From positions 4,510,322 to 4,574,321 of the forward strand of contig NZ_CP036273.1 in the NCBI RefSeq assembly GCF_007747215.1: a stretch of 64,000 nt of DNA, in the 5' to 3' direction. Every line of letters begins with the position of its first letter. Position 1 is the stretch's first letter. This stretch comes from Urbifossiella limnaea. Its GTDB lineage: Bacteria; Planctomycetota; Planctomycetia; Gemmatales; Gemmataceae. Below are positions 1 through 64,000 of this stretch, piece after piece. The translations under genes and the position numbers were made by a program. Under the pieces are notes generated by a model. That model was not told the DNA's origin. It saw only the letters and a program-made list of their open reading frames with translations, and ran no database searches.

Positions 1-515
1 AACGCCGTGAAAGAAAGCTGGAAGTCGCGATTGACCAGCGCCGGACTCGGGTAGACTCTGTCGATCGTGGTTTGCTCGCAGAAGGCACGGTAGTGACCGA
101 GGGCGGCGCGGTACCGGGCCACCGTGGCCGGATCGACTACGCCGGCGTCGGCGCGGCGGCGAAGGTCGTCGAGGTAGCGCGCGACGAGTTCGTCGTGGCC
201 GAGGCGACGCGGCTTCGGCACCCCCCCGGACCGCAGACCCGTAACGCGATCGTCGACCTGCCGGGCCCGCACGAGGACCGCCAGCAAGTCGCCCTCGACG
301 CGTTCGGAGAGGTTCTTCCGGGCCGCCGGGTCCCACCAGTTCAGGATGTGGTGGGTCCCCCGGCGGTAGATCCGGACCTTCCGCGGGGGGCTCAAACCCG
401 GGGGGAAGGAGTCCAACCGCTCCCAGCGGTGCTTCTCACCGTAGCGGTCCGTCCAGGAGTGCTGACCGGACGGCGTCGTGTCGCCGACCCGCTCGTGGGA
501 GCCTGCCGAATCCAT
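1..515 (-). CDS. tyrosine recombinase/integrase, N-terminal part (runs off left edge)
   Basis: The minus strand is open without a stop from an ATG at 515 to the window edge, giving at least 171 residues. The end in view has the look of the SAM-like core-binding domain of phage-type tyrosine recombinases: ELVARYLDDLRRRA, then VDPATVARYRAAL and YRAFCEQ, which form the paired helices before the catalytic domain. The catalytic residues (R..HxxR..Y) would lie to the left of the window and cannot be checked. A basic, aromatic-rich N-terminal segment (VRIYRRGTHHILNWW) could be an arm-type DNA-binding region. The gene is divergent from the plus-strand gene at 643. Family assignment comes from the helix pattern and the recombinase-rich surroundings. 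Confidence 0.6.
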   Translation of the reverse strand, partial: MDSAGSHERVGDTTPSGQHSWTDRYGEKHRWERLDSFPPGLSPPRKVRIYRRGTHHILNWWDPAARKNLSERVEGDLLAVLVRARQVDDRVTGLRSGGVPKPRRLGHDELVARYLDDLRRRADAGVVDPATVARYRAALGHYRAFCEQTTIDRVYPSPALVNRDFQLSFTA

Positions 516-642
516 GGCCGTCCTGCCTGACCTCGCCTTGACTTGCGAGCGAATGACGGCAGGGTAACCGGTGGGCCTCACGCCGCACTCACACCTGCGG
601 CCTCGGCGTGTGAGACTTCGGGGGTAACGGAACCACGTCCGA

Positions 643-2022
643 ATGAGTCGCGCGATGGACCGAATCGAGTGGGCCGAGCGAAGCTACCGACAGATTGTCC
701 CTGCCCCGGACGCCGGGTGGGCCGAGGTGCCGGTTCGGAGGCTGGAGGTGTGGCTGAGGGATGCCGTGGCCCCGCTCGTGGCCGAGTACGTGCGTCGTAC
801 GCGGTTCCAGGACCTCGCGGCCTGGCCGCTGCGAGCCCTTCGCCCGGGTTCGGGGTCTCCCGCGCGCGCGGCCCTCGAAGCGGTCGACGAGAGCCTGGTG
901 GGGTGTGCGAAAACGGTTCAGACAGCACTCCGATCCACCCGCGTCCGGCGCGCCCTGGAGCACGGCGTTCTTCCGGAGCCGGTGGTGACGAGTCAAACGA
1001 GCCTCGTCGGTGGAGACGGGACTCATCCGCTTTTGCGGCAGACAGAGCGGATTCACCCGCTCCCCGTCATGGAGGCCCAGGTGGAAGGCGTCGCCCGGCG
1101 CTTTTGGGCCGACCTGGTCAACCCGGAGGATTACTGGCGGCCCAGCCCCCGGTGGCTGCTGGCGGAGGGCCTCCAGACCGTCTCGAGCGGGGAACTGGTG
1201 GCCTCGCTCAACCCGGAACTCCACCGGGTCGGCGACTTCATCACGCGATGTCTCGAGCGAAGAGTGACGCTTCTCGTAGAGGAATTACGAGGCGCCGGAC
1301 ACGCGATCCTGGCCGCGTCGCGCCCGTTGGGCCCCCGGGCTCCGAAAGCAACCGCCCTCATCCCCTCAACTCTCGCCCAGCTTGAGGCCCGCGTCCGCGC
1401 CTTATACGCGTCCTGCTGGCCGGAACCGGAGGGGGCCTACCGGGATTCGTGCGTCACCCTGGTCCAGGCGTACGTGGCCTACCATCCCGATCCGCACGTC
1501 GAATGGCTGGGTGACGCGTCGGCGGAATCGGCCCTGGGAGGACACGTCTTCCGGCACAATGTGTCCCACGCCCGGAAGTTGGAAGTCACCGACCGCGTGG
1601 CCGCGGCGCTGGCCGACCTGCGACGCATGTATGCCGAGGAGCCGCCGGGCCAGTCGGCCTTGGACGAAGCTGTCGCCAGCGGAGGGCTTGTCGTCGCCGA
1701 AGCTTTGCCGCAGGCGTTCTGGTCGGGAAAGCCGCTGACCGTCGCGTGGCACCGACACCCGATGCCTTGGAAGTTGCTCCTCCTGCTGGCTCGCAAGGCG
1801 CGGTTTCACACGCACGTCGTCGAACTGGACGTCTACGAAGATGACGTCTCCGAGTCGGCCATGGCGACGCTCCTCGGACGGCTGAAAAAGCTCCTCCCAC
1901 CCGAGTTGAGGAAGGCCATCGTACCCGGCCCCGAACCGCGGTCCTACCGCCTGGATTTGCCGCCCCGACTCGTGCACCTCGTAGACGTTTCCGATCCCCA
2001 CTCGCGTCGCCAGTTCCCTTGA
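643..2022 (+). CDS. hypothetical protein with C-terminal winged-helix-like segment
   Basis: A 459-residue protein I do not recognise as a whole. The first 330 residues are mostly helical, with no membrane segment and no catalytic motif that I can name. The last 75 residues resemble a winged-helix DNA-binding domain of the response-regulator type: WKLLLLLARKA, then an acidic loop, SAMATLLGRLKKLLP, and an arginine-tyrosine-rich wing (PEPRSYRLDLP). A regulatory or element-associated DNA-binding role is therefore possible but is inference. The start at 643 is uncertain; an ATG at 655 is equally plausible and neither has a strong ribosome binding site. It sits between two recombinase genes, so it may be element cargo. 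Confidence 0.65.
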   Translation: MSRAMDRIEWAERSYRQIVPAPDAGWAEVPVRRLEVWLRDAVAPLVAEYVRRTRFQDLAAWPLRALRPGSGSPARAALEAVDESLVGCAKTVQTALRSTRVRRALEHGVLPEPVVTSQTSLVGGDGTHPLLRQTERIHPLPVMEAQVEGVARRFWADLVNPEDYWRPSPRWLLAEGLQTVSSGELVASLNPELHRVGDFITRCLERRVTLLVEELRGAGHAILAASRPLGPRAPKATALIPSTLAQLEARVRALYASCWPEPEGAYRDSCVTLVQAYVAYHPDPHVEWLGDASAESALGGHVFRHNVSHARKLEVTDRVAAALADLRRMYAEEPPGQSALDEAVASGGLVVAEALPQAFWSGKPLTVAWHRHPMPWKLLLLLARKARFHTHVVELDVYEDDVSESAMATLLGRLKKLLPPELRKAIVPGPEPRSYRLDLPPRLVHLVDVSDPHSRRQFP

Positions 2023-2139
2023 CGAACCCACCGCCCCTGAATTCTCACGCCGCTCACCGCCCCGTGTGATCGCGGCGTGAGTCCTCATCGTTACTCTTCA
2101 TGCACGTGGCGTGACCGCGTGCCCCCGAACGGAGGCCGC

Positions 2140-2412
2140 ATGTCCCGCCGTAACCCGGACCCTGGTAATGGGAGCGTGGCGAGCGGAGGAGATTGCTCCG
2201 ACTCGACGCTGCCGCGTCTGACCGCCGAGCACGTGGCCCGCTGGGCCGACCGAATCGCGGACGGTCGCGACGAGTTCCCCGCCCAAGTGGTCGGAGCCGA
2301 CCGTGCCGCGCTTGAGTACGCGGTCCGGCTGCGGCTCCGCCGGCGACTGGTCCGGCTGGTCGCGCGGGCGATCGCCGGGCGTCTTCATGCCTCGGGCGTG
2401 GAGGCGATCTAA
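2140..2412 (+). CDS. small protein upstream of serine recombinase
   Basis: A 90-residue basic protein with no recognised domain. The start at 2140 is chosen because a GGAGG at 2131-2135 sits five bases upstream; an upstream in-frame ATG gives a longer version without such a site. The second half is rich in Arg and Leu (LRLRRRLVRLVARAIAGRL), suggesting a helical DNA- or RNA-contacting segment. The stop is 13 bases before the serine recombinase start, which has its own AGGAGG, so the two form an operon. A role as a helper or directionality factor is a guess from position only. Confidence 0.6.
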   Translation: MSRRNPDPGNGSVASGGDCSDSTLPRLTAEHVARWADRIADGRDEFPAQVVGADRAALEYAVRLRLRRRLVRLVARAIAGRLHASGVEAI

Positions 2413-2425
2413 CAGGAGGCCCACG

Positions 2426-4648
2426 ATGCTCGATCGCAAGTACGACCCGACTCAGCCGTACCGGTACGTCCGGTACGGCCGCATGTCGGGGAAGTCGCAG
2501 AACCCCAAGTCACCCGAGCAACAGTTCGAGACGATCGAGGACGTTCGCACCCGGAGCCGTTACCCCTGGGTGCTCGTGAAGACCTACCGGGATGACGCCA
2601 TTACCGGGCGACTCATCCGCCGCCGGCGCGGGCTTCAGACGATGTTGCAGGAGATCGAACTCGGTCTCGTGAGGGTGGACCTGATCGCCGTGGACACCAT
2701 GGAGCGGCTGGGGCGCGCCGGGGAGATCGCCGAGATCCGCCGCAAGCTCCTGGTCGAACACGGCGTCATGGTCGTCGCCGCCGACAACGACTTCTGCGAC
2801 CCGACGGGCGTCGTCGGCGCCGCCGTCGGCATGGTCGAGCAGATGCGATCGACTGAACACACGCGAATCTCGCGGCACAACGTACTCCGCGGCAAGAAGT
2901 TCGCGGCCTCGCTCAAGCGCTGGCCGGGCGGGCCGCCCCCGTTCGGGTACCGGCTCAAGTCGATCGTGGACGACTCGGCCGACCCGCCCGAGGTGTACTC
3001 CGTCCTCGAGATCGACCCGCCCCAGGCCGACGCCCTGCGGCTCGCGTACCACCGCGCGGTGGACACGGGCGAGGGCGACCTCCTTCTGGCCCGATGGTGG
3101 AACGCCTCCCCTGGTATTCCCGCGGAGTTCAAGCCGGTCAGCCCGTTCACGATGGGTTATCGCCTCCGCAACCCGATCTCGATCGGGGTCCTGAAGTGGG
3201 GCGTGAATCGCACCGGCATCGTCAGCGACGTACGCGTGGTCGAGCGGAACCCGGACGGTCCCAAGGTCATTGACGACTTCTGCCCGCCCTTGATCGAACG
3301 AGAGATTTTCGATCGGTTCATGACGGTCCGGAACGCGCGCCGGCAAGCCGCGGCGAGTGCGCGGGCACGGACGATGGAGTGTGGCGAAGACGTCAAGCGC
3401 ATCGCGCCGCAGGTCCGCGGCTTGACCCTCAAGTACCCCCTCACGGGGCTGGTCCGCTGCGGCGGCTGCCGGGCCAGCATGCGGCCGGTGTTGTCCGGGC
3501 GCAAGAGCAAGGCGGGTAAGACCTACACCTACTACACTTGCCCCCGGCACTACGACGGGTCCTGCGACAACGCGTATCACGTTCCCGAAGTCCCGCTCCG
3601 CCGTGCGGTCGTCGAACGACTCCGGGCTCGCCTGTTCCCGCCTCCGGACCGGGCCGGCGAGGTCCCCGACTGGTTGCCCGAGCTAATGGCCGAGGTTCGC
3701 CGCGAGCTCGACCACTACCGGCTGCTGGAGCCGGACCGGACCGCCGAGGTACGAAAGGAAAGAGAGCAGATCGAAAAGAACCTCGCGGGTTGGGGTCAGT
3801 CGCTCGGAAACCCGGCCTTACCGGGAATCGTTCGATCCGACCTCGAGGCTCGCTACGCCTCGGGCAAGCTTCGCCTGGAAGAACTGTATCGCGACTCGGA
3901 AACCGCGGCTCTCGTCGAGTCGAGCTTGCAGGCGGCCGTGGGCCCCGAAACCGTGCTCGCCCAACTCCGGACGCTTCACGACGTGTTGGGGACGCACAAC
4001 CCGACACTGACGAACCTGGAGTTGGCGAATCACATCGACCGCATCACCTGCCACCGCGACGGCCGCGTCGAACTGCGCGGCACGTGGCTCGGGCTGTTCG
4101 CCGGGGCGACCGAACTGCTCACTCGCTCCGCTGCCGCTCCGGCGCCCCCGGAAACTTGTAGCGCGTTCCCGGCAGTGAACCCGCGGCGCCGCGGGCGACT
4201 TCGCGTCCCTTCGTTGTCTGCGTCCTCCCAGGACGCGGCAGGAGACGGAGACACGTCACTGGACCCGGGCCGCTTCGACGGCCTGCGCGACGGCTTCTTC
4301 TGGTCCGAACCCGTCACCCTGGAGGGTACCAAGTGTTGGTCCGAACGCCACGCGGCCGAGGTGGCAACCCTGAGAAAGGAGGGATGGACCCACGAACGGC
4401 TCGCGAGTCACTTCAAGAAAACCGTGCCGACGGTACGCAAGGCGCTCAAGTTCGCTGCCGCTTTCGACGGGTCGCTCGGGGACTTGCCGAGGAAGCAACC
4501 GAGAGCACGATGGCCGGAACAGAACTACCGTGAAGTGGCCCTGCTGCGGCGTGCGGGGAAGTCCCTAACGGAACTCTGCGCCCACTTCGAGAAGTGCGAA
4601 CCACTGATCCGCACGGCTCTGCGCCTCGCCAAGGCTGCGGACGCATGA
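2426..4648 (+). CDS. large serine recombinase with C-terminal paired HTH extension
   Basis: A 740-residue site-specific recombinase. The resolvase catalytic domain is at about residues 10-160 (YVRYGRMSGKSQ with the candidate nucleophile serine; SPEQQ; RLGRAGEIAEIRR). The recombinase domain begins near GGPPPFGYRL. A zinc ribbon lies near residue 345 (LVRCGGCRASM and YYTCPRHYDGSCDN). A coiled-coil-like stretch follows. The last 110 residues are an unusual extension holding two similar helix-turn-helix units, KEGWTHERLASHFKKTVPTV and RAGKSLTELCAHFEKCEPLI, probably extra DNA contacts. The start at 2426 has AGGAGG at 2414-2419; the reading frame stays open 123 bases further up but lacks a better start. 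The enzyme would catalyse integration or excision of a mobile element. A strong terminator follows at 4691. Confidence 0.9.
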   Translation: MLDRKYDPTQPYRYVRYGRMSGKSQNPKSPEQQFETIEDVRTRSRYPWVLVKTYRDDAITGRLIRRRRGLQTMLQEIELGLVRVDLIAVDTMERLGRAGEIAEIRRKLLVEHGVMVVAADNDFCDPTGVVGAAVGMVEQMRSTEHTRISRHNVLRGKKFAASLKRWPGGPPPFGYRLKSIVDDSADPPEVYSVLEIDPPQADALRLAYHRAVDTGEGDLLLARWWNASPGIPAEFKPVSPFTMGYRLRNPISIGVLKWGVNRTGIVSDVRVVERNPDGPKVIDDFCPPLIEREIFDRFMTVRNARRQAAASARARTMECGEDVKRIAPQVRGLTLKYPLTGLVRCGGCRASMRPVLSGRKSKAGKTYTYYTCPRHYDGSCDNAYHVPEVPLRRAVVERLRARLFPPPDRAGEVPDWLPELMAEVRRELDHYRLLEPDRTAEVRKEREQIEKNLAGWGQSLGNPALPGIVRSDLEARYASGKLRLEELYRDSETAALVESSLQAAVGPETVLAQLRTLHDVLGTHNPTLTNLELANHIDRITCHRDGRVELRGTWLGLFAGATELLTRSAAAPAPPETCSAFPAVNPRRRGRLRVPSLSASSQDAAGDGDTSLDPGRFDGLRDGFFWSEPVTLEGTKCWSERHAAEVATLRKEGWTHERLASHFKKTVPTVRKALKFAAAFDGSLGDLPRKQPRARWPEQNYREVALLRRAGKSLTELCAHFEKCEPLIRTALRLAKAADA

Positions 4649-4690
4649 CCCGCGAGTAACGCGCAATTCGCACTTTCTCAACCATGTTGT

Positions 4691-4735
4691 GGTGTGGGGC
4701 CGCCAACAGGCGGCCCCACACCTCCGGTCTTTTTT
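4691..4735 (+). terminator. Rho-independent terminator after serine recombinase
   Basis: A perfect 14-bp stem (4691-4704 paired with 4709-4722) with the loop AACA is followed seven bases later by six T residues at 4730-4735. It lies 43 bases after the stop of the serine recombinase. It is one of the clearest intrinsic terminators in the window. Confidence 0.9.
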
Positions 4736-4910
4736 AGCCATGAGACAACCACGTACAGAATCGGGCATAAGTGCTACTGCTGCACAGTGTTGCAGAAAGA
4801 CAACTGAAGCAGAAAGACATCACGTTTTCCTCCAGATACATGGTCATGTACCCACCGGGATGCGAAAACAGTTGGTGTCAGAGTTCGAACTGGCGGAGAT
4901 TGATCGCTGG

Positions 4911-4970
4911 TGAGTAGAGCAAGCGGCTGAAAATCGCTAGGTCCCCAGTTCAACCCTGGGACTGCCCACT
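4911..4970 (+). other. tRNA-Phe-like 3' fragment, probable attachment site
   Basis: The sequence folds as the 3' part of a tRNA. The anticodon arm has a 5-bp stem (4922-4926 with 4934-4938) around the loop CTGAAAA with anticodon GAA (Phe). The T arm has a 5-bp stem (4944-4948 with 4956-4960) around TTCAACC, followed by seven acceptor-strand bases. Upstream there is only a weak D-arm (GAGC at 4917-4920) and no 5' acceptor strand complementary to ACTGCCC, so this is not an intact tRNA gene. Tyrosine recombinases commonly use tRNA 3' ends as attachment sites, and one starts 118 bases downstream. The other attachment half was not found in the window. Confidence 0.5.
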
Positions 4971-5087
4971 GTCGGTAAAGCACCTCGGCTGAAGCACTTA
5001 CGCTTACCCCGGGACGGTCCCGGGCGCGGCCGGAAGCCCTTGGTTTCGTGGTAGTACTACCACGATTCCCTTCCGGAGCCGCGACAC

Positions 5088-6329
5088 ATGGCCCGTGGCA
5101 AGCAGACCGTCCCCTCGTACCTCCTCCACAAACCGACCGGTCAGGCCCGCGTCCGCATCAACGGCCGCGACGTTTACCTCGGCGTCTACGACTCGCCCGA
5201 GAGCCGGGCCGAGTACGCCCGCGTCGTCGCCGAACTGGCCGTCCACCCGACGCCCGCGGACCCCACGCCCCTCACGCCGGGCCGTCACCAGGTGAGCGTC
5301 AACGAGTTGCTCCTCGGGTTCTGGGCCTACGCCGACCGCCACTACCGCCGGGCGGACGGCACCCCGACGAACGAGCTCCCCCAGTTCCGCCAGACGTTCC
5401 GCCTCGTCCGCGAGTTGTACGGCCACACCCCGGCCCGGGAGTTCGGCCCGCTCGCGCTGAAGGCGGTCCGGCAGAAGATGATCGACACGGGGTGGAACCG
5501 GAAGCTCGTCAACCAGCGGGTCGGCCGCGTCCGCCGGGCGTTCCGGTGGGCCGTCGAGAACGAACTCGTCCCGGTCGCCGTCCACCAGGCGCTCAAGACC
5601 GTGTCCGGGCTCCAGGCGGGACGGACGGACGCGCGGGAGCCCGACCCCGTCCTCCCCGTGGACGACGAGGCCGTCCGGGCGACGCTGCCGTTCCTGGGGC
5701 AGGTGGTGCGGGGGATGGTCGAGGTGCAGTTGTTGACCGGGATGCGGCCGGGCGAGGTGTGCCAGCTCCGGCCGTGCGACATCGACACGGCCACGGACGT
5801 GTGGGTGTTCCGCCCCCGGCAGTTCAAGACCCGGCACCGGGGCAAGGCCCGCGCCGTGGCCATCGGGCCGCGGGCGCGGGCGGTCCTGGAGGCCCTGACG
5901 CCGGCCGAGCCGACGGCGCACTACTTCGACCCGCGGCGGACGGTCGCGGAGTTCCGCGCGGCGCGGTCGGCCGGCCGCAAGACCCCGCGGTACGCCTCGC
6001 ACATGGCGCGGAACACAGCCGTGAGGGTGGCGACTCCGAAGCGAGAGCCGGCGGACCGGTACACGGTCAGCAGCTACGGGCACGCGGTCGCCCGCGCGGT
6101 CGAGCGGGCGAACCGGCGGCGGGAGCGGCTGGCCGGGGCGGGGAACTTCGATGCGGTGCCGCACTGGCACCCGAACCAGCTCCGGCACGCCCACGGGACC
6201 GCGGTCCGCCACCGCTTCGGGTTGGAGGCGGCCCAGGTCGCCCTCGGCCACGAGCGGGCGGACGTGACCCAGGTGTACGCCGAGCGGAACCTCACCCTGG
6301 CGACGCGGGTGGCGGCCGAGATCGGCTGA
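5088..6329 (+). CDS. tyrosine recombinase/integrase
   Basis: A 413-residue phage-type integrase. Residues 1-50 look like an arm-binding domain (LHKPTGQARVRINGRDVYLG). A core-binding helical domain follows (about 65-170). The catalytic domain holds the expected residues: the first arginine in LLTGMRPGEVCQLRPCDI, a central lysine region (FRPRQFKTRHRGKA), the HxxR box in HPNQLRHAHGTAVRH, LGHE, and the nucleophile tyrosine in VTQVYAERN. It would integrate or excise an element, and the tRNA-Phe fragment 118 bp upstream is the obvious attachment site. No integron-specific extra helix was recognised, so I do not call it IntI. It is followed by about 215 bp without a gene. Confidence 0.92.
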   Translation: MARGKQTVPSYLLHKPTGQARVRINGRDVYLGVYDSPESRAEYARVVAELAVHPTPADPTPLTPGRHQVSVNELLLGFWAYADRHYRRADGTPTNELPQFRQTFRLVRELYGHTPAREFGPLALKAVRQKMIDTGWNRKLVNQRVGRVRRAFRWAVENELVPVAVHQALKTVSGLQAGRTDAREPDPVLPVDDEAVRATLPFLGQVVRGMVEVQLLTGMRPGEVCQLRPCDIDTATDVWVFRPRQFKTRHRGKARAVAIGPRARAVLEALTPAEPTAHYFDPRRTVAEFRAARSAGRKTPRYASHMARNTAVRVATPKREPADRYTVSSYGHAVARAVERANRRRERLAGAGNFDAVPHWHPNQLRHAHGTAVRHRFGLEAAQVALGHERADVTQVYAERNLTLATRVAAEIG

Positions 6330-6546
6330 CGAAGCGGGATGGTGCCCGCGTAGTTGTAGTTGACCGGACCAACCGTAACGACATCACCCACGGCTTCCGA
6401 GCCGCCTCGGAGGAAGCGCCACCGGTATCATCGTGGCCACATCAGAGCTCCACACCGGGGGGTGTCATGAAGGCCGGCGCGGTGACCGCCCTCCGGGTGA
6501 CCCCGCCGGCCGCTTGGAGGTGGCGGGCGGGCGGCGACCGGGGGGG

Positions 6547-9500
6547 TCAGTTCGGGTCGCCGACGAGGATGAACGCGGCCCAGTACTGCGGGTGGGCGAA
6601 CGGCCTCTCGCCCGGCCTCGCCCCCTCCGGCAACTCCCCGACCCGCCGCACCACCTGCTCGCCCCGGCCCGACCGCACCACCCCGGCCCGCAGCGCCGCC
6701 CCCTCCCGCAGCGCCTCGTCCGATGACAGCCCCCGCAGCCACTCCTTCGCCTCCCGCAACGCCGCCGCCTTCGGCATCGGGGCCGCCAGGCCGGGCCGCT
6801 TACCGAGCAGGTTCTGGTAGAACCGCTGCATGAGCAGGGCCGTCGCCGTGTCATCCACTTCCCACAGGGACAGGCACACGGCCCGCGACCCCTTCAGCAG
6901 GAACGCCTGGGCGAACCCGAGCAGCCCGTCTCCGCCGCCGGCCTGCCCGACCCCCGTCTCGCACGCCGACAGGGTCACCAGGTCGGCGTCCAGGTTCCAG
7001 TAGTCCAGCACCTCGCGGGCGGTGACGCGGTTGTCCCGCCACGGCCGGTCGGAGGGCGCGAACTCTTCACCCGGCTTGTCCTGCGACAGGATGAGGGCGG
7101 AGTCGAAGGCGATGACGTTGTCCCCCTTCCCGTGGGTGGCGAAGTGGAGGTAGCGGTAGCCCTTCAACTGATCCGCCGTCCGCAGGGCTTCCACCTCGGG
7201 TTCGCTCGCCTTGCTGTCGAGAAGCACCTTCGGCTGATCGAACAGGCCGGCGATGCGGGCCACCTCGTACCGGCTCCCTGGCAGGTCGGCGAGCGGATCC
7301 CCGCGGCCCGCCGACGCCAGCATGGCCTCGGTCTTGCGGCGGTCGGCGATGGCCGCCGGGGCCGGGTCGCGGGCCAGGGCCACGCCGAGCGGCCCGACCG
7401 GGACGCGGACCGTCCGCTCGGCCGGGCGGTCGTCGGCCCCGACCCGCCAGTACGTCAGCGCCGCGTCCTTCGCCCCGCCGGCCTTCTGGACGGCGGCCTG
7501 CAGGTCGTCCAGGGTCTTCGTCGGGGTGTCGGCGTACGACAGGATCACGTCGCCCGCCCGCAGCCCGGCCGTCCCGGCGGCCCCGGCCGGGGCGACCTGC
7601 TGGACCAGCAGGCCGTGCGGCGGGAGGGCGGTGAGGTCGGGCCGGCGGGCCGTCCCGGGCTCGTAGACCGGGTCGCCGACGGCGAGCAGGGTGGGTGGCC
7701 GGACCTCCCGCCTCGGGAGGCGGGCGAGGAACGTGCCGGACGGGACGTAGCTGATGGTGAACTCCGGGGCCAGCACCTCGACCGGGACCCCGGCCATCGC
7801 CTCGACCGGGACGACGTACAGGGTCTTGACCCCGTCGAGGTGCTTGAGGACCGGGGCGACCCGCTGGGCGTGGAGTTGCTTCGCCAGGGCCGCGACCCGG
7901 GCGGCGGGCGCCGACCGCGCCAGGGCCTCGCGGAGCGACTGCGGTAACGCGTCATCCTCCTTCGTCCACTTCCCCGACTCGCCGGTGCCGGGGAGCCGCT
8001 CCCACCGGGGGGCGCCGTCCCGCCGCACCACGCAGGCGAAGTGCTCCTCGACGCCACCCGTGCTGAAGACATCGACCCACAGGAGGAGGGCGGCGTCGGC
8101 GGGGAGGGCGGCCCGGATCGCCTCCGGGGCGGCCACCGCGCGGGCGCTCTCGGCCACGGCGAGGGCGGCCAGTTTCTGCTCCGCCGCGCGACGGGCCGTG
8201 AGCAGTTGTTCCAGTTCCGTGTTTTCGGCATCGGATCGTGTCGTCCGGGTCACCAGCACCAGGATCCGGGACTGCAGATCGGTAACGCGGGCCTGCAAAG
8301 TGCCCCGTTCCGCGGATTCGGCGGGGGTGAGTGTTGAACCCGGCTGGTCCCGCTGGTCGAGCAGGCCGCGGGCCAGGGTCAGTTCCGCCTGGTTCCACGC
8401 GCCGCCAGGATTCGTACCGCACTCCATCGCAGCCAGAAGCAGGCGCGGGTCGAACTTCGCCCCGATGGCTCGCTCGATCCCCTTCGCCCGGGTGAGGCGA
8501 CTGGCCTCGGCACTGAAGACGGCCTGCCGCAGAACGGTTGCGGCCTCGGTCGCCTTCCCCTGGGCGGCCAGGTTGAAGGCGAGGTTGGTGTAGCTGGTGG
8601 CCGTTTTGGGGTGGTCCTCGCCGAGGACTCTGCGATTGATATCCAGAGTCTTCCGGAACAGCGGGGCAGCCTCGTCCGCCTTCCCCCGGGTTGTCAGGTT
8701 GGTGGCGACGTTGTTGTAGCTCCGGGCCGTGTCGGGGTGGTCCTCGCCGAGCACCTTGCGGGCGATGTCCAGAGCCTTCTGGTACAGCGGGGCGGCCTCG
8801 GCGTCCTTCCCCCGGGCTGTCAGGTTGGAGGCGAGATTGTTGTAGCTGTCGGCTGTGTGGGGGTGGTCCTCGCCGAGCACCTTGCGGCGGAAGTCCAGAG
8901 TCTTCCGGAACAGCGGGGCAGCCTCGGCCGCCTTCCCCCTGGTTTGCAGGTTGGCGGCGACGTTGTTGTAGCTGGTGGCCGTGTCGGGGTGGTCCTCGCC
9001 GAGCACCTTGCGGGCGATGTCCAGAGCCTTCTGGTACAGCGGTGCGGCCTCGGCCGGCTTACCACGGGCTTCCAGATTGAAGCCGACCCTACTGTAGCTG
9101 TTGCCCGTGTCGGGGTGGTCCTCGCCGAGCACCTTGCGGCGGATGTCCAGAGCCTTCTGGAACAGCGGTGCGGCCTCGGCCGCCTTCCCACGGGTCTCCA
9201 GGATGATGGCGACGTAGTTGTAGCTGGTGGCCGTTTCGGGGTGGTCCTCGCCGAGGACCCTACGGTTGATGTCCAGAGCCTTCCGGAACAGCGGGGCGGC
9301 CTCGGCCGTCTTCTTCAGGGCGGCCAGGTTGATGGCGACGTTGATGTAGCTGTTGCCCGTTTCGGGGTGATCCTCGCCGAGGATCCTGCGGCGGATGTCC
9401 AGGGCCTTTTGAACGAGTGGGGCGGCCTCGGCGTCCTTCCCCCGGGCGGACAGGTTGGCGGCGACGTCGTTGTAACTAGCAGCCGTGTCGGGGTGGTCCT

Positions 9501-10062
9501 CGCCGAGCACCCTGCGGTAGATGTCCAGGGCCTTCTGGACGAGCGGGGCTGCCTCGGCCGCCTTCCCCCGGGCCTGCAGGTTGGCGGCGACGTTGTTGTA
9601 GCTGTTGGCCGTGTCGGGGTGGTCCTCGCCGAGCACCTTGCGGCGGATGTCCAGAGCCTTCTGGAACAGCGGTGCGGCCTCGGCAATCCGTCCTCCCGCG
9701 TGGAGTTGGAAAGCCTCACGGTTGGCCAGTCGGGCCGCCCGCCAGTCCCTCCGCCCGTCGGCGTCGAGAGTGCGAAGGGTCTTCAGGTACACCCGCTCGT
9801 CCACCACCTCCCAGTGGTCGGCCCCCTGCACCCGCGTCCGCAACGCCACCACCTCCTCCAGAAGCTTCACCGCCTCGTCCACCCGGTCCGCCGCCTTGGC
9901 CGCCGCGAGCTTCCGGCGGAGGTCGGCCACCGTCTTCGCGTCCTCCTTCGATAGCACCCGCTGCCACTGCGGCGCCTTCGCCGGCTCCGCCGGCTTCGGC
10001 TCCTGGGCCGCCACCAGCCCGACCAGCACCACCCACCCCGGAACCAGGATCAATCCACGCAT
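6547..10062 (-). CDS. exported TPR-PDZ-CHAT (caspase-like) protease
   Basis: A 1171-residue protein. The N-terminus is a signal peptide (MRGLILVPGWVVLVGLVAA). Nine near-identical 42-residue TPR units with the signature VLGEDHPDTA occupy about residues 125-505. A PDZ-like insert (PAGAAGTAGLRAGDVILSY) lies near residues 810-870. The C-terminal CHAT domain carries the caspase-type dyad: His977 in HFATHG and Cys1034 in LSACETGVG, followed by LLGFAQAFLLKGSRAV. CHAT proteins are clan CD proteases that cut partner proteins on a signal; the substrate is unknown here. The start at 10062 is preceded by GGGAGG. The gene lies 32 bp after the kinase gene at 10095, so the two are very likely co-transcribed. 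A longer upstream open frame on this strand overlaps the kinase gene and is not coding. Confidence 0.9.
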   Translation of the reverse strand: MRGLILVPGWVVLVGLVAAQEPKPAEPAKAPQWQRVLSKEDAKTVADLRRKLAAAKAADRVDEAVKLLEEVVALRTRVQGADHWEVVDERVYLKTLRTLDADGRRDWRAARLANREAFQLHAGGRIAEAAPLFQKALDIRRKVLGEDHPDTANSYNNVAANLQARGKAAEAAPLVQKALDIYRRVLGEDHPDTAASYNDVAANLSARGKDAEAAPLVQKALDIRRRILGEDHPETGNSYINVAINLAALKKTAEAAPLFRKALDINRRVLGEDHPETATSYNYVAIILETRGKAAEAAPLFQKALDIRRKVLGEDHPDTGNSYSRVGFNLEARGKPAEAAPLYQKALDIARKVLGEDHPDTATSYNNVAANLQTRGKAAEAAPLFRKTLDFRRKVLGEDHPHTADSYNNLASNLTARGKDAEAAPLYQKALDIARKVLGEDHPDTARSYNNVATNLTTRGKADEAAPLFRKTLDINRRVLGEDHPKTATSYTNLAFNLAAQGKATEAATVLRQAVFSAEASRLTRAKGIERAIGAKFDPRLLLAAMECGTNPGGAWNQAELTLARGLLDQRDQPGSTLTPAESAERGTLQARVTDLQSRILVLVTRTTRSDAENTELEQLLTARRAAEQKLAALAVAESARAVAAPEAIRAALPADAALLLWVDVFSTGGVEEHFACVVRRDGAPRWERLPGTGESGKWTKEDDALPQSLREALARSAPAARVAALAKQLHAQRVAPVLKHLDGVKTLYVVPVEAMAGVPVEVLAPEFTISYVPSGTFLARLPRREVRPPTLLAVGDPVYEPGTARRPDLTALPPHGLLVQQVAPAGAAGTAGLRAGDVILSYADTPTKTLDDLQAAVQKAGGAKDAALTYWRVGADDRPAERTVRVPVGPLGVALARDPAPAAIADRRKTEAMLASAGRGDPLADLPGSRYEVARIAGLFDQPKVLLDSKASEPEVEALRTADQLKGYRYLHFATHGKGDNVIAFDSALILSQDKPGEEFAPSDRPWRDNRVTAREVLDYWNLDADLVTLSACETGVGQAGGGDGLLGFAQAFLLKGSRAVCLSLWEVDDTATALLMQRFYQNLLGKRPGLAAPMPKAAALREAKEWLRGLSSDEALREGAALRAGVVRSGRGEQVVRRVGELPEGARPGERPFAHPQYWAAFILVGDPN
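8556..9690 (-). repeat. nine tandem 126-bp repeats encoding TPR units
   Basis: Nine head-to-tail copies of a 126-bp unit lie inside the CHAT protease gene, each encoding a 42-residue TPR with VLGEDHP. The copies are alike enough at DNA level to allow copy-number change by slippage or recombination. They are protein-coding repeats, not a CRISPR or an intergenic repeat. Confidence 0.9.
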
Positions 10063-10094
10063 GATCGACCTCCCCCGAGGAAACTGAAAGAGTG

Positions 10095-11948
10095 TCACTT
10101 CACCGCCGTCACCGGGAACGCCACCGCCGCCACCGGCCCGCCAGCCTGCCCCTTCAGCCAGTCCACCAGCGCCACCACCGGGCGGCGGTTGATGTCCGTC
10201 TTCTCTCCCCGACTCCCCCGCGTCGCCGGCCGACCTGGCACGAGCACGTCCAACCCCGCCCCGTCGTCGAACAGGACGGTGTCCGTCGGGGCCGGGTGCC
10301 GCCCCCACGGGCCGCCGGGGTGGGACCCCCGCCACTCGCGGTACGGCGGCAGCCGGTCCTCCGACGTGACCAGCCCGACGGCCCACAGCCCCGGCCCGTC
10401 GTCCAGCCCGTACAGCGCCTCCCGCCGCTTGCTCGGGTAGTGCGGGGCGGCCGACTTCTCGGGCTCGTCGGCGTCGTCCTGCGGGTACAGCACCGTATCG
10501 GCGCCATCGCCCCGGAACAGGATCAGGTAGGCGTACGCCGGGCGGGACAGGGTCACCTTCACGTCGATGAAGTCGGCCACCGTGGCCGAGAAGCTGTCCT
10601 CGCGGCCGAGGACGGGGAGCGGCCGCACGTCGGTCCCGCCCGCCGCGACCGGCCGCCACGGGCGGACCTCGAACGACACCACCCGCAGCGGCTCGACCGC
10701 GGCCGCGGCCGCCGGCGGCTCGGGACTGGGGGCCGGGGCCGGCGGCCGTATCGCGTACCACCCCGCCGCCGCACCCGTCATAAGGAGAACGAGAGCGGCG
10801 ACCCGAACCGGCCACCGGGCCGCCGGTCGCGGCGGAGGCGGTGCGGCGACCGCCGGGGCGGGTGCCACCGTGTCCGTGTCCCCCGCCGGGCCGACGACAC
10901 GTGCCAGCGCATCGGCCACCGAGCTGGCCGACGGCGGCCGGTCCGCCGGGCGCTTCGCCAGCAGCCGTATCACCGCCGCGGACAGGGCCGGCGGGACGGC
11001 CGGGTTCACCGCGTCCGGCGGCGGCGGGCTGGCGTCGGCCACCGCCTTCAGGACCGCCGTCAGGGACGGGCCGGCGAACGCCCGGACCCCGGTCGCCGCC
11101 TCGTACAGCACGGCCCCGAGCGAGAACAGGTCGGTCCGGGGGTCGAGCGGGCGGCCGTCCACCTGCTCCGGGCTCATGTACGACGGGGTGCCGGCCACCC
11201 GCCCGGGCTGGGAGAGGCCGTCGTCGGCGTCGGCGACCCGGGCGAGGCCGAAGTCGAGCACCACCACCCGCCCGGTCGGGGCCTCGAGCCACAGGTTGGC
11301 CGGCTTGATGTCGCGGTGGATGAGCCCGGCGGCGTGGGCGGCGGCCAGCCCGAGGGCCGCCTCCCGCCCGACCCGGGCGACCTCGGCCGGCGGGAGCGGG
11401 CCGCGGGCCAGCCGGGCGGCGAGCGTCTCGCCGGCGAGGAGCGGCATGACCAGGAACGGGCCGGCGGTCGTCTCCCCGACGTGGTAGATCGGGCAGAGGT
11501 GGTCGTGCCGGACGGCGGCCGCGGCCCGGGCCTCGCGGAGGAAGCGGGCGCGGGCGGCCGGGTCGGCGGCGAGGGCCGGCTTCATCGCCTTCACCGCCAC
11601 GTCGCGGCCGAGCTGCGGGTCGTGCGCCCGGTACACGTCGCCCATGCCGCCGCCGCCGACCCGCTCCCCGATCTCGTACCCGCCGGGTCCGGGGTCGAAC
11701 GAGGCCGTGTCGGCCGGCGGGCCGGCCGGGGTCGGCCCCCCGCCGGCGGACGGGCGGGTCGTGTCGGGGTCGGCCGGCGGCGGGGTGGCGGCGAGTTGGG
11801 CGACCCGGCGGAGGTCGGCGACGCGCCTCTCCAACTCCGGGAGGAGGTCCGGGCGGCCGCGGCACAGTTCGGCCGGCGACACCTCGGCGCCGCGGTCGAA
11901 CGCGGCCTGCCAGGCGGAGAGTCGGTCGAGCAGCGGGTCGTCGTCCAT
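10095..11948 (-). CDS. membrane Ser/Thr protein kinase with DUF4384-like C-terminal domain
   Basis: A 617-residue Hanks-type kinase. The glycine loop is GERVGGGGMGDVYRA, the ATP lysine is in VAVKAMK, the catalytic loop is HRDIKPANL, followed by DFGLARVADADD and a SYMSPEQVDG activation segment. One membrane span (VAALVLLMTGAAAGWYA) follows at about residues 390-410. The outer part resembles DUF4384 (FIDVKVTLSRPAYAYLILF, then DTVLYPQDD), a domain often found next to caspase-like proteins. The start at 11948 (MDDDPLLDRLSAW) is chosen by analogy to kinases of this group; upstream in-frame sequence is Pro/Arg-rich and not protein-like. The CHAT protease gene follows 32 bp downstream, suggesting a kinase-protease signalling pair. 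Confidence 0.88.
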   Translation of the reverse strand: MDDDPLLDRLSAWQAAFDRGAEVSPAELCRGRPDLLPELERRVADLRRVAQLAATPPPADPDTTRPSAGGGPTPAGPPADTASFDPGPGGYEIGERVGGGGMGDVYRAHDPQLGRDVAVKAMKPALAADPAARARFLREARAAAAVRHDHLCPIYHVGETTAGPFLVMPLLAGETLAARLARGPLPPAEVARVGREAALGLAAAHAAGLIHRDIKPANLWLEAPTGRVVVLDFGLARVADADDGLSQPGRVAGTPSYMSPEQVDGRPLDPRTDLFSLGAVLYEAATGVRAFAGPSLTAVLKAVADASPPPPDAVNPAVPPALSAAVIRLLAKRPADRPPSASSVADALARVVGPAGDTDTVAPAPAVAAPPPPRPAARWPVRVAALVLLMTGAAAGWYAIRPPAPAPSPEPPAAAAAVEPLRVVSFEVRPWRPVAAGGTDVRPLPVLGREDSFSATVADFIDVKVTLSRPAYAYLILFRGDGADTVLYPQDDADEPEKSAAPHYPSKRREALYGLDDGPGLWAVGLVTSEDRLPPYREWRGSHPGGPWGRHPAPTDTVLFDDGAGLDVLVPGRPATRGSRGEKTDINRRPVVALVDWLKGQAGGPVAAVAFPVTAVK

Positions 11949-11959
11949 CGCGGCTCCGG

Positions 11960-12130
11960 TCAGGCGGCGGGGAGGGCGGTGCCGGGGGCGGTCGGCCGGT
12001 CGTGGTCGGACCGGCACGCGACCACCTCGCGGTGGGACGCAGCCCAGCGGTCGCGAGCGGCCGAGGCGGCCGCTCGGATGCGGTCGATCGGGTCGCCGAG
12101 CCGGGTGGTGTGGAACGACGGGTCGGGCAT
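11960..12130 (-). CDS. small ORF, possible remnant of an ECF sigma N-terminus
   Basis: A 56-residue open frame beginning MPDPSFHTTRLGDPIDRIRAA and ending 12 bp before the kinase start. The opening resembles the N-terminus of planctomycete ECF sigma factors, which often precede kinase genes as at 58161 in this window, but the sigma-2 and sigma-4 regions are absent. It may be a decayed sigma gene, a short leader peptide, or chance. The position supports a former ECF-kinase pairing; the similarity is short and weak. Confidence 0.35.
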   Translation of the reverse strand: MPDPSFHTTRLGDPIDRIRAAASAARDRWAASHREVVACRSDHDRPTAPGTALPAA

Positions 12131-12420
12131 GGGCGGCCCGGGGCGGTGGTGCGAGTAACGAGATTTTGCCAGACGGTCCGGCTCCTGTCCAGCACCGCGA
12201 GCCGGCGTGGTAATGGCGGGTTGCCCGAGGTGGGAAGCGCGCGGGGGCGGCATCCGGGCGGTGAACCGCGAAGACACTCGGGCGGTGAGCGTGAGCGCCG
12301 ACGACAAGCCGACACACGTCACTTCGCTCCCCGTCCGCCAGCCGGTGCGTCTCATCACATCGCCGGTACGGGAGCGTCGTCTGCCGTTCGGGCTGGCGCC
12401 CGCCGGTTCGGAATCGCGGG

Positions 12421-13179
12421 TTACTCGGCGTCCGGGTCGAACAGCCGCGCGTAGAGCTGCCCGAAGATGTTGATGGCCGATCGGTGTGCCCAGGCGGCCG
12501 CCTCGCACACCGCGGCCCGCCGGCTCGGCCCCGCCACCCGCGCCCCGCCCCGCACCCGTGAGCGGATCCGCTCCGCCACCGGCCGGCCCGGGCCGAGGCG
12601 CGTCGCGGAGAAGAACTCCGCCAGCCCGGCGCGCTCGACCGGCCCCCCGAAGACCCGCGCGAGCCCGGACCGGGCCGTCACCTCCTCGTCGGGCGGGACG
12701 AAGACGACGTACCCGCCCGCCACCAGCACGACCGTCTCATCCCCGTCCTCGCCGCCCCCCGGGGGCTCACCTGCCAGGAGCCGGACCAACTCCTCCACCC
12801 AGGGTTCCTTGAGCCGGCGGCACCGGCGACGGACTTCCGCGGCGAGGTCGAGGGCGTGCGCCTCCGCGACCGCCCGCCGGAACCGGTCGTACCCGGCCTG
12901 GACGGTCGGCGGCGTGACCGCGGGCGCCGCCGTGCCCGCGGCGGCGGCCCCGCGGCTCTCCGCCGACAGGGCCGCCGCCGCCTCCCGGACCGACATTCCC
13001 GTGGCGTAGGTATCGAGCAGCCGCAGCTGCCGCCGCCGCCCGTCGAAGCTCCACTTCCGCCGGCAGTCCGGGCACTGCCGCTGGCGGCCGCCCCCGCGGG
13101 TAGTGGCCACCCCCGCCCGGCAGTCGCGCCCCAGGCAGAGTTGCCCCTCGATCGCCCGCCGGTACTCCGCCGGTGACAT
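12421..13179 (-). CDS. zinc-ribbon/HTH DNA-binding protein, transposase-like
   Basis: A 252-residue protein. The N-terminus holds a cysteine cluster (CLGRDCRAG, then CPDCRRKWSFDG) followed at once by a helix-turn-helix (LRLLDTYATGMSVREAAAAL). This zinc ribbon plus HTH order is typical of InsA-like and other transposase-associated DNA-binding domains. The rest (residues 90-252) is not recognised and I see no complete DDE triad, so calling it a transposase would be too strong. The ATG at 13179 is preferred; a GTG at 13251 would add 24 residues of unconvincing sequence. It is divergent from the DUF1580-like gene at 13395. Confidence 0.6.
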   Translation of the reverse strand: MSPAEYRRAIEGQLCLGRDCRAGVATTRGGGRQRQCPDCRRKWSFDGRRRQLRLLDTYATGMSVREAAAALSAESRGAAAAGTAAPAVTPPTVQAGYDRFRRAVAEAHALDLAAEVRRRCRRLKEPWVEELVRLLAGEPPGGGEDGDETVVLVAGGYVVFVPPDEEVTARSGLARVFGGPVERAGLAEFFSATRLGPGRPVAERIRSRVRGGARVAGPSRRAAVCEAAAWAHRSAINIFGQLYARLFDPDAE

Positions 13180-13394
13180 AGCTGCCCTGGAAATTTTAAC
13201 ACCAACCTCGGACGACCGTTCGTCCGGCCAATCGCGCTCGTTCCCGGCCACGCCTGCCGGGTCCGCGAAAACCGCCTTCCCGCTCGCATGTTACACGATC
13301 CTGCCCTGCCGCTCCGGATCGGTCTCCTCGCGTCGGATCCGCAGGTGCCCCGCCACGGCGGGATACTGCCCGCAGACACCCGGAGGAGTCTGCC

Positions 13395-13748
13395 ATGCCT
13401 GACGCGACGACCGACCTCGTGGACCGCTTGCTGACCGAGGGGCCGATCGGCCCCGCCGCCGCCGCCCGGCTGTACGGCAGCTACCGGAGCGGCCGCCCGA
13501 CTCACCCCTCGACCGTCGTCCGGCACATCCAGGAGGGGGTGCGGCTGGCCGACGGCACGACCCTCCGCCTGGAGGGCGTCCGGATCGGCGGCCGCCTCGT
13601 GACCAGCCGCGCCGCCGTCGTCCGGTTCGTCGCGGCGCAGCAACCGGCGGCGGCGGAGCAGCCGGCCGCCACCCCGCCGCGGTCACCGGCCCAGCGGGCG
13701 ACCGCCGCCGACGCCGCCGGGGAACGACTGAAGGCCCTCGGCTGTTGA
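13395..13748 (+). CDS. DUF1580-like small DNA-binding protein
   Basis: A 117-residue protein. The middle matches the DUF1580 style of planctomycete small proteins: AAARLYGSYRSGRPTHPSTV, then an HTH-like turn, LEGVRIGGRLVTSRAAVVRF. This fold is excisionase- or MerR-like, with a winged helix that reads DNA. The C-terminal 40 residues are Ala/Pro-rich and probably disordered. The start has GGAGGAG immediately upstream. It precedes the ParB-Toprim/primase/ATPase genes in the same direction, so it may be the regulator or directionality factor of that module; this role is inferred from position. Confidence 0.7.
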   Translation: MPDATTDLVDRLLTEGPIGPAAAARLYGSYRSGRPTHPSTVVRHIQEGVRLADGTTLRLEGVRIGGRLVTSRAAVVRFVAAQQPAAAEQPAATPPRSPAQRATAADAAGERLKALGC

Positions 13749-13888
13749 CGCGAGCCGGCCGGGGCGCTTGCCCTCTGGCCTCACGGCTCGACCGTCCCGG
13801 GGGCCGCGGACGCAGGCCGCCGCCCGACCCCCGTCCACCGGATCGCACCACCGACGCTGTCGGCACACTCACCGAAAGGGGTATAGCC

Positions 13889-15310
13889 GTGGAACCCGCA
13901 CGCCCGACCGGGGTGGCACTGGGCGACCGCATCGAACACGTGCCGCTGGCCGACCTCCGGCCCGCCGTCGTCAACGACGAGCTGTACAAGCCGGTCCGCA
14001 CCGACGACCCGGCGATCATCGAGTTGGGCCGCGACATCGCGCGGAAGGGGCTGCTCGAACCCATCGTCGCCACCCCCGACGGCGTCATCGTGTCCGGGCA
14101 CCGGAGGCGTGCCGGGGCCGAAGTGGCCGACCTCGACGTGGTTCCGGTCCGCCGCATCAACATCCGGTCCACCGACCCGCGGTTCGTCGAGTACCTCACC
14201 TCGTTCAACCGCCAGCGCGTCAAATCGGCGCAGGAACAGGTGCGGGAGGCCGTCGTCCGGACTAGTCCGGACGACGCCCGCAACGTCCTCCTCGCCCACC
14301 GCGCCGCCGAGGTCGCGCGGGAGCACCGCCGCATCGCCGACACCGGGTTGCGGGTCATCGCCCCGACCGCCGCCAGCCGCCGGTCGGTCATCACCGACCA
14401 GAAGCGGCCGATGCTCGACGCCGCCCGCGCGGTCGTCGAGCAGTACCGCGGCTACTGGCCGCTCACCCTGCGGCAGATCCACTACCGGCTGCTCACCCGG
14501 AACGTGCTCCGGAACGCCCGCACCAAGACGAAGTACGTGAACACGCACGGGTGCTACCAGGACCTGTCCGACCTCCTCAGCCGGGCGCGGGTGGCGGGCG
14601 ACTTCCCGTGGGAGGCGATGCACGACCCGACCCGGCCGCGGGTCGAGTGGCGGCAGTGGGACAGCGTCGCCCCGTTCCTCCAGGAGCAGATCCACGACTT
14701 CGGCCGGGGGTACAAGCGGAACCTCCTCCGGTCGCAGCCGTCGTACGTCGAGCTCGTGGTCGAGAAGGTTGCCGCGCTCGACATCGCCGAGCGGGCGGCC
14801 GGCCCCTTCCACGTCCCGGTCGGCGTCGGCAAGGGGTACACGTCCGTCACCAGTTTGGACGAGACCGCCGACCGGTTCCACGCGTCCGGCAAGGACCACT
14901 TCCTGATGCTGGTCGCGGGCGACCTGGACCCGGAAGGGGAGAACATCACCGAGGTTTGGGGGGCGTGTCTGCGGGACGAGCACGGGGTCGAGAACCTGAC
15001 CGTCGTCAAGGTCGGGGTCAACCCGGCGCAGGTGGCCGAGTCCGGGCTGAGTCCGCTCCCGGTGAAGGACGGGTCGAGCCGCAAGGACAAGTTCGTGAGG
15101 GCTCACGGGTCGAGCGTGTACGAGCTGGAGGCGTTCGAGCCGGACCAACTCCAGGCCGTCATCCGCGACGCGATCCGGGGGGTGCTCGACATGGCACTGT
15201 TCGCGGGGGAGCAGCGGATCGAGTCCGACGAGGCCCGGTACGTGGTCGCGTACCAGCAGCAAGTCGCCGAAGCCCTCAAGCACTGCCGGGTCGGCGGGGG
15301 TGAGGCGTGA
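13889..15310 (+). CDS. ParB-like nuclease fold fused to TopoVI-A/Toprim-like domain
   Basis: A 473-residue two-domain protein. Residues 10-110 are a ParB/sulfiredoxin-like domain (LADLRPAVVNDELYKP, then ARKGLLEPIVATPDGVIVSGHRR, whose GHRR is the conserved box). The second half resembles topoisomerase VI subunit A-like phage proteins: PLTLRQIHYRLLTRN, then YQDLSDLLSRARVAGDFPW. A Toprim-type metal site follows, with the acid in VEKVAALDIA and DLDPEGENI. It may cut or manage DNA during element replication or transfer. The GTG at 13889 is preferred, with GAAAGGGG upstream. The next gene overlaps it by four bases, so translation is coupled. Confidence 0.75.
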   Translation: MEPARPTGVALGDRIEHVPLADLRPAVVNDELYKPVRTDDPAIIELGRDIARKGLLEPIVATPDGVIVSGHRRRAGAEVADLDVVPVRRINIRSTDPRFVEYLTSFNRQRVKSAQEQVREAVVRTSPDDARNVLLAHRAAEVAREHRRIADTGLRVIAPTAASRRSVITDQKRPMLDAARAVVEQYRGYWPLTLRQIHYRLLTRNVLRNARTKTKYVNTHGCYQDLSDLLSRARVAGDFPWEAMHDPTRPRVEWRQWDSVAPFLQEQIHDFGRGYKRNLLRSQPSYVELVVEKVAALDIAERAAGPFHVPVGVGKGYTSVTSLDETADRFHASGKDHFLMLVAGDLDPEGENITEVWGACLRDEHGVENLTVVKVGVNPAQVAESGLSPLPVKDGSSRKDKFVRAHGSSVYELEAFEPDQLQAVIRDAIRGVLDMALFAGEQRIESDEARYVVAYQQQVAEALKHCRVGGGEA

Positions 15311-16170
15311 CCACCGAGACCCAGTGGCTCCGCGTCAGCCGCGAGCTCCCCTGCCCGGTCTGCGAAAAGATCGACTGGTGCCTCGTCGCCGCGGACAAGA
15401 CCGCGTGCATCTGCCCGCGGACCGAGTCGGCGAAGCGGTGCGGCGACGCCGGGTTCCTGCACCGGCTCACCGACACCCCGCGGCAGTACGGCCCGCGTCG
15501 CGTGGTCCTCCGCCCCGCGACGGCCCCGCCGGACCTGTCGGCCCTCGCGGCGAGCTACCGCGACGCCGCGACACCCGACCGGTTGGCGGCCTTCGCGGCC
15601 GAGCTCGGGGTCGGCCCGGCGAGCCTGACCGCCTTCGGGGTGGGCTGGGCCGCGGGCTACCCGGCGTGGGCGTTTCCGATGACGGACCCGACGACCGGCA
15701 CGGTCACCGGCATCCGGTTACGTCCGCCGGTCGGGAAGAAGTTCAGCGTGACGGGCGGCAAGGAGTCGTTGTTCCTGCCAGGCTCCCTGAATGCGGGCGA
15801 CGACCCGCTGTTGGTGTGCGAAGGTGCGACGGACGCGATCGCGGCGCACACCGTCGGGTTCCCGAACGCCATCGGCCGCCCGTCCTGCACCGGCGGGACG
15901 GCGCACCTCGTCGCCCTCGTGCGGCTCCACAAGCCGGCCCGCGTTGTCGTGGTCGGGGACAACGACGAACCCGGGATGCGGGGCGCCGAAGCGTTGGCGT
16001 CCCGGCTCACCCTGTACGCCCGCGACGTGCGCGTGATCGCCCCGCCGGCCGGGGTGAAAGACCTTCGCGCCTGGGTCGCGGCCGGCGCGACCCGGCCGAC
16101 CCTCGAACACCTGATCCACGCCGCCGCCCGCCGGCAGCTCAACCTGAGCCTCACCACGAAGGGGACGTGA
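15307..16170 (+). CDS. primase-like protein with zinc finger and Toprim domain
   Basis: A 287-residue protein. The N-terminus has a four-cysteine zinc-binding segment (CPVCEKIDWC, then CICPR). The second half is a Toprim domain of the DnaG/phage primase type: LLVCEGATDAIAA carries the conserved glutamate, and VVVVGDNDEPGMRGAE carries the DxD-like acidic pair. Such proteins make or handle primers during phage or plasmid replication. The start is a GTG that overlaps the previous stop (GTGA), and the next gene starts on the last base of this stop, so three genes are translationally coupled. It is shorter than full DnaG and lacks a helicase-interaction domain. Confidence 0.75.
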   Translation: MTTETQWLRVSRELPCPVCEKIDWCLVAADKTACICPRTESAKRCGDAGFLHRLTDTPRQYGPRRVVLRPATAPPDLSALAASYRDAATPDRLAAFAAELGVGPASLTAFGVGWAAGYPAWAFPMTDPTTGTVTGIRLRPPVGKKFSVTGGKESLFLPGSLNAGDDPLLVCEGATDAIAAHTVGFPNAIGRPSCTGGTAHLVALVRLHKPARVVVVGDNDEPGMRGAEALASRLTLYARDVRVIAPPAGVKDLRAWVAAGATRPTLEHLIHAAARRQLNLSLTTKGT

Positions 16171-17639
16171 TGACCGAGACGGAGCCGCAACTGGAACTGC
16201 TCGCCGAGCGCGACGGTAAGAAGCACACGGTGACCGTCAGGCTCGGCGGGGACGTGCTGGCCGTAGACGCGTTCAACGCGTCGAGCATGTCCGCCCGCAA
16301 GAAGTTCCTGGTCGCCGTGACGGCGAACTACCCCGGCCTCGACCGGGACCAACTCGACGCCGAACTTCTGAAGATCGCCGCCAGCGGCCCCGCCGACGCG
16401 CCAACCGGGGGAACGGACGGTGAGCCCGACCGGCTCGCCGGCACCCCGCCGGACGTCCTCGACGAGGCGAACCGGCTCCTCGAAAGCCCGCACCTCATCA
16501 AGCGCATCACCGACGACATCACCCTCGCCGGCGTCGCCGGCGAGCGTGAATTGGCGGTCACCGTCTACCTGATCGGCGTGTCCCGGCTGTTGCCCCACCC
16601 TCTCTCCGGCATCATCCGCGGGTCGTCCTCGTCGGGTAAGAGCTACACGGTGGAGAAGGTGGCCGGCCTGTTCCCGTCCGAGGCCGTCATCCGCGCCACG
16701 CAGATGACGCCGCAGGCCCTCTTCCACATGAAGCCCGGGAGCCTGTCGCACCGGTGGGTGGTCGCGGGCGAGCGGTCGCGGTTGGAGGACGGCGACCGGG
16801 CGGAGGCGACGCGGGCGCTCCGCGAGATGCTGGCCAGCGGCCGGCTGTCGAAGCTGATGCCGGTGAAGGTCGGCACCGGCATCGAGACGCAGCTCATCGA
16901 GCAGGAGGGGCCGATCGCGTTCACCGAGACGACGACGCTGACGGCCGTGTTCGAGGAGGACGCGAACCGCTGTCTGATGCTGCAGACCGACGAGACCCCG
17001 GCCCAGACGAAGCGGATCATCCGCGCCCTGGCCGACCGCCACGCGGGCGGGGTCCGCGACACCGCCCGGCTGTTCGAGGTCCACCATGCCTTGCAGCGGA
17101 TGCTGCCGTGCGGCACCCCGGTCCGGGTGCCGTGGCTCGACCGACTGGCCGACGCGTTCCAGTGCGACCGCGTGGAGGTGCGGCGGGCGTTCCCACAGCT
17201 GGTGGCGCTGGTGCAAACGTCTGCCCTGCTCCACCACCGGCAGCGCAAGACCGGCGACGACGGGGCGATCCTCGCCGACGCCCGGGACTACCAGCTCGCG
17301 CGGCGGCTCATCCTCCGGCCGTTCTCGCAATCCCTGGGCGGGGGGCTGTCGGACTCGGCGGTCGCGTTCCTGGCCAAGCTCCCCCCTGGCGAGTTCGAGT
17401 CGAAGGCCGTGGCCAAGCAACTGCGGGTGTCCAACTCGGCGGCGGCCGGATGGCTCACGGAGTTAAGCGACGCCGGCGCGGTCGAGGTGGTCGAGGAGTC
17501 GCGGGGGAGGAGGGCCGCGAGGTGGCGCACGACGGGCCGGGCGCCCGACCCCGGCGACGACCTTCTGCCGTCCGCCGAGAGCATCTTCCCGGCACCCCTC
17601 GGACGCGTGGACGCAACGCGTGTTGGGCAGGATTTCTAG
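16170..17639 (+). CDS. P-loop ATPase of the replication module, with C-terminal winged helix
   Basis: A 489-residue protein. The Walker A motif is IIRGSSSSGKSYTVEKVA at about residues 150-165. The following region (ERSRLEDGDRAEATRALREM, then FTETTTLTAVFEEDANRC) fits an AAA+-type or helicase core such as those paired with phage primases. The last 70 residues form a probable winged helix (AVAKQLRVSNSAAAGWLTEL). The start overlaps the previous stop (TGATG). The partner gene is a primase-like protein, so a helicase or loader role in element replication is inferred. An upstream in-frame extension of the same reading frame overlaps the primase gene and is not coding. Confidence 0.75.
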   Translation: MTETEPQLELLAERDGKKHTVTVRLGGDVLAVDAFNASSMSARKKFLVAVTANYPGLDRDQLDAELLKIAASGPADAPTGGTDGEPDRLAGTPPDVLDEANRLLESPHLIKRITDDITLAGVAGERELAVTVYLIGVSRLLPHPLSGIIRGSSSSGKSYTVEKVAGLFPSEAVIRATQMTPQALFHMKPGSLSHRWVVAGERSRLEDGDRAEATRALREMLASGRLSKLMPVKVGTGIETQLIEQEGPIAFTETTTLTAVFEEDANRCLMLQTDETPAQTKRIIRALADRHAGGVRDTARLFEVHHALQRMLPCGTPVRVPWLDRLADAFQCDRVEVRRAFPQLVALVQTSALLHHRQRKTGDDGAILADARDYQLARRLILRPFSQSLGGGLSDSAVAFLAKLPPGEFESKAVAKQLRVSNSAAAGWLTELSDAGAVEVVEESRGRRAARWRTTGRAPDPGDDLLPSAESIFPAPLGRVDATRVGQDF

Positions 17640-17791
17640 CGGGTTTGTGTCCGTCACGCCCGGTGGACGCGACGGACGCAGCCGGGAGAGACAGTGATGC
17701 GTCCGTTGTGGCCAGAACCACTACCGGACGCAATCTGACAGCGATTTCCAGCGTTGTTGTGTTGCGTCCACGCGTCCGCGGGGGATCAGCA

Positions 17792-17998
17792 ATGGAGCTC
17801 CTCGACCTGGATGACATCTTCGACGACGACCGTCCGGCCGTCCCGCGGTTGCCCGATCTGAGCCCGGACGACCTGTCCCCCGAGTGGTGGGAGGTGTACC
17901 ACGAGCGCGCCGCCATCCGCGAGTGGTGCGGTGGTCTGCCGCGCGAACTGGCCGAGCACTACGCCCTGATCGACACTCTCGAACAGATGAAGCACTAA
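17792..17998 (+). CDS. small acidic protein
   Basis: A 68-residue acidic protein beginning MELLDLDDIFDDDRP, with a Trp-rich middle (PEWWEVYHERAAIREWCGG). No domain is recognised. It lies 152 bp after the ATPase gene on the same strand and ends the replication-type module, just before the cassette region. An anti-restriction or single-strand-binding accessory role would fit its size and charge but is not supported by any motif. Confidence 0.5.
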   Translation: MELLDLDDIFDDDRPAVPRLPDLSPDDLSPEWWEVYHERAAIREWCGGLPRELAEHYALIDTLEQMKH

Positions 17999-18000
17999 TC

Positions 18001-18384
18001 ACTTTGCCTACTTGACCGCGGCTATCGCGTCGGGAGCCCGAACCGCACTCCACACGCCTCTCCGCACCCCTCAGGAAACCGGCGGAAAACCATTCCTCCG
18101 CGCGCGGAGGGAGTCCAATTCCGCCATCCCTCGTACTCATGGCCCCTCCGGTAGCGGTGACCGGCGCGATCGATCGCCTCTGATTCCTGCTGCATATCCG
18201 GCCGTACTATGCAGCAGACCCGGTCTGCATAGTACGGCACGGCCGGCGGCGGGCGGTTCCCGGACTGTTGACCCCGTGCGGAGTTGCGGTTACTGTCCCC
18301 GGGAGGCGGCCAGTGATCTGCAGTCCGGGCCGCCGTACTCTGCGGATCTGCGGAATTGATGGTTCGGCCACCGGAGGTGCCTCG
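18001..18384 (+). promoter_or_regulatory. leader of first cassette cluster, attI-like candidate
   Basis: This 384-bp stretch holds no convincing gene. It contains three copies of GCCGTACTaTGC: direct at 18201-18212, inverted at 18227-18238 and direct with one change at 18332-18343. The first two are the arms of a hairpin (18202-18214 with 18225-18237, 13 bp perfect). A bare core GTTCGGC at 18362-18368 follows, not preceded by the inner boxes of an attC-like site. In integrons a lone core with nearby repeats marks attI, where the first cassette is inserted. No integrase gene adjoins it, so this stays a candidate. Confidence 0.4.
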
Positions 18385-18825
18385 TTGACGTGCGTGTACG
18401 TGGCCCTCGCGCTCGTCGTGTTGGTCGCGGTCGGCGTCATCGCGGAACGGCACCGCACCCGCCGGATCGCGGCCGGTCGGGTCGGGGAGACGTTCGACAC
18501 GTTCGTCGCAGGGTTCTCGTCGGGTGACGCCCCTCCCGAGGTCCTGCGGGCGGTGTACGCTCAGCTCCAGGACTGGTGCTCGGACGCGGTGGATGCGTTC
18601 CCGGTCCGGGCGGAGGACAACCTCCGCCGTGTGTACGGGCTAATCGAGGAGGACCTCGACGACCAGGTGCTAGCGGTCGTCGCCCGCTGCGGCCGGCGAC
18701 TCGCACCTGCCGAGCGGCTACGGGCGATCACGCCGGTCGAGACCGTCCGGGACTTCGTTCGGTTCGTCGCCGCGTGCCCCGAGGTGGCCGAACCCGGCGC
18801 TGCAGCAGACGGCCCCCGCCCGTAG
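18385..18825 (+). CDS. cassette gene 1: membrane-anchored hypothetical protein
   Basis: A 146-residue protein with an N-terminal membrane segment (CVYVALALVVLVAVGVIA) and a soluble helical remainder (VLRAVYAQLQDWCSDAV). No known domain. The start is a TTG at 18385, seven bases after GGAGG (18373-18377), which itself sits just after the GTTCGGC core; a GTG at 18394 is an alternative. The last residues (EPGAAADGPRP) are encoded inside the following attC-like site. It is the first gene of the first cassette cluster. Confidence 0.6.
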   Translation: MTCVYVALALVVLVAVGVIAERHRTRRIAAGRVGETFDTFVAGFSSGDAPPEVLRAVYAQLQDWCSDAVDAFPVRAEDNLRRVYGLIEEDLDDQVLAVVARCGRRLAPAERLRAITPVETVRDFVRFVAACPEVAEPGAAADGPRP

Positions 18826-18881
18826 GTTTTTCGTGACCATTGCTCACACGGCGGGGGCCGCTGCTGAGCTATCTGTTCGGC
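18787..18881 (+). repeat. attC-like cassette recombination site 1
   Basis: A 95-bp imperfect palindrome. The outer box GCCGAAC (18787) pairs with GTTCGGC (ending 18881). After an unpaired spacer, GCTGCAGCAGAC pairs with GCTGCTGAGC, leaving an extra G and an extra A unpaired seven bases apart. The stem continues as GGCCCCCGCC with GGCGGGGGCC. This is the R''-L''-L'-R' layout of integron attC sites with two extrahelical bases. The core differs from the usual GTTRRRY by a C at its fourth base. Confidence 0.8.
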
Positions 18882-18900
18882 GGCGGAGGGGGTTGATGGA

Positions 18901-19488
18901 ATGGCGCGAGGGATGCAGTTCATGGCGGTATGCGAAGACCTGCTCGCCGTCTTGTCTCGGATCGAGCGGCACGTGCCGTTGACTTACCGCTTGTGCTTCG
19001 CCCCCACGCCGGAGCCGACGACGTGGGACGCCGCTGCTGCAATCAATGACTTGGGGGTGGCAGTCGAGGGCGGGGCGAACAATCAGAAGCGTTACTTAGT
19101 CATGCCGACTGCGAGTCCGTTTACGCCTTACGTGACAACCTTCCCCAACGGCGAAACGCTGGGCCGCGTGTACCCGGAGGGTAACCCGGACTCGGTGGTT
19201 CTTACGCCGGCGGGTCTGTACTCCGACTGGTGCATCGTGGGCGGCAACTTCGGCGTCGCGCTGCCAAAACCCTCCGGGTACGACTTGGTGGCAGCGTTGC
19301 AGCGAGCGGTTCGCGCCGAGTTCCGCAAGGTGGGAACGTGCTACGTCGGTCCGAAAGCGTATGACTTGGCGGAATCGGGCGTGCGGCTGGCGATTAGTAC
19401 GAGGGCAGACCCGAAGTCGGACCTCCGGCTGCCCAAACGGAAAAGGCACGCCGAACCAGGTAGCGTGTTGTCAAGTGGCGATTCGTGA
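18901..19488 (+). CDS. cassette gene 2: hypothetical protein, 3' end altered by IS110-group insertion
   Basis: A 195-residue protein of unknown function, with no membrane segment and no motif that I recognise. The start follows GGCGGAGG just after the GTTCGGC core. The sequence reads AEP at 19450-19457 and then enters the insertion sequence, adding GSVLSSGDS before a stop. In cassettes 1 and 3 the equivalent position continues as EPxAAADGPRx through the attC-like site, so the original C-terminus was probably that tail. The insertion changes only the last residues and the protein may still work. Confidence 0.65.
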   Translation: MARGMQFMAVCEDLLAVLSRIERHVPLTYRLCFAPTPEPTTWDAAAAINDLGVAVEGGANNQKRYLVMPTASPFTPYVTTFPNGETLGRVYPEGNPDSVVLTPAGLYSDWCIVGGNFGVALPKPSGYDLVAALQRAVRAEFRKVGTCYVGPKAYDLAESGVRLAISTRADPKSDLRLPKRKRHAEPGSVLSSGDS

Positions 19489-20472
19489 CGCGAACACCGG
19501 GTCGAACGGCTTTCGGCTCTTGAGCACCCCGTAGCAGATCATCACCAGCTTCCGCATGCACGCGCCCACCGCCTGCATCTTCGGCTTCCCGGCCGCCACC
19601 AGGCGGTCGAAGAAGGCCTTGAGGACGGGGTTGAACCGGATCGCGGTCAGCGTCGGCAGGTACAGCGCCTTCCGCAGCCGGGCGTTCCCGGACTTCGACA
19701 GCCGGGTCCGCTTCTTGACGCTCGTCCCGCTCGTGAACTCCCGCGGCGACAGCCCGCAGTACGCCGCCGCGGCCTGGGCGCTCGGCACCCGGGCGACCGG
19801 CGGCAGCTCGGCCAGCACGGTCGAGGCGGTCTGCGACCCGACCCCCGAGATGCTGACCAGCAGCTCCGCGTCGGCGGCGAGCGCCGGGGTGGCTGCGATG
19901 AGCGCGTCGGCCGCCTTCTGCATGGCGTCGGCCTCCTTGCCGAGGAGCTTCACGACGCGGGCCACCGACTTCCGCGCGGCCGGGGTCAGGAGCGGGGATT
20001 CGAGCCGGGCCTTCTCGCTCGCGGCGAGAGCCCGGAGGTCGTCCCGCCGGCGGACGAACGCCTGCAATTCCCGGACTTCCGCGGTCGGCGGGGTCCAGGC
20101 GGGCGGGGCCTCGTCGCGGGTGTAGGCGGCGATCAGCTGGGCGTCGGCCTTGTCCGTCTTGTTCCGCCGGCCGCGCATCACCCCGGCGTACTTGACCCGG
20201 GTCGGGTTGATGACGCTGACCGCCCGGCCGGCGGCGTGGAGGTGGCGGGCGAGGGCGTCCTCGTACCCGCCGGTGGACTCCATCCCGTAGCGGGCCGTCG
20301 CCCCGGCCCCGTGGCCGTCGGCCCAGGCGAGGACGGCGGCGAACCCGCCCGCGGTGTTGGGGAACGCCTTCACCCGGGCCTTCCCGTCGGGGGTCAGGAG
20401 GCAGGCGTCGAAGGTGGCCTTGGAGACATCGATCCCGATCACGGCGGTCGCGGTCGCGGCGGTGGTGCCCAC
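19471..20472 (-). CDS. IS110-family transposase (DEDD, RNA-guided recombinase)
   Basis: A 333-residue protein. The DEDD catalytic residues are visible: VIGIDVSKATFD (first Asp), YGMESTGGYE (Glu) and KTDKADAQLIAAY (Asp pair). The C-terminal transposase_20 domain is at about 195-290 (LLVSISGVGSQTASTVLAEL, then AAYCGLSPREFTSG and RLSKSGNARLRKAL). The start is a GTG at 20472 with GGGGAGGG upstream. Family length is typical, so the gene looks intact. Members cut and join DNA as guided by a non-coding RNA from the same element. Confidence 0.93.
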   Translation of the reverse strand: MGTTAATATAVIGIDVSKATFDACLLTPDGKARVKAFPNTAGGFAAVLAWADGHGAGATARYGMESTGGYEDALARHLHAAGRAVSVINPTRVKYAGVMRGRRNKTDKADAQLIAAYTRDEAPPAWTPPTAEVRELQAFVRRRDDLRALAASEKARLESPLLTPAARKSVARVVKLLGKEADAMQKAADALIAATPALAADAELLVSISGVGSQTASTVLAELPPVARVPSAQAAAAYCGLSPREFTSGTSVKKRTRLSKSGNARLRKALYLPTLTAIRFNPVLKAFFDRLVAAGKPKMQAVGACMRKLVMICYGVLKSRKPFDPVFASRIAT

Positions 20473-20664
20473 GGTGTCCCTCCCCTCATGCTCACGGATG
20501 CGGGGTCGGCTCGGGGGAGTCGCCCGCCGGGTAGCGTCCGAGGTCGAGGAGCACCGGCGGTCGGGCCGCCACCTGGTTCACGAGGTCGGAGCCTCATCCG
20601 CTGCATGCGGTTGATCCGACCGCCGGGCTGTCGCCTCAACGACCCCGGTAGGGTAACATGTGAG
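20473..20664 (-). ncRNA. candidate bridge RNA of the IS110-group element
   Basis: This 192-bp leader upstream of the transposase holds no gene. It contains a possible guide loop: GGTTC (antisense to GAACC of the left target half) and CGCTGCA (same sense as the right target half), flanking a short hairpin GAGG/CCTC at about 20575-20607. The matches are only 5 and 7 bases, so chance is possible. The assignment rests mainly on position, since IS110-group bridge RNAs are encoded here. Confidence 0.35.
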
Positions 20665-20767
20665 CAGCTGCAGCAGACGGCGGGGGCATGTAGCATTTCT
20701 GGAGTTCAAAGCTCACTCGGCCCCCGCCGCTGCTGAGCATGTCGTTCGGCCACCGGAGGCGCAGCGA

Positions 20768-21202
20768 GTGGCGACGCACGACTTCGACAAGCTGCTCGCG
20801 TTCATGGAGCGGTTGCCGGCGATTCGATTGCCGGCCGGCCGGAAGTCGATCGGCCGCGGCTCGTTCCCCAACGGGAACTGGTGGATGAAGTTCTCGCTCG
20901 ATACCAAGCACCCGCTGGCTTGGCGGCACGTACAGGAACTTGGATTCGTCCTCAACTACGTATCAGTTGAGGAGCGGTTGCCGACGGTGTTCATGCCGGT
21001 GTCTCCGCCACCGTACCTGAACGGTGGCGTGGAGTTTCTGTCGTGGGTGATCGAATCGACGGACCCATCGTTCACCCCCGACACCTGCGTCGAGTGGTTG
21101 GAGGGCCGGCTGCCGCGGCCGGTCGATGATCTCAGCCAGTGGCGCAGCGGCGGCGACGAAGAGGCCGAACCCCGCGCTGCAGCAGACGGCCCCCGCCTGT
21201 AG
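20768..21202 (+). CDS. cassette gene 3: hypothetical protein
   Basis: A 144-residue soluble protein of unknown function. The start is a GTG at 20768, shortly after CACCGGAGG behind the core. The sequence is rich in aromatic residues (NGNWWMKFSLDTKHPLAW). The C-terminal tail EPRAAADGPRL is encoded by the attC-like site, as in cassette 1. No catalytic motif is recognised. Confidence 0.65.
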   Translation: MATHDFDKLLAFMERLPAIRLPAGRKSIGRGSFPNGNWWMKFSLDTKHPLAWRHVQELGFVLNYVSVEERLPTVFMPVSPPPYLNGGVEFLSWVIESTDPSFTPDTCVEWLEGRLPRPVDDLSQWRSGGDEEAEPRAAADGPRL

Positions 21203-21259
21203 GTTTCTCGTGACCACAGCTCACACTGGCGGGTGCCGCTGCTGAGCTGGATGTTCGGC
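21164..21259 (+). repeat. attC-like site 3
   Basis: A 96-bp site from GCCGAAC to GTTCGGC with inner boxes GCTGCAGCAGAC and GCTGCTGAGC and the stem GGCCCCCGCC/GGCGGGTGCC. It is closest in sequence to site 1, including the loop (TTTCTCGTGACC versus TTTTTCGTGACC). The gene upstream ends within it. Confidence 0.8.
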
Positions 21260-21280
21260 CGCAGAAGGCGCGGATAACAC

Positions 21281-21811
21281 GTGAAGGTGCAGGCCCGTAT
21301 CCCGCTGCCGCCGGACGTTCGCCGGGAGATCGACCGGGTTCGGCTGGCGTACAACCCGGAGCGGGCGGCGGGCAACCCGGCCCACGTCACCGTGGCCTAC
21401 CAGGATGAAGCTCCGGACCCGGCGTTGCTGGTCGAGCGGGTGCGTCGGGCCGCTGCCCAGATCCGGCGGTTCCGGCTGGCAGTCGGCGTGCCGGCCCGGT
21501 TCCCGCCCCCCGTGGTCGGGGCGTTCCTTCCGGTCGCCGACCCGGCCGGCGGGGTGGCGTCCGTCCGGGACGTGGTGCTGGCCCCGCCGTTCACCCGCCG
21601 CGGGCGGTTCGGGCTACACGTCACCCTGTTGCACCCGGATCAGGGGGCGCGGCTGGAGGCGGCGTGGCCGGCGTTCGCGGGGCTGCCGCAGGTCGGCGAG
21701 TTCGCGGTCACGGAGTTGCAGGTGGTCGGCCCGGACAACGCAGTCATCGCCGTGTTCCCGCTGGCCCCAGACGCCGAACCCGCCGCTGCACCTGACCCGG
21801 CGGGCCTGTAG
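21281..21811 (+). CDS. cassette gene 4: 2H phosphoesterase (LigT/2'-5' RNA ligase-like)
   Basis: A 176-residue protein with the two HxTx motifs of the 2H phosphoesterase superfamily: PAHVTVAYQ near residue 35 and FGLHVTLLHP near residue 112, in the spacing expected for the duplicated fold. These enzymes open or form 2'-5' or cyclic phosphodiester bonds in RNA or nucleotides; some remove nucleotide second messengers. The substrate cannot be told from sequence. The start is a GTG at 21281. The tail (DAEPAAAPDPAGL) runs into the attC-like site. It is the cassette gene with the clearest enzyme assignment. Confidence 0.8.
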   Translation: MKVQARIPLPPDVRREIDRVRLAYNPERAAGNPAHVTVAYQDEAPDPALLVERVRRAAAQIRRFRLAVGVPARFPPPVVGAFLPVADPAGGVASVRDVVLAPPFTRRGRFGLHVTLLHPDQGARLEAAWPAFAGLPQVGEFAVTELQVVGPDNAVIAVFPLAPDAEPAAAPDPAGL

Positions 21812-21866
21812 GCTTCTCGCGTGTCATTACTCCCGCACCGGCCGGCAGGTGAGCTAATCGTTCGGC
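21773..21866 (+). repeat. attC-like site 4, divergent inner boxes
   Basis: A 94-bp site from GCCGAAC (21773) to GTTCGGC (21860). The inner boxes differ from the others but still pair: GCACCTGAC with CAGGTGAGC, then CCGGCGGGCC with GGCCGG. The changes on both arms keep the hairpin, which is strong evidence that structure is selected. Confidence 0.75.
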
Positions 21867-21881
21867 GACGGAGGCGAGCCG

Positions 21882-22325
21882 ATGGCGTTGCGGAAGCGCG
21901 GCAAGTGGCGGTATGGCGACAGCCAAGCCGACATCCGCGCCGAGATCGTCCGATACAGCAAGGAGAACGGCTATCTCGCCGAACACTTCGCAGACGCGGT
22001 GTGCGCGTGTGGCGGCAAGGTGTTCGGCTTGCTGGTGGATGACAGCGCCGGCGTGGCTCTCCGAGTCTGCGTGGCGTGCGACGCCGAGGTCCACCCGATC
22101 GCGGATAGTGCGAACTTCATGGACGAGGCCGAGGAGGAGGATACCGCATGCCCCTGCGGCGAGGAGGGGTTCGAGATTACGGTTGGTGTTGCCCTGTACG
22201 ACGACAGCGAGGACGTGCGGTGGCTGTACGTCGGATGCCGCTGCATCGCGTGTGGGCTGACCGCGGTGTATGGCGACTGGAAGAACGAGTTCAACGGCTA
22301 TCGAGAGCTTCTGGCGCGGGTGTAG
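21882..22325 (+). CDS. cassette gene 5: cysteine-rich hypothetical protein
   Basis: A 147-residue protein with paired cysteines that could bind zinc (VCACGGK, RVCVACDAE, TACPCGEEG, CRCIACG). The spacing suggests two zinc ribbons. An acidic stretch (DEAEEEDTA) separates them. No family is recognised. The start follows GACGGAGG behind the core. The stop lies just before the next attC-like site. Confidence 0.65.
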   Translation: MALRKRGKWRYGDSQADIRAEIVRYSKENGYLAEHFADAVCACGGKVFGLLVDDSAGVALRVCVACDAEVHPIADSANFMDEAEEEDTACPCGEEGFEITVGVALYDDSEDVRWLYVGCRCIACGLTAVYGDWKNEFNGYRELLARV

Positions 22326-22332
22326 GCAAGAC

Positions 22333-22422
22333 GCCGAACCCGTCACTGCAGCAGACGGCCGCCTCATAGTCGATTCGTGAGGACAGCGCCCACGGCGGCC
22401 GCTGCTGAGTTCGATGTTCGGC
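22333..22422 (+). repeat. attC-like site 5
   Basis: A 90-bp site, GCCGAAC to GTTCGGC, inner boxes CTGCAGCAGAC and GCTGCTGAG, stem GGCCGCC with GGCGGCC. Loop sequence GATTCGTGAGGAC resembles the other sites. Confidence 0.8.
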
Positions 22423-22465
22423 GGCGGATGTAGACCGCGATTGCTCGTCTGTATTGGGAGACCGT

Positions 22466-23155
22466 ATGCCACACAGCGAGCGACACCGGACGGAACGCAT
22501 CGGCTGGCTGCGTGCGGCCGTCATGGGGGCGAACGACGGCATCGTATCAACCGCGAGCCTCATCTTGGGCGTCGCGGCCGCCCACGCGACCAGCCACGAC
22601 ATCTTGGTCGCGGGGGTCGCCGGGTTGGTCGCCGGGGCGATGTCGATGGCGGCCGGTGAGTATGTCTCGGTCAGTTCCCAGGCCGATACCGAACAGGCCG
22701 ACCTCGCCCGCGAGCGCCAGGAACTCGCGAGCGACCCGTCCGCCGAGCTTGCGGAACTCACGGCGATCTACGTCAAGCGTGGCCTCGACCCGTCGCTCGC
22801 GAAACAGGTCGCCGAGCAACTCACGGCCCGTGGCGCTTTGGCCGCCCATTCCCGTGACGAACTCGGCACGTCCGAGTTGCTCGTCGCGCGGCCCGTCCAG
22901 GCGGCGCTCGCCTCGGCGGGGACATTCGCCGTTGGCGCGGCGTTGCCCTTACTGGCGGTGGTCATTGCCCCGGGTGCGTATCTCATCCCCCTTGTCGCAG
23001 GAGCTTCGATCATCTTCCTCGCGACTCTGGGCGGTGTCGCCGCGTACGTTGGTGGCGCAGGCGCGACGAGAGGTGCTGTCCGAGTTACCTTTTGGGGAGC
23101 ACTCGCGATGGCCATCACTGCCGGCGTCGGAGCGTTATTCGGTACGGCCGTGTGA
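22466..23155 (+). CDS. cassette gene 6: VIT1/CCC1-family membrane transporter
   Basis: A 229-residue membrane protein of the VIT1/CCC1 (vacuolar iron/manganese transporter) family. The N-terminal signature is LRAAVMGANDGIVSTASLI, followed by helices around VAGVAGLVAGAMSMAAGEYVS, a cytoplasmic stretch (residues 70-140) and three C-terminal helices. Members move Fe2+ or Mn2+ out of the cytoplasm. The ATG at 22466 has GGGAG upstream; an in-frame ATG at 22454 is less likely. A second, interrupted copy is at 32795. No attC-like site follows this gene, so this cassette is incomplete or the cluster was broken here. Confidence 0.88.
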   Translation: MPHSERHRTERIGWLRAAVMGANDGIVSTASLILGVAAAHATSHDILVAGVAGLVAGAMSMAAGEYVSVSSQADTEQADLARERQELASDPSAELAELTAIYVKRGLDPSLAKQVAEQLTARGALAAHSRDELGTSELLVARPVQAALASAGTFAVGAALPLLAVVIAPGAYLIPLVAGASIIFLATLGGVAAYVGGAGATRGAVRVTFWGALAMAITAGVGALFGTAV

Positions 23156-23284
23156 GTGATGCTGGTCGAACGTTGTCACGGCAGAAAACCAAGACTCCGA
23201 ACGACAACCTCGGCGACAGGAGAATCCGGTGTTCGTAGAATAACCGTCAGAAAGAGGATTGCGAGGGCCACCCCGACTCGTGCG

Positions 23285-23740
23285 ATGGTGCTGAACGTCA
23301 TCGCCGATGATGCGGTCCGCCACGCCCTCAACCAGGCCTTTCAGAAGGCCGTGTTCAGCGTCCGGGAAGCCCGCAGCGGCCTCGAGGCCCTGCGGCTGGC
23401 GGACGAGGTTCCGGCCCTCGTCGCCCTTGACGCCCGGCTGCCGGACCTGCCCGGGGCCGAGGTCTGCAACCGCCTCCGGTATCGTCCCGGGACGGCCGCC
23501 ACCCCCGTCCTTCACGTCGCCGCGCCGGGCGGGCCGCCGGCCGCGGCCCCCGACGGCACGGCGCTGCCGGCCCTGTCCCCCGAGCGGGTGGTGGCCAGAG
23601 CCCAATCGCTCCTCTGGGCCAGCCGGACCGAGCACCTGTTCCGCGGGTTCCTGGAGGCCGCCCCCGACGCCGTCGCCCTGGCGGACGCCGCCGGTGCCAT
23701 CGTCTACGTGAACGCCCGCCTCGAGGGCCTGTTCGGCTAG
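23285..23740 (+). pseudogene. response-regulator receiver plus truncated PAS fragment
   Basis: A 151-residue open frame. Residues 1-115 look like a receiver domain (LNVIADDAVRHALNQAF, then VALDARLPDLPGAEVCNRL with a candidate phospho-acceptor Asp and a conserved proline). A PAS domain begins at LFRGFLEAAPDAVALADAAG and stops after VNARLEGLFG, at the point where it would continue into the PAS core. It is probably the 5' remnant of a hybrid receiver-PAS-histidine kinase gene. No cassette boundary adjoins it. Confidence 0.6.
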
Positions 23741-24175
23741 CCCCCCATGGTGTTTGGGAGGTCGCAGAGCTGGGGTCAAGCACCTCAAAAGAGAATCACC
23801 GATGGGTTGACCGCGCGGGGCGTCATCACCATGTGATCGTAGCCGTGGGGTACGATGAGGCGGAGTGGGTGTTCGTCACCCCCGCCGGCTAACCCCGCCG
23901 CGCGACACTTCCTGTTGATTTCGGGGCTGCCCATGCCGCGACTGGTCGAGGACGCCGGGGGCGAGCTGTCCGCGGGCTACGTGTTCAAGTGCGTCCGGTG
24001 GCAGGGGGCGACCCGCGGCTCGGACACCGTCGGCGGGCGGCTGGTGCTGTGGGAGCTCGCCCCAGGCGGGGTCTTCGTCGCCCACCCCGCGGCCGACCCC
24101 CGGGCGGACTCGCCCGCGTACCTCCTCGCCGTGGTCGAGACGCCCGTCCCGTCGGGCGGGATGCGGCGGTGGTGG

Positions 24176-25637
24176 CATCCCTGTGTACATCCGGTAGCCA
24201 AGCGTAACCTGTTGGTGGCCAACGCAATTCTGCCACCCACGGATGGACGGCCATGCTCCTCGGCGAGGTGTTCGACCGGTTCGCGGCCGAGTCCCCGGTC
24301 AGCGTCATGGCCCGGGCGGCGTTCGAGCACGCCCTCCCGGCCGACGCCGTGGACGCCCTGTTCGCGGAACACGCCGAGCGGCAGTACACCCGGGAGTTGC
24401 TGTTCTCCCAGCTCGTCGACCTGATGGGGCTCGTCGTCTGCCGGGTGCAGCCGTCCCTCAACGCCGCCATCCGCAAGCGGGCCGCCGACCTCGGGGTGAC
24501 CCGCAAGGCGGTCTACGCCAAGGTCGCCCGGATGGAGCCCGGCCTCGGGGCGGCCCTCGTCCGGCACACCGCGGCCCGCCTCGGCCCGGTGGTCGCGGCC
24601 CTGGGGCCGACCGCGGCCGCGTCGGTCCCGGGGTTCCGGGTGCGGGTGGTCGACGGGAGCCACCTGCCGGGGACCGACCACCGCCTCCGCCCGCTCCGCC
24701 GGACCCGGGCCGGGGCACTCCCGGGGCAGGCCGTGGTCCTGTTCGAGCCGGCGACCGGGTTGGTGATCGACGCGATCCCGTGCGAGGACGGCCACGCCCA
24801 GGAGCGGTCCCTCACCCCGGCCATCCTCGGGTGGGCCGCGCCCGCCACGGTCTGGGTCGGGGACCGGAACTTCTGCACCACCCGGCTGCTCGCCGGGACC
24901 GCGGGCCGGGGCGGGTGCTTCGTCGTCCGCCAGCACGGCCTCACCCTGACCGAGCTCGGCACGGGGGAGCGGGTGGCCCGCGGCCGGACCGGCACGGGGG
25001 CCGTGTTCGAGGAGGCGGTCCGGGTGTCGGACGGGGCCGGCGGGGAGGTGGCGGTCCGGCGGGTGACGGTGGTGCTCGACGCCCCGACCCGGGACGGGGA
25101 CCGCGAGATCCGCGTCCTGACCAACCTGCCGGCGGCCGTACCGGCGACCCGGGTGGCGGAACTGTACCGGGGCCGGTGGTCGGTCGAGGCCGCGTTCGGC
25201 GAGTTGGCGGCGGCCCTCCACGGCGAGGTCGCCGGCCTGGGCTACCCGCGTGCCGCGCTGTTCGCGTTCGCCGTCGCCCTGTGCGCGTACAACGTGCTGG
25301 CCGTCATCAAGGCGAGCATCCGGGCGGCCCACGGGGCGGCGGCCGAGCCCGGGGTGTCCGGGTATCACGTGGCCAATGAAGTCGCCGGGGCCAGCCGGGG
25401 GCTACTGATCGCCATCCCCGCGGCCGAGTGGGCGGTGTTCGCCCGGGTGTCGGCCGCCGGGATGGCGAAGGTGCTGATCGCGTTGGGACGGCAGGTGCGG
25501 GTGGCGGAGTTCGTGACCAGCCCTCGGGGGCCGAAGAAACCTCGGACGCGGCGGGAGAGTGCGGCCGGCACCGGGCACGTCGCTACGGCCCGGTTGCTCA
25601 AGGCCCAGAAGTCGTAACGGTCATGTACACAGGGATG
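24176..25637 (+). mobile_element. IS4-family insertion sequence A with 11-bp target duplication
   Basis: The element is 1462 bp. Terminal inverted repeats share CATCCCTGTGTACAT at 24176 and its complement ending at 25637. The flanks carry the exact 11-bp duplication GGCGGTGGTGG at 24165-24175 and 25638-25648. An 11-bp duplication and a single DDE transposase fit the IS4 family. It interrupts the zinc-ribbon gene. Confidence 0.93.
24253..25617 (+). CDS. IS4-family DDE transposase
   Basis: A 454-residue transposase. The DDE residues appear as VRVVDGSHLPG (first Asp), VWVGDRNFCTT (second Asp) and LYRGRWSVEAAFGEL (Glu in the YREK-like box). The gene fills the element between the inverted repeats. 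It is homologous to the transposase at 30142 (shared TRELLFS, DRNFCT and LGYPRAALF blocks) but belongs to a different element with other ends. It appears intact. Confidence 0.92.
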   Translation: MLLGEVFDRFAAESPVSVMARAAFEHALPADAVDALFAEHAERQYTRELLFSQLVDLMGLVVCRVQPSLNAAIRKRAADLGVTRKAVYAKVARMEPGLGAALVRHTAARLGPVVAALGPTAAASVPGFRVRVVDGSHLPGTDHRLRPLRRTRAGALPGQAVVLFEPATGLVIDAIPCEDGHAQERSLTPAILGWAAPATVWVGDRNFCTTRLLAGTAGRGGCFVVRQHGLTLTELGTGERVARGRTGTGAVFEEAVRVSDGAGGEVAVRRVTVVLDAPTRDGDREIRVLTNLPAAVPATRVAELYRGRWSVEAAFGELAAALHGEVAGLGYPRAALFAFAVALCAYNVLAVIKASIRAAHGAAAEPGVSGYHVANEVAGASRGLLIAIPAAEWAVFARVSAAGMAKVLIALGRQVRVAEFVTSPRGPKKPRTRRESAAGTGHVATARLLKAQKS

Positions 25638-25997
25638 GGCGGTGGTGGGCATGCCCCGCGTGCGGGCGGCGGGCGGACGCGCTGTTCCTCACGCCTGGCC
25701 GCGACCACCTCGCCTGCCGCGTCTGCTGCCGGCTGGCATACCGTTGCCAGTACGCCCCGGGCCCGGTCGCCCGCCGGAAGGAACGCCCGGGGCTGTGGTC
25801 GGAGCGGCGCGTGCAGCGGTGGGAGTGGAGCCCGGCCGCCCGGCGAACGATCAAGGTCGCCGACCGCACGGTGCGGCGACGGCTTTGAGGACGAAATGTG
25901 CTTGACCGGGGTGGGACACGAACCGAGACTGGGCCGAGGCTGACAACGGCCCCCGCACACACCGGCATCTGAGACATCTCAGCCGACAGGATCTCGC

Positions 25998-27125
25998 ATG
26001 AGCCGCCCGCGCAGTATCACCCCCCTGTTCGCCGCGCCCGCGGCGGCACTGGCGGCACTGGTCGTCATGGTGACGACCACGACTGCAATGCAGCCCAATA
26101 CCGCGATTCCGCGGCCGGACGGCAAGCCCGCGGACATGACCAAGCCCGTCCAGGTCTTCATCCTGCTCGGGCAGTCCAACATGGTCGGGCTCGGCAAGGT
26201 GAAAGGCGGCGAGATCTCCCTGGAGCACGCGGTCAAGGTGAAGAAGAAGTACCAGCACCTCGTGGACGACGGGGGAAGCTGGCTGGCGCGGAAGGATGTC
26301 CGCTTCGTGCAGTACATGTCCGGCAAGGGGCCGCTGAAGAACGACTGGCTGACCGTCGGGGGTGGAACCATGGGACCGGAATTCGGGATCGGTCATCCGC
26401 TCGGCAACGCGACCGACGCCCCCGTGATGCTCCTCAAGTGCTGCATCGGCAACCGGGCCCTCGGCTGGGACCTCCTCCCGCCGGGTAGCGAGCGCTACGC
26501 GTTTACCACCAAGGACAAGGCGGGGGTGGAGAAGAAGCTGGTCTACGCCGGCTACAAGGACAAGCCGGAGTTCTGGGAGATGGACCCGGCCAAGGGCCTG
26601 AAAACCGAACCCGCCCCGTGGGTGGACAAGAACGGCAAGGCGATCGACTGGTACGCCGGCAAGCAGTGGGACTACGACATCGGCGACGCCAGGAAGGCGC
26701 TGGCCGACCTCGAGAAGCACTACCCGGGGGCCAAAGGCTACGAGGTCGCCGGCTTCTTCTTCTGGCAGGGCGAGCGGGACGCCGGCAACGCCGGTCACGC
26801 CGCGCGGTACGAGAAGAACCTCGTGCACTTCATCAAGACGCTGCGTGCGGAATTCAAAGCCCCCGACGCCAAGTTCGTGCTGGCCACGATGGGCGAATCG
26901 GTCAAGGGCGGCACCGGCCCCGGGGCCGACGTACTCAACGCCCAACTCGCCGTGGACGGTGCCTCGGGTAAGTACTCCGAGTTCAAAGGCAACGTGGCCA
27001 CCATCTACACGCACCCGATGGCGCAAGGCGGCAGCGGGAACGGCCACTACGGCGGCAAGGCCGAGGTGTACATGGATGTCGGCGAAGCCATGGGCCGGGC
27101 CATGGTGGGCCTGTTGAAGAAGTAG
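25998..27125 (+). CDS. secreted SGNH/sialate O-acetylesterase-like protein
   Basis: A 375-residue protein with a signal peptide (PLFAAPAAALAALVVMV). The SGNH-type esterase motifs of the DUF303/SASA group are present: VFILLGQSNMVGLG with the nucleophile Ser, GFFFWQGERDAGN (block III), and HYGGKAEVYMDVG holding the candidate catalytic His. Members remove acetyl groups from sialic acids or polysaccharides, and planctomycetes carry many. It lies between the two cassette clusters and has no attC-like flanks, so it is probably host chromosome. No operon partner is evident. Confidence 0.85.
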   Translation: MSRPRSITPLFAAPAAALAALVVMVTTTTAMQPNTAIPRPDGKPADMTKPVQVFILLGQSNMVGLGKVKGGEISLEHAVKVKKKYQHLVDDGGSWLARKDVRFVQYMSGKGPLKNDWLTVGGGTMGPEFGIGHPLGNATDAPVMLLKCCIGNRALGWDLLPPGSERYAFTTKDKAGVEKKLVYAGYKDKPEFWEMDPAKGLKTEPAPWVDKNGKAIDWYAGKQWDYDIGDARKALADLEKHYPGAKGYEVAGFFFWQGERDAGNAGHAARYEKNLVHFIKTLRAEFKAPDAKFVLATMGESVKGGTGPGADVLNAQLAVDGASGKYSEFKGNVATIYTHPMAQGGSGNGHYGGKAEVYMDVGEAMGRAMVGLLKK

Positions 27126-27329
27126 CCCCGAACCCCGGAGCCCCGCGGGGCCGGCCGGCGGCTGTTCCATCGCATCGGCTTTCCGGTCAGCGCGGCGATC
27201 CCCGCGAACACGAGCATGAGTGTGACCGGGGCGAGGAGCGGCACCGCGACCGCCGCCACGAACGCCACCGCACCCGTCGGGCGCCGATCGGCTATAACAG
27301 CGGCCGGATATCCCTCTCGGAGGACTGCG

Positions 27330-27722
27330 GTGAAGGCAGTAACAAGCGTGGCGCTGGCGAGCGCCCTGGTCGTCCTGGTCGGCGGGGCGCGCGCCCAGGA
27401 GAAGGCCGGCGACCCGACCGGCACCTGGACATGGACGGTCGAGCGCGGCGGTGAGAAGCGGGACGTGACGCTGAAGTTGGCGGCCGCGGGCGGGAAGCTC
27501 ACCGGCACCGTGTCCACCGGCAAGGGCGACGAGACGAAGATCGAGGACGGCACGTTCAAGGACGGGGAAGTCGGCTTCGCCATCACCCGGGAGCGGAACG
27601 GCGAGAAGTTCACGAGCAAGTACACCGGCAAGCTGGCCGGGAACACGATCAAGGGCAATTACCAGACGACGGTCGGCGGCAAGGAGCAGAAGCGCGACTG
27701 GGAGGCCAAGCGCGCGAAGTGA
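27330..27722 (+). CDS. small secreted beta-rich protein
   Basis: A 130-residue protein. The signal peptide is KAVTSVALASALVVLVGGARA. The mature part alternates short strands and lysine-rich turns (GTWTWTVERGGEKRDVTLKL, then YTGKLAGNTIKGNYQ), a pattern common in planctomycete secreted proteins with a lipocalin-like barrel. No function is assigned. The start is a GTG at 27330 with CGGAGG upstream. A strong terminator follows 24 bp after the stop. Confidence 0.75.
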   Translation: MKAVTSVALASALVVLVGGARAQEKAGDPTGTWTWTVERGGEKRDVTLKLAAAGGKLTGTVSTGKGDETKIEDGTFKDGEVGFAITRERNGEKFTSKYTGKLAGNTIKGNYQTTVGGKEQKRDWEAKRAK

Positions 27723-27746
27723 GTGCGCGACGGCACGACACGCGAA

Positions 27747-27780
27747 CGCGCCCCGGCGAGTTGTAGCTCGCCGGGGCGCG
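27747..27780 (+). terminator. terminator hairpin after secreted protein gene
   Basis: A perfect 14-bp stem (27747-27760 with 27767-27780) and the loop TTGTAG, followed by TCTGTTTCTG. The T tract is interrupted, but position and stem strength fit an intrinsic terminator. Confidence 0.75.
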
Positions 27781-28199
27781 TCTGTTTCTGTCGTGGGTGC
27801 GGGAGCCGTCTCGCGGAGGTAGGAGGTAACGGAGAAAATGGAGGTATCTCCAGCCCGGACTCGCGGGGCGTCACCGATGATTGTGGCCGACTCCCGAGTG
27901 CCCACCCGGCCGGGCAGTGGTGGCCACTCGTCGAGCTCTGCGGGGTTACTTTGACCGGCGCTGGTCACGGTAATCCCGGCGCCGTCCGCGATGGCCTGCC
28001 GAGCCCCCACGGAAGACGCGGGTTGGGGTGGCCGGTTGCGATCACCCCGCCGGCGCGTTACCTTGACCGGCGCCCGGGTCGGGCGCATTCGCATTGACCG
28101 GTGGGTCACGACGAACGCGCAGCACCGGTCAAATGAAACACTGGTTCGGCGGCGGAGGCTCGCGCCGGCGGCATGTGCCGGCAGACGCGGAGGCGTACG
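27781..28199 (+). promoter_or_regulatory. leader of second cassette cluster, attI-like candidate
   Basis: No gene is seen in these 419 bp. There is a direct repeat GTTACtTTGACCGGCGC at 27945-27961 and 28057-28073 (one difference). A 10-bp inverted repeat TTGACCGGTG (28094-28103) and CACCGGTCAA (28123-28132) shares its core with the direct repeats. Twelve bases later comes a lone GTTCGGC at 28144-28150, followed by GGCGGAGG and the first gene of the second cluster. Repeats of one motif next to a lone core resemble the integrase-binding layout of attI, but the motif differs from that in the first leader. Confidence 0.4.
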
Positions 28200-28409
28200 G
28201 TGCATAGGTTCACGTTCGACTCGCCGTACACCTTCGGCGACCAAGTGGAGTACACTGCCCCGCACGCCTCGGGCCGAGGCCGAGTGCTGGACATCGTGCT
28301 GTGCGAGGACCGCAGGGTGTATTACATCGTGCAGCCGGACGACGGGGACGCGGACGGCGGCATCTTCCCTGAACACATGCGGCCGGCCGAGGGCGGACCG
28401 CAATCGTGA
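28200..28409 (+). CDS. cassette gene 7: small hypothetical protein
   Basis: A 69-residue protein starting at a GTG (28200) with GGAGG shortly upstream. It resembles a small beta-barrel (FTFDSPYTFGDQVEYTAP, then DRRVYYIVQPDDGDADGG), and short cassette proteins of this SH3-like type are common, but no family is claimed. It ends 21 bp before the attC-like site. Confidence 0.6.
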   Translation: MHRFTFDSPYTFGDQVEYTAPHASGRGRVLDIVLCEDRRVYYIVQPDDGDADGGIFPEHMRPAEGGPQS

Positions 28410-28430
28410 CGGCACCCGGTGGCCCCAGAC

Positions 28431-28521
28431 GCCGAACCCGTAGCTGCAGCAGACCGCGGCCTCATAAGCGGTTCGTGACCACAGCAGCCACGGGCCGCGG
28501 CTGCTGAGCTTCATGTTCGGC
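28431..28521 (+). repeat. attC-like site 6
   Basis: A 91-bp site from GCCGAAC to GTTCGGC, inner boxes GCTGCAGCAGAC and GCTGCTGAGC, stem CCGCGGCC with GGCCGCGG. The bases before it (GGCCCCAGAC) match those before site 4, suggesting shared ancestry of the two cassette ends. Confidence 0.8.
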
Positions 28522-28547
28522 CACCGAAGGGCACCCGAGGGGTAGAC

Positions 28548-28898
28548 GTGTTGCCGCAGGACGCAAGTACGGCCGCGGTCGCTGCGATGCGTGTCTTGTC
28601 AGACCGGCACGACCTGAGGCGTCGGGCCGAGGCGTCGTGTCGCGAGTCCCTCCGGGCTGCAGCCGCGGAGGGCGATCTGAACGGCTTGGCCGAAGAGCAC
28701 GTGCAGGCGGTGTTTGAGCGGTCCGCGCTGGTGTTCGACCACGGCGAGCTGAGTCACCCATTCGTCGAGACGCGGCTCGGGCTCTACGTCCCCGACCCGG
28801 CGGGCGGGTGGTTCCGGGGGCTGCGGCCGGTCGGCCACTACCGGCTCATCACGCGGCTCGACGGCACGGACGAGGACGACTATCTCGTGCTTGACTAG
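28548..28898 (+). CDS. cassette gene 8: hypothetical protein
   Basis: A 116-residue soluble protein. The N-terminal half is helical (RRRAEASCRESLRAAAAEGD), the C-terminal half is strand-rich (LGLYVPDPAGGWFRGLRPVG). The start is a GTG at 28548 with GAGGGG upstream. No family is recognised. An attC-like site begins nine bases after the stop. Confidence 0.6.
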   Translation: MLPQDASTAAVAAMRVLSDRHDLRRRAEASCRESLRAAAAEGDLNGLAEEHVQAVFERSALVFDHGELSHPFVETRLGLYVPDPAGGWFRGLRPVGHYRLITRLDGTDEDDYLVLD

Positions 28899-28907
28899 TG
28901 GCGGCAG

Positions 28908-29000
28908 GCCGAACCCCACGCTGCAGCAGACCGCGGGGGCATAAGCGATTCGTGACCGTAGCTCACCCGGCCCCCGCGGCTGCTGAGCTTTTTGTTCGGC
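28908..29000 (+). repeat. attC-like site 7
   Basis: A 93-bp site from GCCGAAC to GTTCGGC, inner boxes GCTGCAGCAGAC and GGCTGCTGAGC, stem CCGCGGGGGC with GCCCCCGCGG. Compared with sites 1 and 2 the stem has changed on both arms and still pairs. Confidence 0.8.
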
Positions 29001-29204
29001 GGCGGGGAGCGTTTGCAGTGGAGCGCATTAGATGCGCGGAGCGCCGAGGGACCGGCCCAGGAACTGGTCCGGCACTCCAAAGACCCGCCGCCCGACGCGA
29101 GTCACACCTGGGAGCCGCTTGTGGCTCCTCTCGCGGCGCGGTCTAATCCAGCCGGCTGCTCCCGTGTCGTGCGAGTTCATTCCTCCTCCTGTCAGGTCCG
29201 TCCC

Positions 29205-29579
29205 ATGAAGTGGCTGGCCCTCCTCCTCTCCGCGTCGATGATCTCCGCGGGCTGCAAGCGGAAGGAACCCGCCGCCCCGCCCGCCGCCGTCCCACCCGCC
29301 CCTGGTCAACCTGCCGCCGTCGGAGGGGCTTCTCAGGTCAAAAAGGCCATCAGCCGGGAGGAGGGCGAGCGGAAATACAACCGCATGGACGAGGTGCTGC
29401 CAGTGCGGACGCCGCTGGCCGAGGTGGTGCGGTACTTCGGGCAGGAGCCGGACCGGTGGGAGGGGGCGGGAGCCAACCGGAAGGCGATCTGGGTCCTGGA
29501 CGACGGGTCGGAGATTGCCATCGAGTTCGACGATGGCTTGTCCGGGAGCGATTCGGCTACGTTCAAGAACAAGCGGTAG
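29205..29579 (+). CDS. cassette gene 9: small lipoprotein
   Basis: A 124-residue protein with a lipoprotein signal: hydrophobic LALLLSASMI followed by the lipobox SAGC (cysteine at residue 17 or so), then a Pro/Ala linker and a small globular part (EVVRYFGQEPDRWEGAG). It should be lipid-anchored in the envelope. Unlike the other cassettes it has a long 5' region of 204 bp after the core, which carries 28 bp almost identical to the non-coding end of the IS1111-group elements. It is followed by attC-like site 8. Confidence 0.65.
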   Translation: MKWLALLLSASMISAGCKRKEPAAPPAAVPPAPGQPAAVGGASQVKKAISREEGERKYNRMDEVLPVRTPLAEVVRYFGQEPDRWEGAGANRKAIWVLDDGSEIAIEFDDGLSGSDSATFKNKR

Positions 29580-29939
29580 CGGAGTACAAGCGAGCTGCGA
29601 AGGGGACGGCGCGACAGCAGAGGCTGGGGCCGAACCCGTCGCTGCAGCAGACCGCCAGCTCATTGGCGATTCCAACCGGGCTCGTGTACCCGGCAGGTGA
29701 CAGGCGGCTCGGCGGCTGCTGAGCTTTATGACTATGAAGCCGCGGTCCTGTCAACTCAAGCGGGCCGGGTTTTCCAGGGTGTTTTGCTCGCCCCACGGCT
29801 GACCCGCGGTCAGCGCGTTCCGTCGAGGCAAGCACCACCCCATCCCCGCCGGCCGCGGGGCTCGTCACGTCAGGCGGTCGGGGGTCGCCGTCGGGTCGCA
29901 CTCGACTATTCGGGCTGCGGTCCGGGTCGCGCCCGGGCG

Positions 29940-30061
29940 CCGAGGGACCGGCCCACTAACTGGTATCCGCCGCGCCGCCCATTCGTTCGGCCACCACTCC
30001 GGCGGCAGAGCCGCCTTCGGGTACACAAAGCTGCGGGCTGGCACGACTGGGTCCCGTTGGC
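29940..30061 (-). ncRNA. candidate bridge RNA guide loop of IS1111 element 1, cut by IS4 element B
   Basis: The same layout as in element 2: outer stem 29971-29980 with 30035-30045, guide segment at 29984-29995, hairpin GGCGGC/GCCGCC (30001-30006 with 30010-30015, loop AGA), second guide at 30023-30032. Compared with element 2 the hairpin has changed on both arms, and one outer-stem pair becomes a G-U wobble only if the RNA is read from the minus strand, the transposase strand. The nested insertion begins at 30062, at the base of this structure. Confidence 0.45.
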
Positions 30062-31558
30062 CAGGCCATTCACGGTGACGCATCCCGGTCGTAAGCCGTC
30101 CGCTGGCAGGGACTTGGCCAAGCCAGGGAGAGGGCGCGCCCATGCTGTTCGGTGGGGTCTTCGAGCGGTTCCTAGAGGAGAGCCCGCTCAGCGTGATGTC
30201 CCGGGCGACCATCGAGCACGCCCTCTCGGCCTCGGCCCTCGACGCGCTGTTCGACCGGACCGCCGAGCGCGGGTACACCCGGGAGTTGCTGTTCTCCACG
30301 ACGGTCGATCTGATGACCCTGGTGGTCGGCGGCAAGGCCCTCCACGTCCAGGCCGCCTACCGGCACCTGCGGGACCGCGTCCCGGTCACCCTCAAGTGCG
30401 TCTACGACAAGCTCCGGAACATCGAGACGGGCGTGTCCGCGGGGCTGGTCGCGCACGTGTCGGGCCGGTGCGAGGGGCTGATCACCGCGCTGGGCGGGGG
30501 GTGCAAGAGCCTGCTGCCGGGCTACCGGGTGCGGGTCCTCGACGGCAACCACCTGGCCGCCACCCAGCGGCGGCTGGGCGTCACCCGGGGGCACACCGCC
30601 GGCCCCTTGCCCGGGCAGAGTTTGGTCGTGCTCGACCCGGCCCTGATGCTGGTCACCGACATCGTCCCGTGCGAGGACGCCCACACCCAGGAGCGGGCGC
30701 TGATCGACCAGATTGTGCCGCTGGTGCGGGAGCGGGACGTGTGGGTCGCGGACCGCAACTTCTGCACGGCGGAGTTCCTGTGTGAGGTGGCCGCCCGGCG
30801 GGCCTACGTCGTCATCCGACGCCACGGGAACCTGAGCGTCGAGGCCGAAGCCGGGTACGGGGCCGAGGTCGCGACGGACCGGGGCTGGGTGGGCGAGCGG
30901 CGGGTCTGGGTCTGCTGGGGTGGGGCGCGGTTGGTGCGCCTGCGGCAGGTGCGGGTGCGGCTGCGGGCGCCGACCGCGGACGGGGACGCGGAGGTGGAGA
31001 TCCTGACCAACCTGCCGGCGAAGGTGCCGGCCAAGAAGGTGGCCGAGATCTACCTCAAGCGGTGGAAGATCGAGGGGGCCTTCCACGAGTTGACAGTCGC
31101 CTTGAACTGTGAGGTGAACACCCTGGGGTACCCCAGGGCCGCGCTGTTCGGGTTCTGCGTGGCGGTGGCCGCGTACAACGTGCTGGCCGTACTGAAGGCG
31201 GCCCTGCGGGCGGTGCATGGTGAGAAGAAGGTGCAGGAGGAGGTGTCGGGGTATTACCTGGCGCTGGAGTGGGCGATGGTGTACGCGGGGATGATGATCG
31301 CCCTGCCCGCGTCGGAATGGGAGGCGTTCGGTCCGATGCCCAGCCCGGAGTTGGCCGGCCACCTCCGCGAGTGGGCGGGCAAGGTCGACCTTGGGAGGAT
31401 CAAGAAAGCGCCGCCCCGGAAGCCGACGAGGACGGCGACCCGACGGATCAAGGACAAGAGCCCACATGTTTCCACGGCCCGGTTGCTCGACGAGGGGAAG
31501 AAGACCCGTCAGGCGAAAGTCAGCCGGAATCCGTGAGTCTCACACCGTGAATGGCCTG
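30062..31558 (+). mobile_element. IS4-family insertion sequence B with 11-bp target duplication, nested in IS1111 element 1
   Basis: A 1497-bp element. Inverted ends are CAGGCCATTCACGGTG at 30062 and its exact complement ending at 31558. The 11-bp duplication GTCCCGTTGGC flanks it at 30051-30061 and 31559-31569; element 2 has this sequence once (at about 36090), which shows the empty site. The same duplication length as IS element A supports the IS4 family. Confidence 0.93.
30142..31536 (+). CDS. IS4-family DDE transposase
   Basis: A 464-residue transposase. DDE residues are visible in VRVLDGNHLAA, VWVADRNFCTA and YLKRWKIEGAFHEL. It shares many blocks with the transposase at 24253 (TRELLFS, PCEDxHxQERxL, LGYPRAALFGF) and differs in the C-terminal basic tail. 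It fills the element between its inverted ends and appears intact. Confidence 0.92.
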   Translation: MLFGGVFERFLEESPLSVMSRATIEHALSASALDALFDRTAERGYTRELLFSTTVDLMTLVVGGKALHVQAAYRHLRDRVPVTLKCVYDKLRNIETGVSAGLVAHVSGRCEGLITALGGGCKSLLPGYRVRVLDGNHLAATQRRLGVTRGHTAGPLPGQSLVVLDPALMLVTDIVPCEDAHTQERALIDQIVPLVRERDVWVADRNFCTAEFLCEVAARRAYVVIRRHGNLSVEAEAGYGAEVATDRGWVGERRVWVCWGGARLVRLRQVRVRLRAPTADGDAEVEILTNLPAKVPAKKVAEIYLKRWKIEGAFHELTVALNCEVNTLGYPRAALFGFCVAVAAYNVLAVLKAALRAVHGEKKVQEEVSGYYLALEWAMVYAGMMIALPASEWEAFGPMPSPELAGHLREWAGKVDLGRIKKAPPRKPTRTATRRIKDKSPHVSTARLLDEGKKTRQAKVSRNP

Positions 31559-31612
31559 GTCCCGTTGGCTCTACCCCACCATCACGGGCGAGGTCTCACA
31601 CCGACGCCGCCG

Positions 31613-32677
31613 TCAGGCGGCCGTCGCGGCCGGTGCCGGGTCGGGGTCGGCCCGCCACGGCTGGTTGTCCCGGAGCATGGCCCAGCACCGGACCAGCACC
31701 CGCCGCGCGAGGGCGACGACCGCCTGCTTCCGCCGCGCCTTGCCGCGACTCAGCCGGTCGAACACCGCCCGCGCCCACCGGTTGTACCGGAGCATGCACC
31801 ACGCGCACTGCACCAGCAGCTTCCGCAGCACCGCCGGCCCTCGCTTGGTGATCCGGCCGCGGCGGTCGTCCTCGCCCGACTGGAACTGCCGCGGGACGAG
31901 CCCGCCGTACGCCCCGACCTGCCGGCCGTTCCGGAACCGCGTCGGGTCGTCGAGGTGGGCCACCACCGCCTCGGCCGTCCGCGGCCCCAGACCCGGCACC
32001 GTGTCGAGCAGCCGGACGCGGGCGTCGGCCTTCCCGATCGTGTCCAGCTTGGCCTCGGCGACCGCGACCAGCTCGTCGGCCTGGCGGTAGGCCGTCAGGG
32101 CCAGGTCGAGGAGCCCCCGCCACAGGTCGTCCGGCTCGCACTCGGCCAGCGGCCGGGCGAACTGGGCGATGCCCGCGAGCCCGGCGGCGGTCCACGCCTT
32201 GGCCCCGCGCGGGGCCGGCAGACCCTGGCCGACGAGCACCGCCCGGATGCGGTTCTGGGCGGCGACCCGCTGGGCCACCAGCGCCTGCCGGTGGGCGATC
32301 AAGGCCCGCCACTCCCGCACCCGCTTGGCCGGGACGACGACCGTGGGGAGCTGGCCGAGCGCCTCCAGTTGGGCGAGGCGGAGGGCGTCGTCCCGGTCGG
32401 ACTTCCGCTTGGTGTGCTTGTACTTCCACGCCTCGGCCGCGGTGTTCGCCACCTTGCACGGGATGCCGAGCTCGCCGCACAGGTCGGACACCCACCCGGC
32501 GAGGGTACACGCCTCGATGACGACCACCGCCGGGCCGGTGGCGCGGATGAGCCGCTCGACCTCGGCCCGGGAGGTGGTGATCGTGCGGAACTCGGCGGCG
32601 GCCGTCACCTTGTCGTAGGTGCAGGACACGCACTTGTACTTCCCCAGGTCGATGGCGAGAATCGTGGTGCCGGTCAT
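31613..32677 (-). CDS. IS1111-group transposase (IS110 family), copy 1
   Basis: A 354-residue DEDD transposase. First Asp in ILAIDLGKYKCV, Glu in VVVIEACTLAGWV, Asp pair in KRKSDRDDALRLAQL. The C-terminal transposase_20 region is RLLDTVPGLGPRTAEAVVAH, then GAYGGLVPRQFQSGEDD and GRITKRGPAVLRKLL. It is nearly identical to the copy at 36161 and has the same length and ends. The gene is intact although the element's non-coding end has been separated from it. Confidence 0.92.
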   Translation of the reverse strand: MTGTTILAIDLGKYKCVSCTYDKVTAAAEFRTITTSRAEVERLIRATGPAVVVIEACTLAGWVSDLCGELGIPCKVANTAAEAWKYKHTKRKSDRDDALRLAQLEALGQLPTVVVPAKRVREWRALIAHRQALVAQRVAAQNRIRAVLVGQGLPAPRGAKAWTAAGLAGIAQFARPLAECEPDDLWRGLLDLALTAYRQADELVAVAEAKLDTIGKADARVRLLDTVPGLGPRTAEAVVAHLDDPTRFRNGRQVGAYGGLVPRQFQSGEDDRRGRITKRGPAVLRKLLVQCAWCMLRYNRWARAVFDRLSRGKARRKQAVVALARRVLVRCWAMLRDNQPWRADPDPAPAATAA

Positions 32678-33485
32678 GATGCGCTCCTCGGGGTGAAGGG
32701 GGCGACTACCCCCACGATACACCGCGGCTTGCATCAGTTCTTTCGTTCGGCGGCGGCGGCAGACCACCATTGCTCGTGGGTATCGTGAGACCATATGCCA
32801 CACAGCGAGCGACACCGAACGGAACGCATTGGTTGGTTGCGTGCGGCCGTCATGGGTGCGAACGACGGCATCGTATCGACGGCGAGTCTCATCTTGGGCG
32901 TAGCAGCTGCACAGGCGACCAACCAAGGCATCTTGGTCGCTGGGGTAGCCGGATTGGTCGCCGGAGCGATGTCGATGGCGGCTGGTGAATACGTCTCGGT
33001 CAGTTCTCAGGCTGATACCGAACAGGCCGACCTCGCCCGCGAACGCCAGGAACTCGCGGCCGATCCATCGGGCGAACTTGCAGAACTGACGGCGATCTAC
33101 GTCAGGCGCGGCCTCGATCCGTCGCTTGCGAACCAGGTCGCCGAGCAACTCACGGCCCATGGCGCATTGGCCGCCCATTCCCGTGACGAACTCGGCACTT
33201 CCGAGTTGCTCGTTGCGAGGCCCATCCAAGCGGCACTCGCCTCGGCAGGGACATTCGCGGTTGGCGCGGCGCTACCCTTATTGGCGGTGGTGATTGCTCC
33301 TGGTGTGTATCTCATTCCCCTGGTCGCCGGAGCCTCAATAATATTCCTCGCGACTCTGGGCGGTCTTGCAGCGTTCGTCGGCGGCGCGAGCGCGACGAGA
33401 GGGGCAATCCGAGTCACGTTTTGGGGTAACCGTTCACAGGCCGGGGTAGCCTCGGAGCGCCCTTTGGGTTACTCTTCCGCTCGGC

Positions 33486-34889
33486 ATGGATGCACCCCCG
33501 CCTGTTTCGGCTGACGTTCTGGCCGCGCTGCCGGCCGAAGTCCTGGCCCTGATCCAGTGGCAGGCCCGGCAGATCGCCCAACTCCAGCGCGAAGTCGCGG
33601 AGTTGAAGGCCCGACTCGACAAGGACTCCACCAACTCCTCGCTGCCACCCTCGTCGGCTCACCCACACGCCAAACCGGTCGTGCCCAAGCCCAGGTCCAA
33701 GCGGCGTCGCGGCGGGCAGCCCGGGCACGACAAGCACGAACGGGCGTTGATCCCCGTCGACGACTGCCAGGCCGTCATCCCGTGCGTGCCGACGGCGTGC
33801 CGCAAGTGCGGTCGGGCGCTCGCCGGCACCGACCCGGAGCCGGTCCGCCACCAGGTCTGGGAACTCCCCGAGATCGAGCCGGTCGTCACCGAGTACCGGC
33901 GGCACCGGCTCGTCTGCGCGTGCGGCGTCTCCACCTGCGGCGCTTTGCCGATGGGCGTGCCCACGGGTCAGGCGGGGCCGCGGCTCATCGCGTTCGCCGG
34001 CGTCTTGATGGCCTGCTTCCGCCAGTCGAAACGCCGGGCCGCCCAGTTCCTGGGTACGATCCTCAACCAACCCGCCAGCGCCGGCTGGATGGTCCTGCTG
34101 CAGGGCCGGTGTGCCGAGGCGGTGCAACCGGCCTACGACGACCTCGCCGCGAGGCTGCCCGCACAACCCGTGCTCCACATCGACGAGTCACCGACCAAGG
34201 AAGGCCCGTCGAAGGGATGGGTCTGGACCTTCGTGGCCGACACGTTCACGTTCTTTGCCTGCCGCACCAGCCGCGGGGCCGAGGTACTCGACGACCTCCT
34301 CGGCGCGGACTACGCGGGCACCATCCACTGCGACCGGGCGAAAATGTACTGGCGGTTCGGCCGGCTGCAGTGGTGCTGGGCCCACTTGAAGCGCGACTTC
34401 CAGGCCCTGATCGGCGACCCGTGCCACACCAAGAAGCGGCTCGGCCACGACCTGATGCGACCGACGAAGGAACTATTCGCCCTCTGGAAACGGGTGCGCG
34501 ACGGAACGCTGAGTCGTGCCGAGTTCCGACGCCGCATGCACCCGATCCGCGACACCGTGGAGGTGCTCTTGCTGCGCGGTTGGTGCAACGCACTGACGCA
34601 CGGCGTCTGCCGGGAACTGTGGGAGCACCGCGCGCGCCTCTGGACCTTCGTGGACGTGGCCGGCGTGGAGCCGACCAACAACGCGGCCGAGCGGGCGCTG
34701 CGGCACGCGGTCATCTGGCGGAAGCTCTCCTTCGGCACGCAGTCGGCGGCCGGTAGCCGGTTCGTCGAGCGGCTGCTGTCGGTCATCGAGACCTGCCGCC
34801 GCCAGCGCCGCAACGCCTTCGCCTGGCTGACCGAAGTGGTGCGGGCGCACGTTCGGCGTGAAGCTGGGCCGTCGCTGTTGGCGTCATGA
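33486..34889 (+). CDS. IS66-family transposase (TnpC-like)
   Basis: A 467-residue protein. It has the IS66 N-terminal coiled coil (QREVAELKARLDKDSTNSS, then LPPSS), the basic linker with a zinc-finger region (ACRKCGRAL), and the DDE core: VLHIDESPTKEG, TIHCDRAKMYWRFG, and EPTNNAAERALRHAVIWRK carrying the final Glu. Length is typical of IS66 transposases without insertion. The stop overlaps the end of the convergent cargo gene at 34884 by six bases. Confidence 0.93.
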   Translation: MDAPPPVSADVLAALPAEVLALIQWQARQIAQLQREVAELKARLDKDSTNSSLPPSSAHPHAKPVVPKPRSKRRRGGQPGHDKHERALIPVDDCQAVIPCVPTACRKCGRALAGTDPEPVRHQVWELPEIEPVVTEYRRHRLVCACGVSTCGALPMGVPTGQAGPRLIAFAGVLMACFRQSKRRAAQFLGTILNQPASAGWMVLLQGRCAEAVQPAYDDLAARLPAQPVLHIDESPTKEGPSKGWVWTFVADTFTFFACRTSRGAEVLDDLLGADYAGTIHCDRAKMYWRFGRLQWCWAHLKRDFQALIGDPCHTKKRLGHDLMRPTKELFALWKRVRDGTLSRAEFRRRMHPIRDTVEVLLLRGWCNALTHGVCRELWEHRARLWTFVDVAGVEPTNNAAERALRHAVIWRKLSFGTQSAAGSRFVERLLSVIETCRRQRRNAFAWLTEVVRAHVRREAGPSLLAS

Positions 34890-35117
34890 CATCCAGCCCC
34901 CCTGCGTCACGTACTTCTCCCACCAGTCGGGCGGCAACGGGTTCTCCTCGTGCATGGCCATATGGCCATTGTCTTGTTGGCAGCGAATGAAGCAGCTCCT
35001 TCGCTTGGGGTGGACGTAGAAGACCACATTGCCCTCGCAGACCGGACAACGCATCGCCTTCAGCTCCTCCTCCGAGCAGCCCGAACCTAGGGCGTGTCGG
35101 ATCTCTTCGTGCGTCAC
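34884..35117 (-). CDS. IS66 cargo: small cysteine-containing protein, possible immunity partner
   Basis: A 77-residue protein with a putative zinc site (MRCPVCEGN, then SCFIRCQQDNGHM) and a tryptophan-rich end (PPDWWEKYVTQGGWMS). The start is a GTG at 35117 with GGAGG upstream. It lies 19 bp downstream of the JAMM-type fragment on the same strand; a toxin followed by its immunity gene has this order. That role is inferred from arrangement only. No homologous family is recognised. Confidence 0.55.
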   Translation of the reverse strand: MTHEEIRHALGSGCSEEELKAMRCPVCEGNVVFYVHPKRRSCFIRCQQDNGHMAMHEENPLPPDWWEKYVTQGGWMS

Positions 35118-35136
35118 GTTTCGTCCTCCGCTGCTG

Positions 35137-35570
35137 CTATCTTGGGATCGGGAGCCGCACGGCAGTGCCGTCGGGCGCGATCAAGACGCTGCTCTTCTGC
35201 TTGGTTAGTTTCAAGTCAGGGTTGGTGAAGACGGCCATGTCGCTGTCCGGGCCGACGCTGAATCGTAGCTCGCCGGAAGGGTGCGTGTGAGCGATCACCC
35301 GATCGGCATCTACGACGACGACTCCGTCCCTTCCACCGAGGCGGAGCCAGCGCTGGTTCCCGATTCGGATGAGCGCAACTTCCCGGCCAGTCGCGACAGT
35401 CAGTTCGCCCATCAGTTGCGCTGAGGCCGAACCAGGGGGCATGAGAACGTCGCCCTTTTGCAATGCCGTAATCAGCTCCCGATGCGTGATGTCGAGTTGG
35501 AAACGCTCCGCGTAAGTGTAGTCGGCAATACTCTTGGGATCGCGAAGTGTGCCGAGCCGTGAACCATTAC
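35137..35570 (-). pseudogene. IS66 cargo: JAMM/JAB-domain C-terminal fragment, 5'-truncated
   Basis: The frame is open across the right end of the IS66-like element, so its natural start is missing; inside the element the first ATG is in VLMPPGSASAQL. The C-terminus carries a JAMM metal-protease signature: RVIAHTHPSGELRFSVGPDSD (H-x-H-P-S-G followed by a spaced S-x-D/SD). JAB-type domains of this kind end polymorphic toxin proteins, and a small gene follows. The fragment is probably the toxin tip of a larger gene captured at the element end. Fewer than 140 residues remain. Confidence 0.5.
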
Positions 35571-35969
35571 CGTTTTGGGGAGCACTCGCGATGGCTCTCA
35601 CTGCCGGTGTCGGAGCCCTATTCGGGACGGTCGCGTGATTTGTTGGTGTCCGTGTGAGTAGACGACCCAAGCTCAAGACGCCGAACCCTACGCTGCAGCT
35701 GACTCGGCCCGCCTCAGCGCATCTGTGACATCGAGCTGTCACGGGCGGGCCGGGCAGCTGAGCTTTTTGACTATGAAGCCGCGGTCCTGTCAACTCAAGC
35801 GGGCCGGTTTTTCCAGGGTGTTTTTGCCTTTCCGGTCGCTGACCCGCGGTTGAGGGTCGAGCGAGGCAAACACTACCCCGTCCCCGCCGGCCGCGGGGGC
35901 TCTCCACGTCAGTTGGTCGGGGGTCGCCGTCGGGTCGCACTCGACTATTCGGGCTGCGGTCCGGGTCGC

Positions 35970-36110
35970 GCCGGGGCGCCGAGGGACCGGCCCAGTAACT
36001 GGTATCCGCCGCGCCGCCCATTCGTTCGGCCACCACTCCGGCGGGTCACCCCGCCTCGGGTACACAAAGCTGCGGGCTGGCGCGACTGGGTCCCGTTGGC
36101 TCTCCCCCCA
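35970..36110 (-). ncRNA. candidate bridge RNA (target-guide loop) of IS1111 element 2
   Basis: The fold read on the minus strand: outer stem 36074-36084 with 36010-36019 (one bulge), then guide 1 (complement of 36062-36071, AGCTTTGTGT), hairpin 36050-36055 with 36040-36045, guide 2 (complement of 36023-36034, CGTTCGGCCACC). Guide 1 matches the left target half AGCTTTTTGT at 9 of 10 bases. Guide 2 is complementary to TGTTCGGCCACC at 11 of 12. The two guides address opposite strands and overlap at GT. This is the layout of the target-binding loop in IS110-family bridge RNAs. The donor loop was not resolved. Confidence 0.5.
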
Positions 36111-36160
36111 CCATCACGGGCGAGGTCTCACGTCACGTCCGAGGGCTCACGCCGCCGCCG

Positions 36161-37225
36161 TCAGGCGGCCGTCGCGGCCGGTGCCGGGTCGGGGTCGGCC
36201 CGCCACGGCTGGTTGTCCCGGAGCATGGCCCAGCACCGGACCAGCACCCGCCGCGCGAGGGCGACGACCGCCTGCTTCCGCCGCGCCTTGCCGCGACTCA
36301 GCCGGTCGAACACCGCCCGCGCCCACCGGTTGTACCGGAGCATGCACCACGCGCACTGCACCAGCAGCTTCCGCAGCACCGCCGGCCCTCGCTTGGTGAT
36401 CCGGCCGCGGCGGTCGTCCTCGCCCGACTGGAACTGCCGCGGGACGAGCCCGCCGTACGCCCCGACCTGCCGGCCGTTCCGGAACCGCGTCGGGTCGTCG
36501 AGGTGGGCCACCACCGCCTCGGCCGTCCGCGGCCCCAGACCCGGCACCGTGTCGAGCAGCCGGACGCGGGCGTCGGCCTTCCCGATCGTGTCCAGCTTGG
36601 CCTCGGCGACCGCGACCAGCTCGTCGGCCTGGCGGTAGGCCGTCAGGGCCAGGTCGAGGAGCCCCCGCCACAGGTCGTCCGGCTCGCACTCGGCCAGCGG
36701 CCGGGCGAACTGGGCGATGCCCGCGAGCCCGGCGGCGGTCCACGCCTTCGCCCCGCGCGGGGCCGGCAGCCCCTGGCCGACGAGGACCGCCCGGATGCGG
36801 TTCTGGGCCGCCACCCGCTGGGTGACCAGCGCCTGCCGGTGGGCGATCAGCGCCCGCCACTCCCGCACCCGCTTGGCCGGGACGACGACCGTGGGGAGCT
36901 GGCCGAGCGCCTCCAGCTGGGCCAGCCGGAGGGCGTCGTCCCGGTCCGTCTTGCGCTTCGTGTGCTTGTACTTCCACGCCTCGGCCGCGGTGTTGGCGAC
37001 CTTCACCGGGACGCCGAGCTCGCCGCACAGGTCGGACACCCACCCGGCGAGGGTACACGCCTCGATCACGACGACCGACGGGCTCGTGCCCCGGATGAGC
37101 CGCTCGACCTCGGCCCGGCTGGTCGTGATGGTGCGGAACTCGGCGGCGGCCGTCACCCGGTCGTAGGTGCACGACACGCACTTGTACTTCCCCAGGTCGA
37201 TGGCGAGAATCGTGGTGCCGGTCAT
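36161..37225 (-). CDS. IS1111-group transposase (IS110 family), copy 2
   Basis: A 354-residue DEDD transposase nearly identical to the copy at 31613; differences are few (for example KTDRDDALRL for KSDRDDALRL and GVPVKVANTAA for GIPCKVANTAA). Catalytic residues are in ILAIDLGKYKC, VVVIEACTLAG and TDRDDALRLAQ. The ATG at 37225 is preceded by GAGGAGCG. The whole element looks complete, so this copy is the likelier source of movement. Confidence 0.93.
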   Translation of the reverse strand: MTGTTILAIDLGKYKCVSCTYDRVTAAAEFRTITTSRAEVERLIRGTSPSVVVIEACTLAGWVSDLCGELGVPVKVANTAAEAWKYKHTKRKTDRDDALRLAQLEALGQLPTVVVPAKRVREWRALIAHRQALVTQRVAAQNRIRAVLVGQGLPAPRGAKAWTAAGLAGIAQFARPLAECEPDDLWRGLLDLALTAYRQADELVAVAEAKLDTIGKADARVRLLDTVPGLGPRTAEAVVAHLDDPTRFRNGRQVGAYGGLVPRQFQSGEDDRRGRITKRGPAVLRKLLVQCAWCMLRYNRWARAVFDRLSRGKARRKQAVVALARRVLVRCWAMLRDNQPWRADPDPAPAATAA

Positions 37226-37315
37226 GATGCGCTCCTCGGGGTGAAGGGGGCGACTACCCCCACGGTACACCGCGGCTTGCATCAGTTCTTTCGGCCACCG
37301 GAGGGCTCACCTGGA

Positions 37316-37810
37316 GTGGACGAGGCGTTCGCAACGGAACTGGATGCCATCCCGTGGCTGAGCAACATCGGCCAGCCAGTCACAGCGGTGATGCCGTGGC
37401 CAGTCATCCCAGTGACTTCCTGGGGCGAGGCGTTCGCATGCTTCGATGACGACTGGGAGGCTCTGAAGGGCGCGGCGCGGGATCGGCTGACGACGTTCAT
37501 GCGCGACCGTCGCAACCGCGGGATACGTGACTTTGACTGGAACGAGATGGTGCGGGCGATCAAAGCCCGGGTCCTGACCCGGCTGGACGAGACTGTGTGG
37601 CGGCCGTTCGGTGAGCGGCACGGATTGACGCCGGTGTTTGCCGACCTGGTCGCTAGCGACGTTCGGTTAGCGGCCTTAGAGTACGAGACGCGACGCATTG
37701 CGGGACGGCCGGAGTTCTTCCGACTGCTGCTCCAGGTTTACCGTGCCGGGCACTTTCCGTGCGGGTGGTGCGCGGGCACGTGGCCGGACGGGACGCTCGT
37801 GATCTACTGA
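37316..37810 (+). CDS. cassette gene 11: hypothetical protein
   Basis: A 164-residue soluble protein with no recognised domain. The start is a GTG at 37316, after CACCGGAGG that follows the restored core. The N-terminus is Pro- and Trp-rich (IPWLSNIGQPVTAVMPWPVI), the middle is helical and basic (FMRDRRNRGIRDFDWNEMVR), and the C-terminus has CGWCAGTW. No attC-like site follows, so the array ends here or its last site was lost. Confidence 0.6.
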   Translation: MDEAFATELDAIPWLSNIGQPVTAVMPWPVIPVTSWGEAFACFDDDWEALKGAARDRLTTFMRDRRNRGIRDFDWNEMVRAIKARVLTRLDETVWRPFGERHGLTPVFADLVASDVRLAALEYETRRIAGRPEFFRLLLQVYRAGHFPCGWCAGTWPDGTLVIY

Positions 37811-37989
37811 CCGGCCGTTCCAGGAACTTCCGGTGGCGATGGGGGTGCCGGAGGGGCGAGTTGACGGCCTGGGTGCGTCGTGGTGAGGGGTGCGGCGCGC
37901 ACCGTCCCCGGCGTCCCGATGGGAGACGTGTCGAAGCGTCGCGTTGCCGGCGTCCTGGAGCGATCACCTCCCTTCCCGAGCCCTCGCCC

Positions 37990-38235
37990 CTACGCGGAGG
38001 TCGAGGGCACGTCCACGCCCGGCGACGGCTCGACCTCCGGCGGCGCGACCCGCGTCACCTCGAAGCCCAGCTCCTTCGCCCGGCGGAGCAGCTGCTTCTC
38101 CTGCCGCTCGCGGACCTGCTCGGCGTACGCCGCCTCCTCCCGCCTCATGTACGCCACCCCGTACCGCATCAGGTTGTAGATGTTCCGCGCCAGCTTGTGC
38201 GCCGTCGCCGTCACCGCCTTCACGCCGCCGTCAAG
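37990..38235 (-). pseudogene. C-terminal remnant of an IS110-like transposase
   Basis: About 81 residues remain, beginning GVKAVTATAHKLARNIYNLM and continuing YGVAYMRREEAAYAEQ, then LLRRAKELGFEV before a stop. The A(T)AHKLAR box followed by a tyrosine-rich segment and a basic helix is the usual C-terminus of a large transposase group that I place near IS110; the catalytic domains are missing. Together with the empty space on both sides it marks a decayed insertion at the edge of the cassette region. Confidence 0.55.
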
Positions 38236-38341
38236 CGGCCGTCTCGGCAGGTGCCCCGGCGGCGGGGGACCATACACATGGGGTCGCCCCGCCTGTCTGA
38301 CACGGGTGGGCGGGGCATCCCGCTCCGCGGGAGCCGCCGGC

Positions 38342-38509
38342 ATGAAGAACAAGTACGGGTTCGCCACGTTCCGCCCCGGGGTCACCTACCCGGCCGCCGG
38401 CGCGAAGGGCACCGCCGGACCGACCCGCGCGACCGGCGCCGCCCGGCCGCCGCGCAAGCGGGCCGGCGGGAAGCCGAAGGCCGCCGGCGGCGGGTACGGG
38501 GGGAGCTGA
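38342..38509 (+). CDS. small basic glycine-rich protein
   Basis: A 55-residue protein (MKNKYGFATFRPGVTYPAAG and a Lys/Arg/Gly-rich tail). No domain is recognised. Its stop overlaps the start of the PLD-like gene (TGATG), so the two are translationally coupled. It may be a small DNA-binding or phage-type structural protein, but there is no direct evidence. Confidence 0.45.
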   Translation: MKNKYGFATFRPGVTYPAAGAKGTAGPTRATGAARPPRKRAGGKPKAAGGGYGGS

Positions 38510-39168
38510 TGTTCCGCCCCCTCCCGCCGCCGTTCGCCCGCGCGAAACCCCCCGCCGACGCCGCGGACGGCACCGCCGCCGGGGGCGGCACCGACGCCCC
38601 GTTCGTCTCGCCCCACGTCGCGGCGAACCTGGCGCGCCGGCAGGCGATGTTCGACCGGGCCACCCTGGACGCCGCCCACGTCCCCGCCCCCGGCGAGGCC
38701 GTCCACCTGCTCCTCGACGGCCGCTACGACCTCATGCACCTGGTCGCCGCCCTCGCCGGGCGGGTCGGCCCCGTCGGCCACCTCCGCATCGCCACCCTGA
38801 GCCTCAACAAGCGGAACCTCGCCGAGATCGCCCGCCTCGCCGACGCCGGCACCGTCGCCCGGGTGTCGCTCGTCTGCTCCTACTACTTCACCACCGCCGA
38901 CACCGCCGTGTGGGCCGCCGTCCGCGCCGCGTTCGCCGCCCGCGGGTGGCGGGCCGCCGCCCCCCGGTGCCACGCCAAGGTGGTGACCCTCGACGGCCCC
39001 GCCCACCGGCTCAGCCTGGAGGGGTCGGCTAACCTCAGAAGCAACCGGAACTTCGAGCAGCTTCTGGTCTGCCACGACCCCGGCCTGCACGACTGGCACG
39101 CACGTTGGATCGACGCCGCCATCGACCGCCATGAAAACGACCAAAGCCGAGATGGAGCGGCGGGTTGA
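38509..39168 (+). CDS. PLD-like (HKD-type) domain protein
   Basis: A 219-residue protein. A single phospholipase D-like motif is visible in CHAKVVTLDGPAHRLSLEGSANL (H-x-K, then a downstream G-S-A-N), with helices around VHLLLDGRYDLMHLVAALAG before it. One motif only, so it would act as a dimer, as in Nuc-type nucleases. The N-terminal 40 residues are Ala/Pro-rich. It overlaps the previous gene by one base and the next by 38 bases. The coupled arrangement suggests a small mobile-element or phage operon. Confidence 0.65.
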   Translation: MFRPLPPPFARAKPPADAADGTAAGGGTDAPFVSPHVAANLARRQAMFDRATLDAAHVPAPGEAVHLLLDGRYDLMHLVAALAGRVGPVGHLRIATLSLNKRNLAEIARLADAGTVARVSLVCSYYFTTADTAVWAAVRAAFAARGWRAAAPRCHAKVVTLDGPAHRLSLEGSANLRSNRNFEQLLVCHDPGLHDWHARWIDAAIDRHENDQSRDGAAG

Positions 39169-39535
39169 GTTCGTCCTCCGGCTCCGCCTCCAGGGGGCCG
39201 AGTCGTGGGACATCCACCCGCTCGTGAACGCCGACGGCGACCCGTGGCCGGACGGCCACGGGCCGGCGTGGGGGGTCAGCATCGAGACCGTTCGGCGGTA
39301 TCTCCGGCTCGCCGACGCGCGGCTGGCCGAGATCGCCGACCGGCGGCGGGAGGAGTTCGTCAAAAGCCACCTCGCCCAGCGGCGGGTGCTGTACTCCCGG
39401 GCCGTGCAGCAAGCGGTCGCCGCGGAATCCGCGCGGGCCGGCCCCGTAGCCCGTATGGGGCCGGCGTCGCATCGGGAGGCTACACGCCCCGACGGGGCCG
39501 GTGGCCCGCCCGCGGCCGTGCCCGGTGGGGTTTGA
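39131..39535 (+). CDS. HTH protein, terminase small subunit-like
   Basis: A 134-residue protein with an early helical pair (EMERRVEFVLRLRLQGAESW, then GVSIETVRRYLRLADARLAE) that looks like the HTH of phage terminase small subunits or of transposon regulators. The C-terminal third is Pro/Ala/Gly-rich and probably disordered. Its start lies inside the PLD-like gene. No large terminase gene follows, so the phage assignment is tentative. Confidence 0.55.
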   Translation: MKTTKAEMERRVEFVLRLRLQGAESWDIHPLVNADGDPWPDGHGPAWGVSIETVRRYLRLADARLAEIADRRREEFVKSHLAQRRVLYSRAVQQAVAAESARAGPVARMGPASHREATRPDGAGGPPAAVPGGV

Positions 39536-40423
39536 CGTAGGCTTCGGAGTGGTTGGAGCGGTGAGCCGGGCGCAGCAGGCGGCATTCCCTGACCCATCCT
39601 CTTGTAGATGGGCAGCGGGGCGGCCCGGACGCGGGCGGGGGCTGCTGACCGGCTTGCTCGACCGCGATGACTACTGACCCGAGTTTTGGGGCACCCCCAC
39701 AGGGGGATGGGTTGGTAGACCAGGGCGTATGCCGCGTTCCGGGATCAATCACCCGGCCGTTGCCTGGGAAAACCCGCGCGCTCGCATCGGGCGGCGGGAA
39801 CTCGGTTTCGTCGGTCGCGGCCTCCCCCGGGGTCCCGGCCGGGGTCGGCTGCGGGCCGGCTCTCGCCGCCCACTCGGCATTCCGTTTTGGGTCGGGGGTA
39901 CGTCCGCCGAGGCTCGCAACCCGGGCGGCCAGCTGCGGGGCTGAGCCCGCGCCCCCGGGGTGGTGTCCGCAGGACGGACACCACCCCAGGGCCACCGGGA
40001 CGTGGCCGCCAACGCCCGGATGACCCAGGAGTACCGGCTACACGTTCGAGCCCGCCAGCACGTGCCGAACACCGGGAAGCCGCGCACCTCCAGCCATTAG
40101 CGAAAAGGAAAGCTATCATCGCGAGCCCAGTCGCGGCGGAGTTCGCGGAAGCGGTCGCGGATCGCCATGCCGCAGATCCAGGCGGCAGGAGTTGCCTGGC
40201 CGTGATGATGCTCGTGGCACGTGGCAACGGCTGCCACCGAAGCGGCCGTGCGACGACCTCAGCTCCTGGACTTCAACCGCTTCGAGTACGTCGGCACGCC
40301 GGCGGGGATGACGCTGCTCGCCGGCACCGTGTCGTACCCGGCCGGGTAGCGTCTGGCATGCGACGTGCATTCCGAGTGTGCACGGCCTCCAGGTCGGACA
40401 CCCACCACGAAGTAGGAACTTCC
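39536..40423 (+). other. gene-poor stretch with a perfect hairpin
   Basis: I find no gene that I can support in these 888 bp. There is a 13-bp perfect stem at 39957-39969 with 39975-39987 (loop CAGGA) without a T tract. Short open frames with insertion-sequence-like character (for example a tail ending RQHVPNTGKPRTSSH at about 40100) suggest decayed mobile DNA. Confidence 0.4.
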
Positions 40424-40708
40424 ATGCTGTCGCTGCTGAGCTGGCTCGTCGTCGGTCTGATCGTCGGCTTCGTCGCCCGCGCCCTCGTCCCCGGGCGGCA
40501 GAAGATCGGCGTGCCCCTGACCATCGGCATCGGCATCGCCGGCGCCATGCTCGGCGGGCTAATCTCCCTCGCCATCTGGCCGACGTGGGCCGACCAGCCC
40601 GACGTGAACCGCATGTGGCCGGGCTGGCTGATGTCGGTCGTCGGGGCGGTCATCGTCCTCGCCGGCTACCTCGCCGCGACCAACCAGCGGGACGTCGTCC
40701 GCAGCTAA
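40424..40708 (+). CDS. GlsB/YeaQ/YmgE-family membrane protein
   Basis: A 94-residue protein with three membrane segments (LSLLSWLVVGLIVGFVARAL, TIGIGIAGAMLGGLISLAI, VVGAVIVLAGYLAAT) and the Gly-rich pattern of the transglycosylase-associated (GlsB/YeaQ/YmgE) family, common stress-linked inner membrane proteins of unknown mechanism. Length matches the family (about 80-100 residues). A terminator hairpin follows 33 bp after the stop. Confidence 0.85.
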   Translation: MLSLLSWLVVGLIVGFVARALVPGRQKIGVPLTIGIGIAGAMLGGLISLAIWPTWADQPDVNRMWPGWLMSVVGAVIVLAGYLAATNQRDVVRS

Positions 40709-40740
40709 CCCCCCGACCCGCCGGCGTTCTCCTCTCCACC

Positions 40741-40779
40741 CCACCCCGAGGCCGGGCGCCCCGGGGTGGGTTCGTTTTC
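40741..40779 (+). terminator. terminator after GlsB-family gene
   Basis: An 8-bp outer stem CCACCCCG (40741) with CGGGGTGG (ending 40769), extended inward with one mismatch, followed by TTCGTTTTCC. It separates the membrane protein gene from the amylase. Confidence 0.7.
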
Positions 40780-40801
40780 CCCCCACCCGATGCGAACCCC
40801 G

Positions 40802-42283
40802 ATGCCCGAACACAACGCCGTGATGATGCAGGCCTTCCACTGGTACTCCCCGGACGACGGCACGTTCTGGGACCAGCTGGCGGCGCGGGCCGGGGAGTTC
40901 GCCGCCGCCGGGATCGACGCCGTGTGGCTGCCGCCGGCGTCGAAGGGGGCTAACGGGACTGCCGACGTGGGCTACGGCGTCTACGACCTGTACGACCTCG
41001 GCGAGTTCGACCAGAAGGGCACGGTCCGCACGAAGTACGGCACGAAGACGCAGTACCTCGCGGTGGTGAAAGCGATCCAGGCAGCCGGGGTGCGGGTGTA
41101 CGCGGACATCGTGCTCAACCACCGCCTCGGGGCCGACGCCTTCGAGCCCGTCCGCGCCACGCCGTTCCCCGCGGACGACCGCCGCACCCCGAAGGGCGAG
41201 CCGCGCGAAGTCCGCGCCGCCACGTCGTTCACCTTCCCCGGCCGGGCCGGGGCGCACTCCGCGTTCGCCTGGAACTGGACGCACTTCGACGGCAGCGACT
41301 ACGACCACAACCAGCCCGACGACCGTTCCACGGTGTACCTGTTCGACGGCAAGCAGTGGGACGACCGGGTGTCGCTGGAGTTCGGCAGCTTCGCGTTCCT
41401 GATGGGGGCCGACCTCGACTTCGAGTCGCCGGAGGTGAACGACGAGCTGACCCGGTGGGGCCGGTGGTTCCTGGACACCACCGGCGTGGACGGGTTCCGC
41501 TTCGATGCGGTGAAGCACATCTCGGCGCCGGTGTTCCCGGCGTGGCTGGAGCACATGCGGGCGCACGCCGGCAAGGACCTGTTCACGGTCGCCGAGTACT
41601 GGTCGGGAAACGTCGGCGAGCTGCACGGGTTCCTGGACGAGGCGGGGCCGCTGTTCACCGCGTTCGACGTGCCGCTGCACTACAACTTCCACGCGGCGAG
41701 CCGGGCCGGCGGGAACTACGACATGCGCCGGCTGTTCGACGGGTCGCTGGTGAAGGACCGGCCGCTCCAGGCGGTGACGTTCGTCACGAACCACGACTCG
41801 CAGCCGCTGCAGGCGCTGGAGTCGGTGGTGGAGCCGTGGTTCGTGCCGCTGGCCTACGCCTGCATCCTCCTGCGCCGCGACGGCTACCCGTGCCTGTTCC
41901 TGCCGGACCTCGACGGCGCCGCGTACGAGGACGTGGGCCGCGACGGGAACCGGCACCGGGTGGTGATGCCGTCACACCGGGTGCTGTTGGACGTGTTCCT
42001 GCGGGCGCGGAAGGGGTACGGCCACGGCGAGCAGGTGGACTACTTCGACCACTGGAACCGCATCGGGTGGGTGCGGCTGGGGACGGCCGAGCACCCGAAG
42101 GCGATGGCGGTGCTGCTGAGCGACGGGCCGGCGGGGACGAAGTGGATGGGGACGAACCGGCCGGAGGGGACGACGTTCCGCGACCTCACGGGGCACGTCG
42201 CGGACGCGGTGGCGGTGAACGCCGACGGGTTCGGCGAGTTCCGGTGCGACGGCGGGTCGGTGTCGGTGTGGGTGGAGGAGTGA
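40802..42283 (+). CDS. cytoplasmic alpha-amylase (GH13, AmyA type)
   Basis: A 493-residue glycoside hydrolase without signal peptide. The start MPEHNAVMMQAFHWYSPDDG is typical of the cytoplasmic AmyA type; an ATG at 40790 is an alternative. GH13 regions are seen in order: VYADIVLNHRLG (I), GFRFDAVKHI with the nucleophile Asp (II), FTVAEYWSGN with the acid/base Glu (III), FVTNHDSQP with the transition-state Asp (IV). It hydrolyses internal alpha-1,4 bonds in storage glucan or maltodextrin. No neighbour belongs to a glycogen operon. Confidence 0.95.
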   Translation: MPEHNAVMMQAFHWYSPDDGTFWDQLAARAGEFAAAGIDAVWLPPASKGANGTADVGYGVYDLYDLGEFDQKGTVRTKYGTKTQYLAVVKAIQAAGVRVYADIVLNHRLGADAFEPVRATPFPADDRRTPKGEPREVRAATSFTFPGRAGAHSAFAWNWTHFDGSDYDHNQPDDRSTVYLFDGKQWDDRVSLEFGSFAFLMGADLDFESPEVNDELTRWGRWFLDTTGVDGFRFDAVKHISAPVFPAWLEHMRAHAGKDLFTVAEYWSGNVGELHGFLDEAGPLFTAFDVPLHYNFHAASRAGGNYDMRRLFDGSLVKDRPLQAVTFVTNHDSQPLQALESVVEPWFVPLAYACILLRRDGYPCLFLPDLDGAAYEDVGRDGNRHRVVMPSHRVLLDVFLRARKGYGHGEQVDYFDHWNRIGWVRLGTAEHPKAMAVLLSDGPAGTKWMGTNRPEGTTFRDLTGHVADAVAVNADGFGEFRCDGGSVSVWVEE

Positions 42284-42428
42284 GGCGGTCTCTCGCGGCC
42301 GGACCACCGGGGGAGCCGGCGGGCGCAGCTCGTCCACCTCGCCGCCGACGGGTGGCCGGGGCGGCATCGCCACCGGTGTACCACGTCCGCGCGCACACCG
42401 CGCGTGAGCTTCCGCCCCCTGCAGTCGA

Positions 42429-52790
<10,362 letters not shown>

Positions 52791-52814
52791 GGGCGGGTCC
52801 GTGTGCGGTCCGCG

Positions 52815-55800
52815 TCAGTCCTTCCGGGCCGGGCCGAGCACCTCGGCCGCCGGGCGGTCGTTGATCGTCTCCAGCGTCGGGATCGCACGCAGCGCGGCGG
52901 CGTCCCGCTCCGGCAGGTACGAGAACTGAACCGCCCGCAGCTGCAACCCGCGGAGCGGCGACAGGTCCGTCACCCGGGTGTTCGCGAAGTGGAGCGTCCG
53001 CAGCGGCATCCCCGCCAGCGGGCCGAGGTCGCTCACCTGCGTGATGTTCACGCACAGGAAGTCGAGCGGCAGCCCGGCGAGCGGCGACAGGTCCGTCAGC
53101 CGGCCCCCGCCGCCGACGTTCAGCCACGTGAGCGGCATCCCCTTCAGCGGCGTCAGGTCGGTCCCGCTCCAGCCCCACGCCATCAGGTATTCGAGCGGCA
53201 TCCCCCTCAGCGGCGACAGGTCGGCCACCGGGTTCCCGTTCCACGACAGGTGGGTGAGCTTCAGCCCCTGAAGCGGCGACACGTCGGTCAGTTGGGTGCC
53301 GGGGCCGACCGTCATGTCGAGCTTGCGCAGCTGCGGGAGCATCCGCACCGGGCCGACGTCCTTCACCCCGCCGGTCTTGAACGCGAGCCCGGTCACCACC
53401 CCGTCCGCGACCGTCGGCGTCACCTTCCCGTCGAACCCCGGGTTCTTCTCCTTCATGGCGCGGACGAACTCGGCGACTTGCTCCTCGGGCGACAGGCCGA
53501 CCAGCGACGGGGCGGCGCTCGCCGCGCGGAGATCGACCTCGACCTCGGCGTCGAACATGAGGCCCGGGTCGCCGCGGCCGGCGAGGGTGCGGGCCATCAC
53601 CCCGATCGTCCGCGGGGCGGTGCCTACGAACACGTCCTTCCCGCCGTGCGTCACCCGCACCGGCTGGTCCAGGTCGAGCAACCGGTCGTCGAGGCGGATC
53701 AGCAGCTTCGGAACGCCCTCGGCGGCGGCGACGGTGATCGTCTGCGCGCCGCGTGCTGCGTCCACCAGCGTCCCATCCTTCGCCGCGTCGTCGGGCACGG
53801 CGAGCCAGTACAGCCGGTCGCGCGGCCGGTCCGACTGCTCCCACACGACGCGGTCGGGCACCGGGTTGCGGGCGAACTTCGCCATCCACGGCAGGGCGAT
53901 CTTGTCCTCCAGGCCCATCCACGCCGCCTTGCCGGGGTGGAGCTTCAGTAAGTGCTCGTACCCACGCGGGTCGGCCTTGCGGAGGTCGGCGAGCCGGCCG
54001 GCGTACTCGCGTGCGGCCGCGTTCCGCTTGAACGCCGCGTCGTTCTCCCCGACCTGGATGGCGAAAGGGACGTTCCGCAGCGACCGCACCGGCGCCTTGT
54101 TCGGGTGCCCGCCCATCATTGCCGCCGCGGCCCACCGGTCCGCGACCCGCGGGGCGAGCTGGTACACCCCGTCGCCCCCGGCCCCGTACCCGAGCAGGTA
54201 GACACGGTCCGGGTTCACCCCCTCGACCGCGACCAGGTCTTCCACCAGCCGGCCCAACATGCCGTCGATGTGGGCGTCGTGCCACAAGTCCCACGTGTCG
54301 GTCGGGGCGCGGGGGGCGACGTAGAGCCCTTCTGCCACGGCGTACAACTTCTTCTGGTTCTCCCACTGGGCGTCGTTCGTCGCCTTCGCCGTCCCCCCGC
54401 CGCCGTGGAGCGACACGTACAGGCTCCACCCGTCCTTCGGCTTCTCGCCGAACGGCTGCACCGAGTACGGCATCGTGAACTCGCCCTGCCGCACGACCCG
54501 CTCCTTGACCGCGTCGGCGCGGTCCTTCCGGGTGCGGGCGAGGTGCGCGTCCCACAGCAGCGCGCGGGCGGCCGCGGCGTCCGCCTTCGTCAGCGGCTCG
54601 TCGGCGAATCGCTCCTCGGCCACCTCGGCGGGTGTGCCGCCGGTGTCAAGGGCGGCGCGGAGGCGGGTGACGGCGTCGGCCGAATCGGGGTACGGGCTGC
54701 GAGCCCACGGCGCCGCGGCGGTCGGGGCGCGGAGGATGCTGACCACCCCGTTCGACCCGGCGACGACCAGGAAGCGGCCCTCGGGGGTGAACGCGACCTG
54801 CCGCGGGGTGCCGCCGAACGGGGCTGGGCCGACGCTCGCCGGGCGGGCGGGGGCGGTGCGGTCCCACACCAGCAGAGTCTTCGCCCGCGTGGCCGCGACG
54901 AAGCGGCCGGTCGGGTCCACGGCCAGCCCGCGGAGGTTCGGCCCGCCGCCGGCCAGCACCGTCTCCTTCCGGTCGGTCGTGTCCCACAGCCGGACGGTGC
55001 CGTCCCACCCGCCGTAGGCGAGGGTCCGGCCGTCGGCGGCGAACGCGACCCGCACGTCGGCCCGGCTGGGCTTCGCCGGGCCGAGGGTCTGGAGCCGCCG
55101 GAGCGACCGCCGGTCGGCGATTCCGACCCGGCCGTCTTCGGCCCCGGCGGACGCGACGAACCGGTTGTCCGGCCCGGCCGCCACCGCCCCGACGGCGAGG
55201 TTGTGTGACCGCAGCGGCGGCTGCGGCTCGCCGGTCGAGGCGTCCCACACGAGCACCCCGCCGTCGGCGTCGCCGGCCAAGAGCAGCTTTCCGTCGCCGC
55301 TGTAAGCCACGTCGCCGGCCAGCGGCTTTTCGACCTTCAGCCGGCGGACGGCGGCGCCGGTCGCGGCGTCCCAGACCCGCACGTCGCCGTCGCCGCTGGC
55401 GGACGCGAGGTGTGCGCCGTCCGGCGCGAAGGCGACGGAGAAGACCGGTTTGGCGTGGCCGGTCAGGGCGCGGACCGGCGGCAGCGCCGCGCCCGCGGGC
55501 CAGTCGCCGAGGTCCCACACGATCACGCCGCCGTCGGCGCCCGCGGACGCGACCCGCCGGCCGTCCGGGCTGACGGCGACGGCCGCGACCTCGCCGGCGT
55601 GCCCCCGCGGCGACGCGGCCGACCAGCCGGGCACGTCGAAGGTCAGCACCCGCCGCGGCTGGTCCCGCGCCTCGGCGGTCAGCAGGAACAGCGACCTCCC
55701 GTCGGCGCTCAGCCCGACGTGCCCGCCGCGCGGGCCGATCGGCGGCAGCGCGGTCGGCTCAAACGTATCGAGGTTCCACCGGGTCACCGCGTGGCCGTTC

Positions 55801-58013
55801 GGGTTCTTCGCCGCCACGCAGGACGCCGACAGCAGCGACTTCCCGCCCGGCTCGAACGCCAGCCAGTTCGCCGGCGTGTCGAGCAGCTTCAGCAATGACT
55901 GCGTCTCCACGTCCCAGACCGCGAGTTCGGTGCCGTTCCCGGTCGCCAGCCGCTTCCCGTCCGGGCTGAACGCCGCGAACGCCGGGGCGGTCTTGTGGGC
56001 GGTCAACGTCGTCGGCGGGGCGTCGCCGCCGACCGCCCACAACTTCACCGCCGCGCCTTCGTCGGCCCACGCCAGCCGCGACCCGTCCGGGCTCAGCCCG
56101 AAGGTGTAGAAGACGGTCTTGTCGGCCTTCTCTGCCGGGAACGAACGTATCACCGCCTGCCCGGCCACGTCCCACACGTCGAGCCCCTTCGGGCCGGCGG
56201 CGAAGATCGTCTTCGCGTCGGCGGAGAAGGCGACGTCGCGGGGCATCACCGCGACCGGGCCGAGCGTCGCCACCGCGGTGCCGGTCTCGGCTTCCCAGAC
56301 GGTGATGGTGCCGGGGGTCTTCGCGTCCGGCCGGGCGGCGGCGGCGACGAGCCGGCCGTCGCGGCTGATCGCGGCGGGGCCGCTCTCCGGATCCCGCGGG
56401 GCGAAGGTGCGGAGCAGGTCGCCGGTGGCCGGGTCGAATAGGCCGACGGCGTCCCGGCCCGGGATGACGAGCCGGCGGCCGGCGGCGTCCTGCCGGAACT
56501 CGACGTGGGCGGGGACGGCGAGTTCGTCGGGGACGAGGAACCGCGGGTCGGCGAAGACGGCGACGAGTTCGGGCGGCGCCTTCTTCGCGTTCCCGCCGCC
56601 GGCGAGGGCGAGCAGCGCGGGCGGGATCTGGTCGCGGGTGCGGCCGTCGAGCGGGCTCGGCCGGGCGGCGAGGTCCGCGGCCGTCGGCGGCTGCCAGACG
56701 GACGGCTTCGGCGGGAGCGACTCGGGGGCGACGACCTGTTCGTCGGCCGGGCGGAGTGCGCGATAGCCGGCGACGCCGAGCGCCGCGACCGCCACGACCC
56801 CGGCCGCGACCGCCGCCCAGCCTTTGGCGTCCCACCGCCGCGCGGGGGCGACGCCGGGCACGGCCGGCGCCGGCACGCGCTTCGGGTCGGCGAGGTGGGC
56901 CTGGAACGCGGCGAGCAGCGCGGCCACGTCCGCCGCCGTCGGGATGCGGTCGTCCGGGTTCTTCGCTAGCAACGTCTCGACGACCGCGGCCAGCCACTTC
57001 GGCACCCGCGGGTTCAGCTTCCGGACCGGCGTCGGGATGTCGTTGCACACCCGCCGCAGCACCGCGACGGTGTGGTCGGCCTTGAACGCCGGCGTGCCGG
57101 TGCAGAGCGTGTACAGCACGCTGCCGAGGCTGAACAGGTCCGACCGTGGATCGACCTGCCCGCCGCGGGCCTGCTCCGGCGACATGTACAGCGGCGTGCC
57201 GGCGATGATCCCGCTGCGCGAGATGGTGGCGTCGTCGGCGGCGCGGGCGAGGCCGAAGTCGGTGAGGCGGACCCGGCCGGTGTCGGCTTCGAGGAGGATG
57301 TTCCCGGGCTTCACGTCGCGGTGGACGAGCCCCTGGGCGTGGGCGGCGGCGAGCCCCCGGGCCGCGGCCAGCCCGATCCGCACGACCTCGCCGACGGGCA
57401 GGGCGCCGTCGGCCCGCACCCGGTCCTCGAGCGTCCGGCCGCGGACGAACTCCATCACCAGGTACGGGACCGCGGCGTCGTCGTGGACCGAGTGGATGTC
57501 GACGACGTGGTCGTCCCGGACGGCGGCTGCGGCCCGGGCCTCGCGGGCGAACCGGCGGCGGGCGGTCGGCACCGCGGCGAGCGCGGGGGCGAGGACCTTC
57601 AGCGCCACGGTCCGCTCGAGGGTGGTATCGACCGCGCGGAAGACGACGCCCATCCCGCCGCGGCCGACGACGCCGAGGACCTCGTAATGCCCGATCCGGC
57701 CGACCGATTCGGCCCGCCCCGGCGGGGCGAGGAGGAGCGACACGTCGGCGTCGTCGCCGGCCCCGTCCGGCGCCCGGGTGTCGGCGTCGTCCTGGACCCC
57801 GGCCCCGGGCACGATGGTGCGGGTGGGGCCGTCGCCGTCCGTACTCGGTGGGATGGTTCGGGTTACGCCGCTGTCGTCGGGTTCGGCACGCAGCAGGATT
57901 TCGACCCGGCTCCGGAGGGCGGAATCGGTGCCGCAGGCGGAATCGAGGTAGGAGGCCCGCGCCGCGGGGTCGTCGAGCGCGGCCGCGGCGGCCCGGATTT
58001 CGTGTTCGGTCAT
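52815..58013 (-). CDS. membrane Ser/Thr kinase with WD40, esterase-like and leucine-rich domains (1732 aa)
   Basis: Order from the N-terminus: a sigma-like lead segment (AAALDDPAARASYLDSAC), kinase at about 105-370 (GHYEVLGVVGRGGMGVVFRA, HRDVKPGNILL, DFGLARAADDAT), membrane span near 405, WD40 repeats to about 1105, an alpha/beta-hydrolase esterase-like domain (1180-1380), a beta linker, then leucine-rich repeats (LTDVSPLQGLKLTHLSWNG and similar) to the end. The esterase nucleophile elbow reads LLGYGAGGDGV, with Gly where the catalytic Ser of GxSxG should be (near residue 1275), so this domain is probably a binding module. The ATG at 58013 is preferred over a GTG at 58025. It is divergent from the sigma factor at 58161. 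Confidence 0.92.
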   Translation of the reverse strand: MTEHEIRAAAAALDDPAARASYLDSACGTDSALRSRVEILLRAEPDDSGVTRTIPPSTDGDGPTRTIVPGAGVQDDADTRAPDGAGDDADVSLLLAPPGRAESVGRIGHYEVLGVVGRGGMGVVFRAVDTTLERTVALKVLAPALAAVPTARRRFAREARAAAAVRDDHVVDIHSVHDDAAVPYLVMEFVRGRTLEDRVRADGALPVGEVVRIGLAAARGLAAAHAQGLVHRDVKPGNILLEADTGRVRLTDFGLARAADDATISRSGIIAGTPLYMSPEQARGGQVDPRSDLFSLGSVLYTLCTGTPAFKADHTVAVLRRVCNDIPTPVRKLNPRVPKWLAAVVETLLAKNPDDRIPTAADVAALLAAFQAHLADPKRVPAPAVPGVAPARRWDAKGWAAVAAGVVAVAALGVAGYRALRPADEQVVAPESLPPKPSVWQPPTAADLAARPSPLDGRTRDQIPPALLALAGGGNAKKAPPELVAVFADPRFLVPDELAVPAHVEFRQDAAGRRLVIPGRDAVGLFDPATGDLLRTFAPRDPESGPAAISRDGRLVAAAARPDAKTPGTITVWEAETGTAVATLGPVAVMPRDVAFSADAKTIFAAGPKGLDVWDVAGQAVIRSFPAEKADKTVFYTFGLSPDGSRLAWADEGAAVKLWAVGGDAPPTTLTAHKTAPAFAAFSPDGKRLATGNGTELAVWDVETQSLLKLLDTPANWLAFEPGGKSLLSASCVAAKNPNGHAVTRWNLDTFEPTALPPIGPRGGHVGLSADGRSLFLLTAEARDQPRRVLTFDVPGWSAASPRGHAGEVAAVAVSPDGRRVASAGADGGVIVWDLGDWPAGAALPPVRALTGHAKPVFSVAFAPDGAHLASASGDGDVRVWDAATGAAVRRLKVEKPLAGDVAYSGDGKLLLAGDADGGVLVWDASTGEPQPPLRSHNLAVGAVAAGPDNRFVASAGAEDGRVGIADRRSLRRLQTLGPAKPSRADVRVAFAADGRTLAYGGWDGTVRLWDTTDRKETVLAGGGPNLRGLAVDPTGRFVAATRAKTLLVWDRTAPARPASVGPAPFGGTPRQVAFTPEGRFLVVAGSNGVVSILRAPTAAAPWARSPYPDSADAVTRLRAALDTGGTPAEVAEERFADEPLTKADAAAARALLWDAHLARTRKDRADAVKERVVRQGEFTMPYSVQPFGEKPKDGWSLYVSLHGGGGTAKATNDAQWENQKKLYAVAEGLYVAPRAPTDTWDLWHDAHIDGMLGRLVEDLVAVEGVNPDRVYLLGYGAGGDGVYQLAPRVADRWAAAAMMGGHPNKAPVRSLRNVPFAIQVGENDAAFKRNAAAREYAGRLADLRKADPRGYEHLLKLHPGKAAWMGLEDKIALPWMAKFARNPVPDRVVWEQSDRPRDRLYWLAVPDDAAKDGTLVDAARGAQTITVAAAEGVPKLLIRLDDRLLDLDQPVRVTHGGKDVFVGTAPRTIGVMARTLAGRGDPGLMFDAEVEVDLRAASAAPSLVGLSPEEQVAEFVRAMKEKNPGFDGKVTPTVADGVVTGLAFKTGGVKDVGPVRMLPQLRKLDMTVGPGTQLTDVSPLQGLKLTHLSWNGNPVADLSPLRGMPLEYLMAWGWSGTDLTPLKGMPLTWLNVGGGGRLTDLSPLAGLPLDFLCVNITQVSDLGPLAGMPLRTLHFANTRVTDLSPLRGLQLRAVQFSYLPERDAAALRAIPTLETINDRPAAEVLGPARKD

Positions 58014-58160
58014 GGCGGAGTCCACGGGTGCGGGCGTGAAGCCCCGTGATCAATGCGTCGTATCCGCCGAAACCCGCCAACTTTGGCGGCAGACCAAATT
58101 ATGAGAATTAGATACGGTTGCAACTTTCAATCCCTGCACCCGGGGGTAAAATGAACCGAC
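58014..58160. promoter_or_regulatory. divergent promoter region between kinase and ECF sigma genes
   Basis: A 147-bp spacer between two divergent genes. It holds the most AT-rich stretch of this part (58090-58130, including AAATTATGAGAATTAG), so promoters for both genes probably lie here. No individual box can be assigned. Confidence 0.45.
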
Positions 58161-58736
58161 ATGCCCGAGGTGACTCGCCTGCTCGACGCCGCGGCCGCCG
58201 GTGACCGCCGGGCCGCCGCGGACCTGCTCCCGCTCGTGTACGACGAGTTGCGGGCGCTCGCCGCCGCGCGGATGGCCGTCGAGTCGCCCGACCAGACGCT
58301 CCAGGCGACGGCGCTGGTCCACGAGGCCTATTTGCGGCTGGTCGGCCCGGCCGACGCCTGCCGCTGGGAGAACCGCGGTCACTTCTTCGCCGCCGCCGCC
58401 GAGGCCATGCGGCGGATTCTCGTGGACGCGGCACGCCGAAGGGGCCGCGAGAAGCACGGCGGGGGGCTCCGGCGCGTCGAACTGGACGGCGTGGCCGCCG
58501 TGGCCCCGGACCCGCGAGACGACCTGGTCGCGCTGGACGCGGCCCTGACCCGGTTGGCCGCCGAGGAGCCGCAGGCGGCCCGGCTGGTCGAACTCCGCCA
58601 CTTCGGCGGCATGCCACTGGCCGAGGCGGCCCACGTCCTCGGCGTCTCTCCGCGCACGGCGGACCGGGTGTGGGCGTTCGCCCGGGCGTGGCTCCACCGG
58701 GAACTGACCACGGACGCCGATCGCCAGCCGTCCTGA
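58161..58736 (+). CDS. ECF-type RNA polymerase sigma factor
   Basis: A 191-residue sigma factor of the extracytoplasmic-function type. Region 2 is at 20-95 (LVYDELRALAAARMA, then ALVHEAYLRLVGP and HFFAAAAEAMRRILVDAARRR); region 4 is near 135-180 (EPQAARLVELRHFGGMPLAEAAHVLGVSPRTADR, a clear HTH). There is no anti-sigma gene beside it; in planctomycetes such factors pair with the neighbouring Ser/Thr kinase instead. Here the kinase-LRR gene follows 98 bp downstream and another kinase is divergent. Confidence 0.92.
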   Translation: MPEVTRLLDAAAAGDRRAAADLLPLVYDELRALAAARMAVESPDQTLQATALVHEAYLRLVGPADACRWENRGHFFAAAAEAMRRILVDAARRRGREKHGGGLRRVELDGVAAVAPDPRDDLVALDAALTRLAAEEPQAARLVELRHFGGMPLAEAAHVLGVSPRTADRVWAFARAWLHRELTTDADRQPS

Positions 58737-58834
58737 ACAATTCTGGCGTAAAGCCGGCGCGACATCGCATTGTCAGCAGGTCGCCTTCCACCGGGCCCGT
58801 GCCGGAAGGTCCGCGATCGGCCGAGGTCGCCCCT

Positions 58835-61576
58835 ATGACCGAGCGCGAGATCTTCCTGGCAGTGATCGACCTGCCCGACACAACCGCCCGGGCGGCCTAC
58901 GTGGACCGGGCCTGCGGTACCGACGCTGTCCTCCGCGAGCGGGTGGAGGCGCTGCTCCGGTCCCACGAGTCGGCCGGCAGCTTCCTCGGCACGCCGGTCG
59001 TCGCCCCGCCGGACCTCGCCCACGCCGACACCCGCGCCTTCACCGCGACGCCGAACACGGACGAGGAATCGGCCGGGGTGTCCGCCGACGAGCCACTTTC
59101 GTTCCTGGCGCCGCCCGGCCGGGCGGACTCGCGCGGTCGGATCGGACACCACGAGGTCCTGGAAGTGCTCGGCCAGGGCGGGTTCGGGATCGTCTTCCGG
59201 GCGTTCGACGTGCACCTCCACCGGGTAGTCGCGGTCAAGGTGCTGGCCCCGCGGATGGCGGCCCTGTCGCCGGCCCGCAAGCGGTTCCTCCGCGAGGCCC
59301 GGTCCAGCGCCCAACTCCAGCACGAGAACGTGGTGCAGGTGTTCGAGGTCGGGGAACAGCCACTCCCCTATCTGGTGATGGAGTACGTCCCCGGCGAGAC
59401 GCTCCAGCAGCGCCTCGACCGGACCGGCCCGCTCGACGTGCCCGAGGTGTTGAGGATCGCCCGGCAGGCAGCCGAGGGGCTGGCCGCCGCCCACGCCAAG
59501 GACCTGATCCACCGGGACGTCAAGCCGGGCAACATCCTGCTGGAGAGCGGCCCCCGCGGGCGGGTGAAGCTGACCGACTTCGGGCTGGCCCGGGCGGCCG
59601 ACGACGCCAGCATCTCGCAGAGCGGGATCGTCGCCGGCACGCCGATGTACATGGCCCCCGAGCAGGCCAAGGGGGAGCACATCGACTTCCGGGCCGACCT
59701 GTTCAGCCTCGGCAGCGTCCTCTACGTGATGTGCTCCGGCCGGCCGCCGTTCCGGGCCAGCAACACGATGGGGGTGCTGAAGCGGGTCGCCGAGGACACG
59801 CCGCGGCCGATTCGGGAGGTTATCCCCGAGGCCCCGCAGTGGCTCTGCGACATCATCGCGAAGCTGCACGCGAAGAACCCCGCGGACCGGTTCGAGTCGG
59901 CCCGCGAGGTCGCTGACCTGCTCGCCGAGTGCGAGGCCCGCCTCAAGGCCAACGCCCGGACGGCGGACTTCCCCCGCATCGCCCGGGAGAAGGTCAAACA
60001 GACCGGGCGGTGGAGGTGGGCCGTCGCGGCCGGCGTGCTGGTGTGCGCGGCCGCGGCCGGGATCTCGGCGTACGCCCTCACCCGGCCGGACTGGAACACC
60101 GCCGGCACACCAACGCCGCCCGCGGCGGGCCCCGGCCCGTCGCCGGAACGGCGGGACCCCGACCGGGATCGCAAGGCCGCGGTCTACGTGCTGTCGATCG
60201 GCGGGGCAGTGTCAGTCAACGGCTACGAACTCTTTGGGGGTTTCGAGCAGTTGCCCAAGACCCCTTTTGCGCTCACGGGGGTTTCCCTCCGCGACAATGC
60301 GAAGGTGACCGACGAAGGGTTGGCGTTCTTCCTGGGCTGCCGGAACCTCAAGTCCCTCGACTTGGCCGTGACGAAGGTGACCGATGTCGGGCTGGGAACC
60401 TTCAAGGAATGTCGCGACCTGACCCTTCTCGATCTCTTTTCGACCAGCGTCGGCGATACCGGGGCGGCCCACTTCAAAGCGTGCAAGCTCACCGACCTTT
60501 CCCTTCGGAGCACCCGGGTGACCGATGCGGTCGGTGCGTTTTTCGGGCATAGCACGGAGCTGAAACTCCTCGGGCTTGGACACACGCAGGTGACCGAGGC
60601 GGGGTTGGCCCATTTCCGGAATTGCACCAAACTCAAGCACCTCGACCTGGACGCGCTGCCGGTGGGCGACGCGGCTGTAGTCCCCTTCGCGGAATGCAAG
60701 AATCTGGAGGTGCTTCACCTGGGCGGGACGCAGGTCACCGATGAGGGGGTGGCCCAGTTCAAGCAGTGCAAGCGACTGCAGTACCTGTTACTGCGCGGGA
60801 CGAAGGTGACTGCCGTGGGGATCGATCACCTGAAGGCGGCGCTGCCGCGGTGTCGGATCGAGTGGGACGGCGGGGTAATCGATCCGGCGGCCCCCACCTT
60901 CCCGGACGACGAGGTCCGGCGCGTCGCGGCCCTTCCCGCCGCCGAGCAGGTGGAGGAGGTCCGCCGGGAACTGAAGAAGCGGAACCCAAACTTCGACGGC
61001 ACGCTCAACCCGACCGTCGAGAACGGGGCCGTCACCCGGCTGGAGTTCTCAACGCTGGAGGTGGCGGACATCTCCCCGGTGCGGGCGCTGACCGGGCTCA
61101 AGGAACTCGTCTGCTCCGGCACCGACAGGATGGGGAAACTCACCGACGTGTCGCCGCTGAAGGGCATGCCTCTCTCCTTCCTGGATTGCAACAACAACGG
61201 CCAGCTCGCCGACCTGTCGCCGCTCAAGGGGATGCCCCTCAAGGAACTCCGGGTGCAGCACACCCAGGTCCGCGAGCTGGACCCCGTCGCCGGCTCGAAA
61301 CTGGAACACCTGAACTGCTCGCACACGGCCGTGGGCGACCTGGCGCCCCTCAAGGGGATGCCGCTGGTCACGCTGTACCTGGACGACACGAAGGTGACCG
61401 ACCTCACCCCGCTCCGGGACATGCCGCTCAGGCTCCTCAACGTCCGAGGCGTCCGTCTGCGGGCGGACCGCGACGGTGCGGTCATCCGGTCCCTGGGCCG
61501 GTTGGAAGGGATCAACGGCGAGTCGCCCGCCGAATTCCTCACGCAGTTGAACGCCGGGTCGATAGCGGACGAGTAG
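58835..61576 (+). CDS. membrane Ser/Thr kinase with leucine-rich repeats (913 aa)
   Basis: The kinase lies at about 104-365 (GHHEVLEVLGQGGFGIVFRA, VAVKVLAPRM, HRDVKPGNILL, DFGLARAADDASISQSG, MYMAPEQAKGEH). One membrane segment follows near 400 (AAGVLVCAAAAGISAYAL). The outer part is leucine-rich: first a set of about 24-residue repeats (LTDLSLRSTRVTDAVGAFF and similar, residues 470-680), then a second set (LADLSPLKGMPLKELRVQHT) to the end. The first M fits planctomycete kinases (MTEREIFLAVIDLPDTTARA). The ECF sigma gene lies upstream in the same direction, probably co-transcribed, so the kinase may act on the sigma factor. Confidence 0.92.
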   Translation: MTEREIFLAVIDLPDTTARAAYVDRACGTDAVLRERVEALLRSHESAGSFLGTPVVAPPDLAHADTRAFTATPNTDEESAGVSADEPLSFLAPPGRADSRGRIGHHEVLEVLGQGGFGIVFRAFDVHLHRVVAVKVLAPRMAALSPARKRFLREARSSAQLQHENVVQVFEVGEQPLPYLVMEYVPGETLQQRLDRTGPLDVPEVLRIARQAAEGLAAAHAKDLIHRDVKPGNILLESGPRGRVKLTDFGLARAADDASISQSGIVAGTPMYMAPEQAKGEHIDFRADLFSLGSVLYVMCSGRPPFRASNTMGVLKRVAEDTPRPIREVIPEAPQWLCDIIAKLHAKNPADRFESAREVADLLAECEARLKANARTADFPRIAREKVKQTGRWRWAVAAGVLVCAAAAGISAYALTRPDWNTAGTPTPPAAGPGPSPERRDPDRDRKAAVYVLSIGGAVSVNGYELFGGFEQLPKTPFALTGVSLRDNAKVTDEGLAFFLGCRNLKSLDLAVTKVTDVGLGTFKECRDLTLLDLFSTSVGDTGAAHFKACKLTDLSLRSTRVTDAVGAFFGHSTELKLLGLGHTQVTEAGLAHFRNCTKLKHLDLDALPVGDAAVVPFAECKNLEVLHLGGTQVTDEGVAQFKQCKRLQYLLLRGTKVTAVGIDHLKAALPRCRIEWDGGVIDPAAPTFPDDEVRRVAALPAAEQVEEVRRELKKRNPNFDGTLNPTVENGAVTRLEFSTLEVADISPVRALTGLKELVCSGTDRMGKLTDVSPLKGMPLSFLDCNNNGQLADLSPLKGMPLKELRVQHTQVRELDPVAGSKLEHLNCSHTAVGDLAPLKGMPLVTLYLDDTKVTDLTPLRDMPLRLLNVRGVRLRADRDGAVIRSLGRLEGINGESPAEFLTQLNAGSIADE

Positions 61577-61605
61577 CGATCACGGCCACCGTGGAGGTTC
61601 GCCCC

Positions 61606-64000
61606 GTGGAACAGACGACGTGCCCGACGCGCGAGCAGTTGGAACAGCTCGCGTGCAACAAGCTCGACTCCGCCGACCGGCCGGCGGTCGAGGCCCACCT
61701 GCGCGAGTGTCCCGCCTGCCGGCACGCCCTCGCCCAACTGACCCCGTACCGGCCGACCGAGACGTGGCGGCCGCCGGGCGACACGGAGGCCGACGCCCCC
61801 GAGCCGCCGGTGCCCGACCAGCTCCGCCACCACCCGCGGTACCGCCTCCTTGGCATCCTCGGCCGCGGCGGGATGGGCACGGTCTACAAGGCCGAGCACC
61901 GGCTCCTCGACCGCCCCGTCGTGCTGAAGCTGATCCGGCCGGAACTCCTCGCCAACGCGAAGGTGGTCCAGCGGTTCCAGCAGGAGGCGCGGTTGTCGGC
62001 CCGGCTGACGCACCCGAACGTGGTCGGCGTGTACGAGGCCGAGGAGTTCGGCCCGTCGCACCTCCTGGTGATGGAGTACATCGACGGCGTCAACCTCGCC
62101 GAACTGGTGGCCGAGCGGGGGCTGCTGCCGGTCGCCGAGGCCTGCGAACTGGTCCGCCAGGCCGCGGTCGGCCTGGACTACGTCCGCGAGCAGGGGCTCG
62201 TCCACCGCGACATCAAGCCGCAGAACCTGCTGGTGTCGCGGGCCGGGCAGGTGAAGATCCTGGACCTGGGGATGGCCACGCTGAAGGGTGACGCGGCCGT
62301 CCCCGTACCGGACATGACCGGCGAGCGGCAGTTCGTCGGCACGGTGGACTACGCCTCGCCCGAGCAGTGGGAGAGCAGCCGGAACCTCGACATCCGCGCG
62401 GACGTCTACAGCCTCGGCTGCACCTTCTACTACCTGCTGGCCGGGGAGGCGCCGTTCCCGCACAAGAAGTACACCACAATGGTGCAGCAGATGTGGGCCC
62501 ACAGCCAGGCCCCACTGCCCCCCATCCGCGAGCTGCGGCCGGACGTACCCGAGGCCGTGGCCGCTGTCCTGACCCGGATGCTCGCCAAGAGCCGCGGCGA
62601 CCGGTTCGCCACCCCGGCCGAGGTCGCCGCCGCCCTGGCCCCGTTCACCGAGGACTGCAACCTCCCGGAATACGTCCGCACCGCGCGCCGAACCACGACG
62701 TCCCGGCTCGACCTGTCCCGCGTGTCGGTCGCCGGCGGCACACCGGCTCCCGCCGTCGAACGCCCCCGGTCCCGCCGGAAATTCCTCGTCGCCGCGGCCG
62801 TACTCGGCGTCGGCCTTGTCGCGGGCGTTGTTGGTTTGCTCTCCGGGTCGCGGGGGCAGAGCCCGCCGGAGAAGCCCGGCGACACTGCCCGCGTCGAGCC
62901 GACGAATCCCCCGGTTAGCGTGCCGCCGGGAACCCCCACCCCGGTCGCGCCGCCGACGGGTCCGCCGATCCGGGTCGGGATCCTTCACTCCCGCACCGGG
63001 ACAATGGCGATCAGCGAGCGGCCCGTGATCGACGCCGCCCTCCTCGCCGTGGACGAGGTCAACGAGGCCGGCGGGGTACTGGGCCGGCCGGTCGAGGCCG
63101 TGGTCGAGGACGGCGAGTCGGACGCCGCGACGTTCGCCGCCCGGGCCGAGAAGCTGATCGCAAAGGACCGCGTCAGCGTGGTGTTCGGGTGCTGGACGTC
63201 GGCGAGTCGCAAGACGGCGCTACCGGTCTTCGAGCGGCACGACCACCTGCTGTTCTACCCCGTGCAGTACGAGGGCCTGGAGCAGTCGCCGAACGTGGTC
63301 TACACCGGGGCCGCCCCGAACCAGCAGATCATCCCGGCGGTGCGGTGGTGCGTCACGGCGCTGAAGAAGAAGCGGCTGTTCCTCGTCGGCTCGGACTACA
63401 TCTTCCCCCGCACCGCGAACGCGATCATCCGCGACCAGGCGGCCGAGCTCGGGGCCGAGGTCGTCGGGGAGGAGTACGTCCCCCTGGGCGGGGGGGACGT
63501 GGCGGAGGTGGTCCGCAAAATCGCTACCGCCCGGTGCGACGCAATCCTGAACACGATCAACGGGGACAGCAACGTCGCGTTCCTCCGGGCCCTCCGCGCG
63601 GCCGGCCTGACCCCGGACCGGGTGCCGACCATCTCGTTCAGCATCTCGGAGGAGGAACTCGCCAGCCTGGGTGCGAAGACCGTGGTCGGGGACTACGCCG
63701 CGTGGAACTACTTCCAGTCCGTCGACCGGCCGCAGAACCACGCCTTCGTCCGGCGGTTCCAGGCCCGACACGGGCCGCAGCGCACCATCTCGGACCCTAT
63801 GGAGGCCGCCTACTTCGGCGTCCACATGTGGGCGCGGGCAGTGAGGGAAGCGGGGACGGACGCCCCCGGACGGGTCCGGGACGCCGTCCGTCGCCAGTCC
63901 TACGACGCCCCCGGCGGGGTGGTCCGCATCGACCCGGAGACGCAGCACACGTCGAAGGTGTTCCGGGTCGGGCTCATCACGAGCGACGACAGCCGGTTCC
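61606..64000 (+). CDS. membrane Ser/Thr kinase fused to urea-type (UrtA-like) substrate-binding protein, runs off right edge
   Basis: Open to the window edge for 798 residues. The start is a GTG at 61606 with GGAGG eight bases upstream. Residues 5-40 resemble an anti-sigma zinc finger (HLRECPACRHAL). The kinase is at about 80-345 (LLGILGRGGMGTVYKA, VVLKLIRPEL, HRDIKPQNLLV, DLGMATLKG in place of DFG, VDYASPEQWES). One membrane span follows near 400 (AAVLGVGLVAGVVGLL). From about 455 the sequence matches periplasmic amide/urea-binding proteins of the UrtA/FmdD group: VGILHSRTGTMAISERPVID, then SVVFGCWTSASRKTALPVFE, LLFYPVQYEGLEQSPNVVYT, GAAPNQQIIPAVRW. The outside domain should bind urea or a short amide and signal through the kinase. 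The C-terminus is not in view. Confidence 0.92.
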   Translation, partial: MEQTTCPTREQLEQLACNKLDSADRPAVEAHLRECPACRHALAQLTPYRPTETWRPPGDTEADAPEPPVPDQLRHHPRYRLLGILGRGGMGTVYKAEHRLLDRPVVLKLIRPELLANAKVVQRFQQEARLSARLTHPNVVGVYEAEEFGPSHLLVMEYIDGVNLAELVAERGLLPVAEACELVRQAAVGLDYVREQGLVHRDIKPQNLLVSRAGQVKILDLGMATLKGDAAVPVPDMTGERQFVGTVDYASPEQWESSRNLDIRADVYSLGCTFYYLLAGEAPFPHKKYTTMVQQMWAHSQAPLPPIRELRPDVPEAVAAVLTRMLAKSRGDRFATPAEVAAALAPFTEDCNLPEYVRTARRTTTSRLDLSRVSVAGGTPAPAVERPRSRRKFLVAAAVLGVGLVAGVVGLLSGSRGQSPPEKPGDTARVEPTNPPVSVPPGTPTPVAPPTGPPIRVGILHSRTGTMAISERPVIDAALLAVDEVNEAGGVLGRPVEAVVEDGESDAATFAARAEKLIAKDRVSVVFGCWTSASRKTALPVFERHDHLLFYPVQYEGLEQSPNVVYTGAAPNQQIIPAVRWCVTALKKKRLFLVGSDYIFPRTANAIIRDQAAELGAEVVGEEYVPLGGGDVAEVVRKIATARCDAILNTINGDSNVAFLRALRAAGLTPDRVPTISFSISEEELASLGAKTVVGDYAAWNYFQSVDRPQNHAFVRRFQARHGPQRTISDPMEAAYFGVHMWARAVREAGTDAPGRVRDAVRRQSYDAPGGVVRIDPETQHTSKVFRVGLITSDDSRF

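What the first reader, a model, noticed from the sequence alone, without database searches (positions are those of the whole stretch)
35970..36110. IS1111-group element may use an RNA guide that reads the attC-like core
The non-coding end of the uninterrupted element contains CGTTCGGCCACC and ACACAAAGCT on either side of a hairpin, enclosed by a 10-bp outer stem. Reading the transposase strand, one guide matches the left target half AGCTTTTTGT at 9 of 10 bases and the other is complementary to the right half TGTTCGGCCACC at 11 of 12, on opposite strands and overlapping at GT. The restored target at the insertion is AGCTTTTTG-TTCGGCCACC. IS110-family bridge RNAs use exactly this two-guide loop, and a group of IS1111 elements is known to target attC sites. 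The guide here would explain that targeting.
Basis: partly seen in the sequence, partly recalled or inferred. Interest (0 to 1): 0.85.

Follow-up and report, generated by a model that had tools for sequence, protein, structure and literature searches.

The report
Jumping gene RNA-guided to integron sites
A bacterial jumping gene in a planctomycete appears to encode a small structured RNA whose two short guide stretches match the recombination sites of integron gene cassettes, and comparing 17 guide-target pairs shows that guides change along with targets; it is a new member of the recently described bridge RNA/seekRNA elements, not a new mechanism.

Summary
Confirmed, and largely right. The element (window 35770-37289, minus strand) is an IS1111-group insertion sequence. 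It sits exactly in the G^TTCGGC core of a genuine integron attC site; the genome has integron integrases and unoccupied attC arrays. The region downstream of the transposase gene encodes a conserved RNA structure with one guide on each side of an internal loop. Guide 1 pairs with the variable half of the attC target, guide 2 with the conserved GCCGAA(C) half. Across 17 distinct guide-target pairs from Gemmataceae, own pairs score 124.5 against 101.2 +/- 5.0 when shuffled (p 5e-5; same p when shuffled within clades). RNA stems show compensatory changes. A relative in Acaryochloris (47.5% identical transposase) has a non-attC target and correspondingly different guides.

The principle is published: seekRNA/bridge RNA in IS1111 and IS110 elements, including attC-targeting ISKpn4 and ISPst6 (PMC11187229). 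This is a distant Gemmataceae lineage. No transcript or activity data exist here.

An unasked finding may be the more interesting: the same window holds an IS110-type element whose relatives insert in the opposite arm of attC, with guide matches of their own.

The parts
35770..37289 (-). IS1111-group insertion sequence, complete copy, 1520 bp
   Evidence: Ends set by comparison of four genomic copies and unoccupied attC sites
36161..37282 (-). DEDD transposase gene, 373 aa (354 aa from the inner ATG at 37225)
   Evidence: PF02371 E 2.4e-26, PF01548 E 1.8e-13; motif GLVPRQFQSG; similar to ISCro4 and IS621 chains in PDB
36001..36089 (-). Conserved core of the predicted bridge RNA/seekRNA (89 nt)
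   Evidence: Covariation in 19 homologues; model R1 hit 88.2 bits
36063..36071 (-). Guide 1, AGCTTTGTG, pairs with target CAAAAAGCT (transposase strand), 8 of 9
   Evidence: Permutation tests
36020..36034 (-). Guide 2, GGTGGCCGAACGAAT; GCCGAAC equals the left target half plus core C
36010..36019 (-). Outer stem, 3' side
36074..36084 (-). Outer stem, 5' side (one bulged A)
36040..36055 (-). Hairpin between the two guides (GGCGGG-GTGA-CCCGCC)
   Evidence: replaced by different but self-complementary hairpins in homologues
35940..35950 (-). Conserved GAATAGTCGAG; ATAGTC equals the right end of the element; possible donor guide (not established)
37270..37283 (-). Left subterminal inverted repeat GATGCAAGCCGCGG
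   Evidence: Sequence
35771..35784 (-). Right subterminal inverted repeat CCGCGGCTTCATAG
   Evidence: Sequence
35788..35793 (-). TTGACA, conserved near the right end in homologues; possible -35 box of a circle-junction promoter (inference)
35680..35769 (+). attC site, R'' arm to the G of the R' core (target, first part)
   Evidence: GCCGAAC...GAGCTTTTTG palindrome; same pattern in unoccupied attC
37290..37295 (+). TTCGGC, remainder of the attC R' core (target, second part)
29731..32745 (-). Second copy of the same element, in another attC, split by another insertion sequence (about 30062-31557)

Best explanation
An IS1111-group insertion sequence of Gemmataceae makes, from the region downstream of its transposase gene, a bridge RNA/seekRNA. 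Two guides in one internal loop pair with opposite strands of the attC end (guide 1 with the variable half, guide 2 with GCCGAA), meeting at the core C. The DEDD transposase uses this to insert the circular element between G and TTCGGC of integron attC sites, always in the same orientation. Shown here: anatomy, targets, RNA covariation, guide-target covariation. Inferred by analogy: that the RNA is transcribed, binds the transposase and directs the reaction; the circular donor; the junction promoter.
For: IS1111-type transposase; four copies in this genome all in attC, same side and orientation; integron integrases and 35 attC-like ends, all on one strand; RNA covariation 0.546 vs 0.217 +/- 0.022 in shuffles; guide-target score 124.5 vs 101.2 +/- 5.0, p 5e-5, and p 5e-5 within clades; a retargeted relative in Acaryochloris with guides matching its non-attC target at 10/10 and 8/8; same principle shown by experiment for ISKpn4 and ISPst6 (PMC11187229).
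Against: No transcript or activity data. Guide 2 cannot be tested by covariation because its target half is nearly constant. L028 and L044 fit poorly (4.5 of 9), and guide 2 of L047, L040 and L028 departs from GCCGAAC. The donor loop expected for a bridge RNA was not established. Pairs are related by descent.
Confidence: 0.92

Rival explanations
1. The transposase recognises the folded attC hairpin or its core directly by protein, and the matching stretches are a by-product (for example a captured piece of attC) without function.
For: attC can fold; the left half is nearly constant.
Against: The two guides match opposite strands, sit on both sides of one covarying internal loop, and guide 1 changes with the target; the Acaryochloris relative has a linear non-attC target and matching guides.
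Confidence: 0.04
2. The right flank CNNNAAGCT is part of the element, so that the observed covariation is between the RNA and its own end (donor), not a target.
For: The flank is partly constant (AGCT) among copies.
Against: Unoccupied attC sites carry the same GAGCNNNNNGTTCGGC, and the flank continues into the attC palindrome in the copies with an intact right end that I inspected.
Confidence: 0.02
3. The apparent guide-target covariation reflects shared descent of two clades only.
For: The two clades differ in both guide and target length and sequence.
Against: Shuffling only within clades still gives p 5e-5, without near-twins p 2e-4, and each clade alone p 0.024 and 5.5e-4.
Confidence: 0.02

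Closest known systems
ISKpn4, ISPst6, ISPa25 (IS1111 elements that target attC; seekRNA shown for the first two; Siddiquee et al. 2024, PMC11187229)
   Same: IS1111-type transposase, downstream non-coding region, two guides matching top and bottom strand of the target in the same order, target at one end of attC
   Different: Host phylum and attC sequence; the best proteobacterial plasmid-borne relatives of this transposase are only about 28-33% identical. Exact position and orientation in attC were not compared.
IS621 bridge RNA (IS110 group; Durrant et al. 2024, PMC11208160)
   Same: DEDD transposase and RNA with two target guides in an internal loop
   Different: IS621-type RNA lies upstream of the gene and has a proven donor loop; here it lies downstream and a donor loop is not established
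IS110-family element of Acaryochloris marina plasmid pREC1 (WP_261891599.1)
   Same: 47.5% identical transposase, same end repeats, same RNA layout
   Different: Target is AAACC|CGAGATATGGA, not attC, and the guides are changed accordingly

Membership tests
IS1111 group | DEDD transposase with PF01548 and PF02371 and the motif GL-P----S(T)G | tested here: met
   GLVPRQFQSG in the protein, aligned with the SG of ISCro4
IS1111 group | Subterminal inverted repeats of 7-17 bp | tested here: met
   AAGCCGCGG (9 bp) near both ends, extended by ATG with a one-base offset
IS1111 group | Longer non-coding region downstream of the transposase gene | tested here: met
   391 bp downstream, at most 64 bp upstream
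IS1111 group | Insertion restores the target exactly, without target duplication | tested here: met
   Joined flanks equal unoccupied attC ends; copies 1 and L002 have four extra bases CGAA at the left end
seekRNA / bridge RNA | Structured RNA in the non-coding region with guides matching both strands of the target, top-strand match first | tested here: met
   order as in IS1111 elements of PMC11187229, taking the transposase strand as top
seekRNA / bridge RNA | RNA is transcribed, binds the transposase and is needed for transposition | not testable with these tools
   No expression or activity data
seekRNA / bridge RNA | Donor-recognising guides | tested here: inconclusive
   Complementarity to the left end no better than shuffles in most elements; good only in L046 and L113
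IS1111-attC group (Tetu and Holmes 2008) | Insertion at a fixed position and orientation in attC | tested here: met
   Four copies here, and the homologues with readable ends; agreement with the exact position used by that group was not compared
IS1111-attC group (Tetu and Holmes 2008) | Transposase in the same clade as ISPst6/ISKpn4 | tested here: inconclusive
   Low identity to all proteobacterial plasmid-borne relatives listed; ISKpn4 itself was not identified and no tree was built

The most novel reading that the evidence does not exclude
In Gemmataceae two distant RNA-guided element lineages, an IS1111-type and an IS110-type (27% identical over 257 residues), have each adopted attC as target and read its opposite arms, so that one attC can hold both.
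Probability: 0.75. Interest if true: 0.55.

Novelty: new member of a known kind. Interest (0 to 1): 0.45.

Why it matters
It gives natural evidence, from sequence alone, that the guides of IS1111-type elements set the target: related elements with changed guides at changed sites, and a distant relative retargeted from attC to a gene. It extends attC targeting to planctomycete integrons and supplies a set of natural guide-target pairs for testing mismatch tolerance. The pair of elements on opposite attC arms suggests that attC is a niche found more than once by RNA-guided elements.

Tried and rejected
Rfam scan of the region: nothing. Folding energy of the whole non-coding region: not unusual; only the 90-nt core is informative. 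The RNA model found no match in the 391 other planctomycete genomes sampled, so the set could not be enlarged. The donor-guide idea was tested and is weak. Covariation of guide 2 could not be tested, because its target half is nearly constant. Direct comparison with ISKpn4/ISPst6 was not possible: their records were not identified, and Tetu and Holmes 2008 is not held. Overlapping ORFs 35137-36036(-) and 36503-37810(+) have no Pfam support.

Full report
What is there. The window is 4510322-4574321 of a single-contig 7.80-Mb genome. The element at 35770-37289 reads on the minus strand. Its transposase matches the IS110-family Pfam models, carries the IS1111 motif GL-P----SG as GLVPRQFQSG, and resembles ISCro4 and IS621 in the PDB. 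Inverted AAGCCGCGG repeats lie near its ends. The longer non-coding region is downstream (391 bp), as in the IS1111 group (PMC11187229).

The target is a genuine attC. Beside the element is a 90-bp palindromic site beginning GCCGAAC and ending GAGCTTTTTG; TTCGGC resumes on the other side. The genome has two whole integron-integrase genes above the curated cut-off (29310 and 2055747) and a third, split one at 3787787-3788733. It has 35 matches to GAGCTTTNNGTTCGGC with at most one mismatch, all on one strand, 23 of them between 2202 and 2219 kb, against 6 matches of the reversed control pattern. The window itself has intact attC sites at 18.8-22.4 and 28.5-29.0 kb, spaced like cassettes. Four copies of the element occur in the genome, one beside an integrase gene, all in attC on the same side.

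The outer bases of guide 2 are, however, partly in the inner stem and match only this insertion.

The RNA. I aligned 19 homologous regions. RNAalifold recovers the outer and inner stems, with the two guides facing each other in the loop between. Of the cells, 92.3% are paired against 36-56% when slid; 13 of 19 pairs have compensatory changes; covariation is 0.546 against 0.217 +/- 0.022 in shuffles. The structure was derived from the same alignment, which favours it, but the effect is large. A covariance model finds the RNA in 13 of 95 Gemmataceae genomes, 6 genera, and in none of 391 other planctomycete genomes sampled.

Guides track targets. With one fixed register (9 positions counted from the AGCT end), own guide-target pairs score 124.5 against 101.2 +/- 5.0 for shuffled pairs, p 5e-5. 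Shuffling only within the two clades gives 110.0 +/- 3.35, p 5e-5; leaving out near-twins, p 2e-4; each clade alone, p 0.024 and 5.5e-4. Examples: L041, guide AGCTTGGG with target CCCAAGCT; L047, AGCTGGGTCG with CGACCCAGCT (10 of 10); L004 in this same genome, AGCGTTCTG with CAGATTGCT. L028 and L044 fit poorly. Guide 2 is nearly constant, as is the attC core it reads.

Retargeting. The nearest plasmid-borne relative, in Acaryochloris marina (47.5% identity), has two copies at AAACC|CGAGATATGGA, one of them inside a DDE transposase gene. Its RNA folds with an outer stem and an inner hairpin; TCCATATCTC pairs with GAGATATGGA at 10 of 10, and AAACCCGA equals the left half plus core at 8 of 8. Similar end repeats, different target, different guides. 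The outer copy's left flank differs between the two sites beyond AAACC, so the left half is supported by few bases.

How it most likely works. By analogy with ISKpn4, ISPst6 and IS621, the RNA binds the transposase, its guides pair with the two strands of attC around the core C, and a circular element is inserted. A conserved TTGAC about 20 nt inside the right end may be the -35 box of a junction promoter of the kind described for ISEc11 (inference). A donor loop is plausible (ATAGTC equals the right end) but not established.

What is known. seekRNA guidance of IS1111 elements, including two that target attC, is published; bridge RNAs likewise. New here are the planctomycete lineage, only about 28-33% identical to the best proteobacterial plasmid-borne relatives, and the natural covariation. 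I file it as a new member of a known kind.

A second element. At about 19459-20665 lies an IS110-type element with a 333-aa transposase, 27% identical to the first over 257 residues, and its longer non-coding region upstream. Its relatives in G023, G006, G007 and G091 have right ends abutting GGTTCGG(C) or TGTTCGGC, and left ends abutting TGCAGC(G), that is, the R'' arm of attC. The RNA stretch GAACCAGGT pairs with junction ACCTGGTTC in the window, G023 and G007; the G006 copies have GAACAAGGT and ACCTTGTTC, a one-base covariation. G091 has a mismatch (ACCCGGTTC). In G023 one attC holds both kinds of element (L022 and L115).

Limits. No expression data. Several homologues are from draft genomes and may be decayed. 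Sequence pairs are related by descent, which within-clade shuffling removes only in part.

Noticed in passing
window 19459-20665 (-); homologues L114-L127: IS110-type element with upstream non-coding region, inserted in the R'' arm of attC; relatives in G023, G006, G007 and G091 at the same arm, with a one-base guide-target covariation (GAACCAGGT/ACCTGGTTC versus GAACAAGGT/ACCTTGTTC).
   Followed up: partly
L022/L115 (G023) and L041/L126 (G006:C18): A single attC in G023 is hit by both element kinds, one on each arm; in G006 both kinds lie next to each other on contig C18.
   Followed up: partly
window 18.8-22.4 and 28.5-29.0 kb; genome 2202-2219 kb: Arrays of integron-type cassettes with attC sites all on one strand, in the window without an integrase gene nearby among the hits.
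   Followed up: partly
genome 29310-30251, 2055747-2056688, 3787787-3788733: Two whole integron integrase genes and one split one; a copy of the IS1111 element lies about 0.7 kb from the first.
   Followed up: no
window 32740-32752; L002 left end: Two of the four copies have four extra bases CGAA at the left end, which restores GTTCGGC at that junction; this could leave an attC-like core beside the element.
   Followed up: no
window 30062-31557 and 33486-34889: Another insertion sequence splits copy 1 of the element; an IS66 transposase (PF03050) lies between the two copies.
   Followed up: no
L055 (genome 4581976-4582221) and L056 (3891557-3891775): Further IS110-family transposases; L055 lies beside an attC at 4581725 but its ends were not worked out.
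   Followed up: no
L043 right end: A homologue with an attC-like left flank but an unrelated right flank, probably a later rearrangement; left out of the guide test.
   Followed up: no
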